NCBI RefSeq assembly: GCF_020520425.1
Contig: NC_079487.1
Location: forward strand, 134,004,385 to 134,068,384
Length of the DNA stretch: 64,000 nucleotides
Direction of reading: 5' to 3'
Origin: Spinacia oleracea
Taxonomy: Eukaryota; Streptophyta; Magnoliopsida; Caryophyllales; Amaranthaceae
Shown: positions 1 to 64,000 of the stretch, piece by piece
Position numbering within the stretch: position 1 is the first letter of the stretch
How the letters are laid out: every line of letters begins with the position of its first letter
The notes under the pieces: model-generated
What the model was told of the DNA's origin: nothing
Seen by the model: only the letters and a program-made list of their open reading frames with translations
Database searches by the model: none
Translations under genes and position numbers: made by a program

Positions 1-816
1 CAATAAGTGACACACAAGTAGTACACAAATTGTGGGATAGAGGATTTTGACTCGTTTTTAAGCAATCAATTATCCACCTCCGATCAATACTACGACGTAC
101 AAATTTGGAGTTAAAGGAGAAGATTGAGTTTGATTGGTTGCGAAATAATTGTCAACCAAATTCATTACCATGGACATAATATTGTTAATTTCTTTGTCAT
201 GCCACTTAAATTTTAGCCACAATCACATCATTTATGACCAGCTATCAAACTGACCGTAATTAATTCACCAATACTCTTTAAAACCCCACATTATATTTGA
301 TGTCAAACAACTAGCATATAGTAGTATCAAATTTGTGTATGCAAACAAATAAACAAAAGTGCACAAACAATAAATCATGATTACACTTTGAACATTGTCT
401 AATAAATCAAAACTATGTATCATAATCATGATATATATCAATATATGGGTCCAATTACAATTTAGAGTTAGCAAATGTGGACACGGCAAGTCGGCAATGC
501 AGAACTTGTTGCTCGAAAAAGAAAGGCACTAACTAAATTTGTAGATCTTAGAATAGTAGTTTAGTACTCTGTACTTTTATTTGTGTGTTTTTTTAACTTT
601 AACAGCTGCACTTTTTTTTGATGATGGAGTCTTGTTTGAGAGGCTGCTCTAACTTCAGGTCCCATAAATAGCAGCCTCTGAGTCTGAGGTGATCGAGTGA
701 GGTCTCATCCTCCTGTTCAGTGTTGACTTTGCTACATGATTCTAAACGCATGGAGCGGACCAAATTTATTATATCATGATATGATGTTTGGCAATTGGTT
801 CTTGGTTGGTTGTTTT
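1..816. other. Gene-free AT-rich DNA
   Basis: No open frame here shows a recognisable domain or plausible splice structure. The sequence is AT-rich intergenic DNA. The short frames (for example 265-489 on the minus strand) are low-complexity and unsupported. Confidence 0.6.
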
Positions 817-1159
817 AAAAGATGGTTGTGTGTCGACCCGTCCGAGGCCCGACCCAATCCAACATGGGAAAACCCGACCGAACCTGGCACAGAAAAAGCC
901 CGGCCTGACACGGGCATGGAAAAAGCACGACCTAGCAAGACCACGAAATCGTGGGTTGTGAGCTGCATTTTTTTTTGTAAAAAGCATGGCATGGCTCGAT
1001 CCGGCACGACAAAGCACTCTAAATTTAGTAAATCTAAGCTTAGGCACGGCGGCCTGTGGGACTGAGCCCTGTTTTGAAATTTTTGGTCTGGCCCGTTCGG
1101 GCTTGCAATATGTGGGCTCGGCCCGAAGCCCGACCCGATCTGGCCCACGACCATGTTTA
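817..1159. mobile_element. hAT-type MITE with GC-rich subterminal repeats
   Basis: The element is flanked by a perfect 8-bp duplication GTTGTTTT (809-816 and 1160-1167), the target-site length of hAT transposons. Its ends are imperfect inverted repeats (AAAAGATGGTTGTG and CACGACCATGTTTA). The interior is full of CCCGACC and GGCCCG words, typical of hAT subterminal repeats and far more GC-rich than the flanks. There is no transposase, so it is non-autonomous. Open frames across it on both strands are shadows of the repeats. Confidence 0.8.
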
Positions 1160-2261
1160 GTTGTTTTACTTGACTTGTTTGATCGCCGCTATGAGTTGCT
1201 TATTTGACCCTTGATTGTTTACAAATATGTGTGGTATGTTGGTGGATGTTGGTTGTAGCTGAGCAAAATGACATTTAACGACATTTTTGGCAGGTGCAAA
1301 GCCAAACACCAACCTCCAAAAGCTAGTAACACTATATTTTCATTTTTATAGCCAACAAAAATGTCAATTACCAAACACATTTTTTTTTGACGGTTAGACC
1401 AAAACCAAAAGACAATGGAAAAGCTAGGCAAAAGCCATTTGCTAAGGCTAGATAGTGTTAATTTTGCTTCACTTCATCACTTGTGCTACTCAGGATGTTA
1501 TTAACCGATAAATGTCAGTTACAACAAGCTCCAAGGTTGTTTCCAAGATTTGTGATTCACATGTGAGTTGTACGTCCTGCAATGTTAGTGAAAAAACGAA
1601 TTAAAGAATCGCATTAATTAGAGTCATCACAAAATATATATATATGTATATATATATGATTCACATGTGTGTTGTACGTCCTACATACATTGTTAAGTGA
1701 AATAACGAATTAAGGAATCTCAATCGGTTCATCTCAAGATTTATTATTCGCATGTGAGCCGCACGTCCTGCATTGTTAAGTGAATGAACGAATTAACGAA
1801 TCTCATTGGGATTCGTGAGTATGAATGTAACTCTCCCTCTCATTGACGGGTGCATGTGATGAACAATTTGACAAAAACCCGATGACATGAAAAGAAAACC
1901 GTGGTAATTTATAGACGTACGTTTTGCAAATTGCATGTTGTATTGTTGTTACATGATTGTAGTATGGTTTAATTAATAAATAGGTATGGTCGAATTATCC
2001 AACACAAAGATATGATAATATGATATACTTTAAATTCCAGAAGCTTATGGCCTTATTTCTTTCGTCTCCTGATGATTTGTAGTCGTTGGTTTAATTTGGA
2101 TTTCTTCAAATTTCAGTTACAATCTTGATAGCGTAAATATGACCGGCCCATGGTTTTGGTTTGGATTTCTTTCGATGCAAATTGCATGTTGCTTGTATTA
2201 TGCTTCAAACATCCAAAAAATTCCGGAAATAATAACCACATACACTAACATGCGAGTATGT
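1160..2261. other. Intergenic DNA with a diverged ~95-bp tandem repeat
   Basis: No gene is seen. Positions about 1548-1806 hold three diverged copies of a unit containing CACATGTGAGTTGTACGTCC followed by GTTAAGTGAA and ACGAATTAA. The second and third begin near 1659 and 1743. A short TA microsatellite lies at 1637-1658. The rest is AT-rich and featureless. Confidence 0.55.
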
Positions 2262-2705
2262 TGTTAAAATATTAATCTAGAAAAATCTGGATCATATGTT
2301 TATAAAAATCTAGTAGTGAAATGTATTGTGTAGAAAATTCTAGAAATATGATTGTAAATCATAATCTAGAATAATCTTAGGAAATGTCTAGAATTATCCT
2401 AAGAAAAATCTATTTAGAAAAATCTAGATAAATGACAAGTGTAGAAAAATCTAGAAATTAGGATACAACCACTATAAATAGGTTGTATGTGCATAAATTG
2501 AAGGGTGAGCCAATCAAGAGAGCTCCCACAAAAAAAGTGGATGAGGGGTAGAAACAACAGTTCTACCAAAGATATAAGTGAGAGACATGGGCACTCAAAA
2601 ATATTGTTGTAAAATTCTTATTAATGTGATCAATGATAAAAAAACAATTTTATTATATAATTGAGGTCCATCAAAACTTTCGCGTGCGTCCTCAAATTTC
2701 TATCA
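2262..2705 (+). mobile_element. Solo LTR, probably Copia type
   Basis: A 444-bp sequence opens with TGTTAAAATATT and closes with CA, and is flanked by near-identical 5-bp duplications (TATGT at 2257-2261, TACGT at 2706-2710). It carries a TATA-like CTATAAATAGG near 2473-2483 and many AATCTAGAAA words in its U3-like half. No internal retroelement domains lie beside it, so this is a lone terminal repeat left by recombination. One difference between the target duplications suggests moderate age. The Copia assignment rests on overall look only. Confidence 0.7.
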
Positions 2706-4437
2706 TACGTTACAAATGAGATATGTTACAAATGAGATTATAACTTTCATTGCATTCCCAATTCCAACTTAAAACGCCCTCGTATTGTATTAATATGAGA
2801 TGTATGGATTAAATTGACATACTTTTGAAAAACCTTAGCATCATTATGTTCATATGACACATATATCATCAAGCATATCAAAGTTATCAACACCCAAAAT
2901 GAGGACCAATGAGATCATGGCCTATTGTTAAGGATTAAGGATTGACCGGGATTCAAATTACGATAGTATCAGGTTTCAATCTCCCTCACAACTCAAACTT
3001 GTACTAAGTTATAATACCTATTAATAAAGATTGAAATTTTATATATGTAAGATAGTCTCAAATTGAAATCCCATCCTTTATAATTTGTAATGTATAAGCT
3101 TTTGACTTAAAATCACCTATTTTAATTAAATTACCGTGAGCACTTAATTATGAGGGGTTCTGACAATACCACGACAACTACTCCAAACTGAATGAACTTC
3201 TTTTACCCAATTTACTATTTTAATTTGTAATAAAATAAAAGCATCTTATGTAGAATAATCAAACGATCCAATCCAGACGATTGGACTAAATTCCTCTTTA
3301 ATTTGATCTTATTCTTTTTGTGGCATTGATATTCCCATGACTTAGTTTCTTTATAATTAGTGTTTTTTTACAATAATGTTTCTTTTGTTTTCTGCTTTAT
3401 CCTCCCAAAAGGTTGCACACTTGCACTAACTATGTAGTTATAAATATCTAATAAATATCTAAAGTGACCCTTTTCTCTTTGCCCAATTCGTATTAATATA
3501 GATAAGAATATCATTATCGCGCTAATGATGCATTGATTAAATATTCAAAGTAGACTTAGCTTCATTCTTATTGTCTGATTTAATAACAACGTGTTATATA
3601 TGTTTACAAACTTAGAATACAATTGTTTGAACAATTCTATTTATGAGAAACTATTTCCTTGATATTGATTGTATTAATTTTTAATAAGCTTATTTAGCAT
3701 CGTTTAATTAGGTAGGCATGGTCGAACAGTCTTACACGAGGATTTTAACAATATAAATTTACTCCGTATGTGATAATACATTATACGAATTACTCCCTTC
3801 GTCCCTTTTTAATCTTACTCATAGTGTAATACTCCGTAGCTTATATAAGTAAGATAAAATATTAACTTCACAAGTATTAAATTAAAGACCGTAGTTTCTT
3901 TATTACAAAGAACTGTTAATAATAATTATATAAAATGATGTAGGAAACCCAAGGGTTACATATAAGAAGTTAAAAATGAAAATAGTAACTTATATACGTA
4001 GTACTAAACATCAATTACACCAATCAACACCTGATTTTGACATACATGCCTACATTAGTTCCAGTTGTAGAAAATATACTAAATGCTTATTTGCATTCCT
4101 TAACCTAATCCCAATTATATCCCACTAGTAAATAAGGGTTTGCATAAATAAAAATAAATAAGGGAGTGACTAAATGAAAATGTACGTAAATCGACAATCA
4201 CAAGTGAGAAAGGACTAAACTGTATAAACCAAGTAAGAAGAAAGTTCCCCAATCTTCCTATACAATCTTCTTTACCTTTGATCATTTAGGCGAATGATCG
4301 AAGGTGTCTCTTTCACTTTCAAGCAAGTCGACCAATGGCCTCGGCAAGCGCACCGACCTCAATACTATCTAGTAATATGCTATTTATCGATGATAACTGA
4401 ACCCGATTAATAATATTAGCTTTGGACAATGAAAAAT
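2706..4437. other. Gene-free AT-rich DNA
   Basis: No coding region is supported. A single Stowaway-like end (CTCCCTTCGTCCC) sits near 3792 without a visible partner. Two exact TACTCCGTA words lie at 3760 and 3830. Confidence 0.5.
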
Positions 4438-4624
4438 TAGAGGTGATCAAAATTCAGGCCAACGCAAAAAAATCATGCCTAGCTCTTAAATTTGGTGCGA
4501 GCATTGCAGGCTGATACAAGATTTTAGCGTCGGGCTCGGGTTTTAGTCTAAAAATGCATATTTTAAACTACCTAAATCCGTACTTTTTCGAGCCAATGGT
4601 CCAGGTTATAGTTGATCAGGTCTA
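4438..4624. mobile_element. Degenerate hAT-type MITE
   Basis: The ends TAGAGGTGATCAA and TTGATCAGGTCTA are inverted repeats of each other and match the ends of the better preserved element at 24767-25047. The interior contains CGGGCTCGGG-like words. No 8-bp target duplication is recognisable, so the copy is old or its ends have drifted. Confidence 0.55.
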
Positions 4625-5110
4625 TTGAACACGCCTCATAATATATATATATATATATACCGCCTTATTTGTGTTTTCCTTTTCAAAGGAAACTCCAAAA
4701 TGGGTAATGCCCGATTGCTTGCTTGATCTACTAATGGTCTCGATCTCACTAGTACTTTTGGTATCAAAAGTAAAAGTTGTAGTGGATCATATTATTTGGA
4801 CCCATACCATGCTTAATGCAAGTAGCTAAAGTGTGCATAAAATTGAAACTCCAAGCTTCATATTTTGCCACGTTACGTTACGTTATACATTACTTCTTCA
4901 AATATACGAGAGGTACGGAATATTTGAGACTACTAATTATATATAATGCCTAAACTAACCGCAATAACAAAGGTCTATTTTCCTCTTTTGCTTTAGGCCA
5001 TAGAATCAACTTTCCTTTATTTAGTTTCAACTTTTCCCTTGCTAGAAACTAGAGAGTTGAACTTGTATTGACACACTCATTACATCTAATTATAGTGGTG
5101 CCTTGTCTTA
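4625..5110. other. Intergenic DNA with an AT microsatellite
   Basis: An (AT)n run lies at about 4638-4659. Nothing else is recognised; no coding frames are supported. Confidence 0.5.
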
Positions 5111-5365
5111 CTACCTTAGTTTCAAAAAGATATTTACAGTTACTATTTGCACGGACTCCAATGCAATGTTTAACAACTAATATATCCAATTTTGTATGTG
5201 AAAAAATTATAAAAATTTGATATTTTGAAAATACATCACAAGATCAATCTAACAAGATCTTACATGTAACGTTTTGATGTATATAATAGTGAGAATTTAC
5301 GGTCAAAGTTTTTATGCTTTGGATACATTTTCCCAAGCGTAAACAATTTTCTGAAACGGAGGTAG
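5111..5365. mobile_element. Stowaway-like MITE (CTACCTYMGTTTC family)
   Basis: The ends CTACCTTAGTTTC and GAAACGGAGGTAG are inverted repeats, and the 255-bp element is bounded by TA on both sides (5109-5110, 5366-5367). This fits Tc1/mariner-derived Stowaway elements. Related copies lie at 27395-27652, about 20355-20553 and 60298-60541, sharing the word TCTAACAAGATCTTACATG or its complement. Confidence 0.75.
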
Positions 5366-5463
5366 TACAATAATAAGTACGTGTAATTGCAAAATTTAGT
5401 AATAAGGTGATCGACGTACGAACACTTGATTGTTTGAACCCATAAATATCTTTATTAAGCAAG

Positions 5464-5696
5464 CACTACAAGAAATTGTACTATTAATGACGGGAAATCC
5501 CGTAGATAAAGACCAATAATTGTTGATTAACGACGGGATTTTTCGTCGTGAATCTGTCATAAAAGGTGACCGTCGTTAATGAAAAATCCCGTCGTTAACT
5601 CGTCGTAAAAGACATTTTTGACGGTTGATCCCGTCTTTGTTGGGTTGTTATCCCCGCGCAAAAACCCTTTTACGACGGGATTTTTACCCGTAGTTT
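5464..5696 (+). mobile_element. CACTA-type MITE, 3' end lost
   Basis: It starts with CACTACAAGAAATTGTACTA and continues with inverted GACGGG/CCCGTC words, as in the complete copies at 6657, 16104 and 51176. The similarity fades near 5696 and no CTTGTAGTG end is present, so this copy is truncated or eroded at its right side. Confidence 0.7.
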
Positions 5697-6656
5697 TTAT
5701 TTTTTATTATTGTTACTTGACGTATCAAAGAAAATAAATAAAGTGATGTAAATAGGTATTCATGATTTTCTTCTAGAGAGATATATATAGTGAGATGCGA
5801 TCGAAGTATAAGAAAACTAGCCTTATAAAGTGGAGCAATTCAAATTATTGTGTAGCGGATAATTGAGAGTGTTTCGTTGAAAGAGTTTTGAGGCAAAAAG
5901 ATATATCAAGCTAGGTTTAATTGATCTAAACCTCTAATAATAAGGGAGTGAATTGGTTAAGAGATGATTGAAAGAGGGGTTTAAGCCTTAAAAAGCTAAT
6001 TTTGAGTTATAATTTTTTTTTAACATAAGATTAATCTACTAATTAATTTTGAAAATATTAGTGTTAAGAACTTTTCGAAAAGAGGTTTGTGAATAATGTG
6101 GTGAAAGGACTACGAGTAATGTATTCTAATGTTGGTCAAACCTGCTGCCCTGATTTAATTAACCCTTTAAGGATCTAATTTGAAGACATGACAAATATAA
6201 AATAAAGGGATTTAACTACCAATTAGTGCTATTATCATTCTTAATTAATAGGTCATAGAACAAATTAAAGTGTATACTTTCATCACAAATTCTTATTTAA
6301 AATGGGTGTACAATAAATATCGTACACCGGAATAAAAGTTAACTTAAAATGCTTAAAAGTTAAGCATATATAGGTAAAAGTTATCTATTTTTCACTGATA
6401 AATTTTTTCATTTTAGTAAAACTTATTTCTTTAAAATAACTAATAATGTATAAAATTAATCATTTAACCCTTTAAAATATTTATCTATCAAATTTTTTTT
6501 TACTAATATAAAAGTTAATCAAAACTAGATTAAAGTTACAAAAAAAAGGTTAAAGTTATCTTGGTATACAATAAATTTATTGTACACCTTGTGCGCACAA
6601 GACCTTTTGTACTTTCATACTTTCGTTACTTTTCTTTTGCTGAAACAATATGAGAA
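5697..6656. other. Gene-free AT-rich DNA
   Basis: No frame, RNA gene or clear element is seen between the two CACTA-type MITEs. Confidence 0.5.
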
Positions 6657-6925
6657 CACTACAGGAAATTGTACTATTAACGACGGGAAATTCCGTCGCT
6701 AAAAGTTAATTATTGTTGATTAATGACGGGATTTTCCGTCGCGAACCCGTCATAAAAGGGGGCCGTCGTTAATGGCAAATCCCGTCGTTAACCCATCGTA
6801 AAAGACATTTGCGACGGTTGTTCCCGTTGTTGTTGAGTTGTTATCCCCGTCGCAAAAGCTCTTTTGCGACGAGATTTTTACCCGTCGTTATTAGGTTGTC
6901 ATAAAAGATACAAATTTTTGTAGTG
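6657..6925 (+). mobile_element. CACTA-type MITE
   Basis: This 269-bp element runs from CACTACAGGAAATTG to CAAATTTTTGTAGTG and is flanked by a perfect 3-bp duplication GAA (6654-6656, 6926-6928). CACTA/TAGTG ends and 3-bp target duplications define the CACTA (En/Spm) superfamily. The interior is a set of inverted GACGGGA and TCCCGTC words able to fold into several hairpins. There is no transposase. Confidence 0.85.
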
Positions 6926-8056
6926 GAAGGTGCTATGAATTGATTGGTTGTGTAAAACAATCCATCTCCGAAATTTCCAACATATTCTTTCAATTTGTTT
7001 TTATAGATATATACGTAGTACTCCATACCATCATTATAAACAAAAAAAATATAATTATCCTCAGCTTTATGTATTTTTAATTAATTCGACCTTTATTTGT
7101 CTTTTTCTTCGAATGTTCAATGAGCCACAATGACAATACTAACTATTCAAATAGAAAAAAATCTTTTGTATCCTAGGTTTGATAATATTATTATTTTGCA
7201 GCGCGTTTTATTGCAATTACTAGACATTAAATAAAAAGTTTCTTTATTCTCCATAAAAGTCGCCTTGCAAAATTATAAGTTACCCCTTGTTCTCCGCAAC
7301 TCCGACTAACTTGATTCCCTATTTATGTATTAAGGTGGGAATGGAAGAGATGTGAGCTAAAATATATAGAGACATACATTTAGATTACTCCTGATATTTG
7401 GAATTATTTTTGCTTGAAGCCTGCAAGTAGAGATTCAAATGTGTGATCTATCGTACACATACCTTCCACGACTCTATCTGTAATATTATTCCAAAATCTC
7501 ATTTGATAATTGACCTTAATTTGTTGAAATGAGATATTTGTTGGGAAGCAAGTGGGCAAGTTGAAATCAGAAAAAATGGAATATTATTTATATTTTGTAA
7601 AAATAAAATATAAAAAAAGGGAGTTGGAGGGATTGAGTTAGAGATATATTGATTATGTTTCACAACTCTTGATATGATTTTGGTGGACATAGTTTCCTTT
7701 TGCTTTCTTTATAGTTATCTCTATCTTTTATCTCTCACCATTATCTCTTTAACTTTTCGATCACTTTCTATTTTTAATAAATTATTTGAATTATTATAAG
7801 AACAATATATGAGAAGCATATATTATTATTGATTTATTGTTATTCTTGTTGTAATGTTAGTTGTTGTTAGTTGGTTCTAAGATATTTTACGGAGATGAAA
7901 TTCTATAATTAATTTTATGCTTTTATTTTGTCTGTACTGGAACACAGTGTACGAACATTACAAAGATCCAATATATGGAGTACGTACTAGAAGATGTACG
8001 GGAGTACGTCGGTACAGTGGGATTATCAGCTAGGTGTTATAGCTAAACAATTTAAA
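6926..8056. other. Gene-free AT-rich DNA
   Basis: Short frames such as 6948-7133 and 7499-7690 have no domain, signal peptide or splice support. I see nothing else. Confidence 0.5.
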
Positions 8057-8368
8057 CGAAAATGATAAAGGTCGCAACATGCGACCTTTAAGCCGTGTTA
8101 CAATGGTGACATGGCATGCTTATGTGTCATTATTTAATCTATTATATATGTTTTAAAAAAAGGTAAGAAAATCTTAATATTCTAATTTGTTTCCTTCCTT
8201 ACATCGATTACCTTATTTATATATTTTTATAGTAAAAATATTGCATTGATAGTAAAAATATTCTGGTGACGCATAGCCTACGTGGCGCCTGTATGTACCA
8301 AATAAACTGCGACACGTAAGATTGCGACAACTAATTGTTGTTGCAACTTGCGACCTTTATCATCACCC
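8057..8368. mobile_element. Mutator-like MITE
   Basis: The inverted ends ATGATAAAGGTCGCAA and TTGCGACCTTTATCAT are perfect over 16 bp. The element is bounded by related 9-bp repeats (CAATTTAAA at 8048-8056, CAACGTAAA at 8369-8377, seven of nine equal). A second copy at 26573-27181 has a perfect 9-bp target duplication, which is the Mutator length. It is non-autonomous. Confidence 0.75.
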
Positions 8369-9317
8369 CAACGTAAATAAGGTGTTGGGACGGACTTAAG
8401 AAAAATTAACGAATTTGAAGAATAACAATTAAAGAAAATGTATCGAAAATAATGTAGTTATCTTAGATGATATTTATCGTATGTGGTAGAGTTAGGTTAC
8501 ATCTTAGCTATATAACTTAGTAAACCTACAAAAAGTAGAATATCTAATTTGTATTATAAATAAAGGTGTATGCCCAAGAAGATTAATTAGGAACCATTTA
8601 CGCTAATCTTTTCCCTGCCAATGGGTTAGAGAACTAAATTCACCGGAGGGATTTGCAAAACTTTTATCGATTTTTATCAAATTTTTTTTGGGGGGGGGGG
8701 GGGGGGGGGGGGGATTTCTATTTGGTTCGTGGGTTGGAGTATTGATAATTTGGTAGTATTAGTTGTTATGTGTTAAAGGTTTATTCACATGCATCTAGCA
8801 GTACTCCAGAAGAAAGAAAATTTTATTGGTCTTGAAAAAACAAATTATTGTATTATGAAATTAGGTTAATGATGACATAATAAGTTCATATTTTATTCAA
8901 AACAAAAACGGAATATATATACCCTCAAAATGGAATCAAATATAAGTACTCTACACCAGGATTCAAGCAGTAGTCGTTTAATTATCGTATTGGCGTGTTA
9001 CGAATGATTCCTTGTGGTAAAAATAGAATTCATATTAAACAACACAAAAATTGAGGTTAAAAATAAAATTCATATTATGGTGACTAGTGGCGGAGGGAGT
9101 GTATATCAAGTGGGGTCATGTGACCCCCAATTGTAATACCCCAACCAAAAATAACGGAACGTAGAATGTAGTATCCGATCATTAGCCACCCCCTAGTTCC
9201 GGCTCTGAACACAAGTTGAACTCGCTTACTCTAATAATCCACACAAATAACCTAACACTACACCATCTTATCTTGTATTGACTTCCTAAATAGCCATAGC
9301 ATTGAATGTACGTCAAT
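8369..9317. other. Intergenic DNA with a 24-base G tract
   Basis: Positions 8690-8713 are an uninterrupted run of G, preceded by T. A small element-like block with inverted ends (TAGTGGCGGAGGGAG and CTAGTTCCGGCTCTG) lies at about 9086-9208. No coding region is supported. Confidence 0.5.
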
Positions 9318-9425
9318 CAAGCTCGCAAGGAAGTTGGTTAGATCTTCCATCCCGGTTCCAGGTGATCATGTGATCGATTCTTATCCCCAATCTTGTGGCT
9401 CATTTGCACCAGAAAGAATGTAGTA
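9318..9425 (+). mobile_element. tRNA-derived SINE
   Basis: The block contains a tRNA-like A-box region (AAGTTGGTTAGATCTTCC), a following GGTTCCAGGTGATC segment and the family tail TGTGGCTCATTTGCACC. The same order occurs on the minus strand at 54349-54452, where flanking duplications are visible. It is a short non-coding retroelement that would depend on LINE enzymes. Confidence 0.6.
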
Positions 9426-9899
9426 CTCGATCTCGACAAATTATTGATTTACTTTATTTGGTTGGCTCCAAAGAAGGAAACAAGGACGAAGACGACTGTT
9501 CGAGTAGCATACTAGGGAGTATTGTTGGAGTTTGCTCATTAATTGCATATGATTATACTTTTATGAATTATTGATTTTATGATTTTGGAGCTTAGCATGC
9601 CATATAATACACTGTTAGCTAATTCTCTACTGGACAAATAGTGAAGGATCGGTGTACATACGTTGTGCAATCATCCATGATATATATGTTGTTCACAACT
9701 ACCATAATGACATAGCGCTTTAAGCCCTGTTTTATTTACCATGAAAAATAATATTCAGTAAAAATAAGTTAAGTTCAGTACAAATAAGCTTTAATTAGTA
9801 TAATTCGGTAACTTTAACGAGCAAATACAATAGAAATCAATAGAAATAAGTTTCAATTAGTAAAAGCAATTTAAGTTCTGCAAAACTAAGGTAAAGAGG

Positions 9900-10460
9900 A
9901 TATAGTCAACCTTATTCATTTATCGACTTTTTCAAAAACTCGTGTTAGAAAATTTATTTATTTTTGATGCGAATGAGCCACGAATGCAATATAAATTACA
10001 AATGGAGGTTGTTTCTGCGAAGAAATTGCTAAGTGTGAAAATAAGGGAAGTATCGTCAACCAAGACTGTTGTTTTCCTCCAATCGGCTGTCGCTTTTCCT
10101 ACAAAAGGGCAAACGTAAACTGACTCGAGGGGGTTCCCGAGAAAATCCTCTCCGACACTCAAGTCAGGTCTAGTTAGAGAGAGAAAGTAGTGAGAGAGTC
10201 AGTGTGGAAATAATTGCATATACCCGAGTAATGATTAGGTGAGACATATTTATAATGATGCATGATGGAATTATTAGTAAATATGGGCAAGTGTAGGGGT
10301 ATGAAATCTTGGGCCTGCAGAAGGCTGAGATATGGGCCCCGAAATTCTGATCTGAGCCCATTAGGGGGTTTGTGTTTGAGGGTATTTTCAGTAATTTCCC
10401 CTAAAAGGATATTTTGGTAATTTGTGTAAACGTGGGTTCCACAGGGGATCCGAACAGGAG
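9900..10460 (+). mobile_element. Probable LTR fossil
   Basis: The stretch carries TCCGACACTCAAGTCAG, a motif common in plant LTRs, then a GAGAGA-rich block, ATATTTATAATG and a TGGGCCTGC block. The same order of blocks occurs at 21344-21655. No target duplication or coding domain was found, so the borders are approximate. It looks like a decayed solo or partial terminal repeat. Confidence 0.35.
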
Positions 10461-11331
10461 CGGGGGGAATCGAACCTGATACATATTGTACATAGACCCT
10501 CAGTTTTAAGCATCAGGCGAAGACATCATTGATACTCGTGTAAGACATTGTAAACAAACAACTATTTTTTATAATTTTTTTTTTACGATATAGAAATATG
10601 AAAGAAAAAAAACGATAACCAATTGGTTGTTTCGGGCCCAATGGAAGCACCCTAATCATTTGAAGTTAGCTGTAGTAGGCTCTCTTTTGCGGGCAATTTA
10701 GTGGTTTACAGTTATAAATGTACGCGTCACCGGGTCGGAAAATACTATTGCACGCCAGTTTGGCAAGCTCATCCCCGGGCCTACTACCCATCACCATAAC
10801 TTCACCGAAGCTGCTTTCCTTTGCTTTGCTAGTTGTTGCTACCACTTCTCCCCACCACTTGCATTTTAATACTCGTACCACATATTTTATGCTTATCCTA
10901 ATTATTACTACTCCATTCCAACCCAAACAGTACGAAATAGTACACAATGTTTTATTACTTAAAATTAACAATATAAATTAAATATCGTAACATACTTTAA
11001 TGTCTCTGTACTTAAAATATTGAAACATATACCTTTCATTCATTACATAGTCTCTTTTCACGCAGTAAATATCAAAGATTTGATAAAATAGGTTTCGGTG
11101 ATATTAAGTTCATACTCCGTATAAAATAAGTTAACGTCTAATAAGACCATAAATGAAAATTAGGCGGAGAGAATAAAAGCATGAATTTTAACTGGTTTGA
11201 CTTGTTTTTTACTTATTTCAAATGAAATGAGTTAAGAAAGTTCAGGCAAAATAATGTGTAAAAAACAAAATTTGAAAACAGCTCGTCTCCTGTTTGACCA
11301 GCTACAATATATAGAGAAGGTTAGTGACTGG
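10461..11331. other. Intergenic DNA, gene-free
   Basis: A tRNA-like B-box (GGTTCGATTCCCC on the minus strand, near 10466-10478) hints at a SINE remnant. The frames at 10666-10981 on both strands overlap each other and show no domain. Nothing else is seen. Confidence 0.4.
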
Positions 11332-12137
11332 CAGGCCCGGCCCTGGGCATAGGCGAGGTGTGCGACGGCCTAGGGTCCAGAGCCGAAAGGGGCCCTAAAA
11401 TGATTCAGACCCCAGTTCTATAGCATTAATGACGCAATAAGAGTTAACATAAACCTGGATGCAAATGAGACGGGATCGATTCCTCTTGCTATCATTTTCA
11501 GAGATTATTCCTTCTTTTTTTTTACTTCTTTCTATGTCTTACAAAGTAACCACTCTCCTTTTCCTTCTTTTTAAATTTTTTAGTACATGAGCTGTATTTT
11601 TTTTGGCAAATACATGAGTTGTTTTTAGATATTATTTCCCTAATAATAGGAAGTATTCATTTCCTTTCGTTTTTTTCTTTTCATGTTTAAGTCTTTCTCC
11701 TGGACAGTATTTTTTTATAGTTTTATGTAATGTGATTTTTTAGGTTGTTTGTCATCTTTAATTCAACAAAATCAGCTTGTAATAAATAAAATAAAAACCT
11801 AAAATGAATATCTGTGAAGTTTACTTTTAAAGTCATGTTACATAGTAAAAACAACTTTTCCATACTCTTATTGCACGATCTATGATCAATTTCGTTCACA
11901 TTCTTAATTACTCTCCGTGAAACACATACATAAAGAATAAAAAAAATCCCTCCTCTTTATTATAACAAAAGTAGTAGAAATAAGATTTTATAACAAAAAT
12001 CATGCGTATTTTTTTAATGAAATTATCTGTCAAATAGATTTTGAAACTTAAAATTTTACGAGTATTTATTACGAGTACATACGGGGGCCCATGTCTCATT
12101 TTTTGCCTAGGGCCCATTAATGTCAGGACCGACCCTG
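11332..12137. mobile_element. Non-autonomous hAT element, 806 bp
   Basis: A perfect 8-bp duplication GTGACTGG flanks the element (11324-11331 and 12138-12145). Its terminal repeats are CAGGCCCGGCCCTG and CAGGACCGACCCTG, with further subterminal repeats such as GGGGCCC and CCTAGGG. The length and the CAGG ends fit hAT. The interior is AT-rich and has no transposase. A diverged fragment of the same family (GGGCCTAGGCTAGG) lies at about 25118-25180. Confidence 0.85.
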
Positions 12138-12143
12138 GTGACT

Positions 12144-12600
12144 GGTGTTACTTGTACATTGTATCCATGTTACTTTTTTTTTTTTTTTTTTTATTACAGT
12201 TTCTTCAATTCATGTTAGAAGTTCCTTGTATTCACTGGTGTTACTTGACTTTTTATGATGGTGTTACTTATACATTGTATTCGTTGTTACTTTACATGTT
12301 TAATTTATTGCAGTTTCATGTTAGAGGTTCGATGTTACATAACTTTCTATGCTGGTGTTACTTATACATTGTATTCGCTGTTACTTTTTCTTGTTTATTG
12401 CAGTTTCATGTTAGAAGTTCCTTATATATATAGACCGGTGTTACTTAACTTTCTATGCCGGTGTTATTTATACATCGTATTCGTTGTTACTTTATTGTTT
12501 TAATGCAGGTTCTTTAATTTCACGTCAGAGTTTCGTGGTAAACATTGGTGTTAAATTATTTGATTTTCTATGCTGGTGTTACTTTTAGATTATGTTAACC
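12144..12600 (+). repeat. Tandem array, GGTGTTACTT units
   Basis: The unit begins GGTGTTACTTATACATTGTA, continues with TTGCAGTTTCATGTTAGAAG and repeats at spacings of roughly 95-115 bp. GGTGTTA words occur near 12144, 12237, 12260, 12354, 12437, 12460 and 12546. It begins exactly at the right border of the hAT element. Frames at 12041-12503 are by-products of the repeat. A related single segment on the minus strand is at about 52090-52210. Confidence 0.75.
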
Positions 12601-13259
12601 AGCACGTCAGACTTTAAATGTGTTGGACTGGACAAAATTATTTATAAGTGTGAACACGCCACGTACACCATCAAATTGATTGGGTGACTCGTCACATATA
12701 AGACTTTAGTTTTGAAAAATTATTCTAATGATTTCCAATCAAGTCCAATACATTTACTCCGTCAAGTTTACTCTTTTCCTACTAGATTTAATAAGCCACA
12801 GTCAATTACAAGGAGTTCACATATGTTCAATTCAAACAAATTAATACTTTCTATGTTTCCTAATAGTTACAACGTTAGTATTGACACCAGGATTAAAGGA
12901 GAAATAATGATAAAATTGTTATTTTAATAGTGAAAATTTATACAAAAGAAAATAGTAAGGTTGCAACTAACATTTTTTAATTGTTTTGAAGAAGCATTTT
13001 AACAATAGAACGCATCCTAGCCTCACTCGGTGAAAATAAGTTGAAAAATCATTTTTACTCAAATTGACAAGTGTAAACACGACTTTTATGTGGTCAATTT
13101 ATCAGTATTCACACAACTCAACGCAGAGTACAATTACCTGATCTGACACCCATCACTTCCCAATATTTTCAACGTACCAATTTGCATGTACTCTCTCTTC
13201 TCTATTCTTTCTCTCTCCTCCACGTTGGCATCATCCCTCCAACTCACCTCCCACTTTCC
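12601..13259. other. Upstream region of the WD40 gene
   Basis: AT-rich DNA without genes, grading into a CT-rich leader (CTCTCTTCTCTATTCTTTCTCTC near 13190) just upstream of the promoter. Confidence 0.5.
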
Positions 13260-13267
13260 TATTTAAA
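13260..13267 (+). promoter_or_regulatory. Probable TATA box of the WD40 gene
   Basis: TATTTAAA lies 85 bp upstream of the ATG at 13352, with a CT-rich stretch before it and a C/A-rich leader after it. The spacing leaves a leader of about 55 bases, usual for a plant gene. Confidence 0.55.
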
Positions 13268-13351
13268 CCCATCTTCCTTCCTAAAACTCAACCGTCATTC
13301 AACACTTTCCATTTCAAAGTTCCCATTTCCAGAAAATAATCAAACATAACA

Positions 13352-14584
13352 ATGAAGCTCAAAACTCGCTTCTCTTTCTGCACCTCCGCCGTCGCCGGAG
13401 ACGATTCTAACCATCTTCCGCCGCCGACTACAACCTCCTCCCCCGCCTCTAACATCACCAGCAATGTCAGCTTACAAAGTCACCCTTCCCTTCAAACACT
13501 CCCATCTGTCCCTTCTCTTCAATACCTCTCTCTCTTTGACGTCACCGCCGCCGTGAACCTCACCCACTCTCTCTCCACTACTCTATCTTTACCTTCCTCG
13601 ATTTCCGCACTTTCTCTCTCCTCTTCTCTTCTCTATGTCTCCTCCGGCCATCAGATCAACGTCTACGACTCTTCCACTCTTACTCTCCTTGAAACGTTCA
13701 ATACTAACGGAGATTCAACCGGCGCTGTTAAATCCGTTGCTTTCTGTGACGGAAAAATCCTGTCAGCTCACCAGGATGGGAAAATCCGTGTCTGGAAGAT
13801 GACGGCGAGTAAACGGCATAAGCTGGTTTCGACTCTACCTACTTTAAAGGACCGGTTGAGCCGGTTTCCGGTTCCGAAGAATCACGTCAAAGTCCGGCGT
13901 CATAAGACGCGTCTCTGGGTGGAGCACGACGACGCCGTTTCAAGTTTAGCTGTTACGAACGGGAAAATCTACTCCGTTTCGTGGGACAAGACTTTGAAGG
14001 TGTGGGGCCCAAGGAGTTTACGGTGTTACGAGTCTGTAACGGCGCATGAGGACGCGGTTAACGCCGTTGCCGTTTCTGATGACGGAATGGTTTACACCGG
14101 ATCGGCTGACGGTCGGATTCGGGTTTGGGGGAAAACAACCGGGTCGGAGAAAAAGCTTACAGGAGTTGCCACGTTGGAGAAACACAAATCAGCGGTGAAT
14201 GCGTTGGCGTTGAATTCTGACGGTTCGATCTTGTTCTCAGGTGCTTGTGACCGTTCGATCTTGGTTTGGGAGAGAGAAGATAATGCGAAGTATATGGGGG
14301 TAAGTGGGGCCCTTAGAGGTCATGATGGGGCCATCTTGTGCTTGATCAACGTCTCTGATTTCTTAATCAGTGGTTCGGCTGATCGGACGGTCAGGATTTG
14401 GCGTAGAGGGGCTGAAGGAAAATTCTGTTGTTTGAGCGTTTTGACCGGACATACGAAGCCAGTCAAGTCTTTGGCTGCCAAAATGGAGGGTGAAGATGGA
14501 ATTTCGGTGTTTAGTGGTTCGCTTAATGGTGAAATTAAAGTTTGGAGTCTTAAGATTAATCACTCCTCTAATCAAAACTCGTGA
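13352..14584 (+). CDS. WD40 repeat protein, JINGUBANG-like
   Basis: The 410-aa intronless gene encodes a predicted seven-bladed beta-propeller. An N-terminal Ser/Thr/Pro-rich tail (about 1-85) is followed by WD units whose GKIRVWKM (144-151), DKTLKVWG (212-219), GRIRVWG, RSILVWE, RTVRIW and GEIKVWS strands are plain. The insert at 160-190 (TLPTLKDRLSRF and VKVRRHKTRLWVEH) is characteristic of the plant JINGUBANG family (Arabidopsis At2g26490 and relatives), where one member restrains pollen germination. The family is usually 400-470 aa and intronless, so this copy looks complete. Start: the first ATG after a TATA-like box, in AACAATGAAG context. A specific role cannot be assigned to this paralogue. 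Propellers of this sort are adaptors, so a binding partner rather than a catalytic activity is expected. Codon use is much more GC-rich than the flanks. Confidence 0.93.
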   Translation: MKLKTRFSFCTSAVAGDDSNHLPPPTTTSSPASNITSNVSLQSHPSLQTLPSVPSLQYLSLFDVTAAVNLTHSLSTTLSLPSSISALSLSSSLLYVSSGHQINVYDSSTLTLLETFNTNGDSTGAVKSVAFCDGKILSAHQDGKIRVWKMTASKRHKLVSTLPTLKDRLSRFPVPKNHVKVRRHKTRLWVEHDDAVSSLAVTNGKIYSVSWDKTLKVWGPRSLRCYESVTAHEDAVNAVAVSDDGMVYTGSADGRIRVWGKTTGSEKKLTGVATLEKHKSAVNALALNSDGSILFSGACDRSILVWEREDNAKYMGVSGALRGHDGAILCLINVSDFLISGSADRTVRIWRRGAEGKFCCLSVLTGHTKPVKSLAAKMEGEDGISVFSGSLNGEIKVWSLKINHSSNQNS

Positions 14585-15612
14585 CAATCGAATCTCGTTT
14601 ACATCATTAATTACTCGTTACGGCTTTATATACACTTGCAATGATGCAAAGATAAGCAATTTGATACATGGTCTTAGGTTTTTGTTAATTAGCTTGAGAA
14701 GAAAAACATTGGTACATAATTTTAGATTTGGAGATTGGTGTGATTGGATTAATTTTATTTTAATTTTTTAATGTGACTATTATAGTTTCAGGCGATTTTA
14801 AGGGAAATGATTTTGACATTTTAAAGATTGATTTTGGCACATTGACTTTTAATTCCACCAACATTATCTTAGCCTAGCAATTAAGACTGAATTCCATCAA
14901 AAAAATAAAATAAAATTAAGACTGAAGACATTTTATTATAGATTACAAGTTCAAATCTCTCCCATTCGTTTGTAATTTGTATTGACCTTATATTTCATTC
15001 AGTAAAAAAGAATAGTTTTTCGTACTCGTAAATAAAAGGCATAAAATTAACTAAATGGTGTGGCCAAATCGATGAGTATCCCAATTCAAGTTACTCCGTA
15101 CTTTGTTTGTGAATTGAGTGGCCTTTCCCTGTATTTAGTTGGGATGATGGATTAATTTTGAATTAATGGCTATTTTTGGACTAACATATTGATAAAAGTC
15201 GACGTCGTTTTGTGGTTGGTTGTCAGTGGTTGATGCATCATAGTGAAAATAACCCGGGAGTAAGAATACAAATGTAAGCCTTAATAGTCTTTAACATACT
15301 TAATTGAGGGGACTCTCCACTCTTGGAAGATTGTATTTGTAGGGATGTTAAGATATTCTTATATTGTAAACCAATTTGACAAACAAATTGTCGATGCATT
15401 ATCTTATACGAAGTACGTATTTAGTTGAATGAATTGAGTCGACTTATGAAACAATTTCGAACTAGATTTGGCTTAGAATATAGTATAACTCGATTCGATC
15501 AAGTTCAAGCTTATCAATAGAATCAAGTTATCTCATGCAAGTTTAAGAAAAAGAAGTACTACGACACAACTTTGATCTAATAAGAAAAACGAAAGTACGT
15601 CACTAGCTAATA
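14585..15612. other. 3' flank of the WD40 gene
   Basis: AT-rich DNA. About 14866-15010 resembles a SINE remnant on the plus strand (GCCTAGCAATTAAGACTGAA, later AAGTTCAAATCTC as a B-box-like word). The rest is unassigned. Confidence 0.4.
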
Positions 15613-15757
15613 CTCCCTATGTCCCGAAATACTCGCAACGATTAGACATGCATGTCAATGCACAATCTTGACCACTAATATCTTTAACTACATATTATAA
15701 AAACTTATAAAATATTAATATTTTGAAAATATATATTAAGGTAAAGCCAACAATATA

Positions 15758-16090
15758 CTCCCTCCATTCCTAAATGATCTTCCTATTTGGAGTTTGGGGT
15801 GGAAAATAAGAAAATGGAATCTTGTAATGATTGAGTGTAAGAGTAATGATTGGGTGTAAGAGAAAGTAATAAATAAATGAAGGAAAGTAATAAAGAAATG
15901 AAGGAGAGAGAAGATATTTTGTTTAAAGTAATAAAAAATCATATAAGTGGGGTTAGGTGGGTGAATAGGGAAATGTGAATGAATTAAATAAGGGATGTAT
16001 GGTAAAAAGTCATGTCCAAAAATAGAAACAGGAAGATTATTTCGGAACGACATTTATAGAAACAGAAAGATAAAAAAGGAATGGAGGGAG
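15758..16090. mobile_element. Stowaway MITE (inner)
   Basis: The ends CTCCCTCCATTCC and GGAATGGAGGGAG are perfect inverted repeats with TA on both sides (15756-15757, 16091-16092). It is 333 bp long and inserted in an older Stowaway copy. The minus-strand frame 15736-16053 lies in it and is not a gene. Confidence 0.85.
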
Positions 16091-16103
16091 TATTATATAC
16101 TAA

Positions 16104-16372
16104 CACTAAAAAGTATTGTACCATTAACGACGGAAAATCCCGTCGCTAAAGGCCAATAATCGTTTATTAATGATGGGATTTCCGGTCGCGAACCCGTCAT
16201 AAAAGGGGGCCGTCGTTAATGGAAAATCTCGTCGTTAACCCGTCGTAAAAGACATTTGTGACGGTTGTTCCCGTCTTTGTTTCGTTGTTAGCCCCGTCGC
16301 AAAAGGCTTTTGCGACGGGATTTTTGACCCGTCGTAATTAAGTTGTCGTTAAAGATACAAATTCTTGTAGTG
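16104..16372 (+). mobile_element. CACTA-type MITE (inner)
   Basis: This 269-bp copy has TAGTG at its right end, CACTA at its left end and a perfect TAA target duplication (16101-16103, 16373-16375). The interior matches the copies at 6657-6925 and 51176-51442, with GACGGGA/TCCCGTC inverted words. Confidence 0.85.
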
Positions 16373-16473
16373 TAACATTTGTTTTCAAATATACGAAATA
16401 AAACGGGGTCAAAGTGAATTATGTGAATAGTGCAAAAAGTCAAACCATTTCAAATATTCCGGGACGGAGGGAG

Positions 16474-17093
16474 TAATACAAGTTAAAAAGACAAGTAAGT
16501 TTCATAATGAATACGGAGTAATGAAGTTCGTACGAGTAAAGTAATATGTGAATACTACGTACAAGTTATATATTAGGTTTTCCCCTCCCGCCAAACCCCG
16601 TTACACAACCCATAATACGATAACTTACAAAATGGTTTAGGAAATTAATCTGTTTTTTTTTTTTGGTAGAAAATTATTGTCTGACTCTTTAAGTCTAATT
16701 TTTCTAAGAGATCAAATAAACATTAAACTTTTGTGCCAGTTTCTGATATTTCCCCGTACCATCTACGAAAAATCATGCATTAGTAGTTTAGTACTTGAGT
16801 AGTGCACCAATGTAAAAGTGGTACGTTAGTTTTTTATATTTACAATTAAGTACCCATTTTTTCACAAAATTAACAATATAATGTTAGAATTACCCTATTA
16901 ATTAAATAACCATTTGAAAGGGTACGTACAAAATGAACTTAGAAAATTAAAAACACGACTTTAACAACTTGGTAGTACATAAAAGCGACAATCCATTTAA
17001 TTTGGGATAAAGGGAGTGTGTAATGTGTATATGTCTCGTTGAGTTAGGGTTATAGTCAACAAAGCATAATAAACACGAACAGGCTGTAAGAAT
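16474..17093. other. Gene-free AT-rich DNA
   Basis: Nothing is recognised apart from a TACGGAGTA word at 16512 and short T tracts. Confidence 0.5.
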
Positions 17094-17694
17094 TAGGGGT
17101 GTCAATTCTCAATCCGACCCAGTAAATTCGATGGTTTTGTCCGACCGTTTAGAATCCGAACCGTTTAGAACCCGCGAGTTAAAATCCGAAATCCGATCCG
17201 ATCCGATTATATTCAACCCGAATCCGACCCAAACCGTTAGTATTGATCCGATTAAGATCTGAATCCGTTAACAGACCGATCCGTGACAATCCGAATCCAT
17301 TTAATCCGATCCGAAGCGATCCGAAACCCGTTTATGATCCGATCCGTTTCAATCCGAATCCGTTCCAACCCAAGGAATATCCGTTTAATCCGATCCGTTT
17401 TTAATCCGTGACCCGTTTAATCCGATCCATTTTTAATCCAATCCGTTTTTAATCCGATCTGTTTTTAATCCGTAATCCGTTTAATTCGAACCAATTCCAA
17501 CCCATGACACGTTTAATCCAAACTAGTTTCCGTTGCTAGAATTTTGTTAGTCTAGACTTTGAAGCTGTTTTAAAATAAGTATGCAATAAGTTTAATATCT
17601 AAATTGTATTTTAAATCATGGTTTCATAAAAATTAGTACTGAGCATTGATAATTATGGTGTATAATAATCATATCAGCAATAGTTTAGATGACA

Positions 17695-18835
17695 CTATGT
17701 GTCATTATGAGAAAATGCCAGCATTTCTAGCCCTTGGATGTTGCCAACCTATCTTCTCCCTTTGATTAATTCTTAAGCTTAATAACTCAAAAAAATAAGG
17801 AGGAAGTTCCTTCTGTTCTATTTCGGTGGGTTTGAGCCACCACCGCCTTTCTTTTCCCTAGGAAACACCATTAAAATTGCTACTCTTCCTCATCAAATTC
17901 ATCAAAAGAATACTTGATTTAATCTCTTACGAATTGAAAGTAGAGGAAGCCCAAAAATCCGGGTAACCCACCCGATTTTCTCCTCTGCTTGGCGTCACGC
18001 TGCTTCGTCGCCGACCCATCTCCGATTGTGGGTGGGTTGTTGTTGTTGGTGCGGTAATTAGAGGAAGCCCAAAATTCCGAGTCACCCACCCGGTTCTTGG
18101 TGCGGCAATTCCAGATTTGGTTACCGGTTTGATTTTGTCTCTCCTCTCTTTTCTATATTTCGAAATGAGAGGATGGATACAATGATGGATGCTATGTGTT
18201 TCTGTTAGTGATGGTAGAAAAGAATTTCAGAAATCTCGTGATAGTGTTCTAATTTACAGAAAAAGTGCTCCATATGAGGCGAAAATAAGGGAAGATAGCT
18301 TGAAGAGAAGGGGGGTTTTTGTAAGGGGAAGGGACTAGGGAGACTTTGTGGGCTGGTGATTGTAGTATTATTGGATGGTTGAGATGGTGATCCGTGTGTG
18401 GTGTGTACGCGATGATTAAGACGTAGATCTTTTTTAATCGATGGCTATGATTGACTGATGTTTTATATATGGATTGCTGCGAGCGGCGACCGTGGATTTC
18501 AAATTGCGGCGAGTTACAACGGCCAGCGGCGAACGGCGACCGGCGAGAGGAGAGCGCAATCGGCGGCGAGAAGAGAGCAGAAGCAACGATGAGAGGTAAG
18601 CAGCGGCGGCGGCGGCTAGCGGCGGCGGCGATTGGTGGTGGTGTTCGAATAGGAGAGAGAGAGGAATAGAAGAGAGAGAAATAGAACAGAGAGAAAGAGT
18701 GCAGAAAATCAGAATCAGAAATAATGAAAACAAAACGTGAAAAACAATTACATTGTTTATTTGTTTATAAAAATTACGAAAATGCCATTATAGAAAGTGT
18801 TCTCACCGTAAAGAAGTGTTCTCACGAGAGCCTTC

Positions 18836-18838
<3 letters not shown>
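17695..18838. other. GC-rich block of unknown origin inside the hAT element
   Basis: This block differs from the element around it. It has a repeated phrase (AGAGGAAGCCCAAAA at about 17943 and 18061, each followed by ACCCACCCG) and a strongly GC-rich core with CGGCGG words at 18480-18650. Long frames cross the core on both strands but are Arg/Ala/Ser-rich with no domain. It may be a captured host 5' region or a nested, unclassified element. I cannot decide from sequence alone. Confidence 0.4.
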
Positions 18839-18873
<35 letters not shown>

Positions 18874-18982
18874 GTCGAGTTAGAATTCAATTGCTTTAGT
18901 ATGATAACATGCCGATTATATATAATTGTCGAGTTCGAATTCAATTGCTTTAGTATGATATCTTGTGATCTTGTCGCTTATA

Positions 18983-19115
18983 AGGCCCTGTTCTTCTTGA
19001 CTTTATTTGGCTGAACTGAACTGCATAGAATTGAGCTGAATTGAACTGAATTGAACTGAACTGAACTTAATGGAGCTGAACTGAACTGAACTGAATGGAA
19101 CTGAATGAATAGTAA
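18983..19115 (+). repeat. CTGAACTGAA-rich repeat fragment
   Basis: After AAGGCCCTGTTC the sequence becomes a run of GAACT/GAATT words about 5-10 bases apart. It resembles one end of a TIR element of the GGCCCTRTT type (compare 60916-62344). No matching opposite end was found within the hAT element. Confidence 0.45.
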
Positions 19116-20354
19116 ATAATAAATAATTAATCATAAATCACAAGGGTTTATGGTGTATTTGACTCTTAAGTCGCACATTTTTTAACCAAGTATCTAAACA
19201 TTACTTTGTTTAAACTAATTATCTATCTTGTATGTTTGTCTTCAATAAGTTATATATAATAGGATTTATTGCTTAATAGCTTGTTTGAGCTAATAAAGTA
19301 TTGATAAATTGGTACGGTAAGTTATTGTTGGCTTTATACTTATATACACCTGATACTTGTGAAGTCCCGTATTGTCCTTATTTTATACTGTACTTATATA
19401 ACGGAGATACACCTAATAGAATATTTTGATGGAGTAATACTAGAGATGTTGTCAGGTCATGTTTGGTTACATATATGTTGACTAAAAAAAATACAGTATC
19501 GTAGTTTTATCGTTCATACCTTAATGTCTATGTTGTCTCAATAAAACATTATCAGTTCTAATTAGCTACTTACGTTAAGTACTTGTATGCAGAGTACTAG
19601 TAATAATCAATATGTCTAATGATATAATCCAATTCATGATATGTTATTATGGTTATGGTTTAATTTGTGATTCATATTCACTTAATTTTATTTATAACCC
19701 AAGTAAGTAATTGATCGTGTTGTCATTTAAACTTATTTTATTGTTATTAAAAGTTATATTTTCAACAGAAATGTATTATTGAATAGTTTAGACTTATAAA
19801 CATAGACACATAGTCTTATAGAACTAGATATTTATAAACTTATAACGACATAAAGTTACATAATTATATAGTGATAGACTGATAGCCTTATATAGTAGTC
19901 ATATAGTGTTGTACAATTACTCGTTCCGTAAACGATTACAAATGTATATCCTTATAGTTACATTCTTGTGTTATTTTAGTTAAAAGTTTAAAACTATATA
20001 TGATCATCACTATCAGTTATTAGTTTTGTTAGAGTAATCATTATTAATCGTTATAAATTATAATCGTTAATTCGTTACAGTGTTATAGAGGTTATGTTAC
20101 GGACTTACAGTATTATAGAATTAATATTGTTAAACTTGTAAACATTATAAACTTACTTGACTCTATATTTATAATGTGATAGAAATATAGAATTATATAT
20201 TTGTAAACTTATAATCTTATAAAAAACACTATATAGTTGTAGCTTATACAGTTATTTACTTTGTAATTATCGTTTGATAACCATATAGTTATATAATTAT
20301 GTAGTTATAGTCTTACAAAGTTTATTGTATGGTTATAGTCGTACAGTCATCAAT

Positions 20355-20553
20355 CCATAAGATATCCAATTTCGTATATGAAAAATTTATAAAAACTTGA
20401 TATTCTGAAAATGTATATCGAGACCAATATAACAAGATCTTACATGATAACATTTTGATGTATAAAAATTACAAAATTTAGAATTTATGGTCAAAGTTTT
20501 CATACTTTGGACACATATTCTAAGACTTAAAGAACTTTCAGGAATGGAGGTAG
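20355..20553. mobile_element. Stowaway-like fragment
   Basis: It shares the words AACAAGATCTTACATG and a GAATGGAGGTAG end followed by TA with the element at 5111-5365. The left end is diverged or missing. Confidence 0.55.
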
Positions 20554-21310
20554 TATTAAACCAAGTTATACAATATACTCAATAACTTATATTACTGATC
20601 TTAAATTCTTATTACTTTTAATAGTTAGTTATCGTTTTCGTCCCTAAGTAAGCCATCAATAATTCAATGTTATAATATATATAATTTGGAACCGAACTGA
20701 CCCAAATTCCAACCCGATACCAAATAACCCGATCCGATAATTACCCGAACCAATATAAAATTGAATCCAACGTAACCAGGCTAAATTTGTTTCAATCGAC
20801 CCGTTTTAGTCAGTTACCGATTAATCCGATCCGATATGAATCCGATCCGATATGAATCCGATCCGAAATGAATCCGATCCGAAATGAATCCGACCCGATA
20901 TGAATCCGATCCGATATGAATCCGCCTGACATGAACCCGAACCCGTTATAGTCCGACTAAACCCGTTAACAATCCGTCATATTCCAATCCGATCCGACCC
21001 GACCTAAACCGACTACAATCCGACCCGTTTACAACCCGATCCGATATAAATCCGTGAATAAAAAATTCGATCCGATCCGGTCCGTTAAGTTTTCAATCCG
21101 ATCCGTTCCGACCCGTTAGCCAAATTAATCCGTTCCAATCCGATCCGTTTCAACCCGAATCCGATGAGTCCGACCCAAACCCGATCCGTTGATCCGATTT
21201 GACACCCCTAGTAAGAATTGATATGTTGAATTGTTGATGCATGACTATTGACCAGGCAGCAACGACCCAAGAAATGTACGTATATATTGGTTTGCTAGAA
21301 TAGTCGTATT

Positions 21311-21679
21311 AATTTGCTGCAAATTGGTGTAATATTATTCCGGTGTTGAAATTATGGGCTTTGTATGAAGGTTCTTCTGTTTTTGTTGAAGATCTTGCTT
21401 GCTTGAATGAGTTGTGTCCGAATTCACTTGCACAATGACAAAGTCACTAACCTTGTGGGTGTTTCCGAGTAAAGCCCATCCGATGCCTATGTAAGAACAA
21501 TGCTCGGATTCTAGAGAGAAGTTCTCTAGAGAGTAGTCTTAAGACAGTCAATTGGACGTACCTTGATGTGTGAGCCTTGACAGCTTATTTATAATGTAAA
21601 TGTCCATAGGTCATTTATTGCTATTGAGCCTTGGGCCTTTGTTGGTGGCTGACCAATTTGCTGCAAATTGGTGTAATAT
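21311..21679 (+). mobile_element. LTR fossil bounded by 25-bp direct repeats
   Basis: A 25-bp sequence beginning AATTTGCTGCAAATTGG occurs at 21311-21335 and again at 21655-21679. Between them lies an LTR-like segment (TGTTGAAATT at 21344; end near CA at 21655) with CATCCGATGCC, a TCTAGAGAGAAG block and CTTATTTATAATG. Block order resembles 9900-10460. No retroelement domains are beside it. It appears to be an old solo or partial terminal repeat. Confidence 0.45.
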
Positions 21680-22412
21680 GATGTTATATTCTTAATTCTT
21701 GAAATATAGGCGTTGGTCTTTGATGTCACGGCAATAATACATGTGACATGTGAATAGTTCAATCTTAGTTAGCTTCTCGAGGAAGACGACCAATTTAATT
21801 ACGCCCACAGACTTTTATTTCAATTCTAAATACTAAAAATACCACTTTCGTTATTAATTCATCGAATATTCCATCTATTTTTATTCAATTCATGAATCAT
21901 TTACTATTGCACATGCATGCATAATCTAAACAATATGATCCGTATATAGTACTTCGTACAACATTTTTATTATCATATGTGAATTCGGATTAATTTATAT
22001 TGAAGAACAAGAAAAAACTAGAAGAAGAAGACACTAAATATATACGGAGTATAGATTGATGATTTACTCCATCACGTATGACCTTTTAATAATTGGTTTT
22101 AATTAATTAAGACGAAGAAATTAAACTCTATTAGGCTTGTACCTGGTCGCTCAACTTGGTCCAATAATAAAATAAAATAAAATAAAAATCAGTAGTTTTT
22201 TTTTATTAGCCAACTTGGATAAATCATGTTAGCTAGCTATCTAGCTAGGTAGCTCAGTAGGATGATTATCGATCACCTAATTATAATTAATACTTCATTG
22301 TCAACGATTTAATTAACTACAACTTGATACATAGGGCCGGTGTATTCGGGTATAATTATTAGGTTAATTATATACTTTTAATATTTTACATATTGGATAT
22401 TAGTGTTATATA
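21680..22412. other. Gene-free AT-rich DNA
   Basis: No coding region or clear element is seen. One TACGGAGTA word lies at 22043. Confidence 0.5.
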
Positions 22413-22564
22413 TTCGAGAAATTAGCAATAGTACATTTTGAGTATTATTAGCCAAGTAATGAAAATTAATTTTTAAAAGTTACTACTCTTCGAGAAATTA
22501 GCAATAGTACATTTTGAGTATTATTAGCCAAGTAATGAAAATTAATTTTTAAAAGTTACTACTC
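22413..22564 (+). repeat. Two-copy 76-bp tandem duplication
   Basis: The unit starting TTCGAGAAATTAGCAATAG is present twice in direct succession (22413-22488 and 22489-22564), nearly identical over its whole length. The near identity points to a recent local duplication. Confidence 0.85.
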
Positions 22565-22990
22565 CATACTCGATAAAACAAGCTAGTTCTCGCACGTACT
22601 TTGCAATTGTTTAAAGAGCAACAGAGGACTGTAACTAACTAATTAAACAACTAGTTTTGCCGAACATTCTTATATTCAAAGGGCTACTTGTTTAAAACAA
22701 TTGTTAGGAAATTATTAGCTAGGTTTAATTGTAATAGTCATATGACCTCTTAATAGTCATAGTATCAGCAATGTTGCAACTCTATGTCAAAAAAGAAAGG
22801 CAATATTGCAACTTGCGTGGGGTGAGCTGAGAAAATTATTGATGAATTAATGATTCAACAAATTAGTTATATTCATCACTAATTTTATTAGCCAACTTGC
22901 CTAATAAGTTAAGACCTAATTACATTTATCTAAGATTTGACAACGTAATAACAAGATTTCATGATATAATATAACACATCACATTTCTGC

Positions 22991-23021
<31 letters not shown>

Positions 23022-23760
23022 ATAACTAGCTAGACATAAAGAGCCTATATATCGATCCCAGACATAAACTCATAAAGTTGATATTGCAAAAGAGCATATT
23101 ATTCCAGTTAAAAACATGATCGAGCAAATTAACTAAGTTTTAGTTATACAGTGTACGAGGAAATGTCAATAGGCCTAACACGCGACAAGAAGAGAATAAG
23201 ACCACATACAAGTCTGACAGATTTCTAACCTACAATCAATTGATTATAGATAGGTATATATAATAGCCTAATTAACAATCTTATACGTTAGTCAATTTTT
23301 CTTTATTTTTACAATGTGAGATAAGTAGTTAATACTCACGTGTGAATTATATTCTTAACATTCAGTTCAACTTCTTAATTAAACATAGTTCATAATTAAC
23401 GAGGTAACCTTATCGCTAATCAATTAGTAGTTATTGGAGCTAGCATAAAGATTAGAGTTAATTAATTATTTCCAACTTGCATGTAGAAGTTGCATAATTT
23501 GTCATTACATGCATACAATATCCATAATGCATGCACGATTAGTGCGAACAAATTAAGCACCATTAGCTTTATTCACAAGTAAACTAATAAATTAATTAGC
23601 AACAAGATCGAGACATGTAATTAGAGCAATTAAATAGTCCAAGTCAAATGTACTCAGATATTTTTGAGTCTACTGAAGTTTTCAAAATTATTGTTAATTT
23701 AATATTTCAACTTGTAGAACTAATACATTTATCAATTAATTTACAATTAGATCTGATTTT
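22565..23760. other. Gene-free AT-rich DNA
   Basis: A poly-A run lies at about 22990-23018. No genes or clear elements are recognised. Confidence 0.5.
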
Positions 23761-23893
23761 AGCCTAATAGTTAACATTGGCTAAGGTCTTGTAGACAATA
23801 GTCAATAGGTCAGAGGTTTGAGGTTTGAATCCTCCCACCTCCATTTATATTTTTCTATTTCCCTTGTACTTATGTGTACTAAAAATAAAATAA
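23761..23893 (+). mobile_element. tRNA-derived SINE (probable)
   Basis: An A-box-like head (TAGCCTAATAGTTAACATTGG) is followed about 60 bases later by the B-box GGTTTGAATCC (23822-23832), then a T-rich body and an A-rich tail (AAAAATAAAATAAATC). This is the layout of a plant SINE. No target duplication was identified. Confidence 0.5.
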
Positions 23894-24189
23894 ATCAAAA
23901 TTAAATGGAAGGTTATTACTAAGATCCCTTCTGAAAAAGAGTTGTTCTCAATAGAGTTACGGAGTACAAAGTAGGCATATCCGCATATGTAATATTGCAA
24001 TAGAACAACTTTATATCAAGATAACTAGTCGAATGAAATTAAGATAATAAGATATGACCATAATACATGGTTCATTTTTTCAAAAAATTAAGCATGGACG
24101 TATACAAATTTTCATAAATGTGTACAGTACACGGGTAAAACGACTTGTGTGAAAGGGTATTTCAAGTGTAAAGAATTAACCACATAAGT

Positions 24190-24350
24190 TGGTGGGGAAC
24201 TCACCTTGTGACTTGGAGGTCACAGGGTCGAGGTCCATCAGCTACAAAAATGCTTGGAGTAACTCAAGCGAAGACCTGCGTAGCTTGACTGTTTAACCTG
24301 TGCGAGGTGCTAGTTCAGTAGAGTCCCTCTTTTTAACTTATTAAAAAAAA
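24190..24350 (+). mobile_element. tRNA-derived SINE (probable)
   Basis: GGTGGGGAACTCACCTTG is followed by GGGTCGAGGTCC (24225-24236), a B-box-like word, then a body with GTGCGAGGTGCTAG and an A-run near 24343-24350. This looks like a second SINE family. Confidence 0.45.
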
Positions 24351-24766
24351 ATGTTAAGAATGGGGCCAATTAATTAAACATCATAAAACCAATATGAACT
24401 GTTATGGGTCGGTCCATGGACTCTTCTTCTTAATTGTCACTTCACTGTCTTACAAATATCTACATATAATCATTTTGTTGTTGTAGGCCTCGCTCAAATT
24501 TAAAATAGCTTAAATTTCAAAGTTGTAATGAACAAAATATTTCAAAGTCTAACAAATTAAAGAGAAAAAATAGATGTTACCTATCTGAATTCTGTTGAAA
24601 TCGAACCTTTTATGAATTTCGAGCATTACCCTGAACATCTTCTTTACCTTGAATATACAAATAGGTTGATTGATTTACACAGTGTTTGAGCCACTCGTGC
24701 TGCCATATATATAGTAATCCCTGTTGTGATCTGAATAAGGTAACACCCTTTAACATTAGCAATAGC

Positions 24767-25047
24767 TAGACCTGATCAATATGAGTCATGCCCGGTCCGA
24801 TCTTTTGCGGGTTTGGGCAGAATTTTCGGCCCGTTTTTGAGCCCGGCCCAAACGTTATTTTATTAACTTGGGAAACATAAAACTACAATTTTTAGTTATA
24901 AAATTGGCCCCGTCCGAAAGCCCGATATTATAGGCCTGAAATAACGGGGTTGGGCATAAATTTTTATCCCGACACGACATAACAGGCTGATTTTTATATT
25001 ACTTAATCCGGCCCGAACCCGGCACGACTCGACATTGATCAGGTCTA
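24767..25047. mobile_element. hAT-type MITE
   Basis: The 281-bp element has inverted ends TAGACCTGATCAAT and ATTGATCAGGTCTA and an 8-bp target duplication with one mismatch (GCAATAGC at 24759-24766, GCCATAGC at 25048-25055). The interior contains CCCGGCC, GGCCCG and CGGCACG words typical of hAT subterminal repeats. Confidence 0.82.
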
Positions 25048-25679
25048 GCCATAGCTTGTGAATTAAAAACATGTGTATATTTCTTTATGGCTATTTGAGA
25101 AAATGTCTCATTAGCCACCAGCCCCGGGCCTAGGCTAGGTGAGGAATGCAACGGCCTTGGCAAAAAAAGGGGCCCAAAATTATTCTTCCTGCAATTTTTG
25201 AACAATTAATTGAATACAAGATGTCACAAACTCATAACTTAGCCCATCGGAAAACTGTAATTAAATTGGCGTTTTGTCATTGCAACAAGATTCATAACCA
25301 TGTCCAATCCTAGACCAACCTCATTTTTATTTTGAAGTAAATAAATCCATACTCCTTTAAAAGATTAAATCGTCTACAATAGTTTTAAAAAAAAATCGAG
25401 CATCACAAGTTGAATGTGTCTTGTAAGGACTTGACAAATCCTAAATGTATTAAATTAAACATTAAACTAGCTTTATTCTCACTAATAGAAAAACTATTAA
25501 TAGTATGCTTAGCATGAGGGAAGATATTGTATACATTGTTAATTTGTTATTCCGCCTGACAACATAATTCAAGGGAAGAAGAAGCTTCACAGATCGCGTT
25601 GTAAGTAAAATTAAATACAAAAGTAAGATGAACGTTGTTATATACAGTCGGTGTTGACCCCCCAAGAATGGCTCTTCTC

Positions 25680-25916
25680 CTTTACATGCTCAATTATGAA
25701 GACATTAAGCATTATAGCTTGTCGTTTGATTTTATTGATTTTTCACAAGTTAAAAGGGCATGCAACACAATAGCTCATTTAGTAGCAAGGTGGGATACTA
25801 ATGGTAACTCGATCTGAATATGTTTGTATTGGTATATTTCCTCAAAGTATAACAACTTTGGCGGAAATTGATTTTAGTTAATAAATGCCCGAGCTATTTT
25901 CCCCTTAAAAAAAAAA
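25680..25916 (+). mobile_element. 3' tail of a LINE with an RNase H remnant
   Basis: A frame ending at 25817 reads DFSQVKRACNTIAHLVARWD, the final part of the RNase H-like domain (RVT_3 type) found in plant L1-like LINEs, where an H-V-R-R/N-x-x-A-H core is typical. It is followed by a short untranslated part and an A-run at about 25907-25916. This is a 5'-truncated insertion, the normal fate of LINEs. The host repeat at 25118-25180 precedes it but is unrelated. Confidence 0.7.
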
Positions 25917-26013
25917 TTATACAGTAAGTTGTGATTTTACCTGATAAATAATTGAATCTAAATCTTAATATACTTAAAATATTATAGCGGAGTACGTACG
26001 TAGGACATTTAGA

Positions 26014-26027
26014 GGGGGGGGGGGGGG
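26014..26027. repeat. 14-base G tract and CACAAA repeat near the knottin 3' end
   Basis: An uninterrupted G run sits just beyond the putative polyadenylation signal of the knottin gene (TTTATT at 26031-26036 on the plus strand). A (CACAAA)n run lies at about 26128-26158 inside its likely 3' UTR. Confidence 0.6.
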
Positions 26028-26230
26028 TGTTTTATTAATCAACAACAAAAGAAAGTACGTACAACATACAATCATAATAGATCGATCCTTAGCAATCAAA
26101 CGAGCATCGACCCTCTCAACATAAACATAAACACAAACACAAACACAAACACAAACGCAAAGACAACCTAGCTAACTAGCTTAGGCGCGCGCACGGTGAT
26201 CGCTGAAACGGAACGGCGATACGAGCGAGC

Positions 26231-27973
26231 TTACGAACAAATGCCAACGGGAAAAGGCGGGATGCAAATAGTGCCGCCACAACAATCACCAACGAAAACA
26301 CCACATTGTCCTCCTCTCTTTACGCACTTAAGTGTCTCTTTTGCAAACCCAAATTCCTTGATAATGGCCTTTTCTTGATTAATGTTGTTATAATAAGCAT
26401 TAATAATTTGCTCCTTTACAACTTCTTGTATTATGGCTTGAGTAACATCATCATCTGTCTCACTATTGCCCAACGTAGGAGCTGCATGTACGTACGTATG
26501 CATGCATAATTAGTTTTATCCAACAATTTTATCAATAATATACGAGTTAATATAATGCAATATTCCAATAATGGAAAATGATAAAGGCCGGTCGCAATAA
26601 CATGCGACCTTTAAGCCGTGTCACAATGATGACATGGCATACATATGTGTCATGATTTAAATTGGAATCTAAAATATTTAACTTATACTTCCTCCGTTCC
26701 TAAATAGTTGCACCGTTTTGACTTTGGATACTATTCACTTGTCTTGCTTTGACCTCACTTTTCTACTAATAAATAAAATTAAAAATTATTAAACAAAGTA
26801 TTATTAGGTTTGTCTTAATATATATTTTAAATATATCAACTTTTTATAATTTTTACTAATACATACTTATAAGTATTGATGGTCAAAGTTATGCGTTGGC
26901 AAACGTGAAAGTCAAAACGGTGCAACTATTTAGGAACGGAGGAAGTATATCCTATTATACATGTTTAAAATAAAGTTAGGAAAGTCTTAATATTCTAATT
27001 TGTTTCTTTTTTTATATCGATTACCTTATTTACATATTTTCATAGTAAACATTTTGCATTGATAGTAAAAATATTATGATGACTCATAGCCTACGTGGCG
27101 CCTATATGTACCAATTAAACTCCGACACGTAAGATTGCGACAACTAAATGTTGTCGCAACTTGCGACCTTTATCATCACCCTCCAATAATTTGCAACAAT
27201 TTTATCAATAATAGGCATGCAATATTCCAATATTAATTAATTCCAAATTATCAATTATCATTTTTGTTAAAATGATTTTAAAATATCAAGTGTTTTTCTA
27301 GTCTTCTAGAGGAATTGAATTTACTACAAATCAGCAGTATACATAATACTTACTATACCCCTATGCAAAACACTTTATATTATAATAACACGTACTAGCT
27401 CTGTTTCAAAACGATCTTTACAGTTACTATTTGCACGGATCCCAATGTAATATTAACTACTAATATATCCAATTTCGTATGTGAAAAAATTATAAAAATT
27501 TGATATTATGAAAATAAATCCCGAGACTAATCTAACAAGATCTTACATGTAACGTTTTGATGTATATAATGGTGAGAAGTTACGGTCAAAGTTTTTATAC
27601 TTTTGACACATTTTCCAAAGCGTAAACAACTTAATTTCTGAAACGGAGGTAGTACTAAAGAATGCAAAATTGCGGAACATATCTTTTTTAACATATTAAT
27701 TAGTTTTTATTTTCACCTTATAAATGGATTGTTACTTTGGTTTTTGAATTGTGTATGACTTATACTACTTATTTCTTTTTGTGCAATACAATTACATAAT
27801 ATTTTTCAACCACCATTTTATAATTCTTGTATTCGCTCCGTACTAGGAGTGATAAGAGTGATAAGATATTGAACGGCCTAAATAATCTAAGAAAGACGAT
27901 TACTTGAAATAGTCAGCAACAGAAATGCTAAGAGAGCCAACTTAGAACAAGATGAATGCTTCTCCATGCTCAT
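26231..27973 (-). CDS. Secreted cystine-knot (knottin-type) peptide precursor
   Basis: Two exons join exactly. Exon 1 (27973 down to 27904) encodes a signal peptide (MSMEKHSSCSKLALLAFLLL and onward); exon 2 (26481 down to 26231) encodes the rest. The donor GTAATC and acceptor TGCAG split one Thr codon, giving 106 aa. After the signal (about 1-28) comes an acidic pro-region (29-72), then a C-terminal core with cysteines at 76, 83, 90, 91, 96 and 105, spacing C-x6-C-x6-CC-x4-C-x8-C. That is an inhibitor cystine knot. Related Caryophyllales peptides (Mj-AMP of Mirabilis, PAFP-S of Phytolacca) have slightly different spacing and act against fungi, so an extracellular defence role is inferred, not proven. 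A TATA box lies about 95 bp upstream of the ATG and AATAAA about 195 bp past the stop. The intron holds a Mutator-like MITE with a Stowaway inside, and a second Stowaway. Confidence 0.82.
26573..27181. mobile_element. Mutator-like MITE in the knottin intron
   Basis: A perfect 9-bp duplication TCCAATAAT flanks the element (26564-26572, 27182-27190). The ends (GGAAAATGATAAAGG and CCTTTATCATCACCC) and the interior match 8057-8368. A Stowaway MITE (26688-26945) splits it. The 9-bp duplication identifies the family as Mutator-like. Confidence 0.85.
26688..26945. mobile_element. Stowaway MITE nested in a Mutator-like MITE
   Basis: The ends CTTCCTCCGTTCCTAAATAG and the exact reverse complement near 26926-26945 are bounded by TA (26686-26687, 26946-26947). 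The long perfect terminal repeats suggest a young insertion. Confidence 0.87.
27395..27652. mobile_element. Stowaway-like MITE in the knottin intron
   Basis: Ends CTAGCTCTGTTTC and GAAACGGAGGTAG with TA on both sides (27393-27394, 27653-27654). The interior is a close match to 5111-5365. Confidence 0.75.
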
Positions 27974-28062
27974 TTTTTTTTTTGCACTGTACTTAATTAT
28001 TCAGAAAATTTTAAGTTTTTTCTAGTAAAATATGGATGAAAACCTTGACTGTGAATGTCTTC

Positions 28063-28070
28063 TATTTATA
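28063..28070 (-). promoter_or_regulatory. Probable TATA box of the knottin gene
   Basis: On the minus strand TATAAATA lies about 90-97 bp upstream of the ATG at 27973. It supports the assignment of the signal-peptide exon as the true first exon. Confidence 0.6.
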
Positions 28071-28222
28071 TTGTTCATCATTAATTGAACATTAAATTAA
28101 ATTAAACTTCCCACCTAACTACTATTTAGTATCAATTAATTATTATTTTTATTGGTAGATAATAAAAATTGATTTTTGATATTTTGAAAAGTAGCCACTG
28201 ACACTAATATAATATGGAGTAA

Positions 28223-28227
<5 letters not shown>

Positions 28228-28277
<50 letters not shown>
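28228..28277. repeat. (TA)n microsatellite
   Basis: An uninterrupted TA repeat of about 24 units, upstream of the knottin promoter. Confidence 0.9.
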
Positions 28278-28282
<5 letters not shown>

Positions 28283-28464
28283 AAGTCAAATTGGAACAAC
28301 AATCACACATCCGCGAAGAGTTTAAACCAAGATTTTGAGATGGGCGCTAAGGTATGATGTCGCTTATGCGAATCTTTCGGACCCAAGTGCGTTAGCGCAA
28401 CTCTCCAAAAGCTTCGCTCTAATCCTCTGAGTTACATGCCCCACCCCGCCTCTAGCTCGCGTGG

Positions 28465-28877
28465 TTCACCAAATCATCGGTTCCACCGACACAATCACAC
28501 ATCTAATTTACTTAGAGCATATTACATACACTCGGGTACAGTGGCGCCAAGGAAGGGGGGGGGGGTTGGGGTGGGCCATGTCCCCCCCCCCTATGGTTCT
28601 GTTTAGCTGGGTTTGTATTGAGGATAGATAGATTAGTGTTTTCTAGTTCACCAAATCACCGGTTCCACCGACACAATCACACATCTAATTTACTAAGAGC
28701 ATATTACATGCACCCGGGTACAGTGGCGGAACCAGGGGTTGGGGTGGGCCATGTCCCGCCCCCCCCCCCCCCCCCCCTATGGTTCTGTTTAGTTATTAAA
28801 TGTTGCAAGAAACTTTACAAAAGTATGGTAGCTGGGTTGGTATTGAGGATAGATAGATTAGTGTTTTCTATCTGTTG
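28465..28877 (+). repeat. Diverged tandem duplication with G and C runs
   Basis: The unit starting TTCACCAAATCATCGGTTCC at 28465 is repeated from 28647 (TTCACCAAATCACCGG). Both units contain CGGGTACAGTGGCG, GGTTGGGGTGGGCCATGTCC, a C run and GAGGATAGATAGATTAGTG. The second unit carries about 45 extra bases before GGTAGCTGGG. Plus-strand frames across it are by-products. Confidence 0.75.
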
Positions 28878-29391
28878 TGCTGCGTTCGAACCCTCCACCT
28901 CACAGTTAACATCTTTCTCTTTTTTAAATTGGTCTTTCTTTTTGTGTCTGCTATTTATGTCGTTCATTTCTTGCTTTTTACGGAATACTACGTAACAAAC
29001 TTCTTCTATTAATGTGTTTGTTTTTTCCTTTTACATAAAGATACGTTTGATTCCTAATTTTTCATATTATTATCATAAAATGTTCCAAGGTATTGAATGA
29101 TTTATTATCTTCTCGAATTATTTATAAAAGAGTACATAGTATATTTCAATTATGTTTATATTTAAAAAGGAATAGGTGTCTTGGTAGACTATCCGGTCAA
29201 ATATTTTAGCCAGACCAGTTAGTTTTTACATTGCTCAACTTCATTTTATTATTAACTTAACTAGATCTAAATTCACACGATTCGTAATGTCTTTTAAGTT
29301 AAAAAACATGTACTGTATAATATGGAATAAGTCGATTATGAGTGATTTAAATTGGCCCCCCAACTAACAAATCCTGGTTACGCCACTGCAC
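28722..29391. mobile_element. TIR element, possibly hAT
   Basis: CAGTGGCGGAACCAGGGG near 28722 and CCTGGTTACGCCACTG ending at 29391 are imperfect inverted repeats about 670 bp apart. CAGTGGCG ends occur in plant hAT elements. No convincing 8-bp target duplication is seen, and the left part overlaps the tandem duplication. Confidence 0.45.
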
Positions 29392-29812
29392 GGTGAACCT
29401 TCTCACATTTTCGACTTACATATAAAGAGAAAATACCGTAAGGACCACCAATGATCATAAAAATACGCATGGGTGTACGGTACATTCGGATACACCTAAT
29501 AATTTTCACAATTTACTGATTCACGTGAATCACATTGCCTGTTTGTACTGTTTTACGTGATTAATTTGATAACAACTTGGCAAAATAAATAGATTTCAAA
29601 AAAGGGTCCTATATGTCTATAACTACACAACCCTAACTACTCCGTACTTATTAACGTAGGCCCTTCTTAAATACGGAGTAAATATGAAGACACATTGAAA
29701 AGAAAAAAACACAAAGAGGGAAATTGTAAAAAAATGGGGGAAATATAATGCTTACCTCTTTAGTCGGATAAACAACAGCAACAAAAGAGAGGCAATAGTA
29801 GAAAAACATAAG
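29392..29812. other. Intergenic DNA before the tRNA gene
   Basis: No gene is supported. Two TACGGAGTA-type words lie at 29638 and 29672. Confidence 0.5.
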
Positions 29813-29894
29813 CGTCAACAGCAGGGTTCGAACCTGCGCGGGCAAAGCCCAACAGATTTCAAGTCTGTCTCCTTAACCACTCGGACATATTGAC
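29813..29894 (-). tRNA. tRNA-Ser (UGA)
   Basis: The minus strand reads GTCAATATGTCCGAGTGG at the 5' end, has the long variable arm expected of tRNA-Ser (GGGCTTTGCCC), and the T arm CAGGTTCGAACCCTG. The anticodon loop ACTTGAAAT carries TGA, decoding UCA. The acceptor stem GTCAATA/TGTTGAC pairs in all seven positions with one G-U. The 82-nt gene has no intron and no encoded CCA, as expected for a nuclear gene. The stem pairing suggests it is functional. Confidence 0.95.
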
Positions 29895-30858
29895 ATTTGT
29901 GTTGTTAAATCGCAATCGTTTTTATTTGTCCACAAAACTGAATGTCACATGCTGCTTTCCGTATTGTATAACAAGCAGAAGGAATCTGGTATTGCATCAA
30001 CCAGATGATTCAGATCTGGACTTGCCAAAGATGGGTAAATCCGTACAGACATGACACGGACACGTGTTTTCGTATTAGTTCACATCAGTTAAGGAACTAA
30101 AAAATAAAATACAATTACAAATTCAGAAAACATTGTATAAGTTCAGATAAATTCAGGTAAAAAACCATGCTACAAGCCTACGAAGTACGTAGCATTGTTT
30201 ACTATACTGACCGGAATATTTCCTTCTCGTGTTATGCTTCATTAGGTTTGCTCATATTTGCAAACTCAACAACAACAACAACAACAACAACAACAAAAAC
30301 AAAAACAAAAACAAAAACAACAACAATGCAACTAGTTTATTCTCCAAGAGAACACAAGAGACACGCTCGTTAATTTTATTGTATGTTTATGCATTCATAT
30401 AAAATCAGATGACAAATTACAGTCATTGCCATGACTTCAACACATCTACATTCTGAAATTGGTAACGCAAAAGCTCATAAAAAGCTACCAAAAATCCAAC
30501 TAACAATCTTTTGGACTATACTACAAGAAGACAAAACCCTCTCGGGATACAATAATATTGAAGTGCCAAAATCAATGCAATCACTCGAGTTAACTGCTAG
30601 CAAAAATGACAGTCTCCAAGCAAATTAGTGGGAGCTTCACAGCTTTTTCGCCATTTCAAACAGTCGGCAAAAAATGCCATGTATGTAAGATTCGGACCTG
30701 TGTTTACATATATAAGTTGGCATAAACGAACCAATTACTCATCCAGAAAACCAAAACTTTGTCTTCTTTCCCTTTTTCCGAATTCAACCAAGGCATTGCT
30801 ATCTAGATTAAATTCACAAAATTGCTCCTTGAAGTTGATAAGCAATCTCAACGAACGA
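29895..30858. other. 3' flank of the 104-aa gene, with CAA repeats
   Basis: A (CAA)n/(CAAAAA)n tract lies at about 30268-30325. The plus-strand frames at 30431-30930 run antisense to the likely 3' UTR of the 104-aa gene and have no domain. Confidence 0.5.
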
Positions 30859-31173
30859 TTACTTGGGTGGTTTATCCAATTTAGGGGGTACAGAAGAACT
30901 GCTACTAGTAGACTCCTCGGCTTGAGCTAGTTGACGCAAACGCTCTTGAAGAACTCGGACTCTGTCCTCAGTCTTTCGGAGCTTCCTCCATCTGTATGCG
31001 AACCAAAGCCCTAATCCACCATAAACAACCGTATATGATGCCCACACATAAGGGTAGGTTTCAGCATGCTGTCTCAGCTCGTGATACTTTGCTTCAACTT
31101 TTTCTACAAACCCAACATCCGGATTGTCACCATTGGTTTGTTCAGTGCCTTCTGCCTTTTGTTCAGTAGCCAT
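30859..31173 (-). CDS. 104-aa single-pass membrane protein, unknown function
   Basis: The frame encodes an acidic N-terminal part (1-38), one membrane span (about 42-60, YVWASYTVVYGGLGLWFAY), a basic flank (RWRKLRK, 61-67), a coiled-coil-like helix (68-87) and a Ser/Pro/Lys-rich tail. Basic residues just after the span suggest the C-terminal part faces the cytosol or matrix. I do not recognise a named family. Plants have small conserved proteins of this kind, so it is likely real. The acceptor TTGTCTTCAG ends at 31201 and joins to an exon ending at 32745. In that spliced message the stop codon TAG lies four codons before the ATG. It is divergent from the 63-aa gene at 34344. Confidence 0.82.
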   Translation of the reverse strand: MATEQKAEGTEQTNGDNPDVGFVEKVEAKYHELRQHAETYPYVWASYTVVYGGLGLWFAYRWRKLRKTEDRVRVLQERLRQLAQAEESTSSSSSVPPKLDKPPK

Positions 31174-31629
31174 TTTCAGTCTCTATACCCTTCTTAAAAG
31201 CTGAAGACAACAAAATGAAAATTCATGAAAATTCTTGGGGGTTGCAGACTGCGCTAAACATTCGACTTCAAAAAACAGCAAAACAGAAGTAAATAATCAC
31301 AACAATGGGGAAACTGGATTCACTTGAAAAGAATGAAAGAACTTCTGATAAGTTGATGACTGTTGTTTGATTCTGAATTGAGCTACTTTGTATAACAAAC
31401 ATCTAAAGTTACAGACATAACCCAAGTACCCAACAAAGGTACATCAGAGGATAAAGGAGCTGCATTCTCTTCCTTTTCCCTTCCTTATCGGCTGTGCAAT
31501 TTATCTTTCCTCTTCTAACGTAACTAATTATCCAAAATTAAATGACCCACGTGTATGGAATGAACTAAGATTAGTAAAAATATAAACAATGCTAAGACAA
31601 GAAATGTAGTAAAAACATAGAACTGGTCA

Positions 31630-31835
31630 GTGACAAATCTGACAATTGACAAATATCTGCACCTCTGTTACCCGCACTCTTCATTTTACCTCAAATATCC
31701 TCGACACCAGGACATGGTATGAACACTTCAACACTTCATTTTGGACCAAAATCATGCAATTTTTTCACAAAATAGCCGTGGAGGACACTTGGACACATGG
31801 GTATCCGAGTCCAGGTAACATAGATCTGCACCTAA
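31630..31835. repeat. Fragment of a CTATGTTACYTGGACTCGG repeat family
   Basis: The right end GTATCCGAGTCCAGGTAACATAG is the complement of the terminal repeat at 32100-32221. The left end is diverged (CACCTCTGTTACCCGCACTC). It lies in the intron of the 104-aa gene. Confidence 0.4.
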
Positions 31836-32099
31836 TTTAAACTTTATGAACCAGAATGCTAATTCTATAGTTTTAAATTGATAATGAAATCTTCAAAACC
31901 TAGTTCAAATGTGAGTTGAAGTTCGACCCTTCAAACGTTTGCTTCAGCTTTTGAGGATACTAGGATGCATACAGTATGCAGAACATAAGATTGATGATGG
32001 AAGAGAAAGAGACAAAAGCTAGAGCAAAAATGGAGTAGAGATTGAGGGAAGCAAGGAGTGGATCACACTATGAAAAGAAATGCAATTACAACCCACAAT

Positions 32100-32221
32100 C
32101 TATGTTACTTGGACTCGGCTACAAGTATCCGGTAAAGGTACTCGTGCAATTGGCCATCCGAGTGTAATACCAACTACGAACACGAGTATTTGAGGTCAAA
32201 TGTAGAGTCGGAGTAACATAG
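32100..32221. mobile_element. Small TIR element (CTATGTTACTTGGACTCGG family)
   Basis: CTATGTTACTTGGACTCGG and GAGTCGGAGTAACATAG are inverted repeats 122 bp apart. The flanks CCCACAAT and CCCTTAAT are similar in six of eight bases. The superfamily is uncertain. A second copy is at 36467-36648. It lies in the intron of the 104-aa gene. Confidence 0.65.
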
Positions 32222-32744
32222 CCCTTAATTTCAAGTTCCTAATCCATTTTCAATGATTAGCCGGATTTCAGTCTCTTAACCCAACATAAATCACTATTCT
32301 ATAACATTTCGCAATCGAATAAAATTCTCACTCACATTATCTCTAATTATAAATTTAGTTGCATTCAAACTATGAAAAAAATGACGAATCATCAACCAGA
32401 AACCAAATAAGTGAAATAATCAAATAACAAATGTAACAATGAGCAACTTCTCAAAAAATTAAGCAATATGACAAATTAAATTCGATCATTGTCATCATTC
32501 ACATAATCCTCGTTCTTCGAGCACAATCTAACTGCTCCAGATCACAAATTATGATCAAATTAATGCCTCGACTCTATACAAAAACACTGATTACCGACGA
32601 ACAATCAATGTCCAGATAAATCTGAAGGTAACGGATAAAATTGAAGAAACTCAAACAAATTGAAGTGAAAAATTGCAACATATCAGTAATTCTGAAACAA
32701 ATCTTTGAAATGAAAATATACAACCCGGCTACAGGAGTACTCAC

Positions 32745-32940
32745 CGGTTGTCCGGCTGCCGCGGCGGCGGGATTCCGGCGGATAAAATGTGGGGATCGCG
32801 GTTTCCACTCCGATTGTCCCTTGCTAAGTGTCCAGCGGCGAAGGCAGAGAGAACTTGGAGGAGAGAGAAAGGGGCGGAAGAAGGTGGAAGATCGGACTTC
32901 AAAGGTCGAAGGTGCCAAGGCCAGGGTGGTCGCGTGAGAA
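32745..32940 (-). other. Likely 5' exon of the 104-aa gene, with an upstream ORF
   Basis: The minus strand has a strong donor (AACCG|GTGAGTACT) at 32745 and a GC-rich exon before it. The matching acceptor is at 31201, giving a 1,544-bp intron. An ATG at 32918 opens 58 codons exactly up to the donor; after splicing they continue five codons to a stop just before the main ATG. The encoded start (MAPSTFEVRSSTFFRP) is rich in Ser, Arg and hydrophobic residues and lacks acids except one Glu early on, like an organelle presequence. The transcript start is not defined. Confidence 0.6.
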
Positions 32941-34343
32941 AGGGGTTAGGTTTTTAGGGGGGTTTTGGGGGGGCATTGTGAGTCTGTGACAACATATTTT
33001 AGTCGTATAATGTATAATTTTAGACATCTTTAAGGATTATAGATTTATGGTGGAAAAAGAAAAAAGAAATTTCGATTAAAAAAAATAAAAAAATCTGTAA
33101 TTTGGAAAATATTATCCCTAATATTTTACTCCGTAATTCTTAGCTTAACCCAAAATTCCTATTTTCCCACTTTTATTAGGGATAAAATTGTAAAAGTTTG
33201 GTATCAATGACCATTTATACGTGTGTTGTCTAATCTTTTATTTTACTTGATTTTAACGCATTTTCTTTTTCTATAAAAAGCACTATGGATTTGTTACCAC
33301 TTTATTATTCCTCTAGTATGGACAAAGTGTGTGGCATCCTTTACCTCTTGTGACTCTAAATTTCTCACCAAGCCCTCAAGTGTAATAAAATAGAAACCGT
33401 GATCATTTTATTGATCGGTATTTGTCGACAAATTGATGACGAGTAAGAGTAAAACTAAGTTATTAGAGCATAATTGCAAAGGTATCACTATTTTTTCACG
33501 TGCAAGTTACATAATTTCTAGTAATTTACTTGACTTTAGCACCATTTTTTCTTTCTATAATAAGCATTCTGGATTTGTTACTACTTTATTCCTCTAGGAT
33601 GGTATGTGAGAACCCCTTGTCTTTCGTGACTTTAAAATTCTCACTAAGGGTAATAGACTAGAAATTTGTTGATAAACCGATAACGAGTAAGAATAAAACT
33701 AAGTTATTTAAAGTTAATGTTATTCTAATTTGTTTTATATAAAAGTAAACTGTAATGTATTAAGAAAATGGTTTTGTATAAGAATTAGCATGTTTGAGAA
33801 AATTCAACTCTGGTTCAACCATCTAAGAATCTAAGATCTATAAGTAACTTAACATGAACAATATATTTCAAGCCCAATAACTATACTATAAGCCAATCTC
33901 AAAACAATATAGCATGTAGAGTTTGTAGCACGTTGACCATCATTTGATCTTTGTGACACGACACTAGAGTCAAGACATATTAAATTACAGTTTTATTTTA
34001 GACTGTTTGAAATATTACTATGTCTCTGCTAAATATTTATAAATATACTAATTTGAGATTTTTGATGTTTCAAAACCTATGTTTTTATCATTTTTTATTT
34101 TTATTAATATTCGATATATCAGAAGATCACACTTATTAGACGGTCCGATAGGAGAAATTGTGCAAAGAAAAATAATGAACAAAAAGGCCAGGCGTATGGG
34201 CTTTTGAAGGGGAAAGCCCTTAAAACATAAATCCGAATAATATACGGACCTCTCTAGTTTGTACCATTCCAAAATCGGTCTCCAATCGATCTCAATTCAT
34301 CTTCTCCAAATTATCTGAAGAGAGAAAAAGAAGAAAGAGAAAA
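32941..34343. other. Divergent intergenic region with a diverged duplication
   Basis: It separates the divergent 104-aa and 63-aa genes. Two related segments (about 33235-33465 and 33530-33705) share the order TTTCTATAAAAAGCA, GGATTTGTTACCACTTTATT, CCTCTAG, then GACGAGTAAGAGTAAAACTA. This is an old local duplication. No coding region is seen. Confidence 0.55.
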
Positions 34344-37300
34344 ATGGTGAAAATGGGAACATTCTTCGGGATGTCATTGGGTGCATTCGTTTTCTGGCAA
34401 TCTATGGACAAAGTTCACGTTTGGATCGCGCTTCACCAAGATGAAAAGGTCCCCCTTTTTCTTACACTCTTTTTCTGCTTCCGAAATTTTGATCTTTTGA
34501 AACCCTAATTTCTTAATTAGTGCTATTTATCAGCTTAATTTCGTTTGTCCAACTTCAATTTTCTTTGAATTAAGTTATCTCTATGAAAATCGGGAATTTT
34601 AATTTATTTGTAGGCTTGTAGCTGGTGGTTTAGCTGGAAATGTGGTAGGAAATCCGTTGATGTAGGGGGAAAAGACAGAAATTTTTTCTGGGGAAACAAA
34701 TTAGAATCCCATTGTGGTTTAGGAATTGTTAATTTTTTGGGAAGATCATGTTGGTGGTTTAAAATTTAGGAATTAAGAATTGAACCAGATTAATAATATT
34801 TGTTCATTCTACCAGAGATCGATCAGTTTGATTATATTTTTTTTAATAGTTAAACTAAGAATTGGGTCCTCTGTTTGTGTGTTACTACCTTCATCTGGGT
34901 TTAGTTGCAATGACAGTGGTTTAGAATGCACAATCAATGCGACTATTAATCCCGGAATTCTCAACTTCGTAATGTTTGTCTCAAGATCAACATCATTTTA
35001 CCCCATTTTGGTTAGGGGCATGTTTGGAGTATCTTCGCCACAGGGCCATACAATCGGTTGTATATGGGAAATTGCCACATATTTGGTGTTAAATTAGGGT
35101 CTTTTCCTCGTGAAATTTGTATAAAAGATGAACTTAGATGTTGTGTTCTTATATTTTAGCTCTGTTTTGGGTGAGGATTCATTTCAAGCATTGAAAAGAT
35201 GGATATATTGCTGGGATAATTGAAACTGGACCTCCTTCCCCTCTCTCCCCCAAATAAAAAGATAGAAATGTTGCTTGGAGAACTGCCTAAGATATTGGAG
35301 AATGATTTATTCGGGTTGGGAGTTTAGGAAGTTTAGTATAGATTCTTTATTTATTATGTTGTAGCATTTCGGTTCTCTTTCCGCTTTCTCTTGGCATTTC
35401 AGTTGCCAACTTCACTTTATGATGTTGGTTTACTCCAGTTAAATTCTGGAGCAGACTTTATTGTCTACTGTCTAGTACCCTGGCCTGTTTTCATAATGTT
35501 TCATCTTGTGAGAAGTTATTCGTTTGATATGTTGCTTGAGAGTTGAGACTTAAAAGTTGGGTTGTATGTGTTTCTTGTAAGCTCTAGGTTCATTGATATA
35601 TATGATCCAGAATCTTCTGATTACAGGCATTTTCTGAAGTTTCCTGCTTCTGTTGTGTTGCAGATTTTACTTTATTACCTAACTCATCATAAGTGGGTTT
35701 TTTCTCTTGTATATTTAATATCTTTATTAGCTCCCTTGATTAGCTTGAATGATAAAATCAAACTTAAAATGTATGAGCATGTAACTTTGGAGCTAAAGGT
35801 GAACCTTGATGAGAGCAACAAAGCCTGATTTGGGAAAGAATTTAGGAGAAAAAAAAAATCATTTTTAGTTTTTTACATGTGTGATCGAAAAAGAAAAGGT
35901 TGGATGGATGGAAGGTTTTGTACTGAGAGAGAGGAGTATAAAAAAAATGCCTTACAACCACCCTGTTGCCCATTCTGTCCAATAAAAAGTTCTATTAGCG
36001 CTTGCAAGAAGTCAATTTTTCTGTCAATTATATCTGAACCAAGCATGCTGGAATGGTTGGGATTACTCTTTTATGTAAAATAACAAGACTACAAGAGTGT
36101 GTTCCGTTTCTCTTTCTGCTTTCTCTGTTCGTTTCATTCACCAATTCACTTTATGATGTTGATGGGATTACTCTAGTGAGAAGTAGACTGTATCCTGGCT
36201 TTTTTCAAAATGTCTCATTTGTGAAATATTGCTTGGGACTTAAAAGTTGGCTTCTGTGTGTTTCGTGTAAATTCTGGATTGATTAGCTGGTGATCCATTC
36301 AGTTTAATGTTGATCACATATGATTGTGTTTATGTTTTTCCTGCTTCGCTTGTGGTAGATTTACATCTTGATTAGCTTAACTTTTGTAAATGGGGATTCT
36401 CTCATGTATATGTATTATGTAATTGGTATTGAATCCCTTGGTTGGCTTGAATGATAGTAGTAAGAACCTATGTTACTTCGACCCGTCGGTTGACAGAGGG
36501 TGTCAGATCCTCCGATCCTTCGACACGACATGACACCCCCAAATATATCGTGGCCTTATATGAAGCTTATTACATCCCGAGTGCCGGAGGAGGATCCTCC
36601 AATCCCTTATCGTACACGACACCCAAATAAGAGTCCGAGCAACATAGGTAACAACTAATTTTGAATGCACGGTCATTTAACTTTGGAGCTGAAGGTAAAC
36701 CTTTTGATGCGAGTAGTTAACTCGCATAGCTTATAAGGATCCAAGTTTTGCTTAAGTTTGGATGGAGTTATTTGGAGAAGAATGTGGGAGAAAAAAATAT
36801 GATTTCTTACATTTGAATAATCGAATAAGACAAAGTTTGGGTAGGTGAAAGGTTTTGTACTTCATTACCTCCTGCAATAGACTGAAATAGAGAATCTACC
36901 CTCTTGTTGATGGTTGTCTAAAAACGTCTTCAACCTAGCGTTGATTGTCTGATCATACGTCAATGACATTTCTCAAAAAGACCCCTTTAAATACATGGAA
37001 ACTCACTCTTTTCCTCCCCTCGCCTTTCTGTAGCAGTGGATTCTTCCTTTTATCCGGACTGACTCTAATCGTGATTTTGACTCTATTATTCTATCTTCCT
37101 CTGTCGCAATAGAATGGAGGTGACATGTTTTACCCTCCACAAATGCACCAAATAAAGTGTAAAAGTTCTAATAAGCACTTCACTAGAGGTCAATTTTTGA
37201 TAGAGAGATTTTGGTTGATGTATTGAGCTTGTTGTATGTTAAATTAAGAAAGCTTGTGGTTTGTTTTTGCAGAAAGAACGAGAGGAGAGGGAAATGGAGG

Positions 37301-37359
37301 TCAGGAGAGTGAGAGAAGAGCTCATGCAACAAGCACAACAAAGGGATTCTGTTGCATAA
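34344..37359 (+). CDS. 63-aa small protein, two exons, unknown function
   Basis: Exon 1 (34344-34448) encodes MVKMGTFFGMSLGAFVFWQS followed by MDKVHVWIALHQDEK. Exon 2 (37273-37359) encodes a charged helix rich in Glu and Arg (KEREEREMEVRRVREELMQQ) and ends in TAA. The junction is in phase 0 (AAG|GTCCCC donor, TTTTTGCAG acceptor). The N-terminal half has a hydrophobic stretch (6-19) that could be a membrane anchor, and the C-terminal half a short coiled coil. That layout resembles small organelle-membrane or assembly-factor proteins, but I cannot name the family. The frame is split by a 2,824-bp intron carrying a large diverged duplication and a TIR element. Frames inside the intron (34780-37812) are not exons. 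Confidence 0.8.
35369..37205 (+). repeat. Diverged tandem duplication inside the intron
   Basis: Segments of about 650 bp (35369-36025) and about 1.1 kb (36107-37205) share the same order of words: TTCTCTTTCYGCTTTCTC, CACTTTATGATGTTG, GACTTAAAAGTTGG, AACTTTGGAGCTRAAGGT, AAGGTTTTGTACT, and finally AAGTTCTA with GTCAATTTTT. The second copy is longer partly because of the TIR element at 36467-36648. Confidence 0.7.
36467..36648. mobile_element. TIR element (CCTATGTTRCTYSGAC family)
   Basis: CCTATGTTACTTCGAC at the left and GTCCGAGCAACATAGG at the right are inverted repeats. It contains GACACCCCC and GACACGACA words. It belongs with 32100-32221 and lies in the second unit of the intron duplication. 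Confidence 0.6.
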
Positions 37360-37761
37360 TTTTGTGTTATAGTAGCTTTACATGGAGCTTTCTATATTTT
37401 GCTGTTATCCTTTTGGGTGTTATTTTTGTTCTGACTTTTGATTAACTTCTCATAAATAGCCATCTATTGAATCGATGGAAGGTTTCTTGTTGTGAAGAAT
37501 GTACTGTCTTGAGCTTATAAGACGCTCAATGTAGCATGTACTCGACTATTGATTTATGGAATATTGGCAAAGTTTCAGATTCACTCCTTTTGTCTCGAAT
37601 ATCTTGGTTTGTTAATTTTATCGCCTTATATGAAGGTAGAAAACACCGAAGATAGGTTTGTGATGACCTGTTTGTTTTTCATCATTATCCGAATTTCTCA
37701 GCTCTGTAATTACATGTTAACTGAGACTCATGATGTTAAGGTCATTTTATTCTTAATGGTA

Positions 37762-37991
37762 CTCCCTCTGTCCCTAATTGTTTGCCCCACAGACAAAATG
37801 TGTATTTATTAAGACTTTGTCCGAAACGTTGTAGGGAAGAGGGGGTATCTTTGTCTTTTACAATTTTATGAGACTATGCAAGTGGGTTAAATGGTGGGGA
37901 GTTGGGGGCATGTTTCTATATAAGGAAATTGAGCAATCTTTAAGGACATACCAAAATAAAATATGGGGCAAACCAATAGGGACAGTGGGAG
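37762..37991. mobile_element. Stowaway MITE
   Basis: CTCCCTCTGTCCCTAATTG and CAATAGGGACAGTGGGAG are inverted ends bounded by TA (37760-37761, 37992-37993). It lies between the 63-aa gene and the protease gene. Confidence 0.8.
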
Positions 37992-37999
37992 TATAACTA

Positions 38000-38595
38000 G
38001 TTCATTGTAACCTGTAACTGTAAGCAAGGGACTTGCACAGTTGCGCTTGATTAAGGTCCTCTGCAGCTTATTCCAGGTTTGGCCGTGCCAAAAAAAAATA
38101 AAAAAGTTGGCCCTAGACTGGTAAATTCGGATTGACCGAGTATGGCAGAGGTTAAATTAAGCTGCAGTGTCCTGTCTAAGTCGCGGTCCTAAACGATTAG
38201 GCCGAAATTCACAGGGGTCGAATAGATCAAGCTAGTTATGATCAGTGGAAGAGGTGTTTTTGTTGTTCGTAGCAATGGGAATTGTGAGGTAAGTTTGAAA
38301 CCGTTATAATCAGAAAAATGTGTAAGTAGTAATCGTTTTAGGTACAGCTTCATAGCAGCACTTTCTGTTAGGAACTCTGCAACTAATTAGGGCGGTTACT
38401 TCTCAGTTCTCACCCCTTCATTCCATCACCTATAAAGCTATCTTGTAACTGAAGCTTTCCATAAGATAACTTCACTCGTCACCTTCTGAGGAAAAACACA
38501 CATTTCAACCATGAAAAAAGCCAATTTCCTTTTCCACATTTTCAGGCCTTAGCTGATAGAACTCATCACCCAAGCCAAGGTGCTTGAACTCGTGC
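38000..38595. other. Upstream region of the protease gene
   Basis: No gene is seen. About 38040-38260 has repeat-like text (GGTTTGGCCGTGCC, TCGCGGTCCTAAACG) of unknown type. Confidence 0.4.
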
Positions 38596-38603
38596 TATAA
38601 ATA
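38596..38603 (+). promoter_or_regulatory. Probable TATA box of the protease gene
   Basis: TATAAATA lies about 80 bp upstream of the ATG at 38680, a normal plant spacing. Confidence 0.65.
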
Positions 38604-38679
38604 CTTTGTGATACTTGAAGGAAGATATATCAAAACCAACTTAGATCAATCTTTTTCCTACTTGTAAACTTACAATTCA

Positions 38680-41446
<2,767 letters not shown>

Positions 41447-42754
41447 AAACTTCTGAAGAACACTTCAGTAAAACCAGGATATCAATTTGTTGAAGTTGAA
41501 GTAGTGTCATTTTAAGCTCTTTAAATTGCAAATGTAGGGTTGCTTTTTGTTTCTTGTTTTGTTCCATTTTCTGTATCAGTAAGCTATAGTTTGATAATTA
41601 ATAAGACTTTAGTAAGAAATAAATAGAAAATTAGAGATTAAGAATGTTGCCTTCTCTTGTCTTATTTCTACTAATTAAGAGCCCGTTTGGTGTCCTTTTT
41701 TGTTGTCAGATTTCTATTTTTTACAAAACTAAAAACAAAAACATGAAAACCACAGCTTTCAGGTTTTTGTTCCAAGTTTTCAAAATCAACATGATTATAT
41801 ACTCTGTAGGTATGATTATTTTATAGTTTATGATTCAATTTAATCATATGACTTACAAAATTATAAACGACAGTGATACCGAATGAGTCCGAAATCGTAG
41901 GGAAACTTGATTTTTTTTCCAGAAAATTTGCAAGTTATTCAATGAGACAAGTCCAATGGGCTAAAGATTAAGATCTTAGCCCAAGATTTAATGTCGAATT
42001 TCCCTTGGTTCAATAATCAATACTCACCCTCCAAAAGAATTGGGTACAGGCTATAAAGAGAGACCGATTAGACTTGATCGTGGGCCGAGGATTGGGCAAA
42101 GATTGTGACCTGTGTAGGAACAAACCCTCGGATAGGCCTGAGCTCGGGCCCAAAAAAAAATGTGCATTATTCCCTTATTTTGTGTTTAAAGTAGCGGGCT
42201 TTCAAGCCAGGTTCATGATTCAATCTGAATAAAATGACTTTTATAATCATAAAATTAAAAATCGAAAACTAACAGATAAAAAGGCCTTAGTTTTTTGTCT
42301 GCTCAAAGGCAGGTATCTCTCCGGCCGTGCCAATATGCTCTTGATCAGCTCTATGACCAACTAATTTTTTTATGAAAGAGTCACCTAATGTCAAAAACTA
42401 CCTCAATCAAACCGCAATCCCATAACAACAGAAGTTACTCAATAAACTTATGGATACATTCAATTTGTATGGACACACTGACCCCAAATGAACTACTCCT
42501 ATCCTTCGTGGACCAAACCGATTAGGCCTAATTTCGCAAATTTTATTTAAGCTCTGTTATGTTCGACTTATTTTGACGTATTTCAAACAAAATAGTCAAA
42601 TAAGTTCAAATAATATAATTCAGACAAATTAAGTTTTTTTCCATACATTTTTACACATAAGTTTATTTCAGACAAAATAAGTTTTTTCAGATAAGTTCAA
42701 TTAAGTTTACTTAAGTTCAAATAAATTTAGATAATATAAGTCCAGTCATAATAA
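41447..42754. other. 3' flank of the protease gene and intergenic DNA
   Basis: The 3' UTR continues about 150-200 bp; AATTAATAAGAC near 41597 may serve polyadenylation. About 42541-42740 is rich in AAATAAGTTCA words, a low-complexity repeat also seen near 9721-9860 and 51520-51680. No gene is recognised. Confidence 0.5.
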
Positions 42755-43123
42755 GGCCCCGTTTAGTTCATCTTATTTCTCCTGATCTGATCTGAACTTA
42801 TTTTTTCTGATTTGATCTGAACTTATTTTTTCTGATTTGATCTGAACTTATGTTTAATGATCTGATCTGATTTTTCAGAATTAAGTTTAAACAAAAATCT
42901 ACATTTATTAATATTAAACGACTTACGTGTAAAATAAATGTAACATAAATTTATAATATTGTTATTATTTATTTGACTTTGCTCATGATTTAACTATTTT
43001 TTATATTAGATAGAACTGGACATGATCTAGATAGATTGGTTATGATCTAGACATATCTGTTCTGATCTGAATATGATCTGTACAAATCAGTTATGATTTG
43101 GGAAAAATACGTAAAACGGAGCC
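42755..43123. mobile_element. TIR element with GATCTG repeats (short member)
   Basis: The left end GGCCCCGTTTAGTTCATCTTATTTC is the same as that of the 1.4-kb element at 60916, followed by TGATCTGATCTGAACTTATTTTTTC repeats. The right end reads AAAACGGAGCC. Flanks are ATAA and TTAA. The superfamily (hAT or PIF/Harbinger) is not settled. Confidence 0.6.
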
Positions 43124-44728
43124 TTAACGGCTCTACTCGTAGAGGTATCCATTTGGACCAGTGGGTTCTTTTCACTATGGACCGGGTAATAGGCCCAAAC
43201 CCAAAAGGGAAACAAAAAGTGATGGAAGAAACAGGTGGAGTTGGAGTTGGAGTAGGAGAGAGAAAGAAAGGGTGGCCAACCGTGCGGTCTAGAAGGGCTC
43301 GTCTTTGGGCACGCACGCAGAGTTTTCTATCCATGTCCATGAATCATGAATCATGAATCATGAATCGTGGTCCCTCCCTTCACCCCAAATCAATCTTTGA
43401 CCACCTTTTTAATTACTTCTTCTGCTGCTTTTTGCCACTTCCCTCGAACTCCTTAAACTAACATTACTTCTAATTAAGTACGATTAGTAAATTATTAAAT
43501 TTATCCAACTTGCTCAACAATCAACCATGTTTTATGGATAAGACAAAGTATTGAGTTCAATAATAATATAATATGTTATCACCAAGTACTCCATTATTCA
43601 ATTAAGTTTACTGTAGTTCGATATTGTGCCTCCGTTTTATTGGAAAAAACTTTATCTACCCACCACTAATAGTGAGTAGTGATAGTGGAATCCACGTCAG
43701 CATTAGTAATTGTTTTTTAATGTTCTATTAGTAGTGGGTTGCCTACCCAGTGGGTAGATGTAGCAATATGCCGTTTTACTTCGTAATCTATATACAAGCA
43801 CGTATTAATGGATATTTATACATTCATAATACGTGTCAAGTGTCTTGTTGGTAGAAACTGTTTAACTGTTTGAGAAATTCCACATCGACATGTGTAATAC
43901 ACGAAATATATGAAAGAATTTACGTATATACTTTCTCTACCTAAAGATTAAGCTGATAGTTGAAGTTTCAATATTAATTTTATAATCTATTAATTATATT
44001 TGTCACTTTCACGCATGTCAATTCACAATGTTAGTCATTAATATCTTTAATTCTCTTTAAGATAAAAATTTGATATTTTGAAAATACACATTGAGACAAA
44101 TCTAACAACATCTCACATGACTATGATTTATCTTACAAATAGATCATCAACAATATTCAAAGTAAAATATGTGAATAGTGTATAAAGTCAAAATGTTGCG
44201 AGCTGAGTATTAAAAAACAGAGGAATTATGTATGAAAATAAAAACATGAACATTGACTTACATATTTTTGGAAGAATGACTAATGTTAAATCCTATATTC
44301 GTGTGAAACGTTTATTAGACAATTTATTAGTCCATGTGGGAAAAGAACCCGACTGTACAAGTTCGGCTGAGGTTACTGTAAAATGATCAACTCCATCAAA
44401 AGCTTAAGTTTATGATTGAAGTTCCAAGATTAGTTTTATACTCTATTAACTCAATTAGACTCTTGAATCAATAAATTATACGGAGTAATAATATATAGAT
44501 GGGATAATGCCTTAATAACTTAATATTAATCAACTTACCTTCATTTTCAATGTGAGACAACTTCACATATATGATTTTTTGTTATGATAAGATGATTGTA
44601 CATTAAAATAGTATTCCGTATACTCTATACTCTATATACATTGAAAAGAGCAAATTGTTGTCTAATGTAATAGCCACTCGATGATGTTTTGTCATTTAAC
44701 TATCATGATGAAAGATTGAGATGAATTA
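43124..44728. other. Gene-free DNA
   Basis: A short ATGAATC repeat lies at about 43336-43366. An inverted pair around ATCTACCCACCACTAATAG and CTATTAGTAGTGGG (43655-43760) may be a small MITE. A degenerate Stowaway-like sequence lies at about 43940-44226. The overlapping frames at 43047-43356 have no domain. Confidence 0.45.
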
Positions 44729-45052
44729 CTCCCTCCGTTCCGGAATACTCGATTCGGTTTGACCGGCACAGAGTTTAAGAGACTTAAATTGACTTATTTA
44801 ATTTAATAGGTAGTAGTTGGTAGTGGGTATTATTTTAATGTAGTAACTGGAGGTGGGTTAAGAGGTGGGGTTGGGGGGAGTAGGGGTTGAATTTTTAATT
44901 ATTTTTTGTATGGAGTAGGGGGTAAGTGGGTTAATAGGGGTGGAGTGAGAAATAATATAATATTATTAGAATATTTCCATTTTAGAAACAGGTCAAGTAT
45001 TAAGGGACGGCCCGATAAGGAAAACAGGTCAAGTATTCCGGGACGGAGGGAG
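44729..45052. mobile_element. Stowaway MITE
   Basis: The ends CTCCCTCCGTTCCGGAATAC and GTATTCCGGGACGGAGGGAG are near-perfect inverted repeats, with TA on both sides (44727-44728, 45053-45054). The frame 44906-45151 overlaps it and is not a gene. Confidence 0.87.
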
Positions 45053-46977
45053 TATGTATTACTCCGTATGACCGTATGTGTGAAGTGTGATGGGTTAGTC
45101 TTGAATATGTCAAATTCAGTATACGACCGTGTGTTATTATTGGAGGTCTAATTGACTAAGAATTACCTCTTTTTTTCCTATTATGATACATGAAAACTGA
45201 CTAATATGTTACCAAATGAGGTGCTAAAATTAACCATTCATACATTTATGAATATAATGTGTCATAATATAGGACAATTATTTATAGGAAGCTAAAGTCG
45301 TTTTCGTTTTATTTATAGGAACGCATATATCATCAATTCATCACACAAGTTGGATACTCCATTCCTTGTACGTATTTATGGTGATGCACGCATATTATAA
45401 GATAACAATATAGTACGGAGTAATATAGAGTACTCCATAAGATACTAACATGCATAATCCATGCATATTGAGTTACCTAAACCCTAAATTGGTTAAATAA
45501 CCTTTTTGTTATCAACAAGCGAGAGTACAAACAAATTACCAAATATCGTTGGTGTGTGATGAACAGAGTCCAAAGTGAGGTGTCATTTTAAAATTGTCAA
45601 TTTGTAATAGAAAGAGTAGCCCACTTTGATAATAAACTGAAAACTTTTTGCTTCATCTTTTAATGTACATGGTTCACACAATACCCACTGCACATATACG
45701 AAACAACTTGGTCATATACTTGACTTTTCTTTGAAAAACATAACGGGTTACTAAATTGGACATGAATTCCGAACAAAACGTGGAAATATTTAAACATTAT
45801 TATGCCAAAGTGTGTCAATATTTAAGCATGAGTTTAGACTTGGCATAAAATACCACAAAGGACGGAGGATTCTAATTCAATGTCAATAAAATTCAAGTTT
45901 TAATACTTGGCGCTGAAGTTGCTCTTATGTATATTTTGCGAAAATTAATTTTTTAATATTTTTTACTTATTGGTTATTAAATATAGTAAATATTCAAAAT
46001 ATATATTGACAAATGTAAAAAGTAAAGTGTTGCTACTAAAAAGAATATTACGTATAAGGCAACAAATATTGACACCCAGCTTCATTGATGGCTTTCAATT
46101 GGATGGCAACTAGTTGTAGCAATGAGAAATGAAAGTGAGGCCCACCAAAGAGTTTTTATGTTTTTATTTGTCAATTAGCATAACAAATATATTTGGTCAA
46201 AGACAAAGTATAAATGCCAACCAAGCAATTTGAAACTAACAATACGAGGATGAAAGGGATACCCTAAAAAAAAGAGGTACCCTATATATCAAGGGCACCC
46301 CTATCCCTAGAGATCATGATCCATACAGTATCAATGGCTGTAGATTAACCCACGTGGCAACACCCCCCTCCCCCACCTTCATTGATCAAAGATCATAAGT
46401 CTCAGTGGGACCCAGAAAGGGATTACTGAGCTGACAAAAAGGTTGTGAGAGAAAAAAGCCAAATGTTGCAATAAATGAAGTTAAAGAGAAGATTATTTCA
46501 TCTAAGTAACACAAACGGATAATAGTATACTAGTGTCGCAATATAGAGTTAAAATGGTACAACTATTTTTAAATTGATGTAGCATTTTTAAAATTGAATT
46601 TGGTATGTATTAAATTTTTATAAGTGGAGCAAAACAACTCATATCTCTTCGAAAGTGTTAATAACTTAATATTATTTTTTATATACAGAAATTGAATACT
46701 TATTTCGTTCTCAAATAGTTGCTTCAAATAGACTTGAACGGTTCCTGAAGTAAGTTTTGGCCTTTGATATCTTTATTTCTTGATAAATAAAATTTTTAAA
46801 AATTGATATTTTAAAAGTACTTTGAATTTTGAATGGACTAAGAGTTGTAACAAAAACTCAAACTTCGTATCACATGAGTACATAATTGCATCTTTTTTAC
46901 AGAGTACACCACGTCAAAAAATCAAAAATAGTTAAAGGAGATTGGGTGAATAAAGTAAAACTAGAAAATGGATCAAT
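45053..46977. other. Gene-free AT-rich DNA
   Basis: Two TACGGAGTA-type words (45060, 45414). A block at about 46260-46480 with ACCCACGTGGC is a little less AT-rich but carries no frame. Nothing else is recognised. Confidence 0.5.
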
Positions 46978-47097
46978 TATGCAAATACTTCTTAGTGGTT
47001 AAGGCGAGGGAATGTGTATGCTATGTCTCGTGTTCAAATCTCTGCTCTCTCATTTATAATTTATGTTGCGCTTATGGCTCATTTACACCAATAAAAA
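46978..47097 (+). mobile_element. tRNA-derived SINE (probable)
   Basis: An A-box-like head (TTAGTGGTTAAGGCGAGG), a B-box-like GTGTTCAAATC (47030-47040), a CTCTCTCATTTATAA body, and the tail TATGGCTCATTTACACC with A-run resemble the tail at 9390-9410 and 54349-54380. The frame 46968-47159 crosses it. Confidence 0.55.
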
Positions 47098-48006
47098 ATT
47101 TGATCAATAATTCGGAAATAGTAAGTGTAAGCGCTAATTTATTAATGAGTATAAGGTAAAGTCAATTGGTCTACTCATAAGTACTAATCAAATATTTTGT
47201 ATGAAATGAGTACTTTGGAGTGTATGTATAAGAAAAACTATTATACTTCATATGAATTTGTCAGATTCATTTGGATATCATTTTTTTTTTTTAAATACAA
47301 ATAAGAAATTAGACGCAAACTCGAAAATTCAAGGGAGTAGAATATTATGGAAATTAAGGGTCTGTATAATGTTAATTTCAACTTATTTCAGGGAAATAAG
47401 TTCAACAACATATGTTTTGCAAAACTAAGTTTTTTCAAATCTTAACACGTAAATAAAAAAAATCAGCATGATTAAGTCAAAATAAGTTAACTTCGGTCAA
47501 ATTTAGTTAAACCAGAAAATTTCTAGTTACAAAGTACTCCGTATTTCATACGAGTAAAATTAAATTTACTTTGTACTCAATTTTAATTTATTTATACGGA
47601 GTATATAAAAATGTAGTAGGAAAAAAATACATTATCTTTTAGCAGTAATGTAGGATCTGTTGATAAAGTTACAGAAGTCAGAAATAATTTTTGACATGAC
47701 AAAAAAAAGGATAATTGATTCTACAATTTGATTGGAAGTCTAACTAAAAATGGTGAAGAAAAAGACAAAGAAAGGAAGAGATATAAAGAAGAAGAAAAAA
47801 AGCATCTTTTTCTAATTGTTTGTATACCAGTACTGTACAAATTAAGATAATTTAGCAGCAGGGGAAAAAGTTGGAAGAGAATGGTCTCTCTTAGAAATAC
47901 TTGTATGAATGTATAGATCAAAGTCAAAGTTTATGAGGACCACTAATTTGGTGCCACCCACCAATATTTTGATTTTTTTTATTTAGATCATGTACGGCGT
48001 ACATGG
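47098..48006. other. Gene-free AT-rich DNA
   Basis: Two TACGGAGTA-type words (47535, 47595) close together. A T-run at 47281-47292. No gene. Confidence 0.5.
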
Positions 48007-48415
48007 GTTCGTTTGGTTATTAGAGGTTTGAAGAACAGTTCTTAATTGAATTAAAAGTTTGACCATTTAATAACAAGAACGTTTGTATGGGAGAGGTTTG
48101 GGATAAAAAAACTATTTTGAAAAAGTTTAATATACGAGCTTTTACATTAGAGGTTTGAAAAAGTTGTTGCATCAGAAAATGATAAATTTGTTCTTATATT
48201 GTCAAATGTTTCCACATTTACCAACATACGTCACTATACGTAAATGTTCTTAACTGTCATTTTACACATTAAGTATCTAATACAATAAATAACTACTAAT
48301 TTATCAAACACTTTACACAAACACTTAGTCAACCAATTAGACATACCATCTAGTACAAATAGCTAACAATAGTCAAACCAGCTACCTCCTAACAACTAAA
48401 TGCCAAACAGGATCA
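48007..48415. mobile_element. TIR MITE (GTTCGTTTGGTTATTAG type)
   Basis: GTTCGTTTGGTTATTAG on the left and CTAACAACTAAATGCCAAACAGGATC on the right are imperfect inverted repeats about 410 bp apart. This is the look of a Tourist/hAT MITE. No target duplication is established. Confidence 0.45.
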
Positions 48416-49033
48416 AGTCCAAAGTAACTGAAACCCTTAGCTTTTTCCGATCAATCCGGTCAAAGTTAGCGGACTAGATACTTTAAAGGTGGGCAGAGTG
48501 TAAGGGGAACCTCATCCCAAAATACCTCTAACGAGGATTGAATGTCTTAAACCAGACAATCGGTTAACCTTATGGTTGAAAGGTTGAATCATTTTTTTAT
48601 TATTATTATTAGGTAAGAAGAAGGGAGACTAACTGAACCAGCACCTAGCACAGATTATTAATCATTTCTATTAAGTTAAGCATTGCTTGATAATTTCTAT
48701 CGTATACTATTTGAGAGTACATAACCGTATAAATGTACTCGATCCATATAATGCATTGTTTGTTGATTATCGTCTTTAACATAAATATGGCATTTTGGCA
48801 TGCATGCTTTGTCTACTTGTCTGTAGTACTCCTTAGTCCTTGGATAGAGTCCTTGCGAACGAGATGTTCTTTTAACTTTAATGTTTAGTCAAAGTATGTA
48901 TGTACGGAGTAGTTATTTACCAATATACGGAGTACTTCGTACTTTCGTACATACTTTGTACAGTATTTGATTTAGTATTTGGTTCATCGTCTTTTAATTG
49001 TATTTCACACCTCAATTCCCCGTATATGAAGTA
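48416..49033. other. Gene-free AT-rich DNA
   Basis: About 48481-48600 may be a tRNA-derived SINE remnant. Two TACGGAGTA words (48903, 48926) lie only 14 bases apart. Confidence 0.4.
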
Positions 49034-49388
49034 CTCCCTCCGTTCCTTTTCGTTCTTTACGTTTGGTATCATAAATACGATTTAGCTATAATTAATGAGG
49101 ATTGTACGTGATTCCTCTATTTTTTAATTTAAACCACGCAAATAACGTTTATTTAGTATGTGTTCACTTTTATCAAAAATCTGACATTGAAAAATGTAAA
49201 AGATTTATTGTCCCAATGGAAAAGTTTGAAAATTTAAATGCCCTAATGAATTTAATTTGTTAAAATAACCATTGGGCGTGATTTTTTACAGAATATTAAG
49301 ACATTTATGTGATAATATAAAAGAAAAGGTTTTCAATGTATGAGATACACTAAACGAAATCCGTTAAGACAAAAAGGGACAGATGAAG
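49034..49388. mobile_element. Stowaway MITE (older copy)
   Basis: Left end CTCCCTCCGTTCCTTTTCG; right end AAAAGGGACAGATGAAG; TA on both sides (49032-49033, 49389-49390). The right end has drifted. Confidence 0.65.
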
Positions 49389-51175
49389 TAATTTTTCTTT
49401 TTTCCCTTTTAATTTTGTGTTAACTTACTTTAGATGTGATTCAAATCAATAAATGATATGTTTACTTTGTCTTTTAACTAACATTACCCCTCAAAAAAAA
49501 ACTAAAATTATTAATCATAGACATGAATTCAAATGCATGATAATTGTTGAAATTCTCTTAGAAATCAAAAATGAAGGAATGAAACAAGTTTTGCTGGTTG
49601 AGAAGGTTGAAAAGAAGGCGATTTCTTAAGACTAAGGGATAAAAGAGTTGCATCAGCTCATTTGCAAACAAATACTTAGAATAATAATAACAAACCACCA
49701 AACAGTCCTTTTTTAATGTTAAATGAGACATGTGAACATTTTATTTTATTTTATTTATTTATTATAATTAATTATAATTATTATTATTAATTATAAAATT
49801 GCATGCAAAAATGGTGGCAGTGACAGAAGCAGCAAAAAAAGAAAATTACTAAAAATGGGGGATGCCTATGAAACATGAAACCATATTTGACATATCAGCT
49901 ATACTTCTTCCTTGTCTTTTAGGTTTTCCTTTTTTGTCTAAAATTACCCCCCTAATTTATTTTTACTTTTTTACTGCTGCGGTTTCTGCATCATAATTCA
50001 TATGGGTGGACTTTTATAAGTGATTTCTGATTTGTACACCTAATTTATGTTTGGTGATTTTGGTTCATGTTTTTAATTAAGTCAAATTCCAAGAATTACC
50101 AAATATATCACTCCTTGAATTTTGTGTGCATGTTTTGATCAAATTTTTATTTATTCATTTGCCAATGGAGCAATATGTCTACTTTGGTAAACTAGAGAGA
50201 AAAACTTTAGAAACGCTAGACACTACGGCCCTATTTGGCAATTAACGGTTATTCGGTATGCTTAGCCAGTGGTTTTTATTAAGTGATTTGACTATATACG
50301 GAGTGCGGATCAAAAATATGAATGTATTATAAGGTACATTGATAATACTTGGTCATATTTAGTATTTGTGTAAAAGTGTTTAGTAAATACGGATCACGGG
50401 ATCAGTTGTTATGCAATAGGAGACGTGTATAAGATTTACATTATGTAAAATGGATGGTAATGAACTAATGATATTATTATTACCCAAAAGCTCTTATTTA
50501 TTAGCTTTTTCAAAAATGGATGGTAATGAACAAACATAGCTAGCTTTCGTAACAAAAAGCTCTTATTTTTAGCTTTTTCAAAATTTAGCTTACTGGACTC
50601 AGAACAGCAATTCCAAATGGTTTGAGGCAAAATAAAGAAAGGAATTAACTACGGAGTAATTCACTATTACTAATTTACTACTACATTTTAATAAGATTAT
50701 ACGAAGTGCGTAGTACATCACTAGTCACTTGGACCACCTTAACTAATGACGGACTTAACTTGCTTATCATAATTCATACGGAGTAACAAACTTATTAATT
50801 TAGGGTGTATTTTTCTGCCGAACGAAATTTAAATTTTATTCGAATTTATTGGGAATGATAAAACTTGATTGACTTGGTTGAAAACTTGAAACTTATTAGA
50901 CTGCTTATATCAGATTTCAAGAGAGTAAACTTGAGAGTAACTTATGGACCCGATCAAAGTTATTGAGCTAATTATAACTTATGTGAATTATTAAACCTGA
51001 AATTTATTAGTTTTTAAGGTGAGAAAACGCCCTTATAAAAATTGTTACTCATTCTTGTTAAGATCAGATAATTCAGATTACACCAAACAATAAAAACAAA
51101 ATCCTATCATAGAAACCCACAGACCACACTAGCCAAAAATAATCAGTCCATAAACTAAAAAATCAAGCCAGACTA
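49389..51175. other. Gene-free AT-rich DNA
   Basis: A direct repeat AAAATGGATGGTAATGAAC followed by AAAAGCTCTTATTT is present twice at about 50446-50500 and 50513-50580. TACGGAGTA words lie at 50650 and 50777. No gene is recognised. Confidence 0.5.
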
Positions 51176-51442
51176 CACTACAAGAAATTGTACTATTAAC
51201 GACGGGAAATCCCGTCGCGAAAGGCCAATAATCATTCATTAATGACGGGATTTCCTGTCGCGAACCCGTCATAAAAGGGGGCCGTCGTTAATAGAAATCC
51301 CGTCGTAAATCCGTCGTAAAAGACATTTGCGACGGTTATTCCCGTCATTGTTTGGTTGTTAGCCCGTCGCAAAAGGCTTTTGCGACGAGATTTTTGACTC
51401 GTCGTAATTAGGTTGTCGTTAAAGATACAAATTCTTGTAGTG
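51176..51442 (+). mobile_element. CACTA-type MITE
   Basis: This 267-bp copy runs from CACTACAAGAAATTG to CAAATTCTTGTAGTG with a perfect CTA target duplication (51173-51175, 51443-51445). The interior holds GACGGG/CCCGTC inverted words like the copies at 6657 and 16104. Confidence 0.87.
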
Positions 51443-51487
51443 CTAGGTGAATATATTGATTTAGCTTCTTTTTTTTAATGTTTTTAA

Positions 51488-51699
51488 GGCTGCGTTCTAT
51501 TCACCTGTTTTTCACTTATTTTTCCCGAACTTATCTGAACTTATTAAAACTTATCAAAACTTATTTTAGTTATAAATTGGACTTGGTCAACCCTTATTTT
51601 TCCTGAACTTATCTTATCTGAACTTATCTGAATTTAACTGAATTTATCTGAACTTATTTTTTCTGAAATAAGTGAAAATAAGGTGAATAGAACATGACC
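51488..51699. mobile_element. TIR MITE (GGCTGCGTTCTATTCACC type)
   Basis: GGCTGCGTTCTATTCACC and GGTGAATAGAACATGACC are inverted ends; the interior is CTTATCTGAACTTAT repeats. Flanks are TTAA on both sides. Related in layout to the 42755 and 60916 elements. Confidence 0.65.
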
Positions 51700-52934
51700 T
51701 TAATTCAATATATTTACACTTCATGTGTAGTGAGTTTGTTTCGTATATAGTTTCTATCCTCATATAGAGTTAGTCGACAAGAGTGTCTTACATGGTGAAA
51801 ATCGTTCCACGATCTCCAAAGTTGTTCTTGAGTACTCTTTATTATGCACAATTAGGTTCATATTTAGAAAAAACAACTGTAATGCCTTATCTCAAAGAGA
51901 TTTTCTTTTGGCAATATATAAAAATAACGTACTTTTAAACTTTGAATACAGAGTACAACATTTTGAGATTCTTTACAGATAGATAACATTCAATCTCAAA
52001 TCTTGAATTCCGCTATAAGAATTTAATTTCTTGTCATATAATCCCTTAACCTCAAGTTTTATATGTGACCATACTTATAAATAAGCGAAACGTGTTGGTT
52101 AGCGGAATCTAAAAGTAACAACAACATAGAAAACAAAGTAACGCTGGTCAGTCTATAAAAGCAACCTCTAACATGAAACTGCAACAAAATAAAAAAGTAA
52201 CGGCAAACCATTAAGTGATATCGTTTCAATTTTTTTTTAAAGGTATTTAATTATAATAAAAATTAAACGTAGTGTTAAATTATAGAAACTGATATTTTAA
52301 AAGTTATTCAACGAGAAAATACCCCTTTTTTTTTATTTTTTTTTACAAGAAAACACCCGAAATCCAAGTACAATAAATAAACACAAAAATGCAAGTGAGG
52401 ATTAAAGAAAATGCAATGCAAAATGTGAAAGTAACAAAAAAAAAACCCTAGAAGAAGAAAAAGGATGTATGATGGAGAAGCGGTGGAGAGAGACAAGAGG
52501 AGGCAGTGGAGCTAGAAATATGGATAAGTAAGCCATTTGGACATCACTCAAAGGCCAAACTAGGTTGGCTACTTTTTCTCTCTCTGTATCACTATCACCC
52601 TACTTCACCCCTACTCTTTTCCTGTCTTTTCGAATGTTTCTACTTCTTTTTATTTAATTTTATTGTATGATAAATAAATTATATCCCCAATAAAATCATT
52701 GGAAACTACTTTAATTTAATTTAATTTAATTTATTTATATTCTAAAAAAAATCAAATCCTTTTTACTATTCACCTTGATCTTGTTTGCGGTTTTTATGCT
52801 TTTGGATGGATTGTGTGATCCTTCCATGAGATTTTCACTCAAGTGTACTTTTCAAATTTTAAGTCATTCTTAATAAGTTACAACCCTAATTGGCCATTGC
52901 GATTTTCGAGTTTGCAACGTTGATCATAGTTTAC
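51700..52934. other. Gene-free AT-rich DNA
   Basis: About 52090-52210 on the minus strand resembles one unit of the 12144-12600 array (TTGCAGTTTCATGTTAGAGG). No gene is seen. Confidence 0.5.
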
Positions 52935-53065
52935 AGGTTGTGGATGTTAACTAACTTAGTTGATAAGTCTTGAGAGGTGGTACCTAATACCTGAGATCGA
53001 ATCACGTCTACATTATTTGTTGCATTGTCTTTTGTGGCTCTCTCAACACTGGAAGAAAAACATAT
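52935..53065 (+). mobile_element. tRNA-derived SINE (probable)
   Basis: ACTTAGTTGATAAGTCTTGAG is followed by a B-box-like GAGATCGAATC (52993-53003), then TTGTGGCTCTCTCAAC and an A-rich tail. Borders are approximate. Confidence 0.45.
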
Positions 53066-54330
53066 AAAAATAAAAGTTTACATGTTTATGTACCACAGAC
53101 TCGGTAAAGAAGCGTTGTTAAGGTAGTAAGACCACCCATCTACAATAAAGGAGACGCGTTTTAAACCAATTACGGAGTATTACAAATAATATTTTAAATA
53201 AATTAAATTACGAAGTAGAGATTATATTTTAATTTGTCAAAAGTGATCAACATATATTGTCTTATATTACGAGTACCTACTCTCTCTCCCATCCTAGATC
53301 ATGCCAACATGCACATATCTTTTTATCTTTATTTGGGTGAATTGAATTGAATGAAGTCTAAATAAGTAGGTTTATTGTACTTCCTTGTGGAGTATTATCC
53401 TTTACTAGTATTCCTTAGATACTTTTATCATTTTGCATGTCCAATTTCATGACTTGAACAAACTATCAAATTCCAAAATCAACATCTTTTATTAATATTG
53501 ATCATTCCAATTTTACTTTGCAGAGTATGTTATACATTAGACAAATACAAATAATATATAACATTAAGAAAAAAATCGCACATCATGCGTACTAAAACCA
53601 AACTACTCCATAGTTAAATTGAAATAATATCAAGATTGTATGAGCTTAAATAAAATTGTTTTACACGTGAAAATGAGAACTTCTAGTTCATTTTTTCAAC
53701 CCACTCATCAAATTCAAAGATAGATTTAATTTAAAAAAAATCCAAATAATGAGCGTTATTATTATTATTTCAATTCCCTAGCTATTTTCCACTCTCCCTC
53801 ACTTGCTAGCTTGGGGTCAGCCCTACTTCATATTCAATGTACTTTTTAATAAAAACATTCAATATACTTGCACTAAATTACTTCCATAAATATCCATCTT
53901 CCATTTTTGACTTTCTATTTTATCAAATTTACAGCTATTTACACTTCAATTGCCAAAAAGAAAATAATAATAATAATAATTGCACACACCCCAGGGATTT
54001 AGGATTATTGTATCAACTTCAAAACACTTCAATATTAATATTTGTATGGAGTACTTATTCTTTTGCTCATTTTTAATTCAAATAATAAGAAAAATTTAGT
54101 TATTTGGGACATGTTAGATTCGTATCGACATATATTTTCTAAATATTAATTTTTTGTAATTTTTACTTACACACGATTTGATATATTAAGAATAAAAGTA
54201 ATGGTTAGAGTAGTAAAAGTCAACCATGGTTAAAAAATAGCTTTAATTGTATTTTACAATGCGTTTATCTCATGCATGAGACCTCAATTCGAATCCGGTC
54301 CAATTTAATTAAGCAAAGGCGAACTTACCA
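53066..54330. other. Gene-free AT-rich DNA
   Basis: A possible SINE fragment with a B-box-like AATTCGAATCC lies at about 54230-54310. An (AAT)n run is at about 53961-53980. No coding gene. Confidence 0.45.
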
Positions 54331-54348
54331 AACTCCGCTGAATTGGAT

Positions 54349-54452
54349 TTTTTTGGGTGCAAATGAGCCATAATGGCAGGGATGAAAATCGATCCCAGGA
54401 TCACCTGGAACCGAAAGGGAAGCTCTAACCAACTGAGCTATCCTCCACTCTC
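54349..54452 (-). mobile_element. tRNA-derived SINE with target duplication
   Basis: On the minus strand GGATAGCTCAGTTGGTTAGA is a near-perfect tRNA A-box region, followed by GGTTCCAGGTGATCC and the tail TATGGCTCATTTGCACCC plus A-run. Related direct repeats flank it (AACTCCGCTGAATTGGAT at 54331-54348, AACTCCGTTGGAT at 54453-54465), as expected after LINE-driven insertion. The same family is at 9318-9425. Confidence 0.75.
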
Positions 54453-54465
54453 AACTCCGTTGGAT

Positions 54466-54950
54466 TGGTGATTAAACGAGAACAAATCAATTTGAAACAA
54501 TTTACTACAACTAATACGGAGTATCAAATATAAATCATTAAAATTTAAACAAAATAAATACGAGTACTAACTAATTTAACAGTGATATATTTATTTGAAA
54601 AAATAAAATTAGAAACCTTTAAAACTTACAATTAAATTAATTGCTTTTCCTAGGAACAAATCATAACTATAAACTACCCTAATTTAACACAATTACAAGG
54701 CACTAATACAACAAGACAAGACTAAAAAACACCACTAATTAACATCAACAAAGAGAAATTATTTTAAAAAAAATGTAAATAAAATAAAATTAGAGGTGGC
54801 ATGCATGCGGATGTAGGAGGGCGGCGGTGTGCTGCATTACATGCAATTATCTCTCTCTATCGAGTCAACTCACAAAGATATGAAGAAATCAAATTAAGAG
54901 TGAGATTTTGAGATTAGACAGCCTACACCTAAAAACCAGGGGTTGGAGTT
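54466..54950. other. 3' flank of the TERMINAL EAR1-like gene
   Basis: AT-rich DNA; the gene's 3' UTR must lie here on the minus strand. A TACGGAGTA word lies at 54515. Confidence 0.5.
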
Positions 54951-57900
54951 TTAATCACCTGTGCTACACCCCATGCTACTGTTATTACTACAACCGTCAT
55001 CATCATCAGCTATGATAAGACATCCGCCGCCGTTGGATGACGAGCTTCTGCTACTGTTTGTACTGCTTTCATTATCATCATCATTACTCTCTATGAGAGT
55101 AGATGAGGTTAGGTTGATATGATGGTGATGATCATACAATTCATCATTGTGTGGTAGTGTTGTTGTGGAAGTTGATGTGGTGGTTGGGGAGGTGGCGGTG
55201 GTGGTGGTGGTGGTGGTGGAGAAGACGATGGGGAGCGGGGCTGTTGAGGTTTGTCCGTCTCGGGGCGGGGAGAAAACCACGGGAAGATACTCGTCGTTCT
55301 CGCACGCGAATTTTGAGTTCTTGAAATGCTCCTTCAATGCTTCCAAACCCTTTTTTTTTATTTTTTCACATTTTCAAAAAAAATTGTTAGTGTAATTCAA
55401 AAATTAATTAATTAATTATAATTAAATTAATTTAATTACGAGAAGTACTATATTTCACTGTCTTCAAAAAGACAGTGGAAAAAGATGTTTTTCTGCTGGC
55501 TTTTATTTTTCTCTTTTTAGTTTTTGTTTTTTCCTTTTTTATTTATGTGGAAAATTTTCACGAAACACTAGGGAAGTTGAGGTGTTGGAAAGAGTAGTAA
55601 ATTGTGAATACCAAAGAGAAATTAAACCAATAAATAGTTTTAAATGAACAAACAAGTACAATAAAAGAATTCAAGCAAAATAATATCACTATTTGTACTT
55701 GCAAACAGCATTAAGCATGCAGCATTTAGCAACATTTGCTACCTAATCTTTCATATCCCATTCCCCTATTAAGCAAAAAATTAGCTAGCAATATGATACT
55801 CCCTTCGTTTCAAAACAAGGCACTCGTATTTTCGAGGACACTTAATCTCTATTATAGAGGTGAAGAGGTGAGGTTGTTTTAGTAAATCCGCTTTTGGTGT
55901 CCCTATTAGATTACTAAAATACCCCCAACACTTATAGAATAGAAAATACGAAGTATAATAACAACTTACCCATTAGGAAAACACCAAAGAAGCATTTTAA
56001 TCAATTTGGCCCCAAAAATAATTCTTACAATTTTAATTAATCTGTTTATATGTGTTCGTATCTATCTAACTTATATGTTTCTTATATTCGCATATATCGC
56101 ATTTATATTATATTTTTCACATGTTATTTCAGGTTGAAATGTAATAACACAAATATATTTCTTATATTCGCACGTATTGCGTGCATATAAGACTAGTTTC
56201 TCTTATAAGACAACATTCTTGTTGGTTAGAGAAATTATAGCCAATGTACAAGACTTTATTGGGCCTGATTATAACTTATTTGAACTTATTAAACCTAAAT
56301 TCTACAATTTTTAAGGTGTTCGTGTTTTCGAGTACCATGAATTTCTCTTACGATACAAAATTGTTATTGCTATAGATTATATGCTCGAATATCTCTCCCC
56401 CATTTGTAACTTGCATCATCTTTTGTGCCTCATTCGCACCCAAATTAAAACAGAAATGGTTTGATTTGAATTGAAAAGAAATTAACCATAAAATATACTC
56501 GTATATAAATAAATAAAAATTAAAAGCTAAGTTATTTTTTTTTTCTGCACCAATGGGGTAGTAGTCAAATATTGCAATTATGCAGCAATACGTGAGCCAA
56601 GATTTGTTTGAACCCACAAAAAAGCAAAAAGGAAGAGAGAATATAGGGAGAAATGATTTTGATACACTTTAGATTGATTTTAGCACACAACATAAAATTG
56701 TACTCTCATAACGTGTTAGACAAAGGACTATCGAAAATTCAATTTTTTTTGGTGCGCCAAAATTATTTCCCTTACCTTTCATTCCGAATGTAGTTTCGAG
56801 TTAAGAAATTAGTACCTGAACTCTGGCATAAGTGACCTCACAAATCTTGCGAGAATTGAAAACTTCCCAATGTTGATGATGAAATGCTTTGTATAACCTC
56901 AATGTTGCTTCTGGGGAAGTCATGTTCACAAACCCATATCCCACATTGCATTTGTTGCTGCAATTTTTTCTATTTTATTTAAAATTTTGTATAAATAACA
57001 ATTAAATAAAATAAAATCAAATAAATAAAAACTGACAAAAGTTAATTAAATAAAATGGTGGGAAATAGCAGAAGAAATACTTGAAATCGATTGGGAGGTA
57101 GACGAAATCATAGGAAGACAATGGCTGATTATTATCTCCAGAAACTGCAATCTGTTCATTGCAGTGTATACAGTGATTGTCTAACATATTCAACACCAGC
57201 TTCTGACTGCCACCAAAATCAAATTTATTTATTTTAAAAAATGTTAATAATTATTGAATTTCATTAAAATTTGATTTAATTATACCTATATTTGTTGGGT
57301 ATGTTCTTGATCATGATTGTGGTCCTAGTATCTTTACACCCACTTTCCTCAACGATTGCATCCTCCTTTATCAAAAACCTCGGATCAAAGTTCTTTGATC
57401 TCCCTTTCCACGGCTTCGTCTTCACAACCGCCGTGGACGGTGGTTGTTGTTGTGGCTTGGCTCTTGAGCTTGAACTCGAACCCGAACTCGAACAATTCTC
57501 ATTTCCATTCACATTATTGTTACTACCACCACCTTTTCTACTGCTACTACTACAACCATTATTTCCTCCTTTTTCAGTTGTTTGCAATGCTAACCCGCTC
57601 ATCGCCGTCTCGAGTGAGTCCTCACTACTCATCGGAGAGCTCCTACGCCGTCGGACATTCTGCTTAGGGGATATTCTCCGGTTGCGGAGAGGGAAAAGAG
57701 GTGGAGGAGGCGGTGGCTGTTGCGGTTGCGGTTGCGGTTGCGGTTGAGGAGGTTGAATTGGTTTCGCAATTTGATGATTAGGGTGGTGGTAATTAAGATT
57801 ATTAATGGTGTTAAATTGATGATGATGATGGTGGTGGTTATTGAATTTCTTGTTTGAATGTCCACCTGGTCTACTGAATTCAATCATGACACTACGACCG

Positions 57901-58954
57901 TTGATTTCCTTTCCATTCATCTGAGCCAACGCTCTAGATGCATCTCGAACGTCGTAGAACTCCACGAATCTCTGCTGCCTCTTCATTGGCGTCTCTCTTA
58001 ATTCCTTCACTGCCCCTACATTCATTCAAACATAAAAAATAAAAATAAATCCAAATTATAATTATGATTATGATTCATCCCTTGATATTTAACTTGTTCA
58101 TCTTCATGTCAAAATCACTGTAATTAATTAACGCTTGATTACGGATAATATAATTACCATTTTGAGCTCTTTATTTATGGCTAGGAAATATAATTTCCAT
58201 AAAAAAAAGGGGATGAAATTAAGGAAATACCAAAAGCTTGGAAGATGTCCTTGAGAGTGAGAGCAGAGACACTGGGGTTGAGATTGAAAATGACGAGAGT
58301 GCCCTGGTTTTGACCATCAGGGAAGGCGTTTGTAGCAGGGATGGTGAACTGGGCCCAGACAGCCCGGCCTGATATGAGTCCGGGTGAAGGAGGTGGTAGG
58401 GGCGGCGGTGGGCCATCGAAACCGAAAGTGGGACCACCGGTAAAAGTGTAGTTTGGCGCCAAAATAGAGTAATGGATGCGCAGACGATTCTGGTGTTGCA
58501 TGTGCTGCTCACGTACGGTATCGAGGGCTGCATGCGCAGCCCTCAGATCATAAAAATGGACGGTCACGATCCCTTCCGACACTCGCCCCATCTGAACGGC
58601 TCTCACGTCGCCGAATACCTCAAGCTCTCGTCGTACTATCGATTCACTGACGTCAGGTGGGACGGCGGTTAAGAGGATGGCTCTCGTCGGAGAAGACGCC
58701 GGCGGGGGGATTGACGGTGGGATAAACGCTGGAGACGGTGGTATAGTAGGAATCATGAAAGTCGGCGGCGGCGGTGGTGGTGGAAGGGGGGGATTTTGGT
58801 AGATTAGCTCAGGGAAGAACGGTGGATGTTGTGGCGGAGGAAGGGGAGAGATAAGAGAGAAGTGGTGGTGTTGGGGTATAAAAGTAGGACGGAACTCTTG
58901 CGCAAAGGGGTCTAGATGTTGGCCGGGGAAGCGTATAACGCCGTTTTCTGCCAT
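54951..58954 (-). CDS. TERMINAL EAR1-like Mei2-type RNA-binding protein
   Basis: Five exons read down the minus strand: 58954-58231, 58015-57286, 57206-57081, 56957-56816, 55349-54951. Phases close exactly, giving 706 aa. A Pro-rich N-terminus (35-88) precedes RRM1 (about 91-160) and RRM2 (about 218-292, [11 protein letters not shown] to [10 protein letters not shown], with RFVEFYD). A low-complexity His/Gln/Pro/Ser linker (295-450) follows. The C-terminal Mei2-type RRM (about 472-575) has [29 protein letters not shown] and [18 protein letters not shown], the signature of the TERMINAL EAR1 subfamily. The tail is Thr/Ser/Asp/Asn-rich. Maize TE1 and rice PLASTOCHRON2 control leaf initiation rate and shoot-apex patterning, and Arabidopsis TEL genes are expressed in the apex; a like role is inferred. 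It is slightly longer than those proteins because of linker repeats. Intron 4 (1,466 bp) ends in an unusual A-rich acceptor. Confidence 0.95.
56365..56455 (+). mobile_element. SINE 3' fragment in intron 4 of the TEL gene
   Basis: TTGTGCCTCATTCGCACCC resembles the SINE tail TTGTGGCTCATTTGCACC found at 9318-9425. The head is not recognisable. The frame 56348-56617 is not coding. Confidence 0.35.
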
Positions 58955-59345
58955 TTTTGGAGGTGATTGGGAGAGTTGTGTGGTTGGCGGAATTTATTAA
59001 GCAGGGGTTTAGGAAGGCGTTTACCGGCGAGGGTCGGACGGGGTTTAGGAAGCCATGTACGGTGAGAAGTAAGAAAGCGATTGGAAAGAGAGGAGAGAGA
59101 AAAATGGGGGTATTTTTTGGAATTGTTGTTTTTAGTGTTTTTACATCCCTTTTTGAAGTCCAAAACATTACCAAAAATGCAAAATCCTATCTAATCTTTC
59201 AAGTAACTTTTGTGTGAGGTTGATTTACTGAAATATCCCCCTTGGTGTAGAGTAATGGGTTAATAGCCGTACACGTGGCGTTTGGACGAATGTTGGTCCT
59301 TTTGTTTTCTTTGTTCAAAGGGTGATTCTGATGTTAAAGTGTTAA

Positions 59346-59703
59346 GAGCATCAATTGTAGCTTATTCTTAGCCCCCTCTTAAGGAGAGAGAATGTCTAAG
59401 AGCTAGCTCTTAAAAAAAATTAAGGTAACTCTTAGCTACCTCTTATTTAGAGGTTGATTGAGACATCCTCTAAATAAGAGGTAGCTCTTAGAAATAAGAG
59501 GGGGGTATGAGGTGTATTTTATGTATGCTTTTCACTTATATTTCTTAAAAAAACATGTGAAATTGTATGTAAGAGTTAGTGTATAAGAGGTGGCCTATTT
59601 CTTGGGTATTTGGTAGATAACTCTTAATAAGAGATGGTGATGATATGGAGGAGGAGAGAGATTAAGAGTGAGTAAATAAGAGTTAGCCTTATAATTGATG
59701 CTC
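59346..59703. mobile_element. Tourist-like (PIF/Harbinger) MITE
   Basis: GAGCATCAATTGTAGCTTATT and the right end ATAATTGATGCTC are inverted repeats with a perfect TAA target duplication (59343-59345, 59704-59706). The interior contains a long hairpin (CTCTTATTTAGAGG and CCTCTAAATAAGAG). 3-bp TAA/TTA duplications mark this superfamily. Confidence 0.8.
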
Positions 59704-59706
59704 TAA

Positions 59707-60297
59707 ACTTGCTCATTGTACAACTATTTTTTTACTTACACATTGACACCATTTGGATTGGGTATAAATGTATAATGTTAATAAAATTGTATCAAAATTG
59801 CTCATATGATAAACGCAAATAAAAGAGAGGTAAAATGTTAGATACAATGCTAAATGTAAAATATAAGTAAAGATAAAATAGGTATTTAGTGTGTGAACAC
59901 ACCAAGAAAGCATGTGAAAACATACAATTAAAGAAAATGTGTAACTAATATGCAATTTCCATTTAAGGAAATGGTGCGAGTAAAAAGATAGAGGGAGTAC
60001 TTAATAAGTTAATATGGAGTATATGGTTTTGTAACCGTTATCAGGTTAATACGTTATAATCAAGTCTAATTAATTTTAATAATGTCTCACAAGTTACTCT
60101 GCCACATTTACTCATATAGTCATATGACTCATATGTAATCAAGTCTAATAAGTTTCAATCATGTCCTACCAATAAAGTTAATTTTGTTGCCAATTTTTGT
60201 GTAGTACTTAGTTTGTGCTAATGAAGAGGAAAGAGTTGATCGAGAGGGGTAATATATTATCGAGGGGAAGACAGTGCTAAGGAAAGGAGTGCATATA
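59707..60297. other. Gene-free AT-rich DNA
   Basis: Nothing recognised. Confidence 0.5.
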
Positions 60298-60541
60298 CTG
60301 CATTTGTTCCTAAAATTTATCTACGCTTTAGAATATGTGTCCAAAATGTGAATATTTTGACCGTAAATTTTGACTATTGTATACATCAAAACATTATCGT
60401 ATAAGATTTTGTTAAGCGGAATTTCCAGAATATCAACTTTTTATAACTTTTTCACATACGAAATTTTATACTACTAGTAGTTAAATTTTGTATTGGAATT
60501 CGTGCAAATAATAAGCGTAAAATTGTAAGAAACTGAGGTAG
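60298..60541. mobile_element. Stowaway-like MITE (reverse orientation)
   Basis: Bounded by TA (60296-60297, 60542-60543), with ends CTGCATTTGTTCCTAAAATT and GAAACTGAGGTAG. The interior is the reverse complement of the 5111 element family (GTCCAAAATGTGAA, CATACGAAATT). Confidence 0.6.
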
Positions 60542-60689
60542 TAGTATATCAGAGGGAGGATAAATAAGTGGGTTAGGGCTTTGGGGGTATGTAAGTGAGG
60601 TTAGTTAGAAAGTTTACCATGTCGCTCTTCTCCTCCAATTCGACACATGTCATTCCATATCTTCTACACATATTCAAAATTCAAAATTA

Positions 60690-60800
60690 AATTAGAAACA
60701 CATTTATAGTTTTTACAAGATTCGAATCCATGACTACTTGATTCACATGCAAATGACTTATCCACTTGATAATGTCATGCTACATGTTACATTCTGCAAA
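60690..60800 (-). mobile_element. SINE-like sequence
   Basis: On the minus strand, AAGTGGATAAGTCATTTGC is followed by a perfect B-box-like GGATTCGAATC (60719-60729) and an A/T-rich tail. Borders are approximate. Confidence 0.4.
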
Positions 60801-60915
60801 TAAAACATTAAAAGTGGTGATAACATCAATAACTTAATAAGAGGAGGAATTCATTATATTTTTCGTTTTGTAAAAGATAGAGTTAAAGACCTAAAGTTAT
60901 TTAAGTAAGGACTCA

Positions 60916-62344
60916 GGCCCTATTTAGTTCACCTTATTTCTCATGATCTGATATGATCTGGTCTGATCTGATATGATTTGATCTGGTCTGATCTGATCTG
61001 AACTTATTTTTTCTGATCTGATCTGATCTGAACTTATTTTTTCTGATCTGATCTGATCTGATTCTTCATAATTAAGTTTAAACAAAAATTTACATTTATT
61101 AATATTAAACGACTTACGTGTAAAATAAATGTTACAAAAATTTATAATATTATTATTATTTACTTGACTTTGTTCATGATTTAACTATTCCTTATATTAG
61201 ATAGACTTATACATGATCTAGATAGATCGGTTATGATCTAGACATATAAGTTTTGATCTGGATGATATGTACAGATCGGTTCTGATCTAGACATGATTTG
61301 TACAGATCAGTTATGATCTGGACATGATCAGTTCTAATCTAGACATGATCTCACAGATTAGTTCTGATCTGGACATGATATGTACAATTCAGTTATGATC
61401 TAGACATGATGTGTACAGATCAGTTCTGATCTAGACATGATATGTACAGTTCAGTTCCGATCTAGACATGATCTGAACATGATTTTTACAAATCAGTTCT
61501 AATCTGGACATGATATGTATAGATCAATTCTGATCTGGACATGATCTATATAGATCAGTTTTGATCTGGCCATGTTTTGTACAGATCAGTTCTGATCTGG
61601 ACATGATATGTAAAGTTCAGTTATGATCTAGACATGATCTGGACATGATCTGTACATCTGTACAGATCAATTCTGATCTGGTCATGATCTGTACAGACTA
61701 GTTCTGATATGGACATGATATTTGCAGATCAATTCTGATCTGAACATAATCTGTACATAGTCGATATCTAGACCAGTTATAATTTGGACATATCGATTCT
61801 GATCTGGACATGATCTGTACAAATCGGTTTTGATCTGAACAAATTGGTTCTGTAAGGATCGGTTCTGATGTAGACAAGATTTTTGCAGATTTGAACATGA
61901 TTTGGACATGATTTGTATAGATCAGTTATGATCTGGATATTATCTGATCCTATCATTTCTAGTCTGAATATATAATGGTCCTGATCTATAAAAATCAGTT
62001 CTGATGTTGACATGACCTGATCATATCGTTTCTCATCTGGACTTAATGGTTTTAATTTGGACATGATCAATTTGAATATTTTGTTAATGTTTTTTTATGT
62101 CTTAAATAATAGATTTTAATTGCACCGACAACAATAATATTTTTTATAAAAGCAATAATAGTAATAAAATATTAAATATAATAACAATGATATAAACTTA
62201 TATAAATAATAATAATAATAATAATAATCTAGTATGATCTGATCTGATCTGAACTTATTTTTTCTGATCTGATCTGATCTGATATGATCTGATTAGATTT
62301 AAAATAAGTAATAAAGTCCTGAAATAAGGTGAACTAAATAGGCC
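60916..62344. mobile_element. 1.4-kb TIR element filled with a minisatellite
   Basis: The ends GGCCCTATTTAGTTCACC and GGTGAACTAAATAGGCC are near-perfect inverted repeats extending to about 24 bp. Inside each end are (TGATC)n tracts with GAACTTATTTTTTC. The centre is a tandem array (61200-61960). No transposase is present and the target duplication is unclear, so hAT or PIF/Harbinger remain open. The short relative at 42755-43123 has the same left end. Confidence 0.75.
61200..61960 (+). repeat. GATCTGGACATGATCTGTACA minisatellite
   Basis: About 25 diverged units of roughly 28-32 bp, each with GATCTGGACATGAT and TGTACAGATCAG words in variable order. The minus-strand frames at 61682-62070 read through the array and give repetitive peptides; they are not genes. 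Confidence 0.85.
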
Positions 62345-64000
62345 TCCGAATGATGATGGTAGAGAAACTGAATTTGATCGAAGGAACATTCCAAAATTTC
62401 AAATAATAAGAGGTAAGAATATATAGTCATGAAACCAAAGAGCATGGAGTTGAATGGTCAAGTCCAACATGAAGTTTCCAACGTCACTAATTACCACCAT
62501 AACCAAGGTACAAGTACTACTTCTCCACTTTTATTTTACTTTTATTTTTAATTCTTTCACCGTATCTTTTATTTGTTGCTTTACATGCTCGATTTATTTT
62601 TTACTCATTCTTTGTTCAACCACGTTTAATTGTCATTTGGAGGTAGTAATCTCTCAACTTCAAAATTCAAATGGAGGCAGTAAATCTTCTCACTTCAAAA
62701 TTCTCACTTCACATCCGCATATCTTGAACATTAATTATATGTAGATATCATATGTACAATAAATCATAAATTCGAATATACTTATTGGAATACATTATAG
62801 TTGATTAAGAATAAAAATAAAGTGAATTTTAATTTTAATTGATAACTTGTAGATCGAGATGATTAAGTTTTAGAGGCTGGAATATATAACACGGAGTATA
62901 AGGGAACGCCCAAAGTAAAAAAAAATCCTATTTTACCTTTACTTAAATCAGAAAAGAAAAGAAAAAAATCATTTTATATTACAACATGGTAGAAAATCAA
63001 TTTAAAAGCCATTTACCAAAACTCTAAATATTCAATTAGGAAAAGTACATATTAAACAATTAAGTATTATTTGCACTTTTAATTTTCAAACACCCACATC
63101 ATGCATAAAAAAGCTACTCCAGTACCTAAAATGCTAATACAAATACTTACTCCGCTCCTTAATTAAATATCTCACCATGTTTGACTTTTAGTTTTTTAAA
63201 CACATTACTTTGACTTTTAATATCTCAAATTGTGTATATGTATAAATTATATAAAAAATTGATATTTAAAAAATATATATCGATACGAATCTAACATTAT
63301 TACGTATGACTATAATTTTCTTACGTGTGAATCATAAAATATAGCCAAAGTCATAGTATTAATATTGTAAAAAAAATGATGCGATATTTCCTGATCATTG
63401 GATGTTTCATCTATATCAATCCTATTATCCTATTATCATTATGTGAATTCACTCACCACTTACAAAATAAAAACAATATGAATAATAGCTTTAGAGGGTA
63501 TACAAGATGTTTGATGCGCGATGATCGTAGTTTTGCAGAAAACGAGTTTGATTTGATTCGATTTGTTTTGTATTTGATAGATTCAGATTTCTTTTGTAGA
63601 TGCCGTATGACTTTTTATTAATGAATTGTTTTTAATTCAAAAGAATAATAATAGCTTTCCATCTGTGCATGTTTTGGCGTATCACGAGGGGTGCAGCAGG
63701 ATGTGGTTCTACACTTCTACTTCTTTCTAAGAACACACGTGTGTCCAAATTTGTTAATTAGTACCCAAAAAATATGATCATGACAATAACATTAGTTAAT
63801 TAGTGTTAATACACTATTTCGCCATTTCTGTCCCATGGCTCTTTTCTGCATTGGATATTATCCGCCTTCCTATCTCACTCTCTGTATTACAATATGGGGT
63901 TTTGTTTGGTCTTTTTGCGGGAACAATGACTAGGTAATAAACTAATAAACTTATTTCAACCAAATTGTGACATACTTCATATATAAATACTACCTTAAAG
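62345..64000. other. Right edge, mostly gene-free
   Basis: A possible short first exon lies at 62429-62507 (separate entry). A truncated Stowaway-like sequence is at about 63147-63365 (CTCCGCTCCTTAATTAAAT). The frame 63376-63621 has no domain. Confidence 0.45.
62429..62507 (+). CDS. Possible first exon of a gene running off the window
   Basis: ATG at 62429 (or 62444) opens a frame reading MKPKSMELNGQVQHEVSNVT and six more residues up to a good donor (CAAG|GTACAAG at 62508). The composition is hydrophilic (Gln, Asn, His) and unlike the surrounding AT-rich DNA. No second exon is seen in the remaining 1.5 kb, so a gene would need a long first intron. This may be chance. Confidence 0.2.

What the first reader, a model, noticed from the sequence alone, without database searches (positions are those of the whole stretch)
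26231..27973. Two-exon gene for a cystine-knot peptide with unusual Cys spacing
Exon phases, a signal-peptide exon, a TATA box and six Cys in ICK order all agree, yet the two exons are 1.4 kb apart, so automatic annotation would likely miss the first exon. The spacing (x6, x6, CC, x4, x8) differs from Mj-AMP/PAFP-type knottins (x6, x8, CC, x3, x10), and the acidic pro-region is long. It may represent an undescribed peptide group of this plant lineage.
Basis: partly seen in the sequence, partly recalled or inferred. Interest (0 to 1): 0.75.

Follow-up and report, generated by a model that had tools for sequence, protein, structure and literature searches.

The report
Spinach knottin gene, SOTI-like two-exon plan
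This is a real but ordinary kind of gene: a spinach gene for a small secreted cystine-knot defence-type peptide, one of a diverse set of spinach genes that includes the known spinach seed trypsin inhibitors.

Summary
On the minus strand, exon 1 (27973-27904) and exon 2 (26481-26231) join in phase 1 into a 106-aa precursor: signal peptide, mildly acidic pro-region, six-Cys core (x6, x6, CC, x4, x8). No RNA data were available, but paralogues support the splice: exon 1 plus promoter matched 4 places in the 894-Mb genome, and 4 of 4 lie upstream of an exon-2 copy, across introns of 254, 352, 1422 and 5153 bp. The window's intron carries a 266-bp inverted-repeat element, so its length means little. 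The genome encodes the published spinach trypsin inhibitor SOTI-III letter for letter, and SOTI genes have the same plan.

The spacing is not a group marker: every loop length varies within the window gene's own four-gene group, and one SOTI gene also departs from the usual pattern. The precursor does not match Pfam PF17983 (SOTI) or PF11410, and its last loop lacks the Arg that SOTI uses against trypsin. Best reading: a fast-evolving, secreted, defence-type knottin with unknown target. New member of a known kind; low to moderate interest.

The parts
28061..28070 (-). TATA box TATAAATAGA
   Evidence: the 10-mer is present in all four aligned genes of the group
27904..27973 (-). exon 1: signal peptide MSMEKHSSCSKLALLAFLLLTIS + 1 nt (the other three genes start at the equivalent of the second ATG, 27967)
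   Evidence: exon 1 plus promoter found at 4 places, 4 of 4 upstream of exon-2 copies
26482..27903 (-). intron, 1422 bp, GT-AG, phase 1, 72% AT
   Evidence: introns of the other three genes 5153, 254 and 352 bp
26684..26949 (.). MITE-like element in the intron with 42-nt perfect terminal inverted repeats (the name Stowaway-like is recalled, not tested)
26231..26481 (-). exon 2: pro-region, six-Cys core and TAA stop
26339..26481 (-). pro-region (48 aa with the junction Thr, net charge -4)
   Evidence: similar in C1b and C6a
26234..26338 (-). knottin core ETLKCVKRGGQCGVFVGDCCGGTICIPPFPVGICS; the exact mature N-terminus is inferred
   Evidence: model; fold search; sequence
26031..26036 (-). AATAAA, possible polyadenylation signal

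Best explanation
A spinach gene for a secreted inhibitor-cystine-knot (knottin) peptide, in a small divergent gene group built on the same plan as the spinach trypsin-inhibitor (SOTI) genes. Shown from sequence: two coding exons, a hydrophobic signal exon, a phase-1 intron, a pro-region and a C-terminal six-Cys core, which is doubled in one paralogue. Inferred: the precursor enters the secretory pathway, signal and pro-region are cut off, disulfides I-IV, II-V and III-VI form, and the stable core acts outside the cell or in vacuoles, most likely in defence against herbivores or microbes. It probably does not inhibit trypsin as SOTI does, because loop V-VI (CIPPFPVGIC) has no Arg or Lys where SOTI-III has Arg. 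The target is unknown. Between the two closest paralogues the core has changed much faster than signal and pro-region.
For: Exon-1/promoter DNA matched 4 places in the genome, 4 of 4 upstream of an exon-2 copy. Four gene models share the phase-1 splice with introns of 254-5153 bp. All six core Cys are kept in the window/C1b and window/C6a pairs although only 12 of 29 aligned core residues are identical (P about 0.002 each, optimistic because the aligner favours Cys). SOTI-III is encoded 100% in this genome, and six SOTI gene models have the same plan. Profile comparison of the four window-group precursors with eight SOTI and bidentatide-like precursors gives probability 97.6% over 87 columns; the core-only score is 21.9 against at most 14.8 in 100 shuffles with Cys fixed. 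Single-sequence model mean pLDDT 81.5; its best PDB matches are ICK asteropsins (TM 0.70 for asteropsin G). Non-synonymous change, core against signal plus pro, window/C1b: 27/68 against 16/172 sites, P 3e-7. SOTI inhibitory loop V-VI with Arg P1: PMC3795654, passages.
Against: No transcript or peptide evidence. Purifying selection on codons is not detectable in the three window-group pairs tested (one-sided P 0.61, 0.15, 0.59), while it is in the three SOTI pairs (P 0.0001, 0.01, 0.03). The window donor has A at -1, as C6b does, where C1b and C6a have G. The pro-region alone shows no detectable similarity to that of the SOTI set (probability 1.2%). The signal-exon part of the profile match could partly be generic hydrophobicity, and a phase-1 intron near a signal peptide is common in genes of secreted proteins (recalled). 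None of 44 Foldseek matches reached E 0.001; the best is 0.086. The five AlphaFold models ranged from 46.5 to 81.5 in mean pLDDT.
Confidence: 0.85

Rival explanations
1. The window copy is a silent or decaying member of the knottin family: open by letter but no longer expressed or well spliced.
For: Donor with A at -1, dN/dS 1.10 against C1b and 0.67 against C6a, no detectable codon constraint, an inserted element in the intron, and broken relatives elsewhere: C2:100.63 Mb with the core lost, C6:59.04 Mb with the pro-region frame broken and a pair at C6:147.81 Mb with damaged cores.
Against: All six Cys kept and the frame open from end to end against C1b and C6a; TATA box and start region conserved. 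In a neutral simulation only 19% (53 changes) and 9% (85 changes) of 5000 copies stayed free of stops, which is suggestive, not decisive.
Confidence: 0.2
2. Exon 2 is used with its own start (an in-frame ATG lies about 7 codons upstream of the acceptor) or with a different first exon, giving an unsecreted or differently targeted peptide.
For: The unspliced frame reads LCMHTYVHAAPTLG in the window, with an in-frame Met.
Against: Exon 1 is conserved upstream of exon 2 at 4 of 4 places. In C6b the unspliced frame has no ATG between the last stop and the acceptor; its first in-frame Met lies inside exon 2.
Confidence: 0.04
3. The similarity to SOTI is convergence: the group is an independent ICK lineage without a common ancestor with SOTI.
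For: Pro-regions are not similar; there is no PF17983 match; the best PDB matches by sequence and fold are sponge asteropsins, which shows how easily ICK cores look alike; the tree of 14 precursors has only 3 well-supported of 11 inner branches.
Against: Signal exon and core match in one co-linear profile alignment, same exon plan and phase, core score above 100 of 100 Cys-fixed shuffles.
Confidence: 0.25

Closest known systems
Spinach trypsin inhibitors SOTI I-III (Pfam PF17983 Tryp_inh; SOTI-III in PDB 4aor)
   Same: Same genome; same plan of signal exon, phase-1 intron, pro-region and C-terminal six-Cys core with vicinal CC; precursors of 101-112 aa in six models against 104-106.
   Different: x6, x8, CC, x3, x10 in five of six SOTI models and x6, x5, CC, x3, x10 in the sixth; Arg P1 in loop V-VI of SOTI-III (PMC3795654, passages) against no Arg/Lys in the window loop; no PF17983 match for the window precursor.
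PAFP-S / Mj-AMP antimicrobial knottins of Phytolacca and Mirabilis (PF11410; that this Pfam family covers them is recalled)
   Same: Caryophyllales (recalled for these genera), six Cys with CC, and a C-x-K-x-G-G-x-C start in PAFP-S (sequence from PMC7565491 Table 3).
   Different: x6, x8, CC, x3, x10 in PAFP-S; no PF11410 match of the window precursor. A genome search with PF11410 found nothing, but its controls also found nothing, so absence from spinach is not shown.
Amaranth alpha-amylase inhibitor AAI and the wrightides/alstotides
   Same: Six-Cys knottins of similar size; weak sequence matches (2mi9 E 0.095 and 2mau E 1; profile match 2mm6 E 0.09).
   Different: AAI spacing x6, x8, CC, x4, x7; amylase-binding residues not tested.
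Asteropsins (marine sponge)
   Same: Best solved-structure match by sequence (2n3p, E 0.0015) and by fold (TM 0.70).
   Different: Sponge peptides; taken here as fold resemblance, not kinship (inference).
Pea albumin 1 (PA1b) genes
   Same: In Medicago 50 of 53 genes have two exons and one intron, placed in the signal-peptide sequence and 87-1199 bp long (PMC4785745, passages).
   Different: Legume family; PA1b is followed by a PA1a part in the same precursor.
Bidentatide (Achyranthes bidentata)
   Same: 33-aa plant ICK peptide with Cys 1-17, 8-21 and 16-32 linked (PMC8348887, passages); Amaranthaceae by recall.
   Different: Close to another spinach gene (C2:73.30 Mb, 20 of 34 aligned positions identical), not shown to be close to the window gene.

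Membership tests
Inhibitor cystine knot / knottin | Six Cys in the order C-C-CC-C-C in a core of about 30-40 aa | tested here: met
   x6, x6, CC, x4, x8 in a 35-aa stretch
Inhibitor cystine knot / knottin | Knot topology I-IV, II-V, III-VI | tested here: inconclusive
   Single-sequence model mean pLDDT 81.5; best PDB matches are asteropsins with TM 0.57-0.70 but E 0.086 or worse; disulfides not mapped
Inhibitor cystine knot / knottin | Secreted precursor with signal peptide | tested here: met
   Hydrophobic exon 1, conserved in three further gene models; judged by hydropathy, no SignalP run
SOTI trypsin inhibitors (PF17983) | Match to PF17983 above its cut-off | tested here: not met
   Window precursor: no PF17983 match listed at E up to 10; SOTI-III precursor as control 1.4e-22; 7 places in the genome, none on C1
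SOTI trypsin inhibitors (PF17983) | Basic P1 residue in loop V-VI | tested here: not met
   Window loop IPPFPVGI has no Lys/Arg; SOTI-III loop VPHPILRIFV, P1 Arg
SOTI trypsin inhibitors (PF17983) | Gene plan: signal exon, phase-1 intron, pro-region, C-terminal core (plan found here, not taken from the literature) | tested here: met
   Six SOTI models compared with the window gene
SOTI trypsin inhibitors (PF17983) | Trypsin inhibition | not testable with these tools
   needs the folded peptide and an assay
Mj-AMP/PAFP-S (PF11410) | Match to PF11410 | tested here: not met
   No match listed at E up to 10
Mj-AMP/PAFP-S (PF11410) | Spacing x6, x8, CC, x3, x10 | tested here: not met
   x6, x6, CC, x4, x8
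Mj-AMP/PAFP-S (PF11410) | Antifungal activity | not testable with these tools
   needs the folded peptide and an assay

The most novel reading that the evidence does not exclude
Spinacia has an unnamed, fast-diversifying lineage of secreted knottins: the window gene, a two-knot paralogue 225 kb away, and two open genes on another chromosome. Conserved signal exons carry cores that change loop lengths and sequence quickly, in the manner of venom conotoxins, against changing herbivore or pathogen targets. The raised synonymous divergence of the core relative to the rest of the gene could mean that cores are exchanged as modules.
Probability: 0.25. Interest if true: 0.5.

Novelty: new member of a known kind. 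Interest (0 to 1): 0.3.

Why it matters
It places a spinach knottin gene and its paralogues beside the biochemically known SOTI inhibitors, and shows that Cys spacing varies so much among close paralogues that it should not be used alone to define peptide groups. The two-knot paralogue and the fast-changing cores make the group a small plant model of how knottin precursors diversify. The practical value is mainly annotation and candidate defence peptides of a crop.

Tried and rejected
Rejected: spacing as evidence of a new group (loops vary inside the group). Rejected: intron length as noteworthy (254-5153 bp in the group; inserted element in this one). Rejected: the conotoxin and other animal-toxin Pfam hits, which all lie below the curated cut-offs. 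Rejected: kinship with sponge asteropsins; taken as shared ICK fold.

Led nowhere: the PF11410 genome search found nothing, nor did its controls. My first translate call was one frame off. The first acceptor script used the wrong phase and was redone. A paper search for Mj-AMP + PAFP-S + intron gave 0 papers. The SOTI/MJTI string search gave 6 papers, 5 of them unrelated. The papers on PAFP-S cloning and on bevuTI-I are not held, so whether this group is already listed in the beetroot knottin-classification paper (J. Nat. Prod. 2020, 83, 3305; known to me here only from a reference list) could not be checked. Literature searches bearing on earlier description. I saw no mention of this group in the titles and abstract beginnings listed, or in the passages I read; listings were capped (for example 20 of 29) and no paper was read whole.

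Limits: RNA-seq, gene annotation and other Amaranthaceae genomes were not available. No SignalP and no PAML; dN/dS is a Nei-Gojobori count written in a script that used only the first knot of C1b and left out C6b. A further pair, the two bidentatide-like genes, was counted (dN/dS 0.60 overall, 1.57 in the core) but not put to the binomial test. Alignment A4 has whole precursors for 2 of 6 rows and exon-2 parts for 4. The tree used 14 precursors, not every locus found. Genome search counts are lower bounds by the tool's own statement.

Full report
What was checked. The window lies at C1:134004385-134068384 of an 894-Mb plant genome. The genome is taken to be Spinacia because the mature sequence of the published spinach trypsin inhibitor SOTI-III (P84781; letters from PMC7565491 Table 3, passage) is encoded 100% on C5. 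The species, rather than a close wild relative, is inferred.

The gene. On the minus strand, exon 1 is 27973-27904 and exon 2 is 26481-26231, joined in phase 1 (A|CT) with GT-AG borders, encoding 106 aa. TATAAATAGA lies at 28070-28061, an AATAAA begins at 26036, and the intron is 72% AT against 61% in both exons. The core is ETLKCVKRGGQCGVFVGDCCGGTICIPPFPVGICS, spacing x6, x6, CC, x4, x8.

Is the splice real? There is no RNA here, so I used paralogues. A DNA search with exon 1 plus promoter matched 4 places: the window, C1:134250246, C6:57478525 and C6:66017530. Each of the 4 lies upstream, on the same strand, of an exon-2 homologue. The introns are 1422, 5153, 254 and 352 bp, all phase 1 after a hydrophobic signal exon. 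The TATA 10-mer is identical in the four. The search gives lower bounds; a weaker exon-1 match at C6:59.04 Mb appeared only in a local comparison. This is strong comparative evidence for the first exon. The other three genes start at the equivalent of the window's second ATG, so the first ATG may not be used. The window donor has A at position -1, as does C6b, where C1b and C6a have G.

The relatives. The window group has four open genes: the window gene, C1b (134.25 Mb; 178 aa with two knot domains in one exon 2), C6a (57.48 Mb) and C6b (66.02 Mb). Broken relatives, described only, are C2:100.63 Mb (core lost), C6:59.04 Mb (pro-region frame broken) and a pair at C6:147.81 Mb (damaged cores). 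Other spinach six-Cys precursors found are seven PF17983 places on C5 and C6, two genes at C2:73.30 and C6:141.83 Mb that resemble bidentatide (the first compared), and a third group with places on C3, C4, C5 and C6. Six SOTI models show the window gene's plan, with introns of 233-654 bp and precursors of 101-112 aa.

Is it kin of SOTI? hhalign of the four window-group precursors against eight SOTI and bidentatide-like precursors gives probability 97.6% over 87 columns. Controls: cores alone score 21.9 against mean 9.5 and maximum 14.8 in 100 shuffles that keep Cys in place. Signal plus pro scores 38.6 against a maximum of 13.8 in 100 shuffles, but that shuffle also breaks up the hydrophobic block, so it is a soft control. 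The pro-regions alone show nothing (probability 1.2%). Against the third group the full-length score is 52.2 over 36 columns, and the core score of 24.1 only just exceeds its 100 shuffles (maximum 22.7). Common descent with SOTI is likely but not proven; in a tree of 14 precursors 3 of 11 inner branches are well supported and 6 are open. The window precursor has no listed match to PF17983 or PF11410 at E up to 10.

Structure. A single-sequence AlphaFold2 model of the core has mean pLDDT 81.5 and pTM 0.45; the five models ranged from 46.5 to 81.5. Foldseek's best matches are ICK asteropsins (asteropsin G TM 0.70, E 0.086); none of 44 matches reached E 0.001. This supports an ICK fold without proving it. 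By sequence the best PDB match is also asteropsin G (E 0.0015).

Constraint. Between window and C1b, non-synonymous change is concentrated in the core: 27 of 68 sites against 16 of 172 in signal plus pro (P 3e-7). Synonymous change is also higher in the core, 6 of 19 against 4-5 of 47 (P 0.03-0.06), so part of the difference may be history, such as gene conversion or core exchange, rather than selection. The six Cys are kept while only 12 of 29 aligned core residues are identical (P about 0.002), a figure that is optimistic because the aligner favours Cys. Against this, codon-level purifying selection is not detectable in three window-group pairs (P 0.61, 0.15, 0.59) but is in three SOTI pairs (P 0.0001, 0.01, 0.03). 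The group is evolving fast, by relaxation or diversification; these data do not say which. A neutral simulation leaves 19% of copies free of stops after 53 changes and 9% after 85, so the open frame alone is weak evidence of function.

Mechanism. Inferred from family knowledge: signal and pro-region are removed in the secretory pathway, the knot forms, and the stable peptide serves defence. SOTI-III inhibits trypsin through loop V-VI with an Arg at P1 (PMC3795654, passages); the window loop IPPFPVGI has no Arg or Lys, so a SOTI-type trypsin inhibitor is unlikely. Whether it inhibits another enzyme, acts on membranes or on insects is open.

Comparison. A two-exon gene with the intron in the signal-peptide sequence is the norm for the legume knottin gene family Albumin 1 (50 of 53 Medicago genes; PMC4785745, passages), a family that also shows signs of positive selection (same passages). 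Knottin precursors with several cores are known (TIPTOP1-3 with 5, 5 and 8; PMC11253845, table passage). So neither the exon plan nor the two-knot paralogue is a new kind. The spacing is not diagnostic: within this group every loop varies.

Verdict. The interpretation as a special group defined by spacing is only partly supported. It is a new member of a known kind.

Noticed in passing
L007:5502-6050 (C1 about 134255501-134256049): Paralogue 225 kb away encodes two different knottin cores in one exon, spacings x6,x5,CC,x4,x8 and x6,x6,CC,x3,x12, with a repeated INQENAI stretch between them.
   Followed up: partly
L031 (C2:73297448) and L032 (C6:141829266): Two spinach genes encode peptides like bidentatide of Achyranthes; for the first, 20 of 34 aligned positions are identical.
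   Followed up: partly
L012-L015 (C6 7.67-7.94 Mb), L037, L039, L040 (C4), L038 (C3), L044 (C5): A third spinach six-Cys precursor group with Glu-rich pro-regions; four near-identical copies within about 0.26 Mb on C6.
   Followed up: partly
L041 and L046 (C1 124.74-124.75 Mb): Short ORFs of 45-48 aa with six or seven Cys, two in each locus; possible further knottin-like exons.
   Followed up: no
window 26684-26949: 266-bp element with 42-nt perfect inverted ends inside the intron; 16- and 20-nt exact direct repeats 662 and 673 bp apart lie around it, as if nested in a larger insertion.
   Followed up: partly
window 26231-27973 against L007 first core: Synonymous divergence is higher in the core than in signal plus pro (6/19 against 4-5/47, P 0.03-0.06), hinting at gene conversion or core exchange.
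   Followed up: partly
window 13340-14584 +: Single open frame of 414 aa with WD40 repeats.
   Followed up: no
window 38668-39132 +: Open frame with an I29 propeptide and the start of a papain-type cysteine protease.
   Followed up: no
window 57276-58993 -: Two open frames with RRM matches; Mei2/TEL-like by recall.
   Followed up: no
window 29812-29894 -: tRNA-Ser (TGA) predicted by ARAGORN.
   Followed up: no
window 22413-22564: Perfect 76-bp tandem duplication.
   Followed up: no
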